DNA of 64,000 bases. Source: Hyperoplus lanceolatus (lineage: Eukaryota; Chordata; Actinopteri; Uranoscopiformes; Ammodytidae). Under the pieces are notes generated by a model, which ran no database searches, was not told where the DNA came from, and was given only the letters and a program-made list of their open reading frames with translations. The stretch lies in NCBI GenBank assembly GCA_026929865.2, contig CM049395.1, forward strand, positions 17,667,501 through 17,731,500, in the 5' to 3' direction. The translations under genes and the position numbers were made by a program. Shown in pieces: positions 1 to 64,000 of this stretch (the stretch's first letter is position 1; each line of letters begins with the position of its first letter).

Positions 1-251
1 TGTGCTTGCAAACAAAGGCTTTGCCACTAAGTATTGAGTGTGTTTGGCCAGAGGGATCAAATACTTATTTCCCTCAATGATATACAAATTAATTAAAATA
101 TATTCTTTAAAGTTATTTTCTGGAATTTCTTTTTGATATTGTCTCTCCATGTTTGAATACATATTATCATAAATTTATAGACTGATCATGTCTTTATTAG
201 TGGGCAAACCGGCAAAATCAGCAAGGGATCAAATACATATTGGACTCACTG

Positions 252-256
<5 letters not shown>

Positions 257-285
<29 letters not shown>

Positions 286-484
286 TGTATGTATGTATGT
301 ATGTATGTATGTATGTATGTATGTATGTATGTATGTATGTATGTATGTATGTATGTATGTATGTATGTATGTATGTATGTATGTATGTATGTATGTATGT
401 ATGTATGTATGTATGTATGTATGTATGTATGTATGTATGTATGTATGTATGTATGTATGTATGTATGTATGTATGTATGTATGT
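257..484. repeat. (ATGT)57 tetranucleotide microsatellite
   Basis: An uninterrupted run of 57 ATGT units covering 228 bp. Because 4 and 3 are coprime, the run stays open in all frames and yields spurious MYVC- or IHTY-repeat open frames on both strands; none is a gene. The lack of interruptions suggests a young, length-variable locus, or an assembly artefact in copy number. Confidence 0.97.
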
Positions 485-1170
485 TCACTTTATATGTTGG
501 CGATGTCTCCTGCTTGTTTTTCTTCATCAGGCTAATCTCCCAGTGTGACTGGACTCTGAAGTGAAGGAAGAGTTGTGTAAAAGTTGACAATCTGCTTGTG
601 TGTGCAACGCTATGGTGACTTGATCAACAGAGGTAGCAGTGCAAATGCTAGCAAGCTTAGTTGTTGCCACCCTTGGCGTACAAAGCATCGTTAGCTAAGG
701 GCTTGACTATTCTGAGTGTATATAAAGATGGTTGTTAAATTTATGCATACTGTATAATGATTATGGAATTCCATGTGTTCTAGTGTAAACAATGTATTTG
801 TTACATTTTTGAAAGCTACAGAGATATGACTCTACAATGACAGTCACACATTTTCCTCTAAAACCACCAAAAAAGACTGGAAACACCAACACTGTTGCTG
901 ATAATCTGGCTGGAGTGATTGCTTTTAATGAAAAAGGCAATCCCAAACGCAGTCCAAAAAACAAATGTCATTTAAAAAATGTATCATGTAAATCTTGTAA
1001 AATTACACTGAGCTGAGCCTACAGGCAGTGGTGATCAATAATAATAACTTCTTGGCTACACCGCAGCAAAGCGGGCCACTTTAAACCCAAAGTCGACCCT
1101 CGATCAAGTGACACCATTGGGGTGGTATGATGGCCCAGGGGAAAGAGGAACCAACTAGTTACCTTGAGGT

Positions 1171-3168
1171 TAGGGCTGGGCGATTAATTGAAATTCAATT
1201 TCGATCACGATTTTGGCTTCCCTCGATCATGAAAACAAGATAATCGTAATAAAAAGAGTATTGTGTCACACGCCGTGTCTTGTGTGGTAAATGCAGCGAA
1301 CCCTTCTATGTGCGCTCTGCCCCGCCCGAACACTTTCGCTTTCAGCGATTGCAGTGTAATGGTTTATTCAGCATAAAGTTAAAGTACTTTTCCAAGACTG
1401 ATGTTAAGTTGAATCACAAACGCCTTGCGCGAGCGAAATAGCAAGTTGCCAGTTGAAATTCCGTGGCGGTGGGTAACGGTGTCATTCACAGTAGCCCCTT
1501 TTACACAGCCAGTGAAAGCCGGGAATATGCTGGAATTTCGGCCCTCAGCCCTGCTGTATAAATGCGACTGTTGCGGAAGGAGGGAAGAAAGGTGCGAGAG
1601 ATTGTTCCGGGAATTTTACTACCTCGGGGGGTAGTAAGATTCCCGACACAATCAGTTCCGCCTCTCTGTTTAAATGCGGCCAGCTTGTTGTTGCAGAACA
1701 GGGGGGCGTTTGACGTTCCATAGCCTACGTTCTAAACATGCGACCATGTTAGCAGTTGAAGGACGTGTGTTTAACATTAACCACGGCGGCCTGATGTCCT
1801 GTAAAAATCACCAAATAAAAGGAACGGCGTATAATCTAGCTGGTCATAAGGTCCGCTGCTCAATCCAAACCCCCATGCTTCATTTTGCAGAGTGTATGAG
1901 TCTATTTCTGCCCAGGGGAAGTTGTACAATGGGAAAGCTAGGCTAGGCTAAGCTAGGCTGCGACCAGTTACGTGACTTCACACACTGTGTGTCTGATTGG
2001 CAGATCGCTGCCCTTACAAAGAGACTCGCTCACAGCAAACCTGTCACACAAACACACACACACACACACAGACAGACACAGAGGTGAAGCAGTGAGCAGC
2101 GGAGTGATTTTTGTCATTTTGGTTAACAGTCCCAGAGATGTTGGCGTCGCGAGATCAACCGGCACATCGTGGGGACAGTAAAATACGGCCCTCTTACTGC
2201 AAGCTCCAGCACTTCTGCTCTCAATTCACCGGCCAGTGTTGTTTTGTAAAGCAGCTGACCGGCGTGGCGCTAAGTGTTTACGTCACACATGACGCTGTTT
2301 ACAAGCACCTCTTTCATTCCGGACGCTGTGTAAAAGGGGCTACTGATGCGCCAGCAGGCCGGCGTTGCTTGGTTCTGTGTAAATAACACAGAAGCAAGCA
2401 AAGCCGGCATATTGGAGTGATGTTGTTCCGTCAATATGCCGCAATCTCTGAGTAAAAGGGGCTAGTGATACCTCGCCAGTGTGAGCAGCCGCACAGAAAA
2501 GCCCTGTGGCTTTACGGCTAAAATGAACCGGGTATATCCTGCCCGTTAACGTTGTTGATGTGGAAGGCTTCCGCGATCGGATTGCATTTCTTGAGCCCGG
2601 ATACACAGAGCCATGTCGCAAAACTGACAGCGCGACAAGAGAAAATATACAGTGATCCGCCTCCCTCCGTTAGTTTCAGTCTACAACCGAACAAATTATA
2701 ATAACCACCACGGACATCGTTTAAATAAAGCCTCTTGTTTTTATGATCTTTAGGGCTTTGATGAAAATCCTGATGTCTGAATATTACATTGGCAGCTGCT
2801 GTGCAGTTTTTTTTCAGCAACTCAACCTGCACTGTAAAAAAAAAAAAAAAGGCAATGAGTTGATCTTTTTGTAGATTCACACCTCCTCAACGTGCAAATA
2901 AATGTGTTGTTCACAATCACATCCCTAGTAAAATGTTCATTTTAATCTTAGATTGGAAGGTTTCACTGTTTATTTATTTAGGGTGGCGTTTTAGTTGTAG
3001 GCTATGTTTGAGGAGCACATTTGGGAGTTTAATTTATGCAATATTGAAAGAATTTACAGAATTTTCAATTTGGGGCATCCCTACAGTGAATAATCGTCTT
3101 TAATAATCGTGATTACAATATCAATCAAAATAATCGTGATTATAATTTGCCATAATCGAGCAGCCCTA
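1171..3168. mobile_element. Non-autonomous hAT-type DNA transposon with 8-bp target duplication
   Basis: The left end starts TAGGGCTGGGCGATTAATTG and the right end, read in reverse complement, starts TAGGGCTGCTCGATTATGG. The flanks carry the same 8 bp, CTTGAGGT, at 1163-1170 and 3169-3176, the target-duplication length expected of hAT transposases. No transposase frame is present. A further repeat with CCCCTTTTACACAG-type ends occupies 1489-2467 inside it. The element itself inserted into a SINE-like sequence that continues after 3176. Confidence 0.85.
1489..2467. mobile_element. Nested repeat, copy 1 of a family also at 47.7 kb and 57.7 kb
   Basis: It begins CAGTAGCCCCTTTTACACAG and ends in the near-reverse complement, CTGAGTAAAAGGGGCTAGTG, so it has inverted termini. 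A second terminus-like copy lies at about 2328-2347. The interior is closely similar to 57731-60034, over nearly its whole length, and partly to 47690-47975. It lies inside the hAT element 1171-3168. I saw no transposase and no clear target duplication. The starting bases suggest hAT affinity, but that is tentative. Confidence 0.7.
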
Positions 3169-3345
3169 CTTGAGGTTGCAGGTTCGCTCCCCAGCACCGG
3201 ACAAGAGGGTGTTTTTTGTAAAACTAGTGGTGGCTGGTATTACATACACGGTGCCCACCATCTCTACCGATGGTACACTGAGCAAGGCAACCCCGAACAG
3301 CTCAATCCAGGGGCACGGTACTTAGGCTGACCCTGCGCTCTAACC
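3169..3345 (+). repeat. SINE-like remnant, right part
   Basis: After the hAT target duplication the sequence GGTTGCAGGTTCGCTCCCC resembles a tRNA-type B box, followed by a GAGCAAGGCAACCCC block of the kind found in fish SINE bodies. The left part would lie just before 1171, so the hAT element appears to have split it. Assignment rests on these short motifs only. Confidence 0.45.
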
Positions 3346-4818
3346 CCCTCCTAAGTGTGGTTATTTATTATGACGATATGTGAGAAGACAAATTTCAATG
3401 TAGCTATTGAGTGATAAAGTAACTTATAAAAAATGTAATTAAGCAGCGCCTACAGTTCTAAATTGCATCCCCTTTACTGTTATCACTGCAGATCAGCTTT
3501 TAATATTCAGGAATTCACATTATAGAAACTGGCTTATGGTTAACCTGGCACCGCCCGCCTACGTACATCCGCTCAATTGTCATTTCCCTTCAGTATCAGT
3601 CTGGGCTTGCGGTATATTAGTGGGTTTCCTCGCCAGATTTTTTGGCGGTCCAATCAGCGAACAGAGGGAGTGGCTGAAAACAATGACGTTGAGTTTCAAT
3701 TGTTGTCAGAAGCCGGCGCGTGACATATGTCATGAGTCACGACCAAACATTATGCGATTCGTTGGCAGATCCAGAGTGGCACTGGGCAGATCCAATAGTT
3801 TTAAACATCAACAGACACCCTCCTTCGAGTGAGTTAACGTTTGTCAATTGAGCGATTCCAGACCCTCTATACAAATGAAATTAAGTACGATGGTCTGGTA
3901 GGACCAGGCTAGCTTATGGTAGGTATACTACTTCCAATAGTCACATCACTCTGATCTTGCACCTCCTCTTCCCCAAGACAAAGTTCTGATATAGGTTACC
4001 TGTGCTAAGTTGCTGTACGCGCGGCTAGAGCTGAAGCACAGTTGATCCATGCCAAACTGATACGGGAGTATTGAAGTTATGAAGGTCTAACCTGCTAAAA
4101 TGGGAAGATACATAAAAACACACGCCACGTTAAGAGCATGTGAACCTGTCGGCACTGTGCGGGAGACACTTCCCTCTCCGTCAACTGATCGCTGTCCTCT
4201 CTATCAAATGTAATATATTGGCTCGGGGCTCCCTGTCAAAATCAAATCGTTTTCTTAAAAAATGTGAAGCTGATGGCGAGAGCACATTTATTAAGAAAGA
4301 TTAGGCACAGAGCTTCCTGCATTTGTGTTGGATCGAGGTCGGTCCATATTCACTCCACAAACTAACTGCACCAGAGTTTGTTTGGAAGCGCACCAATACC
4401 ACCTCTTCAGCTGGGTCTCAGTTCGCTTGTTTGGTCCGCAACCGAGTGTGATTGCTGTATTCACACCTGCCTGAAAGATGCGCACCGAGGGTAGAAGCGC
4501 ACCTGAGTTTGTTACAACCAAACTAAACACCTCAGATGGGAATACGCCCTAAGATGAAGCAGTTTCCATTTATCCCAGTAGATTTGTTTAGGATCCTTAA
4601 GTGGCCATCACTTGGTCCCAAATTCTCTTTAATTGACTGCGGCAGTAGTGTGGTATATCGTAAAGTTGTTTGTTTTCTGTGTTAAGGATTTGTCAAAACA
4701 ATAATTAATTGTTATGATGAGAATGTGTTTTTAACCCGTGAAGCTCTATCTCTATCACAGCAGGACCCGTTGTTCACTTTGATTCTGCCTTATTGTATTT
4801 TAACTGTCTGTGCCACAG

Positions 4819-4919
4819 GTGGTGAGCTCGACCAACGGGGAGCTGAACGCAGACGATCCGGCCCATTCCAACGCTCCCATTACAGCTCAGGCAGAGGTGG
4901 AAGTGGTCGATGAGGCCAA
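4819..4919 (+). CDS. csnk1g1: csnk1g1 penultimate constitutive exon
   Basis: The acceptor is CCACAG before 4819 and the donor GTATGT follows 4919. The 101 nt encode 33 residues, VVSSTNGEL through VVDEA, and leave two bases (AA) of a lysine or asparagine codon. In human genes a comparable segment ends with DETK or EEAK before the CCCFF tail. Confidence 0.88.
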
Positions 4920-5017
4920 GTATGTTACATACACCCGCCACCACACTTTTCTCCATTTCTATCTCTCGCTTCCTCTCTCACCTGCTCTTCCCCTCTCTTG
5001 CCGTCTCTCCCGCCTTC

Positions 5018-5048
<31 letters not shown>

Positions 5049-7477
5049 GCATTGGAATAGTGACAGCCCCCACCCCTAGCTGTCATCCTGCTCCTGCCCC
5101 TCTTGTCTTCTGTCTCACTGTGTGGGCTTTTGATCTGTACTGCTGCCTCTCTCTGTGCTGTTCTCTCAATACAGAAAGCAGATGCATATTAACTTCTCAG
5201 TGGGAGATAATATGAGTTCTTATTTCTGTAATTTAAGCAGTCAAACACTGACATAGGCCTCACTGGCAGCCATTGCGGATGTTACTTCACTGTACTATCA
5301 TCTTGTCTTCAACAGTACCAGTAATTCTCAATGCCCCTTGCGATGTAAATTCTCTCCGTGTGCCAGTTGAGATCCACCAGATTGTCCATGTGGTATCTCA
5401 GTCACATGGATAAAGATAATACACATGATGTAATTTTATGTGACTCTCACTTCTTTCTCTCCCACTGAAAGGCAAACATGTTGTCTCAAAAGAGATCTAT
5501 TTAGTTCTTCCCACAGCAATTGGAAAAGGCCAGACTGATCTCTGGGAGAAACGATGTGAATCAGGCTGGTCTTGCTAGGCTTCATCAAAGCCGCTACAGA
5601 ATATAATTCCCCTCAGCTTGTCTCCTTCTGAATCTCCCAAAGGTTCATTCACTTAAATATGTTCTCATTTCTCCCCTGCCCAGAGGTCGGCCCTTCGTTC
5701 TGTTGTCTCCTTTCACACCATTGTTTTATATGATGATTTGTGGGTTTCCTGATATAAGAACAGGAAATAATGGATGCACGTAGTATGTCTGATATAATTT
5801 AATTATTGTTTTGCCTTTTCAAAGGGGATTACAAGGTTTCCATATGCATAATACCACAAGAGTTGTCGTCTCTTTCATATTTTTCAAAGTATGTGTAGGA
5901 TCAGGTTAAACTTACTCTGGATTTAGTCGTTATGATTAAAGGAACATTTATAATGGAAATGTGCCACAATCAACCTTGTGTTAGTTATTGCAATTCACAA
6001 AAATCTTTCAAATCTCTAGCCACAGATGTTTTCATACTCCTAACTTACACATTACTAAAATGTTAAGTGCCACACACACAATTATGGATGGAGTTGTTAT
6101 GAATGGTTGAGTCAGCTCAATCTTTAATTTCTTTCCATTGTCAGTGGTGTTCCACCAACCTCTATCATGATGGAGATGAGCATGAGTCTGACATAAAGAG
6201 ATATTAGAAGAAGTTCCAAAAAAGGACAATTACAGTAGTAATGGAGGAAACACATGGTTTGATACCGAATTGTATGGTAGAAATAATGAACTTAACTTCC
6301 AGTTCAAATGTGCTTTAGACACTGCTAAAAGAGTCGATGTCATGTAATCTTTTCTCCTTTCTAACCTCTCAAACCTTCCCTCTCTGTAGCCACCTGTTTC
6401 CTGTTTGTGTGCATGTTTGTATGGCATGTGCCCAGTCCCATCATCGTGGTCTTGCTATATTAATCTTTCTTACTTTTCTCTTTACACTCTTTCCTCTCTT
6501 CTTCTGTAGCTGCGTGAAAATGCTCAACCTGTGGTGAGTCCCTCTGTGCTAGTCCACATCAGACTCATGGGACAGGAAGTGGACCGACCTAGGCTGCGCC
6601 CAGTGGAGATGATTTATAAAATTTCAACTTCTCTGATTGCTACAATAGTGCCATATACGTCTTAGAAGATAACTATACAGTACACAATGTTAAGGATAGA
6701 GTCTGCCTTTTTCCCTCTACCGCCCGATGTTGATAAGTAGCAGATGGGTTAGCAATGTGAGCAAGCAGGCTAACTTAAAACATGAGCAGATGTCACATCA
6801 GGATAGAAAAAACAAACAAGACCTGCTTTGATAAAAGTTGACTAAATCCTCTGTTTTTTAGGCCCCTGTAGTATTTATAACCAATGACATATAACTCTTT
6901 TTGGAAGGTCTTTAATCTCTTGTTGCATGTTCCACCAATATTCCTTATTAATGAATTGTTCTAAAAAAAACAGTCACTGTCCTATGTCTTGGTCCACAGC
7001 TTTTTTCTTGTCCTTTGTACGTTTCTACTGACCATTCAGGCTCACCATGTCTCGTGCTCTTTGTGTGCACTCCTCCATTGTTTTTTGCAAAGGAGAAATA
7101 TTTCCTTCAGAGTCCCTCCAGCAGTTTGTAGTCCAGTCCCATCTGCCCTTATTTATCTTTTCTTAAGAAAATGGAAGGAAGTGAACAAGCATCCATCTTG
7201 TATTTGATGCTAATATTTTACTAATCAAATCTTTTGCCAACTGCAGTTTTTCCACTTTTAAGATCATAAACAATTTGTATCTGACTAGATTTGGAAGTCT
7301 TTAAGGGAGGCTCTTGTTATATGCAACACTCATTTAAGCAGACCTCTCGTGTTGTGTCTTTTTGCTTCATCTGAATCCTTGTCCCATCTACATATTGGCT
7401 TACTGTCTGTCTCTGTCTGCAGGTGCTGCTGTTTCTTCAAACGAAAGCGGAAGAAGAACACGCCGAGGCACAAATGA
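4819..7477 (+). CDS. csnk1g1: Casein kinase 1 gamma, C-terminal coding exons (3' end of gene)
   Basis: This is the 3' end of a membrane-associated serine/threonine kinase of the CK1 gamma family. The kinase domain lies upstream, outside the window. Exons are 4819-4919, an optional 24-nt exon 6510-6533, and 7423-7477 ending in TGA. The first encodes [14 protein letters not shown] and EVEVVDEA, a segment shared by CK1 gamma tails. The last encodes the [11 protein letters not shown] tail and stop; in this family the cysteines are palmitoylated and the basic run helps membrane binding. All junctions have GT-AG sites and agree in phase. The KRKRKK tail fits my memory of vertebrate CSNK1G1 better than CSNK1G2 or CSNK1G3 (KRRKRK), so the paralogue is likely but not certain. 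The genes downstream (rps17, cpeb1) have human counterparts on chromosome 15, as does CSNK1G1, which supports the choice. Confidence 0.88.
4920..6509 (+). other. csnk1g1 intron before the microexon
   Basis: Intron of about 1.6 kb with a CT-rich tract at about 4960-5045 and otherwise unique-looking sequence. No other exon or recognised repeat. Confidence 0.7.
6510..6533 (+). CDS. csnk1g1: csnk1g1 24-nt cassette microexon
   Basis: A pyrimidine-rich tract and TGTAG precede 6510, and GTGAGT follows 6533. The 24 nt keep the frame: joined to the flanking exons they change DEAK-CCC to [15 protein letters not shown], an eight-residue insertion just before the palmitoylated tail. Mammalian CSNK1G3 has, as I recall it, a similar optional insertion (CQKVLNMW), so this looks like a conserved alternative exon rather than a chance open stretch. 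Confidence 0.82.
6534..7422 (+). other. csnk1g1 intron after the microexon
   Basis: Intron of about 0.9 kb between the 24-nt exon and the terminal exon. I see no repeat or RNA gene in it. Confidence 0.7.
7423..7477 (+). CDS. csnk1g1: csnk1g1 terminal coding exon
   Basis: The acceptor is TCTGCAG. One base completes the split codon, then [11 protein letters not shown] and NTPRHK, then TGA at 7475-7477. It supplies the cysteine triplet and polybasic anchor at the C-terminus of the kinase. Confidence 0.9.
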
Positions 7478-10400
7478 TGGTTTATCATCGGCCTGAAACG
7501 TTCTAGTTGATTGTGATTTCAGAAATCAATATGGTCCCATTCAGAATAAAAGAGGGAGACAACTGAAAGATCATGATTGAATTGTTCCCTGGAAGGAGAC
7601 CAGTTAAAAATGGTTTGTTGAGATGTACAAGACGCTTGTCTTTTGATGGGAGTCCTTTTTTCATTATTTTTTTCTTTTCCTCCTCACATGTGTGGCAATA
7701 TTTTGCAGGCCAGTCGTACAAATGGGGAACTTTTTTGTTGGAATTCTGCAGAGAATTATCCTTTTTATTTTATTTTTTCTCTCCCCAAACCCCAATCATT
7801 TTGATTTTTCTCTCCATTTGTAACTTCTTTTCTTTATTTTTTTGCTCATGTTTCTCCTCTGAGATGTTGCAAAGGAAGAGACCTCCTGTGGAATCTTGCC
7901 ACCTTCAACTAGTTGAAAACTGTTGATTTCTCCGTTTGACTCACAAAATCATGTTTTGTTTTCCCCCTCTTGTCAAGTCCCAGCTCAAAGTGGTTTGCCC
8001 CTGGTTAGTTTGCTGACTTGTTTCGACTCAAAGCCCTTTTGGTCGTTCTTGATGTGGGACTGAATGTAAACCTGAACACACGAGGAGCCAAGAGTGTAAC
8101 TGACTAACCTCACATAAGGGCACAAAGAGCATCAGTCTGCCATTTGAGGCCCCTGCACTTTTTTCTCCCTCCAAAGAGGTCAACCCTGGCACTGGGAACC
8201 GGGCCTGAGCGAACAGAAGACCAGTGGACGCCTCCTGCACTGTGTTCTTTTGGGGACGATTTCTACTCACGCTGCTGTCAAAACACACTACAGTGTCTTT
8301 CGATTCATGCAGTTTTCCTGTTGGCTTTGTGATGATGAGTGGCAACCTGATACTTATATGGGGGGAGGAGGGGACATGCTATTTATGCTATTTATCTCTT
8401 GGTTGTCACCAGTTTTCCTACTAATTCTAAAATCATACACACTGAATGTATGGACAGAAAATACTGTGCCGTAGGAGCATTTATATAATCTGTCATGCGC
8501 ATGGGAAGGAAATTGCAGTCAAGGATTTTGACCAATGTTTTAAAAAAAGGAAAAAAGTTTGACCAAAACTAAGAGGATTAGAAGATGGGAGGGTCTTAAA
8601 TGTTGTTTATCTTAATAATGTGATGGTTAATAATGGGCTCTTCACCAGTACTCACTGGCTTTGCAGTGACGAAAGAAACTGGCATGATGTGCTTTGGAGA
8701 TTGAATCACAGCCTCTCGACGCTACTGTCCAATGCCTTAACCCTGACGTCCAGTCCACCGCCACAATACATCACCTCATCCGTTGGATGAACAAAGTTGG
8801 CAGTATGACGGTTATGAGATTTCTATGCTGCGCAATTCTTTGGGGTCACCTGTATAATAAAGCCCGAAGTTGCGGACTGTTCCCGTCTAGTGTCAGAATA
8901 GTTAAGGACTGGACTTCCCTTGTTACAGTGACAATGTAGGTTCATCAGATAAACGTTTGGTGTAATCTGTAACGGTGGTAAGACATCCCTACCCCTGTAC
9001 GTGTCAAGTCTGAAAACCCCTGTTTGGACGACTGCTGAAACCCCCCCCGGTCCATCTCTTTCATGCAGAGAGAGAGAGGACTACCTTAATGTCAGTGTGA
9101 GCTTGGGCGTATAAGAAAACGTGTCCAAACCTCTTTTTTTTAAACATTTTTATTTAGTGTCATGGAGGACTGCCTTGAAAAAAAATCCTCAATATGTCAC
9201 CTTGCCTATCCTCCAATCAGACTGAAATCCCATGCATAGGTGTTTTATTTTATTTTTATCTTGTCAATGTGAATTTTGTTAATGCAATTTTTTTTGTTTT
9301 TCCATTCCAAATAGCCATGGTTTTATGGGGAAAGAGAGGGTAACAAAAAAAGCTTGAGACCATGACTGCACTACATTTGTTGACCCCTGCTTTCCCTGAC
9401 AAGACCCTGCCTTCTTACTAGATTATACCTTCTATACTGTACTTTAAAACGTGTTTATTACTTTAATTGTAGCTCGTGTGCTAGGTCTTCCCTGTAGGAT
9501 GCAGGGAATACATTTTAAATTGTTTTTTTGTGCCCTGCCACAGCCCCCCCACCCCCATCTCTTCAGTGTGCAAACAAAAACACACACGCATGCACACACT
9601 CACAAAAACATGCAAGTCCTAACTGGCTCTTTAATCATCTTAAATTTAACATTTTGTGGACCTGCCTCATCGTTGTAGATGTTACAAACTATCTCAAATG
9701 AATCAGTATGTAAACCTGCTTGTTGCGTGTATTTACACTGTAAAGCGTTACTCCGGGGTCTAAGTTATTGTGTTAATGAAAGTACTTGAATATGAAAAAT
9801 CTACGGGACCTTTTCTGTCTGTTTCTGTTATTAGTTTCTTGGTCATTGTCATCTTAAGTCCATTGGATTTTGAGGGGAATGGTGGGAGATCAGGCTATTT
9901 GAATGACATGTATTTATTAGTTGGAGATGTCTTAGTGCCTCTTGAGTGTGTTGGACAGGTGGCGTTTGTCAGACTCACCTGTAGAGTCCTGTGCTAGCTG
10001 GTGTAAATGACCGAGTGATGGGTTGTTGTTTTTACCCTGAAGAGGTGAAGTAAGATGATGGTTTGGAGGTTAAAAAGCCCCTTTTCTTTCTTTATGTGAC
10101 ACATTCACTATAATGTATTTTGATGTGGTGTCGGCAGCATCATTCATTTCTTTCAGACCCAAACCTGTGACATCTTCTGCCTTTTGATTCTCCCCTATAA
10201 AGCATCAGCGGCACCCGGACTGTTTCGTTCCAGCTACTTAGGAAAAAGTTTGAAAGTATTTTTGTGTAGGGAGATGGATATCCAGACTATATAGCCTTCA
10301 ATGTTCCCCCTTGAGTTCCCGAGTGCCATTCCTGAGTCGACTACTAGCCCATGCCTTTTACCTGTGCCAGGAAAATGTAAAGTTGAATGTTTTTTTTCGA

Positions 10401-11680
10401 CCATCACATTCCACCTTGTGTCCTTGACGTGTCCACTGTCATTTTTTTGAAGAAAATCGCAGAGCAACACGGCTCAAATCATTACCAGAAAGTGTTGTCA
10501 GATATGTTGAATAGAAAGAAAGTGTTTTAAGAGTCGTTTTCAACATTTAACGGCCAAGATTAATATTTCAGAGTTGAATCTTTTCCGGGTCATCTTTTGC
10601 GGCATCTGCTTCTTCCTTAAACTGTGGGTCGCCTTTACTTGCAGCTGAAATTGGTAGATTTAGATATATTACTCAGATGTATTTACTTTTTATTCTGCGG
10701 GCCTCGTACAGAGCAATATAGGAGTACTCTGTATGGTTTGTATCTGCATGGCTTATCTGGAGACGACAGCAAGCGGTCTCTCCAGTGAAATTCCCCACCT
10801 GTAGGGCTTGTATACGGTTGGGTCAGTGAGACATTATGGCTTCCAGTCCTCCTGTAAAGTAAATAACTTGTTTTGTGTCTTCTCACAGCACATTCCATTT
10901 CAGTTCCCATTATTTCTGATGGACTTCACTTCAGTTGTACTTGGTGTTTCATGGCTTTGGTTGTGTGTAGCTCACATTCCTGTGTGTCAAAACTGTGTAA
11001 ATCAAAGCAAAGGACAGTTAAAGTGTGAATGAATGGTGTAGGTCTTTTGGGGTTTTCTGGCACTTTTTCCTTGTTGCTGTACTGTAGAATTGTCTTGAAT
11101 TTACTGTACATTTTATTTCTTTGAGGGAGAGGTTTAGGGTGACATTTACTGCAATATTGTGATGATTATTTGTAAATTGTACAGAGTTCACAATTATACT
11201 CTTGTTCTTTATGTTGGGAATCCATTTTGAAATATGTATTCTTTGATTTTTCTTTGTCCTCTCAGACTGTGGAAAATCAAAATTGTACAGCTCCAAGAGT
11301 GTGTCCTCCCCTCAGCCTTTTTTTTCAGAGCTATGATTAAGAGAAATCTTAACTGTAAATAAATATTACTGTGTTGAAATATGAATGTCACTTCAAAAAT
11401 CTATTTGGATGATTTAGTCAAGGGCTTCAAGAATGAAGGACCCACATTTCCTATTTTTATGGTTTCATATTTTTTAATTTACAGAAAGGTAATGGTAATT
11501 TTTTTTCTTATCTGAGATGATTTTTATGTTATTTTTCTCTCTCTCTCTCCTTGGTCTCATAATACAATGTTTCACACATGAACCTTATAAAAACACTTTC
11601 TATTCCCTCCACACCTAAAGGGAAACTCCAGTTTGCACCCTTTTTTATGTAAAATAAAAGATCTCGCCACCTTGTGGGAA
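7478..11680 (+). other. csnk1g1: csnk1g1 3' UTR (presumed, about 4.2 kb)
   Basis: After the stop codon there is a long AT-rich stretch with no recognised repeat or gene and several AATAAA hexamers on the sense strand: 7545-7550, 8856-8861, 11358-11363 and 11653-11658. The first lies only about 70 nt after the stop, so short and long 3' UTR forms are possible. A clear change to repeat sequence at about 11799 agrees with an end near 11680. The extent is inference without transcript data. Confidence 0.5.
11653..11658 (+). terminator. Distal polyadenylation signal of csnk1g1 (candidate)
   Basis: AATAAA hexamer on the gene strand, the last one before repeat-derived sequence begins. Followed by TGTG-containing sequence as expected for a downstream element. 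Confidence 0.45.
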
Positions 11681-11798
11681 TGTCTGCTGTGAGATTATTT
11701 TGTACTGATTGTGTTCATGGATGGGAAACGAGTTTCAGCTGAGTACTGTCAGCAGTTTAGCCTGGCGTATTTTTATTTTAAGGGGTATAGGCTACATA

Positions 11799-12081
11799 CA
11801 CTGTTAAAAAAAAACAAATGGAACACTTAAAAACACCCTAATGAAATAGTACAGTTAAATCTTTATTCATTACATAGTGGAATGCGTTGAGAACAAAATA
11901 ACATGAGAATGATCAATGGAAATCAAAATAATTAACCCATGGAGGTCTGGATTCAGAATCATATTCAAAATTAAAGTGGAAAATCAGATCACAGGCTGAT
12001 CCACCTTCTGTGGAAATTCCTCAAACGATTCAAAATGAAGCTCAGTAGTGTGAGTGGCCTCAACGGGCCTGTATAGTACAG
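11799..12081. mobile_element. Mariner remnant (one end only)
   Basis: It starts after TA with CACTGTTAAAA and matches the first about 280 bp of the element at 56093-57159, including stretches such as ATGAAATAGTACAGTT and GGCTGATCCACCTTCTGTG. Similarity stops near 12081, before any transposase sequence, so it is a truncated end of the same family. Confidence 0.75.
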
Positions 12082-13371
12082 GCATTTTGTGAGAAAATAT
12101 GGGTGGACCTCTCAAAAATTGCAACAGAAGCCATTTAAACTGTTTTTGACTCATGAATATGTAATTAATAACATACTAAAAGTCTTAAGGAATCCAAGTG
12201 GTGGAAAGTTATTTTCTAAGGGGTTTCTTAACCATACCTTTAAGTCAATTTTCGGCTTCCTAAAGTACTGTTTTATGGTAGATGGGATATGTGCAAAATT
12301 GTTAACCTTTTCAGAAAAGCTTGAAACTTGGTACACTTATACAGTTTGGGGCTCTGAACATTTTCAGATACTAAGCCATTGCAACATTGAATCATGGTTG
12401 CTATGGAGACCATTTTACTTTCCCCCATAGCCTAATTATGCATTTTTCATCATAACTCCTGAACCAAACATAATACCACATAACTAGTGATGTCTAACCC
12501 TATGTTTTCATGGTCAGGGATTACTATGATACCACACAACATCAGAAACAGTTAAGGTCAATAGTTAAGGGTGAATCCAATGATATTTTTTTTAAATATA
12601 TACATACATTCTTTTCTGATATTACTGTGGACTCATTACTGTCCATATCAACCGACAACTTTGTTTAACAAGAGATATGGTACAATGCATGTGCAAATAA
12701 ATGATTGACTATGAAGTCATAATATTGATTTGATTTAACTTTCTTGCCATAAATGTATTAAATGTTTTCAAGATAACAATGTCAAGTTATTTTTGGGTAA
12801 ATGTTGCCTTTATTAGTTAGAGAGAGAGATCAGAACCATATGATCCGACAGCAGACCTGGAACTCATGGAAAACTGCCATCCTGTTTGTCTCACAAAGGC
12901 CAGCATGGTCTAGTATGATGCAATTTGCACAGCATGGCAATCACCTGGGGTAAACATCCTTTGTGTTTACCCCATTGGTTGATATGAGACGTAGTGACCC
13001 TACATGCATCTACTCCGCATGTAAGTTCCTATGTGAACATGCCCACTGCCACAATTCCACCCCAATCATCAAATTTTATCAACCAGCAACGAGCAACCAC
13101 TGGTGGAAGGCATTTTCTTATGAAAGCAGTTGAGCCAGAGGTTAGTGACTTGGGGGCTTTCACACTGATATTAGTTGTTGGGGTCCATTGGGCATGTTAT
13201 GGTTGATGCTGGGAAGAGGAAGTGATAATGATTTTCTATGCAGCCATTGTGCACATTATGACAAGGAAGATGTTTGGATGGGATTTGCATTGAAAGAGTC
13301 CTTAATTGCCTGATTCTGCCTGATGCACTTGTTGTAACTCCCCATTAGCTGCAAGGAGATCCAAAATACTA
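12082..13371. other. Intergenic, no gene recognised
   Basis: AT-rich sequence between the mariner remnant and the Tc1 element. A frame of 113 codons at 12089-12430 has no recognisable similarity and is probably chance. I see no firm feature. Confidence 0.5.
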
Positions 13372-13656
13372 CACTCAACAAAAATAGAAACGCAACACTT
13401 TTGTTCTTGCTCCCATTTTTCATGAGATGGACTTAAAGATCTAAAATTCATTCCAGATACACAATATTACCATTTCTCTCAAACATTGTTGACACATCTG
13501 TCTAAATGTGTGATAGTGAGCACTTCTGCTTTGCTGAGATAATCCATCCCACCTCACTGGTGTGCCACATCAAGATGCTGATCTGACATCATTTTTAGTG
13601 CACAGGTGTGCCTTAGACTGTCCACAATAAAAGGCCACCCTGAAATGTGCAGTTTT
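13372..13656. repeat. Left terminal inverted repeat of the Tc1 element
   Basis: About 285 bp pairing with 14713-14998. It includes the outer CACTCAACAAAAATAG end and an inner block around AAGGCCACCCTGAAATGTGC. The repeat runs up to about 15 bp before the transposase start. Confidence 0.9.
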
Positions 13657-13669
13657 GTCTCACAGCAAA

Positions 13670-14614
13670 ATGCCACAGATGCCACAAGCATTGAGGGAGC
13701 GTGCAATTGGCATGCTGACAGCAGGAATGTCAACCAGATCTGTTGCTCGTGCATTGAATGTTAATTTCTCCACCATAAGCCGTCTCCAAAGGCGTTTCAG
13801 AGAATATGGCAGTACATCCAACCGGCCTCACAACCGCAGACCACGTGTAACCACACCAGCCCAGGACCTCCACATCCAGCAGGTTCACCTCCAAGATCGT
13901 CTGAGACCAGCCACTGAGACAGCTGCTGAAACAATTGGTTTGCATAACCAAACAATTTCTGCACAAACCGTCAGAAACCGTCTCAGGGAAGCTCAACTGC
14001 ATGCTCGTCGTCCTCATCGGGGTCTTGACCTGACTCCAGCTCGTCGCCGTAAAAGACTTGAGTGGGCAAATGCTCACATGCGATGGCGTCTGGCACGTTG
14101 GAGAGGTGTTCTCTTCACGGATGAATGTCGGTTTACATTGTTCAGGGCAGATGGCAGACAGCGTGTGTGGCGTCGTGTGGGTGAGCGCTTTGCTGATGTC
14201 AATGTTGTGGATCGAGTGGCCCATGGTGGTGGTGGGGTTATGGTATGGGCAGGCATCTGTTATGGACGAAGAACACAGGTGCATTTTATTGATGGCATTT
14301 TGAATGCACAGAGATACCGTGATGAGATCCTGAGGCCCATTGTTGTGCCATACATCCATGAACATCACCTCACGTTTCAGCAAGATAATGCACGGCCCCA
14401 TGTTGCAAGGATCTGTACACAATAATTGGAAGCTGAAAATTTCCCAGTTCTTGCATGGCCAGCATACTCACCGGACATGTCACCCATTGAGCATGTTTGG
14501 GATGTGCTTGACCGGCGTATACGACAGCGTGCACCACTTCCCACTAATATCCAGCAACTTCGCACAGCCATTGAAGAGGAGTGGGCCAACATTCCACAGG
14601 CCACAATTGACTGA
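13670..14614 (+). pseudogene. Tc1 transposase, one nonsense codon and a 3' frameshift
   Basis: The enzyme would bind the inverted repeats and cut and paste the element. The start is taken at ATG 13670 (MPQMPQALRER). An N-terminal helix-turn-helix region, including MSTRSVARALNVNFSTIS, is followed by a basic RPHNRRPRVTT segment. The DDE catalytic residues are all visible: D151 in FTDECRF, D239 in QQDNARPH and E274 in SPIEHVWD, with 34 residues between the last two. A TAA at 14423-14425 interrupts the frame between D239 and E274. The frame is the same on both sides, so this is one point lesion. After position 14605 a small deletion shifts the remaining tail out of frame. As it stands the copy should be inactive, though its ends could respond to a transposase supplied elsewhere. 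Confidence 0.9.
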
Positions 14615-14712
14615 TAAACTCTATGCGAAGAAGATGTGTTGCACTGCATGAGGCAAATGGTGGTCACACCAGATACTGACTGGTTCTGAGTCCCCAGACC
14701 CCCAATAAAGCA

Positions 14713-14998
14713 AAAAAATGCACATTTCAGAGTGGCCTTTTATTGTAGACAGTCTAAGGCACACCTGTGCACTAATCATGATGTCAGATCAGCATCTTGA
14801 TGTGGCACACCTGTGAGGTGGGATGGATTATCTCAGCAAAGCAGAAGTGCTCACTATCACACATTTAGACAGATTTGTGAACAATGTTTCAGAGAAATGG
14901 TAATATTGTGTATCTGGAATGAATTTTAGATCTTTAAGTCCATCTCATGAAAAATGGGAGCAAAAACAAAAGTGTTGCGTTTATATTTTTGTTGAGTG
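14713..14998. repeat. Right terminal inverted repeat of the Tc1 element
   Basis: Near reverse complement of 13372-13656, ending TTTTTGTTGAGTG before the TA at 14999. Confidence 0.9.
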
Positions 14999-15216
14999 TA
15001 TATACCTGGGCACTTGAGGCGGATGGGAGTTAGGAGACAAAGGGGGTTAGTGGCGCACCTGATATTTTCTGTTTACCGTCAAACAACCATCAAATTATCG
15101 TCAAACTAGCGTCAATTACAACAGTTTATCTTTTCTTTATTTGTTTTCAATACCCTCGTTATGTTTTCAATACCCTCGTTATGTTTTCATTCATCCGTTG
15201 TTATCAAGATTGCAAG

Positions 15217-18200
15217 ATGGCCGCCGTGCAGTCACACAGGTTGGCAGGCTCTGTGTGTATGCCAAAAAAACAAACTAAAAACCTCAAAAGATATCGGCTT
15301 TTGCCATCTACATGTCTCTTTATTGCTTTAGTATGTTCTTATCTACTCTTGTGCTTAACATTCACACAACAAATGGATAAAAACAGTGAACAAGTCCTCT
15401 ACCCAGCAAAGAAGAGTCAACACCTGCTCTACACAAAACTACTGGACAATGGACGTGCAAGGCTACCCTCAGGTAAAGATGAACAGTCAGACCAACTTAA
15501 ACCTTTCCTGGGAATTGCACATGTTCTGATGATACTGCTCCTGGCTGGCGATATTGAAATTAATCCTGGACCTTCAATGAACTCTTATTACCTGGATGCT
15601 AAACCACCACAGCTAACAGGGCCACTGCTAAGTGGGCCACAACTACAGCTAATTGGGATACAATCATGGCCAACAGGCCTTGATTTAACTGGGCAACAAC
15701 CACACCTAGCAGGGTTACAATTACAGCTAGCCAGGCTTCATCCTCAGTTAACTGGGCTACAAGCACTACCAGCCAGGCTACAGCCGCAGCCCACCGGGCT
15801 ACATCCTCAGCTAGCTGGGCTACATCCTCAGCTAGCCAGGCTACATCCTCACCTAACTGGGCTACATCCAAAGCCAGCCTGGCTTCAACCACGGCCAGCC
15901 GGGCTTCAACCTCAACCACAGCCAGCCGGGCTTCAACCACGGCCAGCCGGGCTTCAACCTCAACCACAGCCAGCCGGGCTTCAACCACAGCCAGCCGGGC
16001 TTCAACCACGGCCAGCCGGGCTTCAACCACGGCCAGCCGGGCTTCAACCTCAACCACAGCCAGCCGGGCTTCAACCACGGCCAGCCGGGCAACAACCACA
16101 GCCAGCCGGGCAACAACCACAGCCAGCCGGGCTTCAACCACGGCCAGCCGGGCTTCAACCTCAACCACGGCCAACTGGGCTTCAACCACAGCCAGCCGGG
16201 CCTCAACCACAGCCAGCCGGGCTTCAACCACAGCCAGCCGGGCTTCAACCACGGCCAACTGGGCTTCAACCACAGCCAGCCGGGCTTCAACAACGGCCAA
16301 CTGGGCTTCAACCTCAACCGCAGCCAACTGGGCTTCAACCTCAACCACGGCCAACTGGGCTTCAACCACAGCCAGCCGGGCTTCAACCACAGCCAAATGG
16401 GCTTCAACCACAGCCAGCCAGGCAACAACCACAGCCAGCCAGGCAACAACCACAGCCAGCCAGGCAACAACCACAGCCAGCCGGGCTTCAACCACAGCCA
16501 GCCAGGCAACAACCACAGCCAGCCGGGCTTCAACCACAGCCAGCCGGGCTTCAACCACAGCCAGCCGGGCTTCAACCACAGCCAGCCGGGCTTCAACCAC
16601 AGCCAGCCGGGCTTCAACCACGGCCAACTGGGCTTCAACCACAGCCAGCCGGGCTTCAACAACGGCCAACTGGGCTTCAACCTCAACCGCAGCCAACTGG
16701 GCTTCAACCTCAACCACGGCCAACTGGGCTTCAACCACAGCCAGCCGGGCTTCAACCACAGCCAAATGGGCTTCAACCACAGCCAGCCAGGCAACAACCA
16801 CAGCCAGCCAGGCAACAACCACAGCCAGCCAGGCAACAACCACAGCCAGCCGGGCTTCAACCACAGCCAGCCAGGCAACAACCACAGCCAGCCGGGCTTC
16901 AACCACAGCCAGCCGGGCTTCAACCACAGCCAGCCGGGCTTCAACCACAGCCAGCCGGGCTTCAACCACAGCCAGCCAGGCAACAACCACAGCCAGCCGG
17001 GCTTCAACCACAGCCAGCCGGGCTTCAACCTCAACCACAGCCAGCTGGGCTTCAACCTCAACCAGCCGGGCAACAACCACGGCAAAAGGTCTACACAGTG
17101 GTGACTCAGTCTGCCATGCAGTCTGATACGCATGTTGACCCACAGCGTGTCGGACTGCAGGGCAGAGTGAAACACGCAATCAGTGAATCCTGCAAACACA
17201 GTGGTCGCGCTGAAGGTAAACAGAGACAATTTAGATTCTTCCAGACTGTAAATCATGCAAAGGTCATATGGGACTCAAAGACAAAACCAAAGGGTATTGT
17301 AGGAGGACACTTGAACATTCGAAGTATTATTTCAAAACAAGATCAGGTTCAACACCTATTAACAGACTCCAATCTAGATTATTTATGTTTGACTGAAACA
17401 TGGCTTAACTGTAATATCCCAACACATATGATTGATGTACCAGGTTATGTATGCTTTAGGAAAGATAGATTGATGGGTAGGGGGGGTGGAGCAATGATCT
17501 ATATAAGAGAGAGTTTTAAATGTAATGAAATTAATCTGGACACACCTTTGGAGTGTATTGCTATTAATGTTGTGTTGTCAACAAAAATGAAATTCAATAT
17601 TGTAACCCTATATAATCCTCCATCGCATGGTGCCTCATTTTACCAGGATTTAGACGAACTACTTAAACAACTAAATTGTAGCTGTGAAACTATATTTTTG
17701 GGAGACTATAATATAAACTGGTTGCACAAAGGCAGCAAGCAAAAATTAAAAACAATCTATTCAAAGCATAATTTTCAGCAAATGATCAAAGGACCAACAA
17801 GACTAACTAAAGTCAGCAAAACCCTCATTGACTTGGTCTTTACAAATAGAATTGAGAGAGTGACAAAGACATACAATTTAATCACAGGCCTGTCTGACCA
17901 TAATATGATTTTAATAGTTAGAAAACTAACCAAAAAACGTCTAAAATCCTGGTGCAATGGTAAACCAGAGTTTGCAGGTATTCCAAAGAACAAAACAACA
18001 CAATTTGAAAACGACTTACGGAATATTTCTTGGGATGATGTTATACAATCTCACAATGTAAACACCTGTTGTGATACAATGATGAAAACATTTACTGATC
18101 TGATGCAGAAATACACTCAGAAATTGAGAAAGCCACGTCGTCCCAGGGCTTTACCGTGGTTAAATAAGGATATTCATCAACTAATGAAGAAAAGGGATTT

Positions 18201-20109
18201 TGCACTTAAACAGTCACTGGTAACAAAAAATTATTCAGACACACTTATTTTCAAAGGTTTAAGAAATAAGGTAACAAAGGAGTTGCGTATGGCAAAAACC
18301 TGTTACTTTGTGCAACTAATTGCTGACTCAAAAGGGAAAAGCTCAGCAATCTGGAAACATCTAAATACTTTGACTAATCGGGCACCAAATATGAAAAGAT
18401 CGAATGTGGAATTAAATATAAATGGAACAGTTAGTAATGATGTATTGGAAATTGCAAATGAATTTAATACATTTTTCATAAAATCAGTTGAGGAACTGGC
18501 AACTAATTTCCGACCAATTGAGTTTGAGGATATACAGAGAGATCTCTCGACTTCTTTTCATATTAAAGAGGTCAATCAAAGTGAGATTGGTAAAGTTATA
18601 ATGGAGTTACGGCAATCTAAGGCTAAGGATTATTTTGGATTGGATTCTTTAATTATTAAAAAACACAGTTCTGTTGTTCAAGTGCCAGTGACTCATGTTG
18701 TCAACTGCTCCATCAGAAGCAACACATTTCCTGAGCCCTGGAAAAAGGCAATTATAACTCCCATTCACAAGTCTGGTTCACCTGACCTGGTCTCTAATTA
18801 TAGGCCAATTTCTATCTTGCCTGCACTCTCAAAAGTTCTTGAGAAAACAGTTGCTAAACAACTTGTGGATTACTTAGAAAATAAACATCTACTGCACCCC
18901 AAACAATTTGGATTCAGAGCAAGGTACTCAACAGAGTTGGCAAACTGCTACCTCACTGAAACTATAAAACAGTTGTTAGATGAGGGGAATGTAGTGGTGG
19001 CAGTATTCTTGGATTTGAAAAAAGCCTTTGATACCGTTAACCATGGAATTCTCCTTAATAAACTCAAAACATTTAATTTCTCAGATGAGGCAATTGCTTG
19101 GTTCCGTTCATATCTTAAACATAGAGAGCAGTGGGTTAGATCTAATTCTACCCTGTCAACTGTCCAGACTTGTTCAATGGGAATTCCACAGGGTTCTATT
19201 TTAGGCCCTTTACTTTTTAGCTTATATATTAATGATTTACCGGACAGTTGTAAAAAAGCCAGATGCCAAATGTATGCAGACGACACCGTGGTATTTGTGT
19301 CTGCAAAAACGACTCAGTTGGCAGCTAAAACTCTGTCAGAGGAGATGTCTGGTGTATCCCAGTGGCTCAGAAACAATCATTTGACCTTAAATTATAAAAA
19401 GACAGTGTCAATGTGCTTTTCAATTAAAAGAAAAGCCAATGAAAATTCCAGAGTAAAAATTGATGAGATAGAGATAGATCAAGTAGATGAGTTCAAATTC
19501 TTAGGTGTTGTTCTAGATTCTCAACTTAAATTTAACAGACATGTTAAGAAGCTATGCAAGACTGTCAAGACCAACTTAAATTGCTTTCGCCTTATAAGAC
19601 AATATATACCTCTTAAGGCAGCACAACAATTTATGCATGCCATGATATTCTCCCATTTGTCATACTGTATAACCGTTTGGGGTCAAGCCAACCAAACAAC
19701 AATGACACCAATACAATCATTATACAAACAGGCACTTAAAATAATGGATCAGAAACCTACAAGATGGCACCATTGCCAAATTTTAAAGAAACACAATTTG
19801 CTGAGTTTTGACAGCTTTTTAAACTTTTCATTTTTAAAGATAATGTTCAAGTGTGTGAACAACCTTGCTCCAGAAATACTCTGCCAAATGATAAATAAAC
19901 TGGACAGCAGAATTAGAACTAGGGGTGCAACCAGCGGAAATTGTAGAACAGCCAGACGCAAAACCACATTCGGACAATCATCCTTTGTAGCAATAGGCAC
20001 TAAACTATGGAATACACTACCAACAGAAATCAAAACATTGACAGAGCTCAAGGTTTTTAACTCACAAGTAAAACAATGGTTGAAACTGAATAAACCCTGT
20101 GAACATTGA
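15217..20109 (+). CDS. LINE polyprotein: 2A-like motif, QPQPAGL repeats, endonuclease, reverse transcriptase
   Basis: The frame is open from ATG 15181 (1642 codons); the ATG at 15217 (codon 13, context AAGATGG) fits a vertebrate start better. Residue numbers below count from 15181. In order: a hydrophobic segment at about 44-61; a second at about 108-122; a 2A-like GDIEINPGP at 123-131; degenerate then homogeneous heptad repeats from about 150 to 635; an endonuclease at about 705-910 with N712, E739 in LTETW, D842 and N844 in GDYN, and S905-D906-H907; and a reverse transcriptase from about 1180, with D1278 in FLDLKKAFD, GIPQGSILGPLLF, and YADD at 1365-1368. It would nick target DNA and copy its own RNA there. 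No CCHC knuckle or ORF1-like RNA-binding domain was seen. All catalytic motifs are intact with no stop or frameshift, so the copy may be active or very young. Confidence 0.92.
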   Translation: MAAVQSHRLAGSVCMPKKQTKNLKRYRLLPSTCLFIALVCSYLLLCLTFTQQMDKNSEQVLYPAKKSQHLLYTKLLDNGRARLPSGKDEQSDQLKPFLGIAHVLMILLLAGDIEINPGPSMNSYYLDAKPPQLTGPLLSGPQLQLIGIQSWPTGLDLTGQQPHLAGLQLQLARLHPQLTGLQALPARLQPQPTGLHPQLAGLHPQLARLHPHLTGLHPKPAWLQPRPAGLQPQPQPAGLQPRPAGLQPQPQPAGLQPQPAGLQPRPAGLQPRPAGLQPQPQPAGLQPRPAGQQPQPAGQQPQPAGLQPRPAGLQPQPRPTGLQPQPAGPQPQPAGLQPQPAGLQPRPTGLQPQPAGLQQRPTGLQPQPQPTGLQPQPRPTGLQPQPAGLQPQPNGLQPQPARQQPQPARQQPQPARQQPQPAGLQPQPARQQPQPAGLQPQPAGLQPQPAGLQPQPAGLQPQPAGLQPRPTGLQPQPAGLQQRPTGLQPQPQPTGLQPQPRPTGLQPQPAGLQPQPNGLQPQPARQQPQPARQQPQPARQQPQPAGLQPQPARQQPQPAGLQPQPAGLQPQPAGLQPQPAGLQPQPARQQPQPAGLQPQPAGLQPQPQPAGLQPQPAGQQPRQKVYTVVTQSAMQSDTHVDPQRVGLQGRVKHAISESCKHSGRAEGKQRQFRFFQTVNHAKVIWDSKTKPKGIVGGHLNIRSIISKQDQVQHLLTDSNLDYLCLTETWLNCNIPTHMIDVPGYVCFRKDRLMGRGGGAMIYIRESFKCNEINLDTPLECIAINVVLSTKMKFNIVTLYNPPSHGASFYQDLDELLKQLNCSCETIFLGDYNINWLHKGSKQKLKTIYSKHNFQQMIKGPTRLTKVSKTLIDLVFTNRIERVTKTYNLITGLSDHNMILIVRKLTKKRLKSWCNGKPEFAGIPKNKTTQFENDLRNISWDDVIQSHNVNTCCDTMMKTFTDLMQKYTQKLRKPRRPRALPWLNKDIHQLMKKRDFALKQSLVTKNYSDTLIFKGLRNKVTKELRMAKTCYFVQLIADSKGKSSAIWKHLNTLTNRAPNMKRSNVELNINGTVSNDVLEIANEFNTFFIKSVEELATNFRPIEFEDIQRDLSTSFHIKEVNQSEIGKVIMELRQSKAKDYFGLDSLIIKKHSSVVQVPVTHVVNCSIRSNTFPEPWKKAIITPIHKSGSPDLVSNYRPISILPALSKVLEKTVAKQLVDYLENKHLLHPKQFGFRARYSTELANCYLTETIKQLLDEGNVVVAVFLDLKKAFDTVNHGILLNKLKTFNFSDEAIAWFRSYLKHREQWVRSNSTLSTVQTCSMGIPQGSILGPLLFSLYINDLPDSCKKARCQMYADDTVVFVSAKTTQLAAKTLSEEMSGVSQWLRNNHLTLNYKKTVSMCFSIKRKANENSRVKIDEIEIDQVDEFKFLGVVLDSQLKFNRHVKKLCKTVKTNLNCFRLIRQYIPLKAAQQFMHAMIFSHLSYCITVWGQANQTTMTPIQSLYKQALKIMDQKPTRWHHCQILKKHNLLSFDSFLNFSFLKIMFKCVNNLAPEILCQMINKLDSRIRTRGATSGNCRTARRKTTFGQSSFVAIGTKLWNTLPTEIKTLTELKVFNSQVKQWLKLNKPCEH
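15547..15573 (+). other. 2A-like ribosome-skipping motif (GDIEINPGP) within the LINE frame
   Basis: Residues 123-131 match the 2A consensus D-x-E-x-N-P-G-P exactly; skipping would occur between G130 and P131. A hydrophobic stretch, FLGIAHVLMILLLA, directly precedes it. 2A-like motifs are known from several non-LTR retrotransposons. Here the motif would release an N-terminal peptide of about 118-130 residues from the repeat-endonuclease-reverse transcriptase part. Function is inferred from the motif. Confidence 0.8.
15700..17090 (+). repeat. 21-bp coding minisatellite (QPQPAGL heptads) with a 369-bp higher-order duplication
   Basis: Units are 21 bp (GGGCTTCAACCACAGCCAGCC and variants) with 27-bp variants (extra QP pair) and QQPQPAG/R variants. 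All are multiples of three, so the frame is kept. The 5' edge is diverged while the core is nearly uniform. A mixed block around 16241-16600 recurs exactly 369 bp later, around 16610-16970, showing a recent duplication of a multi-unit block. The units lack stop codons in other frames too, which produces long spurious frames on both strands. Confidence 0.95.
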
Positions 20110-20375
20110 CACACACTCACATACACACATTAATCATTGTCCTTGTTTTTATTGTTTTTATTTATTTTTTTTTTTTTATTTTTTGTTTGTTTTATGTCTA
20201 TTATGTATGATCCCTGTATTTGTATTCATGTGAATTTTTTTAGGAGATGCCTAATCAGGGACAGGGGTTGCAAATTAGTTTCGACTAACACCTGTATGCG
20301 TGGCATCTGTTTTATGTTTTTATAATATGAAACAATGTTTTAATGCATTTGTCCTTAATAAAGAAATATCATATT

Positions 20376-21543
20376 CTGCCTTCATTTATTAAACATTCAA
20401 ACTATACTCATCACCGGACTTGCCTAATTGAATGACGTGTAAATGCCTGGAGCCCACTTAAGCCTCTTAGCAGCCTTTATTGGAGAGCTGTCGCTATAAT
20501 CAGGGTCTGGATTTCCAGGCTAGTTTAAAGGTCAAAAATACACTAATTTCAAAAAAAGCAGTTGGTGGTACATGATCAAAAGTGGCATCTTAAGAGTTAA
20601 TTTTGAATTGTGATTAATTAAATCACAACATAAATTGAACAACCCCTTCATGAAAAAAAAATTGGGAAAAATTATTGATCTTTCATAATTTTAATGCAGT
20701 TTAAAGGTCTAAATACATACATTTCCACTCACAGACACAGTGTAACTTTTTTTTTACAAGGCATAAGGGTTAACCTGGAGTTGCATTGTTATAACCCTTT
20801 ATTCTTTTTAGAAGTGTATAGTCTTTCACAGTAAAATAAATGCTTTTCTACTTGAAGACCATCTTGTGACTTGCGATTTTAAGAACTGCTGACTATATTC
20901 TCATAAAATATTGTCATTTTGAGAAACACTTGCATCTTCAGTAGCCTTTTTTTAAATTTCATATTCTAAGTCCTTTTACACATAGGCTACAGCTGTATTT
21001 GTCAACTCATATAAGGGATTTCTTAATTAGTACCATGGTGGGGGGATTTTCAGCCTTACAGAAGTAAATTACAAGATAAACAAATAATTAACAGCAAAAA
21101 AGCTAAATGAACAGACAGCAGGATAGGCTAATATAAATATGTAGACAAACTGCACAGTTTAATGTTCATTGTAAATATACATAGGCTACATTGAATTCTC
21201 AGTCTAGACGGTAAGAAAAAAGATTGCCAAGTAATTAAGTTTCTTTTCAGATAAAAAAAAATCAAAGCATAAATGAAAATATTAATTCACAAACTACCTG
21301 ATACACAATAAAGAATGCATTGTGTTGTTACATTTAAGGAAATAATACAACAAATGCAGTATAATTTAGCTTGTAATGCATTTTATTTTTTCATTGTGGC
21401 ATTGCTTATTTTAGCCTAAGTAAAGGATTTAATAACTTTATCCCCGAGTGAAATATATATCCTATTTAATGTGTATTGCCATCTTCCTTGCCGTTCTCAC
21501 CTCCCGCCGCTAAAGTTCGCTGTGGTCCGCGGCGTCTGTAATC
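20376..21543. other. Intergenic, upstream of rps17
   Basis: AT-rich sequence with no recognised gene or repeat boundary. The last about 70 bp (from 21475) become GC-rich, with CTCCCGCCGC and TGGTCCGCGGCG, as expected of a ribosomal protein promoter. Confidence 0.5.
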
Positions 21544-21581
21544 TATAAACTTCCTGTATGAACATCCGTTGCCTCTCTTCC
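21544..21581 (+). promoter_or_regulatory. rps17: rps17 core promoter: TATA-like box and TOP start motif
   Basis: TATAAA at 21544-21549 lies 28 bp before a pyrimidine run CCTCTCTTCC at 21572-21581. Ribosomal protein transcripts start with C followed by pyrimidines (the TOP motif), which subjects their translation to growth control through mTOR. The spacing suggests transcription starts at about C21572. A CTTCCTGT ETS-like site lies between the two. No transcript data were available. Confidence 0.6.
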
Positions 21582-21597
21582 ACCGGTCCGAATCAAC

Positions 21598-29168
<7,571 letters not shown>

Positions 29169-29186
29169 AATCATGTATAACCTCTT

Positions 29187-29192
29187 AATAAA
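29187..29192 (+). terminator. rps17: rps17 polyadenylation signal
   Basis: AATAAA 18 nt after the stop codon; cleavage is expected near 29205-29215. This very short 3' UTR is typical of ribosomal protein genes. Confidence 0.85.
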
Positions 29193-29210
29193 GATACATT
29201 ATTAAAATTG

Positions 29211-30164
29211 GTCCTTTTCTTTTACCATTGAGGTGATGGATGATCTTTCCCAAACAATACATAATTTACATTTTTGACAGCCAAATAGTTGACAAACACT
29301 GTTTGAACTTGGGTTAACTTAAAAATTGTGAGAGATAAAGTTTTGAGAAATACAACCTCTTAGTGTGTTGCAACAGATTCAGCTTTTCATTGTAGCCATA
29401 CTGACATCTCAGCAGCAAACTGAAGCAGTGTTAATTAAAATGATGCATTAAAATAAAGAACTAATTAATTTTGATAAATTCCCTTTGCGTATGCAAAATG
29501 ACAATCAAACTTCCGGTTGCTACTCTGAGTTGGACATTTCATTAACAGTTTTGCAGTTTCCATTTTTGGATAACTTATAAGGCAGAATGTGTAAAAACAA
29601 CTAAATTGCTTTCAAGCTCTGACAGGAAACAAAATAAAACCACCATTTTAAAATTCACGCCCTACCAACTGAGCTAAGGGTGCCCCTAAAAGAACATTTA
29701 AGGTAAATTATAACAAACTTACTTTCAGAAAGCATCCTAACTTCCAATAGTGTTGCAGGGATCCAATTTTCTTGTGAAGAAAGTTTGTTTATTTACTTAT
29801 TAAAGTTTGTTTTAAAGCCAAGAATCTCCTTTGCCAAATTTGATAATTTTAACAAACTGTTTAACCATTTGAAAAATTCCTCAAATAATTACTTGATTAT
29901 TTGTTTGAGATAAGCTCAACATCCACAGCAGTAAAATGCAACACTGATGCAGCCGTAAGGCAAATCCAGAAACTGAACACGTTACTGCAGTGTAGGTAGT
30001 TGCTACTCGTTTCGAATGCAGGACTTTTACTTGTAATTTAGTATTTACTTATGGATCAGAATATTTCTACCAACACTTGTGTAATGTCACTCCTGTGGAT
30101 GTGAGTAAGATCACGATCATAAATCAGGTCAAAAATACAGTCACATGAATTAAGAATCAAAACA
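29211..30164. other. Intergenic between converging rps17 and cpeb1
   Basis: About 1 kb between the two 3' ends. A stretch at about 29656-29680 resembles the 5' third of a tRNA on the minus strand but has no B box partner. Nothing else recognised. Confidence 0.5.
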
Positions 30165-31476
30165 TGGCCGATAATGCTTTAACACCTTTATTGTGCCCAA
30201 TCTGAACATACTCCACAACTGTAAGTAGCAGCAAACTTGGCAGACCACAATGAGGTAGACTTTCAAAACTCTAAAAAGCAGCTGGGCTAAAGAGGACAAC
30301 AAGCTCAGCATGACAACCTAATAGATAGAGAAAAGACAATTTGTCTTTGGCACACAGCTTTATGCATTTATCTCCAACTGGAACAGGAAGGCAAAATGGG
30401 ATAAGAAAGCATGTAATCATTTACTGGGGTCTACTCAAGCTCTGGATAGATTAATTTATCAATCAGCTAAATGGAAGTTCTTACATTCAACAGGAAACAA
30501 GCAGCTGTTATAACATAGGCGTGTCCCCCTGCTGATGTACACAAGTGATTAAAAACCACTGCCACCTCTCCAAATGTGCAAATTAAAAAGTGCAATAATC
30601 AAACTTTGTACAACTCAAATATTCATTCAATCTAGTCCTAACAGGGTCCATCAATTGCTTGAGAAATGATGGATTACCAGTTAACATATCCAGTATTATT
30701 GTTATACATTTAATATACCTGCACCAACAAAGCAAGTTAAAGTAGTACTTTCAACCTTTTGTGCCCATTCAGTTGAAATTTGAGGGCAAATTAAAAAAGA
30801 AAAAATAGCCACAGAAAAATGTATGAGAAAAAAATAAAAGGGGGTTTTCCCATAAACAGCCGCCTGGTAGAATTGTTCAAAATGTTCATGTCATGACTTA
30901 AAACCGTTTGTGTACAAATTAGTAAAAAACTGCATAAAAATGTCTGAAATGCGACTGGTTAAATGAAGCCCAACATTCAACTCCCAAAAGTAAGAAACTG
31001 CAGTTGGCTTGCACAGGAAAATCAGATGCCAACTGGGGGGGGGGGGGGGGAGGGAGGGAAAAAAAATAAAAATTTAAAGGCACTGTATGGCATTTGCCAA
31101 TGAACGGCAATGAGATTTGCACGATTGCGCTTCAATATGCAACACATGTAAACAAAAAGAAAAAAAGAAATGGCCTCTTCATCCACTTCTTAACCTTAGG
31201 CTGACTCCCAGCTCTCAGTCTGGCCACAAGTCTGGGAAAATGCATAAGAATGAAGTCTCTCCCAACAAAGTCACTGTGCATAGTGCCACTGTGAACAGCA
31301 AAAATGTAGCAAGTGCAAAAGTGAACATTTTCTACAGTGATATCCCCAGTGCCTGGTGGAGTGCCATGATGCCCTCGCACTGAGGGACATCTGGCACTCG
31401 TGCTCTCCTAGCGGGCAGCCTCACCCAGTAGACGGGGGCTCTTCCTCTGGCCCTTCAGTGTTTGGAACCATCTGCT
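30165..31476 (-). other. cpeb1: cpeb1 3' UTR (presumed)
   Basis: Sense-strand AATAAA at 30192-30187 and ATTAAA at 30714-30709 are candidate poly(A) signals. CPE-like motifs (UUUUAU or UUUUAAU on the RNA) occur at 31071-31066, 30839-30834, 30796-30790, 30588-30582 and 30554-30548. A G-run of about 16 with further G-tracts sits at 31035-31058 on the plus strand. The extent is inferred from the distal hexamer. Confidence 0.55.
30187..30192 (-). terminator. cpeb1: cpeb1 distal polyadenylation signal
   Basis: AATAAA on the minus strand, the farthest good hexamer downstream of the cpeb1 stop and before the rps17 end. Confidence 0.55.
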
Positions 31477-31587
31477 CTAGCTGGAGTCCCTGTTCTTCTG
31501 GTTGCGCATCAGGGGCCGGTGGTTGCTCAAGATGTCCATGGAGTGCTGCCAGTGCCAGCAAGAGCGGCAGTAGTACTTGAAGCAGGC
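31477..31587 (-). CDS. cpeb1: cpeb1 coding exon 12 with stop
   Basis: The acceptor is ACACCCAG. Encodes [15 protein letters not shown], then [12 protein letters not shown] and TAG. The last twelve residues match human CPEB1 as I recall it. Confidence 0.97.
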
Positions 31588-34500
31588 CTGGGTGTCAGAC
31601 AGACGGTGATTAAGCAATTTGTAGGTAACAGGTACAATGGACTGGGTAGACTCTAATCTTAACCACGTAAATATAAACACGTAAATTCCCTAATTAAAAA
31701 TGTGATGCCTGAGCACACCATAAACTGCAAACGCGATATTTAAGAAAACGGGGGACATTCCGACATTGGAAATCTGTCTGTGACAATGACATCTTGTGAG
31801 AAGCAACAATATAAGTCAAACAGGGTTTTCACAGTCGGTCTATCAGGTTGTAAACACCAAATACTGCAAACCAGATCTAAACCTCTGAATTATGAGGTAA
31901 AACTGAAAGTGAGCATACAGTACAGAGATTTCCTTTCCTTTACTGAGACTACTTTTATTTAGCCTAAACCAGAAAAAGATTTATATAAAAATCGAGGCAG
32001 TGATTTCACGATTTTTGTTGTGGGATATAAATAAGTTATTTTATTCAGAAACTAGGGCTGTCAAACGATTAATTTTTTTAAAAATCAGATTAATCACAGG
32101 ATTCTGTGGATTAATCACGATTAATTTTACCATTCGAAATATGCCCGAAAAATTTGAATTTTCTCTGTATATTGTTGTATGAACGGAAAGATAAAGGACA
32201 GAAGGTGGATATGTACATTTAAAATTGAATTTTTATTAATTGACAATCCAAATGATACTAATTTAATACTGAACATAAATTTAAATCAAACTAAAATATA
32301 TACCTACCACACCATAATTCAATTGGTCTGTCTCTTTACTATGTCTTTGGGCAAATATAGGCTATATAATGGCATTTATTTGGTGAATCTATAGGTTGTG
32401 CATTCTTGAATACAACTTGATTACAGTCCGCGGTGTGTGTATGCGAACACGTCCTAGGGGACTGTTCATTTGTGCCAGGAAGCCAACGTTATGTTGATGT
32501 CTACTCACACACACCTCTGAAAACTGCAGACGTTTGCGTCCTCGGAATAGAGCAGACAATGTTTCTCCTCCTGTTGCTCCCGACATCAACTGTCACCCGC
32601 GGCAGTTGATTTTATATACTATCTATGCCTCCGACACAGACGTGACCGTTAGCAGTTTAAAACACGGCATGGGCTAGCGTGCTGTGATGTTTGGCTGCGC
32701 GCAGCTACTGATCCTGGGTCAGCCGCAACGTTTGAGTGGCTGTAGTACAGAGCCGGTGGGATGTACGGGGCGGATCATTCTGCACATGCGTTAATTGCGA
32801 TTAAAAAAAATTAACGCATTAATTCCAGAAATTAATCACTCTGCGTTAACGTGATAATTTTGACAGCTCTATCAGAAACACAACATATTTCATACTCTGA
32901 GATCATAAACACCACATTTCATGGCAATCTGGTCCAGAGAAAGATATGACAGAAAATACTGACCCTGACCATCAACAAGCCTCATGGCGAACAAGACAAA
33001 ATCTCTTGAAACATGTTTACACTGACCTGGTCTCTGCAGAAGAAAGGCCCAGGTTGGCGAAGGCAAACTTGACACATGGAGTCTTCCAGGTAGGGGTCAA
33101 TCTGGACCTAGTAGAAAAGGCAGAACCACAATACTCAGTTTACAGCAGTCGCTGTACATGAGATGCAAAACTATGATGCAGTATTAGGGCCAAGTCGAAA
33201 ATAAAAGTTTGAGAATGAAAGTTGTAATATTATAAGTAGTCATAGTTTAATGTAATTGAGAATAGAATCTTAATTTTATGAGTAGTTATTTTACGAGAAT
33301 AGTTATTTTTTAAGAACAAATGTCCTAATATTTTGATAAGTCGAAATTTACAGTGGGAAAAACAATGCAGTAAAACAACCCTCTTCCTCCACAAACGAGA
33401 CAATTTTTTTTTTTTTTTTTTTTTCTATCTCTTTTTTTTCTCAACGCGGCCCTTATACTCAGTCGTCCAATACAGTTAATACAAATAAATAAATTGCACC
33501 GCTGTAAGTGAGAACCTGTTGTACCAGTGACTTTCAAAGTAATATTAAAAAAAGATTAGCTGAAACAGGTTATGAGCAATTGCGCTTTACCAGACTTTAG
33601 TCATATTTGATTTTAACTCGTTTTATTACATTTGAATTAGACAAGTAAATCAGTCAGTCATTCAAAAGGTAGACCCTCTTGACAGCATCAGAATAATTTA
33701 CAAATATTAAATTACAGAGCATCTTCTTACTTTCTTTGTAAACTTGGGGGTTTTGATCTCCACAAATGCTGCACAAACAGCCTTCAGGTAACTGCGCTGA
33801 TTGTTAAAAGTGACACGTCCAGAACCTGTACACAAGAAAAGTTAGTTAAATCAGTTTCATCTGACTGTTTAATATAAACATATCAGATATTTGATTGACA
33901 AATTACAAAAAAAAAATTAAAGTTTAAATCTAGCCATTTGTACCAGTTAATACACTAAACACAATGATGCTATTGAAATGAATCCATTTCAGTATTTAAT
34001 ATATACTGTAAATGTTACTGAAAGCAGAAGTTTCATTTCAAAGTGTAAGTATACAACTTCTGATTAAATTGCTAAAGACACAGGTGAATAATGAGTTTGA
34101 CTCATTCCTGTTTCACCACGTCTTGAGCGTATACTGAAGGGCTAGGTTATATGTGAAAGGTTTACTAATTGGTAAACCCTTAGCTTACAAAAGGTCTAAA
34201 AACTGCAAGCACATTATTTTGCCTTGAGCATGTTCCTCAATAAAAGCTCAACCTCTGTGGTCTCACCTATAGGGTACTTGTGCTTGTCCGTGTCGATGCC
34301 AGCATACATGACGCCTCCAAACAGGTCGTTCATGACACTGGCCAGCGCCTCAGCGTTCAGCATGCCATGCAGCGCACCAACAAACACCGTCTTACTGGGG
34401 TCCAAACGTTGGGCAGGGCAGCGTACAAAGTTACTGTCAGAAATCACCCAGGGGATCACCTGCACCTGTATAAAGAGGAGAAACGGGATTCACGGTTTCT

Positions 34501-34863
34501 TTCAATGTATGATACAAGAGTGAAATGGGTATGACCAGTCTCCATGGGTCACTTGACAAGAAAATTGTCTGAGACAAAAAATTAAATAAATGAACACTCA
34601 ATACATTTCTATAAGAAATGTTCAAATTCACAATTTCAAATGTCAGACAATTTTCTTGTCAAGTGACCCATGGAGACTGCTCATGCCAAGTTTCACGCTT
34701 GTATTAACTGAAAGATTCTGATGACTATAATGACATGAGGTAAAAATACTGGTACAAGTAAGATCTTCACTGAAATGGTTTCTCAAGTAAAATTAAGTAG
34801 GGCTGTCACAACGAGTCAACAATATCAAATAGCGAAACCTCTAAGCTACAGTTAGTAACGTAC

Positions 34864-34900
<37 letters not shown>

Positions 34901-37900
34901 GGCTGCAACTAACGATTATTTCAATAATCGATCGATTATTTTTTCGATTAATCGGATAAAAAAAAAAAAAAACATTTGTAAATGCCGCATCTTTATTCAA
35001 AAACTGAACATTACTTCAAATTCACAGTGCAGACTGCAGTGTCAAAACACCAGGTTATTGCTCCAACGTCCCGGAACTATTAAAAGTAATATTAAATGAT
35101 AAATTAAAAATAAACTTAACTGGGATAACACAAAAAAAAAAACATACAATGTATGAAATACATTTATACCGTATAAGGGATGTCCATGGTAAACCAGTCA
35201 ACCGATAATATTTTTAACCGGTAAATACTAACGGTTAAAAAAATTAAATCATCTTAATTTATCTCAGATGACAGGAGATCGTTAATTTGTATTGATATTG
35301 ATACCATTTTCAAGACTCCTTAACGATCAAAGTCTTTATCGATATCACAATTGATAATTTTCTATTATTGTGTTGAAATAGAACTTGTATTATTGCTTTA
35401 ATTGCTGATAAGATCATAGCTCAAGATAGGACATTAAACAGGTCATAATTCCATCTTTACTATCTATTTTATATTGCTGGGAAAACAAGTTTCGCCAAAA
35501 TCTCAAATTTCCTTTTTTTTGTGTTGCATTTGAACACATCAATCATATTACTGAGCCGGCCTGAACACATCACAGTTGACATGTTTGCTACTTTTTTTAA
35601 GCTAACTAGCTCTATATCCTTCCGATTTTAACATGGATTTAAAATCTGGATCACTATTTTTAACTGACGGGACTTTCTACACCGTTCGGTTGTGTGATTA
35701 CTGCCGCTGCTTTGAATGACTGTTGATGCGCCGATGCCGACTCTCCGAGCACGTCTGCACACCGTCTGCAGCAGCAGCAGCTGACAGAGTTTTTTTGGAC
35801 TAGACGGATACTGAGTTGAAGGAGTTTTTTTAAACCCAAAGACAGCAAAGGTACAACACTTCTCTATAGGCCTGCAGTCCAGTGTTAGATAGGACCAACA
35901 TACAAGCTGTGGCCGCTCACGCTATAGCTTTCCCGCACGTGAAGCGAGCCTTCACGTGCGGAAGGCTCGCTGTGGGCGTGCATGAACCTGTCGGCTGCTG
36001 GATGTAAACAGTGCCGCGTCTGCAAGTGACTTATTAATCGCGCGACTCAACGAATCGATGACCAAATTTGTTGCCAACGCTTTTAGTTATCGATTCGTTG
36101 TTGCAGCCCTAATATATACCATTTTCAAGACTCCTTAACTCCCTTTTTTTTTTTACATATATAGCGATGTTATGGCAAGCCTAACATTATAGCCTATATT
36201 GAATATCACATACATACAAATAAAAGGAGTTAAGGAGTCTTGAAAATAGTATATATTAGGGCTGCACATATAAATAAAACTGCTCTTTTCAAAAGTTTGC
36301 ATGTTGATGCTTGGCGTGTGTCAGCTATGCGCCGAGAGCACACGGACAGAAGACAGCGACATGTTATGGCAAGCCTAACATTATAGCCTATATTGAATAT
36401 CACAATTCTAATTAGGGCTGGGCGATATGGGCAAAAATCAATCTCGATATTTTTTTACTATATCTCGATACACGATATATATCTCAATATATTTCAAATC
36501 TCCTCTAGAGCACATACTAAATGCTCAATTAAATTAATTTTTTGCATAACATCACACCAGTAATATGATTTAAATAGTCCCTGCAAAATGTGTCTGCACT
36601 AACGATGCATTAGGCTACATGAAACATGTTTATATTCTTTAGTGCTTTCTATTGGAACAATTTGAAACTTGCACATGGCAAAGAGTTTGCACATTGTATT
36701 GATTATTCCACATCCTTCCACTCCCATACAATGGATCCAGCATTATTTTATTTGGAAACAGTTTTTTCCATCTTCTGTTAATCTGTAAACTGAGAACACT
36801 AATTATGACTCATTACAACCACTTATTAATTGTTTATCACCACTAACCCCCTGAAGATAGCAGCCACACTTTAAATGCAGAACCGGTTTTGATCCATAAT
36901 AGTAGTCTATGTGTATAAAAGGCTCTGACATTTATAATGGTTACTGTCGCTTTAAGAGCAGTTGCTCTATAGTGTAAGTTAAGTTTCGTTTTCTGCCTGT
37001 TAGTCCGAGAGATTCATGCGAGCGCAAACAGCAGGTGGCTCATCGTCCCTCTGTTACCTGCCTTGTTTGATTCTCCTGTATTTAGTTAATGAAAATAAAA
37101 CTGGAAGACAATCAGAGGATTTAAATAAATACGGCTGAGAATAATATAGTCTAAAGAAAGCAAAGTCTCATCATCATCATTCCTTGCATTCTAACCGATG
37201 CACCATTCCTGGATGCTATTCATACCTATTGATCTAGCCCTCCTGCATTATCACTAAAACACTGTTTCATTTTATAAAAAATACTCGCAAATGTAGCCTA
37301 CTTTACATAGACTTTTAGTTAATAAACGGTGTGCACCTCCCTTGGTGCTGACATGGACCTATTATAAGAGGCTGCCCGTAATAAATGGGATGCCGTGGTT
37401 GTGTGACGTTGGACCAAAAACTCCCCCAGCGCTCGTTCGCCTTCCTCTCATAAGGACCAGGCTCTGTACAGCGGCCGCTTATGCTGTCAAGCGGCCGTCT
37501 GCAAAAAAGGTCCATGCTATGAACGACAGCCACCATCGCCGTCTTTCGCGCCCCCTCCACCCGCTCGTTCGGCTGTCATAAGAGCATCAGAGCCCTCGTC
37601 TTTTTTTCTCCCCCTCTCGTCGTTGTTTTCACATGGCGAAAAAAGTAAACACTCACAAGGCACAGACTACGTCACAGGTGCGCGCCCAGGAGACTCTGGT
37701 TGGGAGGGGTGAGTGAGTGAGTTGCCAATGAATGTAGTCTGAGGCAGAGAGCCACAGGAAAGAGCGAGAGAAGTGAACACCAGCGAGTTTGCCGATGGCG
37801 GCGGCGGCTAAAAAAAAAAAAAAAAACACATTACGTGCCAATTTGTATTCGATGGTCGCGATAGGGTCATTTTATACATCCCCTGGAGCACATCTCGCGA

Positions 37901-40900
37901 TACATCGAATATATTCGATATATCGCCCAGCCCTAATTCTAATCATTCTCGGTCTACTTTATGGAGCACTGAGCGCAGGGCAAAGGTTTGGTGTTGCAGG
38001 TGGGGCCGCAAATTACGGCTTTAATTCACTTGTCAAACTACTCGTTCACTCCTGTGCTTCAGGGAGACATGTCACTCCCCTAGAAACAGCATGTCTAACA
38101 TCTCATGTTAGTAAGTTAGTTAAGGTGCCTTAATAGCCAATGCTATCGTCTTGGGGGGGGCTATCATTTTCTGTGTGAGATGCCATGACTCACCTGTGGT
38201 TGCATTTGTTTGTTTAACATTTCTGATAAAATGACCTCAAATTAAATGTTACTACATTTTTGGGAGAAAATAAGTCGCTATAAATAGTCTTTAGTGGCAA
38301 CCCTAAAAGTATGTATAAAACAGGAAAGAGTCAATACTAAGCTGAAAAATGGCTTTGTAATGCATTATATATTATGACATTAGATAATTTTCTCACCACT
38401 TCCACTACACATTTTTTTATTGGATATCAAATCACCATAATACATTGTTATCAAAGAGGCATCTTCACAATTATTACTAAAAAGAAGAAAAGACAGAAGC
38501 AAATCCTACTTTTGAAAAACTAGAACCATGAAATTATTTTCAACTGCCATAAGATTGAGTCAACTAATCATTTATCTATTCTACTTTGGGTAGTTTAATT
38601 TTTATAAGGTCTTCATATGTTGAGGCAAAAAAGTAGTTAAAGCAGTCAAATATTTGTATAACCCTCCAAAATGTGTTGATTAAAAGTATGGAGTGCCACT
38701 GCATTGCATTGCCCATTTGCGTCTAGAATGTTTAGTTTCAACTCACATCCTTGCATCGCATTCTGCGGCTTGACATCTTGAAGTAATACTCTCGGTTGTC
38801 CTCGGGGTGAAACGGGTCCTGTGAGCAGGCATGGAGCAGCGCCCGCACAGACTTCTCATTCTCAAACACCAAGTAAACATAGCCTAAAGAAAAATACAGC
38901 AAAATACTTTAGGATATAGAAAGATGACCCCCCCATTGATAAAAGGTGCAATTTAGACTCAAGTCACAATTATACCAGGCAGCAGCTATAGAAAGAGCAA
39001 TCATCCCGAAATTTTATCCAATCACAAGAGAGAAAGCTACAAACCGACACCCGTCCGCATCCGTCTCACTCATGGTCTCACTGCCGGTGCACGCCAGAGC
39101 GACACATGGGTGAATGTTTATGCGCCTACAATGGCGGAGCAGGTAAAAATCCTTCCCAATGTCTGTTTTGATGGTTTTATCATGTTTTATCACACTTATG
39201 GATCCGAGATGATGCTAGATAACTTGCTGCTTGAAGACCGCAGTGCATTAATGTGGTGACGAGCGAGGGGACTGCTAACTGCAGTAACTGACAGAAGTTA
39301 GCTAAAAGAACCATTCCGCTTGGGGGGCAAAACCACTTTTTTTTTTTTTTTTTTTTTTTAAAACAGACATGGAGCGTTGTAAAAGGTTGTTCACCAGAAA
39401 TGATATCCAAGACCTTCCAGGATCCCAACCTGGGTGGACAACCAGGTCAACTACCTGCTGGAAAGCTACAGTGGGCCGATAGAGCAAATCAGAACCACTG
39501 TTTTAGGGAATGGGGGTGGGCTAATAGGGAATTTTTTAAACTTATAGATATCATTATGAAACTTTGCAAGTTGATTACTGACATTAAAACAACTTTTTGT
39601 ATTACAGTATTTTCCAAAAAGTTTAAATAAATATGAAAAATCATCAATATCTTACTAATGATGTGTAAATTTGCATATCTGCAAAGCCCCAAAATCTAGA
39701 TGTTGGACAAAAGCGGAGTCAGTTTGTTTTAAAATTTTGAAAACAAAACAAGTGTCCCCAACTGCCTGAAGCTTTTCCTAATCACAGTTCAAATTTGATC
39801 AATAACCCATAGAAAATGAATTTTTTTTTTTTTTTACAGTTTTTTTCCAAGGGAATGTCTAGCCGTTTCCTATAATACCAGCTGGAGACTCCAAAAGGAC
39901 ACTTGGTCCATGGCACATGAAATGTAACTGTAAAAAAAAATTCTATGTGTTATTGATCAAATTTTAACTGATTAGGAAAGGCTTCAGGCAGTTGGACACT
40001 TGTTTTGTTTTCAAAATTTAAAAACAAATTGACTCTGCTTTTGTCCAATATCTAGATTTTGAGGCTTTGCAGACATTTACCACAGGTCTAATGCACTAAA
40101 ATGTTTTACATTTTGCTCAAGTTTAGTCAGACAAAGACCGGGGATCTTCTACTTGCCGCTCGGGAAAACTGAGCGTTTTCTTGGGCGTCTTTCAGGCGTT
40201 TTATGCGCTGGGAGAGAGAACGTTGTGAGCAGGGGAGAAAAAAAAAAGCTGATTGTCAACTTGTCCACTGCCAGGCTTCTGATGAACACTGGTTTCACAG
40301 TTTAGGCTTACTGTTTTCTATTTAAAATTGTTACATTTAAAAGTGAGTAGTCTTATCAGACGGAGAATACTTTCCACCATCCTGTTTGGATGAGGAGTTA
40401 TCGCAGCTCCTGCAAACACACATGGAGCAAGTAGCAGGCTGATGTGTGCCTATGAAACGATCCGTAGGAGATACAAATACAGCAAATCAAGTGTCTGCCT
40501 AATCTGCTCCCACAGACGGGCTTTCCTCCCTCTGTTGTGGTCACCGTCACTCATTTCGTACAGTTTCGGCTAAACAGACGGAAAAAAGCAATTGCTCTTC
40601 TGTCTTCTTGGTTGCCAAGGCAACGAGTCCCGACGATCTACTATCTGATTGGCTTGATGAAAAAGCGCAGGTGACGTCCCCGCCGCTTTTCTGAAATGTT
40701 GAGCTTTTTTCAACTCAACGCTCGAAGCGGCCACACAGAGGGCACACCGCAAGGAAAAAACCTGCTGGGAGCTGCGCCTTTTCTCCGAGCGGGCGCCTCT
40801 TGCCGAGGCGTCAGCTTCTTATTGGGAATCAATTGAAAAAAGGCGGTATGTGGACACTAGGGGTGGGAATCTCTTGGCACCTCACGATTCGATTCCGAGG

Positions 40901-41391
40901 TCAACGATTCGATTCTCAATGCATTTTTTTTAACGTACATACCTGTGATTTTCAAAAATATATTTATATACACATCTGAGTTTGCTAATCACTTCCTACT
41001 TTTGTGATGATCATTAAATACAATCAACAGATGAATTACCTTCTCTAATATTGTATTAGAGAAAAAGCTTTTCTTGTAGCAAATATGACTTTCTATGACC
41101 AGTGCAATAATCAATGCAGCTTTCAACACAATATGGAAGTATGTAAAAACTAAACCGATTCAGTTTAATTTTCTTTCTACTCTTGTGAATCATATTTCTA
41201 TTCTATTATTTTCTATGTCATTTCAACACATTGTGCAAAAAGTATGGCTTGGAATTCAGCTCTCATACAAAAACGTAAACAGACACAAAGCCAGTGCAGG
41301 TCATATGGGTTCGCTGCTCTCTGCCCTTTTGTCGCCACTTTTAACAACTTGCACTTGTTTGGTGTGTAGGTGCAGGAAATACTAATATTAA

Positions 41392-41438
<47 letters not shown>

Positions 41439-44400
41439 TGTAACTGATCATGACCCCCAATAACTACTCCTAACCCGAAATGTGAAGGTTAAGTGCCAAG
41501 GCTGCGCAGTTGTCAGCCTGGTTCTTCAGTCGAGTCTGTCAGGTAAAAATGTCCGGGGAAACAGGAACAGGCGGTCACAGTAAGGTCGGCATAGCACGTT
41601 ATGTTACATTTAAGCCCCAGTATCCGCACCCAAAGACTCACCAGCATGCCATGTGCTCACCACAGTGCAACCCTAAAACCATGAATATAAAATAGCCTAC
41701 CAGCCTGTCGTTACCTTTGGCCACATTACCTTTGGGAGGACAGCGTGGGTGCTTCCCATCCTTACCCGGCCACTCCACATTAAGAGGGCCGTAGCCACTG
41801 AAGGTGTTGATCAGGCCGGCTGAAATATGGGATGATAAAATGTGTGAAAAACGTTACTTAAGCAAATGTGTAGTAAAATAGAACCAGTATTTCAATATGT
41901 ATTGCTTTGAGACAGCTTCAGTATTTACAAAAACACATCAAGGGATAGTTCAGTAATTTTGAAGTGGGGTTCTATGGGGTACTTGGGCATAGTTGGTGTG
42001 TTACCTTATAGAGATCAGCAAAGTCACTAAAAGGAGTTTGGGGAAGATGTCACTGTAGCAGAGGTCAGCATTATTCTGTTGCAGAGGGGGCCAGAATAAA
42101 ATCCCTTTTCCTCCATGAATGCTAACCTTACACCTAAATATAAGAGCAATTGTACACTAAACACATTTTTTCCACAGCTTTAGTTTGCAGTAAGACAGAT
42201 GTTTATTTTTGAACCACTCCGCTAATCAGCTGCTCGACTCAAGAGCTCCAGCGGATTATTCAAGAGACACAAGCAAACAAAATAATGATGTCTGTTGGCA
42301 AACTAAAGCTACAGAAAAAAGAAAAAAACTCAGTGTATCGTACAATTGCACAGATATTTAAGTTAGCATGTATATATGTGGAGAAAAAATGTTGCCCCCC
42401 CCCCCTTTGGAAAAGTACAAGGCTGACTTCTGCTACAGCGAGGTCTCCCCCAAAATCTGTAAACTGACTGTCAACCGCCATCTCCATAAGATAACACACT
42501 AATTATGCCTAGGTACCTCATACAGCCCCACTTCAAAAATACCAAACTATCCTTCTTAAATTAGCGCAGCATTCACCTTCTGTGATGTCCCAGGGCACGC
42601 CACCTAGAAAGACTTTGCAGGAGTACAGAGGGTCCTTGTTGTTTCTGGGAGGCAGCTGACCGCTCCAGGTGAATGTGGCCTCATTCACAGCTGAGAATTA
42701 AAAAAAAAAAAAAAAAGAAGTAGTAGTCTAAAATTCAGAGTCACTTCTATCCACAAAGCCACTACAGCTACAAAGCCAGACCAAACTACAGCAAGTAGTA
42801 TGGTCTGGAAGCACGCCGTTTAGAGCCGTCTAGTTGGGGGGAAACTGGGCTGGCCTGTTTTTATTTCTTTAACCCTTCCGTGCCGGCAGCATCGGGGGCG
42901 AAGCGCACATGCACAGTTGTATTTGAGTAATAACAACGTTTGATGGGAGAGGAGGATGAGCTTACCGTCTTCGGCTGTCGAAAGCTAACATTCATGCCTT
43001 TCAGCCGGTGTATTCGGTGCGAGCCTAGCCTTTACAAAGGCTTTTTTATTCATCGTTCAAACCGACTATATTTTCGGGGCTGTGTGCAATAATTCCATAC
43101 TCATAATTCCAACAACAACGGTCGTTTTCTCCATTTATAATCCATATTCGATCGCTTTCAGCGCTAGTTTTGATTCTGTATTGTGGACGCCATATTTGTT
43201 TTCCCAGCATGCTCGTGTGGGTTTTCTGACCAATCAGAGGTTGGTTCACGTCTTGTCCTCCAATGGGTCTAACCTTTGTTGTTGCGCGAGGACCACAGAT
43301 CGTATATTGAGAGGTATTACATGTCGTCTAGCAGAATGAGAACATCCTGACCAATCAGAAGTTTGTTTATGTTTTATCCTCCAATGTGAGGCTGATCCGC
43401 AACATAGATCGGATATAGTGGGAAGAATGACCTGCGTGAAGAGCGGGAGAAATTAGTTCGCTGGTTTTCAATGCTTTTGACGAGAGAATGGCGTCCACTA
43501 TAAGAAATATGACTGTTGATCAAGCGATGGATTTATTTTACGGTCAAGACAACAATGATTCAGGGGAAGAGAGCTTTCTCACCGATGAGGAATTGGCCTA
43601 CCAAGACGGTCTAGACCCAGCTGAAGAGTAAGTAACATTTATTTATTCACAGAATAAAAAATAATGGAATAGAAAAAATATAAATGAAATAAACATAAAA
43701 TAACACAATGAAAAATTAATATGGGTAACGTTAGTAGTTATATATTATTACTTATTACATACTTTTATTTAGAATTTGTAGTATTTTGTTTTGTTTGATT
43801 ACATTTGGTCTATTCTTCTTTGGTTCTATGCGTTTTACCCATGGACCTGGGTTTACCTTTTGAGCGGTTGGCGGGAAACCGGCAGAGACGGTCATTGTCC
43901 TCACGTTCTGTCGGAGGAGGGGGGGGTTAGCCTACCTGGAGACTAGCTGAAAAAAACGGTTTTGGGTGTGATGTGAGAGGCTGGTGGGGGCTTTCATCTT
44001 CTGGCAGTCTCAGTCAATGATAAAAGATTACACCTTGTGAGAACTGATACACTACATTGGCAAAAGTAGTGGCCCAATTATTTGGATGGGGGAGTGAATA
44101 CTTTTGTATACAAGTAAGATAAAATAAAAAGTTTTCACTCACTCATCCAAATAATTGCACCAATACCTCTGGCAATATATAGTTTATGTGTGAGTAATGA
44201 TTGACAGACACAAAACACTTGTGGTCTGAAACGTCCATATAAGTAGATCTAATAATAAGTTAATTCATGTATTTGTTTTACAGTGGTGACAGTGAACAAG
44301 AAAACGCCCCTTCCAGCCAAGCAGATGAAGGGCCCCCTTCATCAGAAGAGGAACTGCCTTGTGCTCCTGCTTGTACAGCTACAAGGGGACGAGTGTCACA

Positions 44401-47400
44401 TAGAAGGGCACAGACACCATCAAGCTCAAGGTCTGGCCCTGCTCGTGTTGCACACCAGCCTTCCAGCCCGAGGTCAAGGTCGCCACAGCCAGCAGCCTCA
44501 GTCTCCAGCTCGTGGAGCAGTGAAGGTCAGCCGGACATCCCTCCTGTACAAAAGAGGTTTGTCCCTGCAAGGCCCCCAGGACATCAGCTAAACCAGTCGT
44601 CGTCATACTCACCACTGGACATTTTCAGATTATTCATAGACGACCGGATTGCAACTAAAATATGCCAGAACAGTAACAGGCAGCAAGAAACATCGCCGCA
44701 GGGAGGAAGTTCTCCTGGGTACCCCTGACTGTTCAGGAGTTTTTGCGGTACCTGCGTCTGACTTTTTTTTTTTTTTGCCCTGTTCAAACTACCCAGTGTA
44801 AAGGATTACTGGAGGAAAGACAGCATATTCAGTCAGTCTTTTCCCCCCCAAGTGTCTTTTCCCGTGACCGATTCCTGATAATCAACTATAACGTGCACAT
44901 GAGCGACCCAGATGAAGACATTGAAAATGACCGGAAGAGGGGGACACCTGCACATGACCGGCTGTTCAGGCTGAAGCCCTTCATGGACAGCCTGAAAGAT
45001 TCTTGCAAGGCCTTCTATCATCCCAAGCAGAATCTTGCAGTTGATGAACGAATGGTTGCAACAAAGGCCCACACCGGCATGACACAATATATGAAGGCAA
45101 AGCCGACCAAGTGGGGCTTCAAACTGTTTGTCTTGGCTGACAGCAGCAATGGCTACACCATAGACTTTAATGTGTACAGGGGGCAAGTCACTGTTTGCTT
45201 CAGGTGTAGGACTTGCCTATGACTCTGTTATGTCCCTGATGGATAAAGCATACCTTGGCAGCGGCTACCACCTGTACGTGGACAATTTCTATACTAGCCC
45301 AAAGCTGTTCAAGGATCTGTACAGCCTTGGCTTTGGAGCATGCGGCACATACAGGGACAATAGGAAAGGATGCCACCGCCCAGCCAAAAATGCTCTGAAG
45401 AAGAAGGATCCCAGGGGCACAATCAGGTGGATCCGTGAAGACCCTGTAGTGTATACGAAGTGGATGGACACCCGTGAGCCTGCTCCACAATACACCAGGC
45501 GTTCTCAGGCGACACAGTGAAGAGGAGGTTCAAAGGTCCGAATGGCACCTGGGCCACCAAATCTATTCCGTGCCCAACCCCGGTCACAGAGTACAATAAG
45601 CACATGGGAGGGGTTGATTTATCCGATCAACTCATCCAATATTACTCTGTGCACCACAAAACCATGAGATGGTACAGGACATTGTTCCTCCATTTTTTGG
45701 ATATTGCCGCCACCAACAGCTACCTCATTCACAGGTGTTTTTGTGCAGAGAAGCAGGAACAGCCAATGACACACAGGGCCTTTCTGAAGGAGCTGACAGC
45801 CCAGCTCTGTGGGGTAACTGTAAAAATCCCTCCTGCTCGGAAACAGAGTGACCATGTCCCTGTCCCAACACGGGAGCAAGAAGATAAGACCAAGAGGGCG
45901 TCATATGGAAGGCTGACATGTTTACACTGCAGGCAGACAAGGCAGACCCGTCAGGCAACTCCCTGGAAATGCAAAGCCTGTAATGTGGCCCTCTGTATGA
46001 TTGCCGACAGAAACTGTTTTGAGGAGTGGCACATGTAAACGAGAACAAAAGCTTTTGGACTCTTCTTATAAAAATGTATATAGTTCAAATTAATGTAAGA
46101 AATGGATGATCTATGACAGTGAAAAAATGCACATGCAACAACTGATGTGTATATGTAAGTGTGTATATATATATATAACTTTTTGATGACTAGACACCTG
46201 TACATTTGACAGCCAATTTTTGTTTTATCTGTAATTTATGTTTACTGTAATACTATTATTTTTATTTAATTTGTAATGCATTTATTTAGATTTATTTATT
46301 TATTTTATCTATTTCAAGCAATTTTATTTGCCACTATTATTATTACTGTTATTATTTTATTTTCATGGTTCTATGACTAAGACAAAGTCACCTGTTCAAA
46401 TATAATGTAGCAATTGTATGAACAAAAAAAAAAAAAAGTTAAAAAAAAAATATATAGTTGTATAGCAGTTATGTTTTCCAAATAAGTTATACGGTTAATT
46501 TAATTTCAATGTTCATTGCCAGACTCCCAAGACAGGAGATGTGCTATAACCAACACAACCACATTACAAGCAGTGTGCAGTGTGTTTTCTAAATAAAAAA
46601 CTGGGAAATTCAATTTCCGCTTTCTCTTTTTATTTGTCTTTATGGTCCCATTACTATTTTGACATCCAACTGACATCACTGCAGCATGTATATTCATATA
46701 GGTTGTCCTGAAAACGTTCATAGCTTGATTTAACATCACAGGGAACATGTTTTACAGGGTTTTTTAGATGATACATCCAGACAGACCAGAAGTGGCTGGA
46801 ATGGCTGCAGGTCATTTGAAAATTAAATTTTTTATTTATTTTGGTTTTGGGTACATAATGTCCACATATTATGTCAAAGTGAAATAAAAACGGTCAGGAA
46901 ATGCAGGTGAAACTTTGTTGAAACAAAAGACTCCAAACACAGCAAGCTTAAACTTTTTTTTTATGTGCCCTCTGTGTCATGGTTGACAGAACTTTGAGGA
47001 TTTAGGGGAAAAAAAACGCCTATGTATGCACCTGCTATTTGGTAATAAAATTTGTATTTAGGTTGATGCCACCTCAATCAAACTTATACATTAGCACACT
47101 GACATCCCATGCATTTATTTTCAGCTTTCAAAAACCTTCTTTATGAATGTTTGTGTTACATATGGTTAAAATTGTATTTTTTGGAAATCCGTTTTATGTT
47201 TATTATGTGGTTTTGGGTCCAATATGATCATTTAATATATAAAAAAGAAATAAATAACTATCAGATCATATAGGTGAGGGTGTGCTGAACAGAAAGATAC
47301 TAAACATTGGCATGATAAACATTTCTTAATGTAGTCTAGTAAGGATAATTCAAAAGTATTCAAAAACAGCTAAAATAGCCCCAGGCCTCTGACGGTTAAA

Positions 47401-47983
47401 CCAATCACATTCATCTAGGGCGGGGCTAACCCCGGGAAACAGCAGTGGTGTCCATGCAAAATAGTGCCGGGGGGGGGGGGGAAAACTTATTTTGATGGAA
47501 CGTCTTCACGTCCAGAGGTAGCCAGAGAAATGGCTAAATCTAACCCGCAAACACCACAAAAAAAAATATTAAAGACAAAAGGAATACACAGTGTGTTGCT
47601 TTCTAACCAGCATGTCAAGACACCATACACTTTAGCCCTCGGGATAACTTAACCGGAATTAACTAGCCACGTAGTCACGCAGTGTTATCTCTGGTAACAT
47701 TATCATCGGCGGCCCGTTGTCCTGTAAATCACCAAAGAAAGGGAACGGCGGATCTTAATCTAGCTGGTTATAAGGTCCGGTGCGTCAAACCCCCACGCTT
47801 CATTTTCCAGAGTGTATGAGGGTATTTCTGCCCAGGGGAAGTTGTACAATGAAGTTGGACAGCTAGGCTAAGCTAGGCTGCATCCTGGACCGCCGCCGCC
47901 AATATTATTATCCCGAAGTATCGCCACACTTTATTTCTGTCTACAGTATTATTTCTGTCTACAGTAATGTGACTTCTCACACC

Positions 47984-48016
<33 letters not shown>

Positions 48017-51000
48017 CGCTGCACAGAAGCACACAGGTTAAGCAAATTGTTTCCTAGTTTGAGGGGGCGCTCAATACGGGAACACCAGCAACAGGAAATG
48101 GAGGCGTAGCGTTGTTAGCCGACGCCAGCGCTAATAGACGCTGGCGGAAACGGTTCAGCCAGACTACAACTACCATTAAAAGGTGAGCTATAAAACTATC
48201 ATAAAAGTAAAAAAAGTGAGATTTGAAGCCTTATACCTGCAGCCTGTCTGTGAAGGCGGGCCTCTCTCTCAATACTGAACACATCCTCCGACTGGTCAAG
48301 CATGTCTGCACCAGGCCAAGGAGAGCCAGTGCGCCAGTGGCGAGACATGGAGGAGCTCGGGCTGGCACTGGATGGTGGTGTCAGAGGAGTGCCGGAATCC
48401 TGGGAGTCCAGACGGGATCCCAGTCGCAGCAGATCCTTCTGCATGTTCGACGCAAGATAAGGCAGGGGAGGGGAAATCCGCAGAGTGGTCTGGAAATCAC
48501 AAGAGAAAAAACATTTCTTAGTGGAAAATGTTAATTCTTAAGACTTCCTACAAATGTGGCACATTAAACATCTAGTAGGAGGGATGGATTATGTCTTAAG
48601 AGCTACTGCAAGGATTTAAAGATGAATCATCTGCAGAAAGTGTTGATTTCATTTGTTTAACCCTCAAAAATGAGTCAAATGGAATCAGTGTTTGGACAAT
48701 ATTTCTGCAGGCAAAACTCAGACCAACATAATGGTGATTATGCCATGATAATGCATTTGTGAAATTAAAACTGTAAATATACATTATCCCAATTTCATCA
48801 AGAAAAAAAAAGGTAAACATAGAAAGTTAATATACTTTACAGGTGCTATTAAGATGGTCATTTATTGCAAATACAGGTCAGCATATTGTGACCTGCCCAG
48901 CAATTAAATACATAATGGAATATGTTTCATGTTCCTTACCAGCATGTCGCAGAGGTGATCCGAGCCAGAGCTGAAGCCACTGGTCTCAGAGTCTTCAGGA
49001 CTGCTGGAACGAGAGTCCAAAAAGGAGCTTGAGTCCAGACGGTTTGCCATGCGAGCCATACTGGGAAACTTCTCCAAAAAGTCAGCAGTCATGCTCATGG
49101 AATCAGGGGGCAGGTAGCCTGGAGGCTTCCCAAGAATGCTACTGAAGGGACTGTTCAGTATACCCAGCACTGGGAAAAAACAGGAGAAAAACATTGTTTA
49201 GTGTTTGTGTTGAATCATATTGGAGTGATATGTACAAGTACGCCATGGTGATATGCCCTTTAGCTTGTTTGATGTTTTCTGTTTTCCAAGGGGATAAGCA
49301 AACTGACAAATGAGATATGCGCTGAATCTACAGAGCCATATTGATTTGTCAGGAGGCTTGCTGAATTGCAACTACAGGTTACTAAAATGTGCATCTCTTT
49401 CCTTGCTCTTAAAAAGGCAGTCTTTGAGGGTCTGTGTGCTGAATCTACAGACCAACATTGACTCAAACTAATATGTTGCAACGCAAACTCCAAGTCTCTA
49501 AATTGTGCATGTAGAAGAGGATACGGATGCCAACATCACAGTCAAAGCTTAAAAGCACTTTCAATTTTACATTTGATGTTTTGCAACTTGGCTGCTGCTA
49601 ATCTGAAACCCAAGCTTGTCAAAGAAGCTGCACATCTTTCCCTTTATGAAAAATATTGCAGGGAAATTCATCTAACAAAGTTCAATTAAATATTCCTTAT
49701 TTATTAACCAGCATCTTTCTTGCTCTTGATAACAAAGTGACTCTTCTGGCAGGTATGTACTATGTGGCATGTTAAAGTGATCACAAGGCTTCAAAGGTAT
49801 TATTCGTATGGAGGTTGAAAGAAAAGATCTGCCCCACTTTGTGCGGGCCCAGTTTCAAAAGTTCTTAAAGTTTTGAAGGGTTGGTCTGGACATTCAACAA
49901 CCAAAAATATAGCACTACACATGGGTCAAAGCAAGTGGGGCATCTTCATAGTCAGTGGTACCTCTCCAATGACAGACGCTCATCTCAGAATTATTCAGTT
50001 AAGCAGCCAAGTAGGACTGCAAGTCCAGTTTGTATCCTATCCAAACCTATACACTCAGACTGAAAAATGTCAACATCCAGGCATCATCAGTTTGATCAAC
50101 AGGTAATAATTTAGAATACAACTAAACTTCTTTGTTAAAATAAAAATAACTTGGTTCATATAGGTTTGGGGTAAAACAAAAAAGTAGCTTCACTGGACTG
50201 TTTGTGCCTGCCGGATTGCTAGAGATGCAGCAAAGCAAAACTGCTACATCATCCTCCCTGGTGATGCTACAGCCTGTCCCCTCCCTCCACATACAATCAC
50301 AGCTGTTAAGATCAAACATCTCAATACAAATGGCTACACAAAACACACAACCACAATGTCTACTGTAATAAATCCAAATAAATGCAGGGCAATCATCGAG
50401 AGAGCTAATGAACTCTTGGGAAACTACCACCACACTCCGGGAGATTAAACAGAAGGTAAAGCTGCAGATTTCGCCATTATTCCTTAAAACATTCAGATTT
50501 ATAAAAAATAAATAAAACATTAGGTACTTACTGGATGGGGAGCTGGTCTGAACCTGGGAAGGTGAGGAGTGTGTGTCTGTGTCCTGGCTGCTCCAGGGTC
50601 TGTCCCAGCCGGACAGCCGGAGAGACTGGAGGCCCAGGCCCAGGTCTGTGACACCCGGCGGGCCCCTGGATGAGGGCATCTCCTGAGAGCCAGGCATGCC
50701 ACCACAATTGGGGAAGAGCATCCTCCTGCTGCCCACCGCAGCCAGCTCCGACTCTTTTCGATCCAATATCCAGTTCAGAGATGTAGAGAAAGAGGGGAGG
50801 CGGAAGGGTTAGACAGCTAAAAAGATCTGTAGTTTCAGTCTGCGTTACAAATCAAAAAGCATTCATCACACAAAACCGTTACTGTGAAGAGAAATCTGGT
50901 TTAAAGAAATAAAAACTTTCCTTATCACCACTTCTCCCACTACCCTTGCTGACAGGCGAGCTAACCTGCTGCCTCTGTGCTCGCTGAAACTGCCATGCAT

Positions 51001-51369
51001 CTCTGTCCGCATCACTGACCCACCTAGCAGCATGTGACATGGCTGCTGATGCACTCGCACACCCCTGCTAGTGACATCAGCTTTCCCCCACCTCTCTGCT
51101 TCCTTGCCTAACAACTGTGTAATGAAAAATTCCTGTTGGGGATTTTGGTTTGTTGATAAAAGTACTCCCCTCTCTGGTAGGCACAGCACGTCTCCAAGTC
51201 AGTGGGAAGATAGCGCTGCTGCTACTCTGACTGCTGTTTTCTCTGTATAGCCTTGTTTCCTGAGCAAGCTGACGGAGGCAGATGGAGGGGAGAGGGAGGT
51301 GAGGGGCAGAGCTACAGTGGCATGGTGGGAGGCAGCATGGGAAATGGGAGCAAATGACTCAGCAGACGT

Positions 51370-51413
<44 letters not shown>

Positions 51414-53289
51414 GAACTTCAGGCTTGTGGATACTCAATAACCCAACATACACTGGATTCAAATACTCAGTTTTTGTAATCCAAGTTTACACATAAACTG
51501 AAGAAGAAAAAAAAGCACGCAGAGCCTTGCTGTAGCAGCAGCAGCTGATCAGATGTTGACAGAGCAATTTGCACCAGCAGCTCCTCCCTTCCCCTCTCCA
51601 GACCTGGAAAGCATCCAGCTTCAGCACTGATTCAGCAAGCTGGGGTGGTGTTGCACAAAGGCCAAACCAGAAGTTTAGCTCAGTTTACTACAAGATTCAT
51701 TTCAGTGTAACTTAAAACATTAGTGTTGTACTGTTTCTTACGTCCAGCTGAGCAAAACCTTAAGTTATAGCATATTTATCTTGAAAAAGACTGCAAGTGC
51801 AGACATGCCTTAGAGAAATCAACAATTAGAACAGGAAAGGATGCAGGCACTGTGCTGAGCTAAAATCTTGGCAAATCTCACGCTTGGGCTGGGGGAAAAA
51901 AAAAACACAGTACTGCAGCAATGCAGCATGAATCAGCTGCTGGCACATGAATTATGACAAAGGTGAAGGTTTAACAGATGGCAATTCTGGCTAGAAAGTG
52001 AAAGAATCCTTTAATTGGAATGCAACTTTTCACTTTAAATAAAATGGTGATATTGAAACATTTTATCATTTTCACTTTGTGTTTCTTCTCAAATCCAAAA
52101 ACAGAACAGCAGCAGGTGAAGCCACCAGCAGACTCAGAGCAACAGGCACCACAAAGGGCTCAGAGGTCATGTCATCCAAGTTCATAGGAATCCAGGAAAG
52201 TACAACATAGTTGATATTAATGTATTTCTAGGCTCAATTTGTTCACATGTAGTGCCGTTACTGGAGCAGAAACCAATAAATCAATTAGTAATTTAACAAA
52301 GTGAATTTCAAATAATTTTTTGATCAAGTTACCAATTTTAGCATCTCAAATTGAGTAGGCCTACATAAAAAAATAAATAGAAAATAGACAGTGATGACTT
52401 CAGGAGCATTAGTGATCATATGAGGTATAATCTATAGACAAAATATTGTATTACTGGCAGTGTGGCCTTGAAACAGCATTTTATCTTTCATAAGTAGGGA
52501 TATAACATTTACAGAATATAGGCCTATTTGATTTTACAATGACTGAAATACAAGAATATCTAAATAATTAAGCTACATTAAACTACAAGCTGTATTATTG
52601 ATGTCTGCTCAGAGGGGTAAAGATGCAGTCGAGGAACTGGAACAGGATAGGCTACAACTCAGTATGTCTTTAACACCTTATTTGTAGACAGAAAAGTGTT
52701 TAAACACCAGCAGTGTCAAAGTAACCGAGCATGGATCTTTTCTGGCTTTTCCAGCCAAGTCCACCTGCACCACTGTGCAAACATAAATAAGCCTTTACCA
52801 CACAGCAGGTCTGACTTTCCCCTGGTGTTAGGTGTGGTGCACACACCGGTGAAATCCAGAGCATTGCCCAGCATGGTGTTCATCCTGCGGAAGATGTCGG
52901 CGTTGCTGCAGGTGGACAGGGCCGGAGAATCGGAGTCCGGAGTGTCTGGCCTTCGGGGATCGTTTCTCTGTAGGAAGAAACCAGTGAGAGATGAGAAATT
53001 AATCCCAGAGTCTTTGTTTTTTTAAATATAAAAAGTGAAGCTCAAGGTTAGTCACCTATAGGCCTACATGTAGGCTACCAAAGTGAAAAGTGTTTTTCTT
53101 CCGTTTTTAAAAAATTCTGGTGAGTTCATTTAGGTGGGAATTCAAATTTAAAGGTCAAACGGAGACGTCGGTGGAGGTTTCATGACACAAAAGGTCAAGC
53201 GATAAATAGACGTTGCCCGAACTAATTTAGCCTAATTCACCAGTTTAATTTATTTTCTTTTTTCTTTAACTCACCAGGGAAAACGCCAT
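31477..53289 (-). CDS. cpeb1: Cytoplasmic polyadenylation element-binding protein 1, complete, 12 coding exons
   Basis: CPEB1 binds UUUUAU elements in mRNA 3' UTRs and controls their poly(A) tail length and translation in oocytes and neurons. Coding exons, 5' to 3' on the minus strand: 53289-53275, 52967-52799, 50753-50532, 49169-48940, 48489-48237, 42690-42577, 41819-41730 (or 41715), 38883-38747, 34465-34267, 33825-33731, 33107-33027 and 31587-31477. Phases agree at every junction. The product has 571 residues, or 576 with the longer seventh exon; human CPEB1 has about 560-566. Seen: [13 protein letters not shown] near the N-terminus; LDSRSSS at about 186-192, the Aurora/CaMKII site in other species; TSGFSS, reported as a beta-TrCP degron in frog; RRM1 from about 321 (VFLGGVPWD); RRM2 from about 435 (VFVGALHG); and a zinc-binding C-terminus with C520, C523, C532, C537, C542 and C545. 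Fish have cpeb1a and cpeb1b, and I cannot tell which this is. Confidence 0.96.
32053..32871. mobile_element. hAT miniature element in cpeb1 intron 11
   Basis: The ends read TAGGGCTGTCAAACGATTAA on the left and, reversed, TAGAGCTGTCAAAATTATCA. The 8-bp target duplication TCAGAAAC is present on both sides (32045-32052 and 32872-32879). It is 819 bp long with no transposase. Confidence 0.9.
33027..33107 (-). CDS. cpeb1: cpeb1 coding exon 11 (zinc-binding region)
   Basis: The acceptor is TTTCTACTAG and the donor GTCAGT. Twenty-seven codons, [15 protein letters not shown] through PGPFFCRDQ, giving the first three cysteines of the zinc-binding C-terminus. Confidence 0.95.
33731..33825 (-). CDS. 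cpeb1: cpeb1 coding exon 10 (RRM2)
   Basis: The acceptor is TGTACAG and the donor GTAAGA. Encodes [20 protein letters not shown] then [11 protein letters not shown], with the RNP1-type RVTFN strand. Confidence 0.96.
34267..34465 (-). CDS. cpeb1: cpeb1 coding exon 9 (linker and RRM2 start)
   Basis: The acceptor is TTTATACAG and the donor GTGAGA. Encodes [17 protein letters not shown], then [17 protein letters not shown] and [14 protein letters not shown], very close to human CPEB1. Confidence 0.97.
34505..34712. repeat. Long hairpin (inverted repeat) 40 bp from the cpeb1 exon 9 acceptor
   Basis: 34536-34572 and 34643-34679 are perfect reverse complements over 37 bp. Weaker pairing continues outward to about 34505 and 34712. 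The loop is about 70 nt. It lies in the intron immediately upstream, on the gene strand, of exon 9 (34465-34267). It is probably a foldback miniature transposon. Confidence 0.88.
34866..34900. repeat. (TG)n followed by (TA)n microsatellite
   Basis: A TG run at about 34866-34889 passes into TATATATATA at the left border of the next hAT element. Confidence 0.9.
34899..36111. mobile_element. hAT miniature element in cpeb1 intron 8
   Basis: The left end reads TAGGCTGCAACTAACGATTA and the right end, reversed, TAGGGCTGCAACAACGAATC, a well-known teleost terminus. ATATATA-type sequence on both sides may be the target duplication but is blurred by the microsatellite. No transposase frame. Confidence 0.82.
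36112..36262. repeat. Inverted pair around a duplicated segment
   Basis: TTTTCAAGACTCCTTAACTC near 36122-36141 is mirrored by GAGTTAAGGAGTCTTGAAAA at about 36227-36246. The enclosed GCAAGCCTAACATTATAGCC recurs at about 36370, and the first arm also recurs at about 35310. This is an assembly of transposon fragments. Confidence 0.7.
36413..37935. mobile_element. hAT miniature element in cpeb1 intron 8 (second)
   Basis: The ends read TAGGGCTGGGCGATATGGGC and, reversed, TAGGGCTGGGCGATATATCG. The 8-bp duplication ATTCTAAT lies at 36405-36412 and 37936-37943. It is 1523 bp long, with no transposase. Confidence 0.92.
38747..38883 (-). CDS. cpeb1: cpeb1 coding exon 8 (RRM1 end)
   Basis: The acceptor is TTTAG and the donor GTGAGT. 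Encodes [20 protein letters not shown], including the RNP1 strand, through SSRRMRCKD. Confidence 0.95.
39678..40074. repeat. Long inverted repeat in cpeb1 intron 7
   Basis: The left arm (about 39678-39831) and right arm (about 39927-40074) are reverse complements with scattered mismatches. Examples are ACTGCCTGAAGCTTTTCCTA at about 39763 and TAGGAAAGGCTTCAGGCAGT at about 39974. The spacer is about 95 nt. The transcript would form a stem of about 150 bp, whatever its origin. Confidence 0.85.
41399..41435. repeat. (TG)n microsatellite in cpeb1 intron 7
   Basis: An uninterrupted TG run of about 36 bp, about 280 bp from exon 7. Confidence 0.92.
41730..41819 (-). CDS. cpeb1: cpeb1 coding exon 7 (RRM1), with alternative donor at 41715
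   Basis: Encodes [20 protein letters not shown] then GKHPRCPPK. Two donors fit: GTAATG after 41730 and GTAACG after 41715. The longer form adds NVAKG in frame, the counterpart of the NMPKG present in human CPEB1. Confidence 0.92.
42577..42690 (-). CDS. cpeb1: cpeb1 coding exon 6 (start of RRM1)
   Basis: The acceptor is TTCTCAG and the donor GTGAAT. Encodes [16 protein letters not shown] and [15 protein letters not shown], including the RNP2-type strand of RRM1. Confidence 0.94.
42869..47398 (+). mobile_element. Decayed piggyBac-type transposon in cpeb1 intron 5
   Basis: It encodes a recognisable piggyBac transposase on the plus strand, opposite to cpeb1. TTAA, the piggyBac target, stands at 42869-42872 before CCCTTCCGTGCCGGC on the left. 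A TTAA at about 47395-47398 is the best right candidate, but the terminal similarity is weak, so the right border is uncertain. Confidence 0.65.
43488..46038 (+). pseudogene. piggyBac (PGBD4-like) transposase with its own intron, several frameshifts
   Basis: A DDD transposase that would cut and paste the element at TTAA. Exon 1, 43488-43627, begins [20 protein letters not shown] and is acidic; a GTAAGT donor and an acceptor at TTTTACAG join it in phase to exon 2 from 44284 ([10 protein letters not shown]). The three catalytic aspartates remain in VDERM, YVDNFY and GVDLSDQ. A cysteine-rich end resembles the C-terminal zinc-binding domain of the family (CLHCRQ, WKCKACN). At least five frame breaks are visible: near 44690, in the T-run at 44763-44776, in the C-run near 44845, near 45183 and near 45473. 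Most fall in homopolymers or short runs. Protein similarity is otherwise well kept, so decay is recent. Confidence 0.88.
47690..47975. mobile_element. Fragment, copy 3 of the repeat family at 1.5 kb and 57.7 kb
   Basis: It shares GTGTATGAG, CCCAGGGGAAGTTGTACAAT and CTAGGCTAAGCTAGGCTG with the other two copies, in the same order, but is shorter and more diverged. Neither CCCCTTTTACACAG-type terminus is present. Confidence 0.7.
48237..48489 (-). CDS. cpeb1: cpeb1 coding exon 5
   Basis: The acceptor is GATTTCCAG and the donor GTATAA. Serine/proline-rich, ending [16 protein letters not shown], which matches human [14 protein letters not shown]. Confidence 0.92.
48940..49169 (-). CDS. cpeb1: cpeb1 coding exon 4
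   Basis: The acceptor is TTTTCCCAG and the donor GTAAGG. It carries [20 protein letters not shown], which holds the LDSR phosphorylation site and the TSGFSS degron-like motif. Confidence 0.92.
49310..49500. repeat. Imperfect tandem duplication, about 117-bp unit
   Basis: GCGCTGAATCTACAGAGCCA at about 49319 recurs as GTGCTGAATCTACAGACCAA at about 49436, with similar sequence around each. It lies in cpeb1 intron 3. Confidence 0.6.
50532..50753 (-). CDS. cpeb1: cpeb1 coding exon 3
   Basis: Encodes [15 protein letters not shown] through [20 protein letters not shown]. The acceptor, placed at GAAAAG before 50753, is set by phase; the pyrimidine tract lies about 20 bp further upstream. This is the least certain boundary of the gene. 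The donor is GTAAGT. Confidence 0.8.
50754..52798 (-). other. cpeb1 intron 2
   Basis: About 2 kb. It contains a run of 38 T at 51371-51408 (poly(A) on the gene strand) and otherwise no recognised repeat, exon or RNA gene. Confidence 0.6.
51371..51408. repeat. Homopolymer run of 38 T
   Basis: Uninterrupted; probably length-variable. No retrotransposed sequence was recognised beside it. Confidence 0.95.
52799..52967 (-). CDS. cpeb1: cpeb1 coding exon 2
   Basis: The acceptor is TTCCTACAG and the donor GTAAAG. It encodes [20 protein letters not shown] and [19 protein letters not shown], then VCTTP, matching the conserved CPEB1 N-terminus. One base is left over. Confidence 0.88.
53275..53289 (-). 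CDS. cpeb1: cpeb1 coding exon 1
   Basis: ATG GCG TTT TCC CTG (MAFSL), then a GTGAGT donor. The human protein begins MALSL. The 5' UTR continues to higher coordinates; its start is not determined. Confidence 0.85.
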
Positions 53290-53500
53290 GATGTGGACTG
53301 AACCTGTGAGAAATGTCACAATAATAACCGCTGCCTGCAATGAAAGGTCATGTTTATAAAGTCTGCTAGCCAGCTAATTAGTCTAAATGTAATGAACGTG
53401 TGCTCGGCGAATAGCTGTGTCTCGAGCGCCCTCCGTCTGTTCACGTGCTCCACATCAAAGAACAGACCGGTAAAATAAGAATCACGTGACGGTGTTACTA
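53290..53500 (-). promoter_or_regulatory. cpeb1: cpeb1 upstream region with two CACGTG E-boxes
   Basis: CACGTG palindromes stand at 53442-53447 and 53483-53488, about 155 and 195 bp before the start codon, in a locally GC-richer stretch. They could be bound by bHLH-type factors. The transcription start is unknown, so this is a suggestion only. Confidence 0.3.
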
Positions 53501-54873
53501 GGCTATGAAGTAAATTTGAAAAAGGATATTTAAAAAAAAAAAGCTGATCAGTTAAAGTAATCTATTGCAGCTTCTTTAAAATTTACAAAACATACATAAT
53601 AGTGTCACTTAGTATACAAATGTAATTAATAGTCTAATCTTTTTGTTTTGTGAGGCCTACCTTGATAGGCCTACTTAATTCACTTTAAAAGAGATTTATT
53701 GTAGGCCTATGCTGCTCATCGCATCATGATGCCTTGTGTTTTCTACAGGAGATAAATTGAAGAAACCTATGGTTGTTTTCAGTTTAAAAGAAAATTACAC
53801 ACAGTACCATATATAGTAAATAATAGCCCAGTACACAGTACTCTTACCTTACTGTGAGGGGAATTTAAATTGTCAATGTAATTGACTGTGATGACCTTAA
53901 AAGAGGCTTTGTCAGAATGTAATCAGTGGCAAGAGCTGTCTCCTAACTGAATTAAGACTGGATAAAATGAAAAATTATTGAGACAATACATGGGAAATAT
54001 AGTGTATGCAGCAGCAGTGGGATTAGTTCAGTGCAGACAAAAAGTAATACAAAAAAAGTAAAAAATTGTCCTTTATAAAATTAACATTGAAAATACAATA
54101 CACCATAATGAAGTTATAATGAGTAGAGAGCTTTGTGTTTTGATAAATTGACTGGTTCCACTTTAAACTGATGTTTGTACATTGTCATCAACATTATGGC
54201 AAATGTTATTCCTGTGGTAAAAATATTGCTTGGTCTCAGGTCTGTTGTAACTTGTGTGGTATACAACACACAAATAGATTTCGGCAGAGCCAGCCCTAAG
54301 TGATATGAGCAGTTTTTTAACCCTCATCCTACCAACCTATGTTACATTCATGGACTACTGACGGGTTCCCTGGCGACCCCAGGCATAATCAGAGTTAAAA
54401 ATAATAATAATAACATTAGAGTTGCATATTGTATTCAATGGATATACACTTTAATGCAAATAGCAGCTTTTATCCCTAGTACAATCCACATAAGAACTTT
54501 TTTACCCCTGTTTTAATCTGGTTTCACTTAGTTTTAAGTTATTTAAGTAAACAAAATTTGTATCATATGTATATGTTGAGATCATCCAGTCATTTTGACC
54601 CCAATATAGAATAATAATTAATCTGCCATCATTCATATTTCCAAAATGTCTGAATTGTATTTTTTTTAACGCAAAAGTACAAAGTGACAGTAGTTTCAGT
54701 ATGAGCCCCTGTCAATAAAGACTTCCAATTTGTTCATAATGTAAAATTAATGGTGTTTAGATGTGGTTCATGCTATGCTCAGTTCATACTGGCATCTGAA
54801 AGGAGGAGCAAACATCGCACTGCCTGCTGATTTGTGTTTGTCTCCTTTAAAATGACTGACAATGGCTGTATTT
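53501..54873. other. Intergenic upstream of cpeb1
   Basis: AT-rich, no gene or clear repeat recognised. Confidence 0.5.
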
Positions 54874-55209
54874 GAAAAGCTATACTAATGTCCTACTCAT
54901 ACTAATTTTGACGTCAATTTTGAGTATGTTGTGGTTGTATGCGAGTTTGTGTAGGCGAGAAAATGCCCGGATGAGTACTTACTTCCGGGAAGATTTTGTG
55001 TATGGATCGACAGGTTACTTTTCCTACTCAACCGCCCCACAATGCATTGCGTCTTTCAAACAACACAGAAGGTTTTTTTTAAATCTTTATTGCTTCTTTA
55101 TACTTCAGTGTAAACGGTCCGACGAACCTCGCATACACAATCTATCGTTAAGTAGACAGTATGTATACATGTTGAGTATGTAGAAGGGAGGACGTTAGTA
55201 TGGCTTTTC
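54874..55209. mobile_element. Miniature inverted-repeat element
   Basis: The left end reads GAAAAGCTATACTAATGTCC and the right end, reversed, GAAAAGCCATACTAACGTCC. It is 336 bp long with no coding capacity. A target duplication is not evident. Confidence 0.7.
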
Positions 55210-55233
55210 TAACAGCCAGAGTTCCCCTAACCC

Positions 55234-55420
55234 GGGGCACTCCGGTGGCGTAGTGGATAGAGCGCGTACCATATTGGGTCCGGCTTTCGTTGCAGTTGTC
55301 ACGGGTTCGAGTCCGACCCGAGGACCTTTACTGCAGGTCATTCTCTCTCTGTCTCCCCATTTCAACTCTGTACTGTCAAATAAAGTTTGAAAATGCCAAA
55401 AAAATATATTTAAAAAAAAA
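55234..55420 (+). mobile_element. tRNA-derived SINE with 15-bp target duplication
   Basis: It shows an A box (TGGCGTAGTGGATAGAGCG) and a B box (GGGTTCGAGTCCGACC), a short body ending near TGTACTGTCAAATAAAG, and an A-rich tail. The 15-bp GAGTTCCCCTAACCC stands at 55219-55233 and again at 55421-55435, an exact target-site duplication made by LINE-assisted insertion. The exact duplication indicates a young insertion. Confidence 0.93.
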
Positions 55421-56092
55421 GAGTTCCCCTAACCCCCCTGATGGTGTGTGAAACTTTAAATTAGGACCCATGGCAAACATGACCTCAATAAATAGTTCCA
55501 TCTATTAAAACTGCATATAGGCAGAATTTGGCTATTATGACTGGGGTTAAAATATACATTTGTATTTTAAAAAAGTGATAATTAATAGGGAATCATAAAA
55601 CAATTATTTGAGGCCATTGGGAACAAAGTCTTAATAATTTGTGTATGTGTTTGTGTATTTGGGTTGTGTATGTTTTGTATGCGTTTACTTATTCTGTTTT
55701 TTTTTGTCCGTATGTAAAAAAATTGTAAAACCACTAAAATAAAAGTAAAAAAAAAAAAAAATGTGAAGGATAGAGTAAAGCACCTGTGAGATATGACCCC
55801 AGTCGATGAGGGTTAAGGCCTAAGGCCCCTTGGTCTCTGTGGGGCCCCAAATTACAAAAATTATGATGAAAGTTTTACTCCATAAACGAAAATTGGTAAT
55901 AAAATGAGATGGGCAAAATGGACTATTGATGAGTATTTACTGCCGCCTATATGAAACAAGCACTCCCAAGATTATGTGGTAAATAAAAATTGCATGCTGA
56001 TATTCGTATTATGTATATTTAACTAAATGAATTGACAGGAAAAGGAAAGTCAACTCAAACTGGGATAAGTATCTTCACAAGCAATTATTTTA

Positions 56093-57159
56093 CACTGCTC
56101 AAAAACATAAAGTGAACGCTTAAAAGGGAGCACTTAAAGACATTTTTTAATGAAATAGTACAGTTGAAAATCTTTATTACACAGTGGAATGTGTTAAGAA
56201 CAAAATAACATAAGAATGATGAATGGAAGTCAAAATCGTTAACCTCTGGATTCCAAAACATGCTCAAAATAAAAGTGGAAAAATCAGATCAAAGGCTGAT
56301 CCACCTTCTGTGAAAATTCCTCAAACGATTCAAAATGAGGCTTAGTAGTGTGTGTGGCCTCAACGTGCCTGTATGCACTCCCTACAATGTCTGGGAATGC
56401 TCCTGATGAGACGACGGATGTTCTCCTGAGGGATCTCCTCCCAGACCTGGATCAGGCATTGAGCATTGTCATGCTTTAGAAGTAACCCAGGGCCCACTGC
56501 ACCAGCAAATGGTCTGACAATGGGTCTGAGGATCTCATCCCGGTACCTAATGGCAGTCAGGGTACCTCTGGCTAGCAAATGGAGGTCTGTGCGGCCCTCG
56601 GAGGATATGCCTCCCATAACCATCACTGACCATCAACCGGTCATGCTGGATGATGTTGCAGGCAGCAGAACGTTCTCCACGGCGTCTCCAGACTCTGTCA
56701 CGTCTGTCACATGTGCTCAGTGTGAACCTGCTTTCATCTGTCAATCCTGGTGTTCTCTGGCAAATGCTAGTCGGGTTGCACGGTGTTGGGCTGTGAGCAC
56801 AGGCCCCACTTGTGTACGTCGGGCCCTCATACCACCCTCATGGAGTCCGTTTCTGACAGTTTGAGCAGAAACATGCATATTTGTGGCGTGCTGGAAGTCA
56901 TTTTATAGGGCTCCTGTTCCTCCTTGCAAAAAGGAGCAGATAGCGGTCCTGCTGCTAGGTTGTTGTCCTCCGACGGCCCACTCCACGTCTCCTGATGTAC
57001 TGGCCTGTCTCCTAGTATCTCCTCCATGCTCTAGACACTGTGCTGGGAGACACAGCAAACCGTTTTACCACAGCGCGCATTGATGTGCCATCATGGATGA
57101 GATGCACTACCTGGAGTTGCATTGTTGGGAATATGTGTTCCTTTATTTTTTGAGCAGTG
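56093..57159 (-). mobile_element. Tc1/mariner element with internally deleted transposase
   Basis: It is flanked by TA on both sides. The termini CACTGCTCAAAAACATAAAG and, reversed, CACTGCTCAAAAAATAAAG match. The length is 1067 bp, shorter than a complete member should be. The first about 280 bp match the remnant at 11799-12081. Confidence 0.92.
56360..57050 (-). pseudogene. Tc1/mariner transposase remnant
   Basis: Pieces in different frames are recognisable: TDESRFTLSTCDRRDRVWRR, then GGISSEGRTDLHLLARGTLT and RYRDEILRPIVRPFAGAVGP. The second catalytic aspartate is seen in KHDNA, after which the sequence jumps to LIQVWEEIPQ, skipping the segment with the final acidic residue. So an internal deletion has removed part of the catalytic core, on top of frameshifts. 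Confidence 0.82.
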
Positions 57160-57730
57160 TAGTTTGCAAGCACTCCAAGCTGTTTTCGTCAACTAAATTG
57201 AATCTAAATAAGAATTACCAGATTATATTACTATTTCATTTTGTCAGCCTGAAGAAAACATGAAATGACGGAAAACCTCCTGGGGTTAATTAATTGCCTG
57301 TGAAGCCACAGGCAAAATATAGAAAATATCTGAACTTCAAAAAACACATCCACAAAGAACATTGAAGAGATAAATAAAATAAAAACGTATAAAACTAAAG
57401 ACTTTTATTTATTTATCATCACTGCTGCCTTTGCCTCGCTAATCATTACAATGTCTGGTAGTTTCGCCTTTACCTGTTGCATGTAATTCTCAGCAGGCAG
57501 AAGGAACTCGACATAATGAGGGGCCCTAAATCAAATCCTGTCTAGGGCTGTTTCTGGAGTTTTGACATGGGGTGGCTTTTTAAAACCAGGTCTGCAGAGA
57601 TTTTACTGTTAACATTTATGTAATTGCAATACTTACCGTTTCAAATACAAATTTATTTGCACACCAATTTAGAACTGAAGTTTCACTTTCTGCTTTCTTG
57701 CCACCCCTGAAACCACAACAGAGCCAATAT
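57160..57730. other. Intergenic, no gene recognised
   Basis: AT-rich, followed by a short stretch (57541-57720) containing a GGGGTGGCTTTT motif that recalls the ends of the hAT element at 60992-62947. No gene seen. Confidence 0.45.
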
Positions 57731-58159
57731 CCCCTTTTACACAGCCAGTGAAAGTCGGGAATATGCCAGAATTTCGGCCCTCCGCCCTGCTGTATAAATG
57801 CGACCATTGCGGAACGAGGGAAGAAAGGTGCGAGAGATTGTTCAGGGATTTTTACTACCTCGGGAGTAGTAAGATTCCCGACACAATCAGTTCCGCCTCT
57901 CTGTTTAAATGCGGCCAGCTTGTTGTTGCGGAACAGGGGGGCGTTTGACGTTCCATAGCCTACGTTCTAAACATACGACCATGTTAGCAGTTGAAGGACG
58001 TGTGTTTAACATTAACCACGGTGGCCTGATGTCCCGTAAAAATCACCAAATAAAAGGAACGGCGTATAATCTAGCTGGTCATAAGGTCCGCTGCTCAATA
58101 CAAACCCTCCACGCTTCATTTTGCAGAGTGTATGAGTCTATTTCTGCCAGGGGGAAGTT

Positions 58160-58440
58160 GTACAATGGGAAAGCTAGGCTAAGCTAGGCTAGGCTAAGCT
58201 AGGCTAGGCTAAGCGAGGCTGCGACTGGATCGCCGCCGCTATTATTATCCTAAGTCTGAGCGTATATCCACACTTTATTTCTGTCTACAGTAACATGACT
58301 TCACACACTGTGTGTGTGTGTGTATGTCTGATCGCTGCTCTCACAAAGAGACTCGCTCACAGCCAACCTGTCACACAAACACACACACAATGGGAAAGCT
58401 AGGCTAGGCTAAGCTAGGCTGCGACCGGATCGCCGCCGCT
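58160..58440. repeat. Tandem amplification within copy 2
   Basis: GCTAGGCTAAGCTAGGCT repeats several times at 58168-58215. A block of about 210 bp from there (with TATTTCTGTCTACAGTAA) recurs starting near 58391. Copy 1 has one version only. Confidence 0.75.
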
Positions 58441-58594
58441 ATTATATATTATTATCCTAAGTCTGAGCGTATATCCACACTTTATTTCTGTCTACAGTAA
58501 CGTGACTTCACATACTGTGTGTATGTGTAGGCCTATGTCTGATTGGTAGATTTCTGCCCTCACAAAGAGACTCGCTCACAGCCAACTTGTCACA

Positions 58595-58598
<4 letters not shown>

Positions 58599-58638
<40 letters not shown>
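58599..58638. repeat. (CA)n microsatellite
   Basis: A run of 20 CA units inside repeat copy 2; copy 1 carries a shorter run at about 2051-2069. Confidence 0.92.
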
Positions 58639-58641
<3 letters not shown>

Positions 58642-58944
58642 ACACAGAGGTGAAGCAGTGAGCAGCGGAGTGATTTTTGTCAGTTTGGTTAACAGTCCCA
58701 GAGATGTTGGACTCAGCGTGTCGCAAGATCAACCGGCACATTGTGGGGACAGTAAAATACGGCCCTCTTACTGCAAGCTCCAGCACTTCTGCTCTCAATT
58801 CACCTGCCAGTGTTGTTATTGTAAAGCAGCTGACCGGCGCGGCGCTAAATGTTTACGTCACACCTGACGCTGTTTACAAGCACCTCTTTCATTCCGGAAC
58901 GCTGTGTAAAAGGGGCTACTGATGCGCGAGCAGGCCGGTGTTGC

Positions 58945-59925
58945 TCTGAAAGCTGTGACCTGCCAGAATGTGTGACCCTAGAGGGGGCTGTACTTATTGA
59001 TTAACCAAGTCTCATAGTGAAATATAGGCGATGTTAAATCGTAGACGTTTCTCAAAATTGGCACTGAAATGGTCAGATTGTTATTTTCTTTTAAAAGGTG
59101 AATAACCAACCCAGTTAACCATCACAGTGAAATGTGTAGGCTATACTATTTCCACTGTTCAATCATTTAAATTGGAAGCAAACAACTTAATAATCTCTCA
59201 ATTGCAGAGCTGTTTTTGTAAAACTATGTTTTCAGCTATGGACCAACATAATTATTAAAACTGCGAGCAGTGATGACCGGGGCCTCCGGGCGACCGCGTC
59301 AGAGAACGCGCCGCAGTCTCCTCCTCTTCGCAGCACGTGGCACAGTAATACCTGTCACCAGAAGTGTGGAAGTTGCCGCGACGCGCTTGATACGGATGCG
59401 AGGAAGTCCTCAGGCCTTACCAGGCGGGTGAAGTTTGGAGCACATGGGACAGTGCAGAGCGAAATTACAGCGACTTCCTGTGGCCATAGGGGGCGTCGTC
59501 TTTTTGCACAAATCCTGAACCACTGATACATTGCAATTTCTTGCAGGTCTGACCTGCCTGCAGAGTTTTTCAACTATTGCTCCAGGGGAAAGGGGTGAAA
59601 AGTGCCAAAAATTACTAAGAATAAAAAGAATAGGGAATAATAATCATACCGATTTCAATAGGGCTTTCGCACCACTTCGGTGCTCGGGCCCTAGTAATAA
59701 AAATCTGACCGATTTCAATAGGGCTTTCGCACATTTCTGTGCTTGGGCCCTAATAAGAATCCTTTGCATTTCAATAGGGCTTCACACCGGTCGGTGCTCG
59801 GGCCCTAATTAAAACATTTCACTGTGAGACTGGATATGACAACAGTCTATTGAAATCAGTTAAGAAATAAGAACAGCGCCCTCTAGGGTCACACATTCTG
59901 ACAGGTCACAGCTTTCTGTGCAACA
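58945..59925. mobile_element. Inverted-repeat element nested in copy 2
   Basis: TCTGAAAGCTGTGACCTGCC near the left and its reverse counterpart GGTCACAGCTTTCTGTG on the right define ends that match over about 40 bp. Host sequence CCGGTGTTGC before and CCGGCGTTGC after looks like a target duplication of 8-10 bp with one change. Copy 1 at 2363 shows the uninterrupted site. No transposase was recognised. Confidence 0.8.
59262..59812 (+). repeat. Interspersed repeat with three hairpin-forming tail units
   Basis: A GC-rich body (59267-59500) is followed by three units of about 57-60 bp, each with TTTCAATAGGGCTT, a GTGCGAA-type stem and CGGGCCCTAATAA. The units end at about 59697, 59754 and 59809. 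Each contains a short palindrome around GCACC...GGTGC. Both ends border ATTAAAAC-like bases. Similar tails are common in fish genomes; I cannot name the family. Confidence 0.6.
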
Positions 59926-60034
59926 CCGGCGTTGCTTGGTTCTGTGTAAATAACACAGAAGCAAGCAAAGCTGGCATATTGGAGTGATGTTGTTCCGTCA
60001 ATATGCCGCAATCTCTGTGTAAAAGGGGCTACTG

Positions 60035-60991
60035 TGTCATCTAGTGAACAGTTGAAAAAACTTTGTTGCATATAAATGTAGGCCTACATTTTAAGTAGTG
60101 AGAACCACCAACAAACCCCTTAGCTGTAACACACACAGAAACCAACAGGTAGTCTTACACACATTTATATTTATATTTGATTTATTGGTAACATACAAAC
60201 TGGCAGATAAAACAACTATTTGAGTGTTCCATCTACTTTATTTACTCAGACTGCTTACATGAGGCAGAAAACATCCTTATCCTCCACACTGCCTGCAGCA
60301 CACTTGCCCTTACTGTAGCCCTATACCAGCTATGGCGGCTTAACAATGCTGTGAAAGTACTTACAAAACATATACTAAAATTCCTCCATTTTCAAGAGTC
60401 ACTTGACTTGAAAGGAATTGCTTATGGTGATGTTGAATATTGAGCTATATAAATATGAATATGATTGTGTTGCTATGAGCTGGGCTGCACAGAAACAACC
60501 CTGAACTTTCATTCATCATTTTGTTGTAGCTTGAAGACCTGTGATGCCGATCTATGCACATTAAGATGTATATTTCACTTAAGTCAATCCTGATGTTTCT
60601 GTGAGCCCAGCTTCATAAATGGACTTTTCTATAGGAAGTGTATTTAATGCCCACAGGGCTCTCAGCTAGACTGCTTCATGCTTCTGGTCATGTGGATGTT
60701 GGGCCAGTGGAGGGCGACAAAATCCTGCATTTAAAAAAACGTCCAGGCCTTGTTGATCAAGCTCTCACATATTCAAAGAGATTGAAGCTTTTTTTTTTTA
60801 CTCTAAAATCTTTGTGGCTCTTTTTTTATGTTACAATTTTATTGTAGGCTATATAGCACTCAGACTGCTGTCTTATTAATTCATTGTTCTTGAACCTTCC
60901 TGTACCTAAGAGTAAGACACAGAAATGCCAACATATTACAAAAAAGACCTATGTTTATTTACTTGATGGGAAAGTCTTCTTGTAGTAGAGA
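60035..60991. other. Intergenic, no gene recognised
   Basis: AT-rich. Frames up to 69 codons show no recognisable similarity. No repeat boundary seen. Confidence 0.5.
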
Positions 60992-62947
60992 CATGGGCGG
61001 ATCTAGAAAAATATTCATGGGGTGGCAAGAGGGTGGCAGGAGATTTTAAGGGGTGGCAACCTGTGGCGGATGTATATACAGTATGCCGATTTAATTAAAG
61101 CCATATAAATAAATATGTACTTGGGAAAGCCCCCACATTTAGATATGTTGACTAAATAACATAATACTTAATGTATTGTAGCACGAGTGAAGCCTTACAT
61201 TTAAACATAAAAGGTGTCAGACAATTTTAAAGATTATTATTACTGAATAATTACTACATTACCTGCCTCACAACAAACACCTGCACTAATACACCAGCAT
61301 GGGGCTCAAAAGCTATGCAAATAGGGCTGCAATAAGTACTTAGTTAACAGTGAGTCTTTGGTATTTGTCTGTGTTAATGTGAGATACTCCCATCAGATGT
61401 CAATCATCAGTCTAACTTGAGTGCAAATATCAAGTTATTCAAATATTCTAGTAATTTACATACAATACAGATAAAATCATTCATCAAAATATTGTGTGGC
61501 ATTTTCCTATGTTTGGTCACAAACAGTGACCTGTTAAACACACTGTAAATGGGAAGAGGTTCAGTAATGTCCAACACAGAAATAGGCCTACTGGTTATTA
61601 TGAGCAATTGATAAGCACAACCTAAGACTTTAATTTAAAATAGTGTGATAAGAATTAGGAAGTATATCCTTATACAAAAGCCTATAGAATTAAACAAAAT
61701 AATTAATGAATTTCAAGGGTATAGGTTATGATTAAACCTTGGTTTAGGACACCTTTTAAATGGGGAGTCTGGGGGTGCCCCCCCCCCCCCCAGAAATTTT
61801 TGAGCATTCATCACTTCATTTCCTGCATTCTGGTGAATTTGTTTGCATCAAGTTTATGTAAAGTAATTGACAACATTTAGGTTCCCAGTGACAACAATAG
61901 AATAGAATACAGTGCAGTAATATCATGCATTCTGTATTACTTTCAAATATTTATTCTCCTCTATTGTTAAAAACAAATTGGTTTAGAAAAAAAGAAGAAG
62001 TGATTATTCACGTCTATCATTGAGAATGTAGTGGCTGGTGGTATTTTACTTGCATGCAATCTTCAAATATTCAAAAATAATAAAGTGCAAAATGAGGTTT
62101 TAATCCTCATGTATTTCCTTTAAGCTACTAGTGACTAAGTGTGCAATGGACAGAGGGAGGAAGAGATAGCTTTATTTTATAATTTAGCTTTTTGATTTGT
62201 GAGCGTGATCCTCGCTGACTTTTAGACTGACTCGCGCTGTCTGCTCCGTGAGGCTCGAGCCTCGAGGCTCCAGTCCAATATGGAGATGAAAAACGAAACT
62301 GAAACTTAACTATCCTGTCCTGCCTGGGCTGACATAAGGTGGAGCAACCAAATATAAATGAATAAATATTGTAGCCTACTAAACTGTAACACAAGTATTG
62401 AGTTGTGGAATTTGGATCAGTAGCCTACAGTAGTGCACAATCTTCGCTGATGTGAACGTTATTGTAGTTTTTCCGAGGCATTCACGAGTTCCTAACGTTA
62501 TTGTTAACCTCTAGTCATTGTCACCACACAGCAGCATATTAACTTTATAGGAAAACTACAACTCCATTAGCCCTGCTCTTTTCTCATTATTGTCATTTTT
62601 TCATAGATAGACAGTTGATCAGTAATACCTGGAGAGTGTAGTCTCTCCTGTGCTGCTTGCTTCGTTAGTCTAGAGAGGTTTGGATCCGTCTCTCGCACGC
62701 CTTCCTTGTATTCAAAATCAGTGACGTTAGGAGCGCTTAGGAGTCTCGGGAGTGGGTCGCGGGGGATCGGGGTGGGGCAATATTACCTGGCTACATTCAC
62801 TTGCAGTCGGACATTTGAAACTCGCGCTCGTAAATGTCTCTTAACAGCCAAAAATAAATGTTTAATTTGGCGCTGCCAACTGGGGTGGCAAGGCTCTTTT
62901 TAGGGTGGCAGTTGCCACCCCATGCCACCCCGGTAGATCCGCCCCTG
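60992..62947. mobile_element. Non-autonomous hAT element with 8-bp duplication
   Basis: The left end reads CATGGGCGGATCTAGAAAAA and the right end, reversed, CAGGGGCGGATCTACCGGGG. GGGGTGGCA motifs follow at both ends. The target duplication AGTAGAGA is exact at 60984-60991 and 62948-62955. It is 1956 bp long. No transposase frame survives. Confidence 0.92.
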
Positions 62948-62955
62948 AGTAGAGA

Positions 62956-64000
62956 GGAAAATGTTGATCACTGAACCCCATTGATCCACTGCATCTGCAA
63001 CGGTTGTAAATACTTTAAAATAAATAAATGCACTTTTGTTTTGTACAGAACATGGTAGTGTGTATCTTGTGTTAACTAACCATTCCCAGTTAGGAAGAAC
63101 AAGAAATATTTAAGAGGTTTGTTTATTTATACCGGATCCTGACATACAGCTGGAGTCTGTAGATAAAAGCAGCAGAGAAAAGGAAATGTGCCTCGTGACA
63201 ATCTGCAGCATCCCCATCTTCACACTCCGTATTGATTTCATGTCAATCCAAATATTCTGTGAGAAAGTGATGCTCGATGACCCATTTTTTCTTTTATTTT
63301 CATGAAGCGCAAGTAGCTGATTCTTGAGAATGTTTTGCTTCTTCTTAACCTCCTACTTTTGAATGATAGGTCCTCCATGAGATTAAGCATCCATTGACAC
63401 CGAGTGCCCTCTATCAGGGAAGCAATAAATTATATTATGTATTAATCCGTAGAGAATTTGATGTTGAGAAAAATAAATTAACAAAAATGTTAACATGTTA
63501 AAAATGTCCACAATCTCTAAAAGCACCAGGTGATGTATTCAACATGTCTTTATCTGACCAACAATTTAAATCCTCAATAAACAGACGCATTCTATAAAGA
63601 CATAACAGAAAGACAGCAAATCCTAACTTTGAAATTCAACAGTTTTGCTTGATAATTGACATTAAGCAATCATTTCTGCACTGGTCTCCTTTGTTCTCCA
63701 TTCTTGATTGGATTCATGATCAGAAAAGGAATTACATGAAATGTTATACATTTCAACCCCAAATATATAAGTCACCACTACAATTAGGCAGCTGGTCGCA
63801 CTGAGTCAATTAAGAGTCCCTCGAGGAGCAGTCACAGTTGGTCGAGCAGAGCAATTTACAGCTTATGAGGGCAGAGTGTGGAGGTCAACTCCATGCATGA
63901 CGCAAAGAGACACTAATGAAATGATGCATTACAAATGAAAAGTTAGCATGAATTATTGATGTCAACATCTGATGTCCGCAGAGTTCAGTTCTTGGAGACA
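62956..64000. other. Intergenic, no gene recognised
   Basis: AT-rich sequence to the window end without a recognised exon, RNA gene or repeat border. Confidence 0.5.

Follow-up and report, generated by a model that had tools for sequence, protein, structure and literature searches.

An open LINE frame and its family

The window, by which we mean the whole stretch of 64,000 nucleotides that was analysed, contains on its forward strand a frame that is open without interruption from 15217 to 20109 and that encodes, in this order, a leader, a 2A-like core, a heptad array, an APE-type endonuclease and a reverse transcriptase (RT). The leader (15217..15570) is the predicted upstream product of 118 aa and ends in NPG. 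It includes a first, signal-anchor-like hydrophobic segment after a basic stretch (TCLFIALVCSYLLLCLTFT, 15310..15366, mean hydropathy 2.22) and a second hydrophobic stretch leading into the core (15505..15573), for which motif scan and leader alignment predict skipping between Gly118 and Pro119. The coding heptad array (15697..17080, consensus L-Q-P-Q-P-A-G, recognised by a tandem-repeat call and by lag-7 identity) is followed by the endonuclease (17314..17910; PF14529, 5.8e-9, and PF03372, 9.3e-9) and the RT (18763..19512; PF00078, 5.5e-40), all of these matches lying beyond the Pfam cut-offs. The 3' UTR (20110..20371) carries AATAAA close to its end, and the homology of six other copies ends at 20366-20375. 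A sequence search of the PDB returned remote RT matches only, including group II intron and R2 RTs, and Rfam at gathering thresholds gave no match in the 64-kb window.

The longest ATG frame of the ORF call spans 15181..20109 (1642 aa); counted from 15217 the frame has 1630 aa and would yield skip products of 118 and 1512 aa. The unbroken frame reported in the preliminary description is real, and we prefer 15217, the start given there, to 15181 because in the seven window-family copies whose 5' end can be read the flanks are unrelated as far as CAAG-ATGG, and pairs of copies share just 4-6 bases upstream of the 15217 ATG (15 in the case of the window and L010). Both the window (15202..15212) and L010 have 11 extra bases, TATCAAGATTG, ahead of CAAGATGG, which are absent from the five other copies compared. 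The 5' end of the element together with its start codon (CAAGATGGCCGC, 15213..15224) is TISU/YY1-like: the window scores 11 of 12 against the consensus SAASATGGCGGC, and across the eight families that were scored the agreement lies between 8 and 11 of 12. Shared upstream bases in other families number 3-4 (L018-L020), eight (L027/L035), one (L022/L024) or none (L021/L026). From these insertion ends we infer that full-length copies begin about 4-6 bases before the ATG and that a 5' UTR is nearly absent. A YY1 site is likewise found at the start of human L1. In the part of the literature searched, titles and abstract openings gave no match that combines TISU and YY1 with retrotransposons.

The host assembly (a single one, with 527 contigs and 807 Mb, which its size and repeats suggest to be that of a fish) gave at least 51 matches to the endonuclease-RT (EN-RT) query, with 48 of 16670 candidates scored, and harbours at least eight related LINE families. 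The window family is present at no fewer than ten places, several of them 5' truncated, and we call the element young because its EN-RT is 99-100% identical at other places (85-97% for pieces on C21). The succession of APE endonuclease and RT domains, the dispersed copies, the 5' truncation (e.g. L011 and L013) and the common 3' end of six copies identify it as a LINE. No Pfam match was obtained for a separate ORF1 with an RRM, CCHC, PHD or esterase domain, and the single frame starts at the 5' end of the element. Target-site duplications were looked for in six elements, none of which showed an exact repeat of seven or more bases; inspection by eye shows the six bases ACAACT at both ends of L013. 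The superfamily is probably Jockey (CR1/L2/Rex1/Crack/Daphne group); the kinship tests compared families of one genome with each other.

Among the ten window-family places listed, the whole frame (there listed as 1691 aa) is open in the window copy only. A G-run (17480..17486) that has seven residues in the window has six in L009, L010, L011 and L012 and five in L028; these are the five that cover the run among six family copies compared, L013 being truncated beyond it. The four copies with six residues lose the frame exactly at this position, and L028, which is older, has breaks at several places. The difference in length may reflect common descent of defunct copies, programmed frameshifting or an error of assembly. 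The preliminary description was right in seeing a LINE frame that looks intact and in which a 2A motif precedes the array; the frame loss of the sister copies, the near-absent 5' UTR and the cassette exchange described below had escaped it.

Other repeats share the window. A Tc1/mariner-like element (13370..15000) precedes the LINE by about 200 bp, with 287-nt inverted ends that are 96% complementary and a transposase frame at 13631..14425. A broken piggyBac-like transposase occupies several frames of 44677..46035 (PF13843 at 2.4e-23, 7.5e-14 and 1.6e-11; zinc finger PF13842). A 246-nt direct repeat, 98% identical, is found at 1627..1872 and 57862..58107, 56 kb apart, and a TGTA tetranucleotide run of 58.8 copies (99% match) at 250..484.

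The heptad array

The array has a period of 21 bp and 63.3 copies (TRF score 1449), and at lag 7 its residues agree with a frequency of 0.59 (z 31.5 relative to 500 shuffles). A large heptad array had been described beforehand and is indeed present; the size of about 460 residues given for it has to be corrected to a heptad stretch of about 445 aa inside a linker of about 555 aa. The stretch parsed in the window consists of 52 heptads and nine units of 9 aa, units elsewhere being of 7 aa (L037) or of 7 or 8 aa (L036), and a 300-nt reference stretch (16161) recurs 369 nt further on (16530) at 99%. Lag-7 z values are 24.9 for L009, 25.9 for L010, 27.7 for L037, 18.4 for L029, which has two stops in the linker, and 8.3 for L036; the array also occurs in L032, where the frame is lost inside it, and in degraded form in L034. 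No heptad signal was detected in nine linkers of six families (L027, L035, L018, L020, L022, L023, L026, L025 and L017; z -0.7 to 1.1). The array is present in some families only, and its length and unit turn over: the linkers of L009 and L010 have 440 aa compared to about 556 in the window (116 codons shorter), linker lengths among families span 40 to 556 aa, and the unit drifts from LQPQPAG to LQPRPAG and LPPLLAG. Copies lacking the array, which the preliminary description had named as evidence against its reading, thus do exist in kin families; because these do without it, the array cannot generally replace ORF1, so that the earlier proposal of an array in place of a conventional ORF1 does not hold as a rule.

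Three further readings of the array were discarded. The same nine linkers rule out that it is a defining feature of such LINEs. A DUF1720 match above the Pfam cut-off is read as low complexity. The openness of the array is no proof of coding, since one other frame there is stop-free too and another has one stop.

Whether the array is a selfish coding minisatellite without function, tolerated as the unit length is divisible by three and the linker is free of constraint, is in our view evenly balanced. Its lack in six kin families, the different linker lengths of such close copies as the window, L009 and L010, the drift of the unit and the wide range of linker lengths are consistent with this explanation. 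However, the array is kept across families whose leaders are just 53-56% identical, with the pattern L-x-P-x-x-[AT]-[GR] partly preserved, and it travels along in the chimeric copies discussed below. We give clearly less weight to the possibility that the array takes over the function of ORF1p as a disordered tract of positive charge that binds or condenses the element RNA. This would agree with an array core of 396 aa that has 22 arginines and no acidic residue, with arginine at position 4 in 25 of the 34 units of L037 and with the lack of an ORF1-type domain by Pfam, whereas the array is missing from the other six families measured, whose linkers are shorter and nearly balanced in charge, and the linker of L036 holds just 16 basic residues in 289.

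The 2A-like motif and the leader

GDIEINPGP (15547..15573) is the sole D.E.NPGP sequence in the six frames of the window, which contain two further bare NPGP matches. A DNA pattern for GD[VI][EQ]xNPGP had 64 matches in the host genome and the reversed pattern, taken as control, had none; by hand count, the residue at p14 is E in 24 and Q in 40 of these matches. Since a 2A variant is carried by 16 of 20 loci chosen by EN-RT match, the only count free of motif-based row choice, the motif is a property of the LINE group and not of the window copy alone. Three of the four loci without it are truncated or rearranged window-family copies (L011, L012 and L013); the fourth is L016, whose family members L014, L015 and L017 carry 2A. 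Copies lacking the motif, which the preliminary description had regarded as evidence against its reading, are therefore not a feature of any family as a whole.

The residue at p14 is E in the window, L027/L035, L033, L034 and L032/L036 types and departs from E in five kin families: it is Q in four (L014/L015/L017, L021/L026, L022-L024 and L025) and H in one, L018-L020, a multi-copy family in which the core GDVHLNPGP is kept. According to section 9 of PMC12846837, viral 2A sequences have almost only E at this position and the rare H variant is active; Q is missing from the variants that are named there. Because four families have a residue that is absent from these named variants, the motif may not be active in every family. 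The natural Q and H variants of multi-copy families provide direct material on skipping.

When 12 leaders were aligned, eight of the nine invariant columns fell within LL.GD...NPGP, the ninth being Y72; these leaders had been found by D[VI][EQH].NPGP, which makes the invariance of D and NPGP partly a matter of construction and leaves the tyrosine, both leucines and the glycine as free evidence. It is unlikely that the motif is present without skipping and that the hydrophobic stretch is a second membrane segment of a protein that works as one fusion. In the leaders read, NPGP does come after a hydrophobic stretch, p14 is other than E in five families, and the choice of rows contributes to the apparent conservation; however, the hydrophobic stretch varies among families, yet the glycine preceding D and both leucines, all outside the search pattern, are fixed, and the window core DIEINPGP fits the D(V/I)ExNPGP criterion given in section 9 of PMC12846837.

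Pfam gave no match above cut-off for any of the four leaders searched, that of the window included. The AF2 model of the window leader is poor (pLDDT 59) and has a helix at 31-61, in the region of the first hydrophobic segment. The leader dN/dS is 0.38 between the window and L032, which represent two families. Within families it is 0.6-2.8 in five pairs with few changes, where no constraint is visible; the leaders of L032 and L036 differ by seven nonsynonymous and no synonymous changes. With a signal anchor in front of the 2A, skipping could become less efficient, or the downstream product could be pulled along to the ER.

The 5' cassette and its partners

Judged by sequence comparison, leader, 2A and array constitute a 5' cassette that is met with three EN-RT lineages. 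L029 and L037 are chimeras in which a window-type leader (95%), 2A and array are followed by an L027-type EN-RT at 98.3-98.5%, and both have one and the same junction with an ACA overlap. It is very improbable that they are assembly joins and not real elements: they come from a single genome assembly and both junctions adjoin the repeat array, but the same junction is found at two places, on two contigs (C7 and C5), with differing arrays and flanks.

The trees of the leader and EN-RT halves conflict. In AU tests, the EN-RT data reject {window, L036} (p 1.6e-91), and the leader data reject {window, L015} (9.9e-5) and {window, L015, L018} (7.5e-4); the leaders are short, and the tested clades were named after trees and searches had been seen. 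A 14-row leader tree joins the window-type and L032/L036 leaders (support 93/92); the 9-row leader tree is itself without the {window, L036} grouping and fails to reject that clade (p 0.42). The leader query gave 35 matches in the host genome, four at 100%, four at 92-95%, four at 53-56% (L032/L036 type) and 23 that were partial or weaker. The L014/L015 and L018 families, which are the nearest EN-RT kin of the window (54-58%), are absent from these 35 matches. Because of this wider discordance between leader and EN-RT trees, the window element, too, may have arisen by an older recombination.

We conclude, with a probability of roughly three in four, that the element is a young LINE, a non-LTR retrotransposon of the APE type, in which 2A ribosome skipping probably divides the single frame and in which leader, 2A and array form a mobile 5' cassette. 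Transcription would start at the TISU/YY1-like site, no more than a few bases from the ATG. The ribosome would make the 118-aa leader with its signal-anchor-like segment and then skip at NPG/P, as the canonical motif and its recurrence suggest. The leader would stay a separate, probably membrane-bound peptide, and the 1512-aa array-endonuclease-RT protein would be freed to reach RNA and nucleus. We take the array to be a disordered linker that bears arginines but no acidic residues, that has grown through turnover of its repeats and that may help to bind RNA. The passage of the cassette between EN-RT lineages, documented by the chimeras, would most simply proceed by template switching in reverse transcription; a switch from L027-type RNA to window-type RNA would fit copying from the 3' end. 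That the cassette repeatedly captures new EN-RT partners, with the array as a fast-evolving, arginine-bearing disordered ORF1 substitute and the 2A-released leader anchoring translation at membranes, is a rather doubtful extension of this model. For the question of how one-frame LINEs manage without ORF1, a recently active array family, array-less kin and a natural chimera make the roles of leader, 2A and array separable.

Odon et al. reportedly described in 2013 (Mol Biol Evol) 2A sequences in single-frame APE LINEs, located between the N-terminal and enzyme parts and going with one-ORF elements. APE endonuclease, RT and 2A are alike in those elements, for which neither a heptad array nor cassette exchange is known to have been described. 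The idea of one frame giving two products without a separate ORF1, put forward in the preliminary description, thus had a precedent of the same layout. Single-ORF L2 sub-clades exist in fish as well (PMC7140322) and are alike in having one ORF and teleost hosts, with 2A or an array unmentioned in the part of that source considered. In the literature searched (titles and abstract openings of a part of it), we found no description of a proline-rich heptad array in LINEs. Within the same bounds, the array-bearing cassette, its exchange and the TISU-like, near-absent 5' UTR appear to be new.

TISU initiators, according to the part of PMC2518114 consulted, drive initiation on very short 5' UTRs and bind YY1; the AAG-ATGG start, the YY1 match and the very short 5' UTR are alike in the present element, where the latter is deduced from insertion ends. 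The N-terminal stretch of sea urchin NLR proteins combines a signal with 2A, and its products are split between the exocytic pathway and the cytoplasm (Roulston et al. 2016, PMC4981915, as far as the excerpt goes); there the 2A is at the protein N-terminus, whereas here it ends a 118-aa LINE leader. In the Jockey superfamily, 5' modules are thought to have been exchanged between ORF2 lineages, and some elements are apparently single-ORF (Metcalfe and Casane 2014, PMC4120745, in the sections considered). In contrast to this modular ORF1, no RRM, CCHC, PHD or esterase domain is detected by Pfam here, and the swapped unit, of whose exchange there is a recent case, lies within a single frame and comprises leader, 2A and array.
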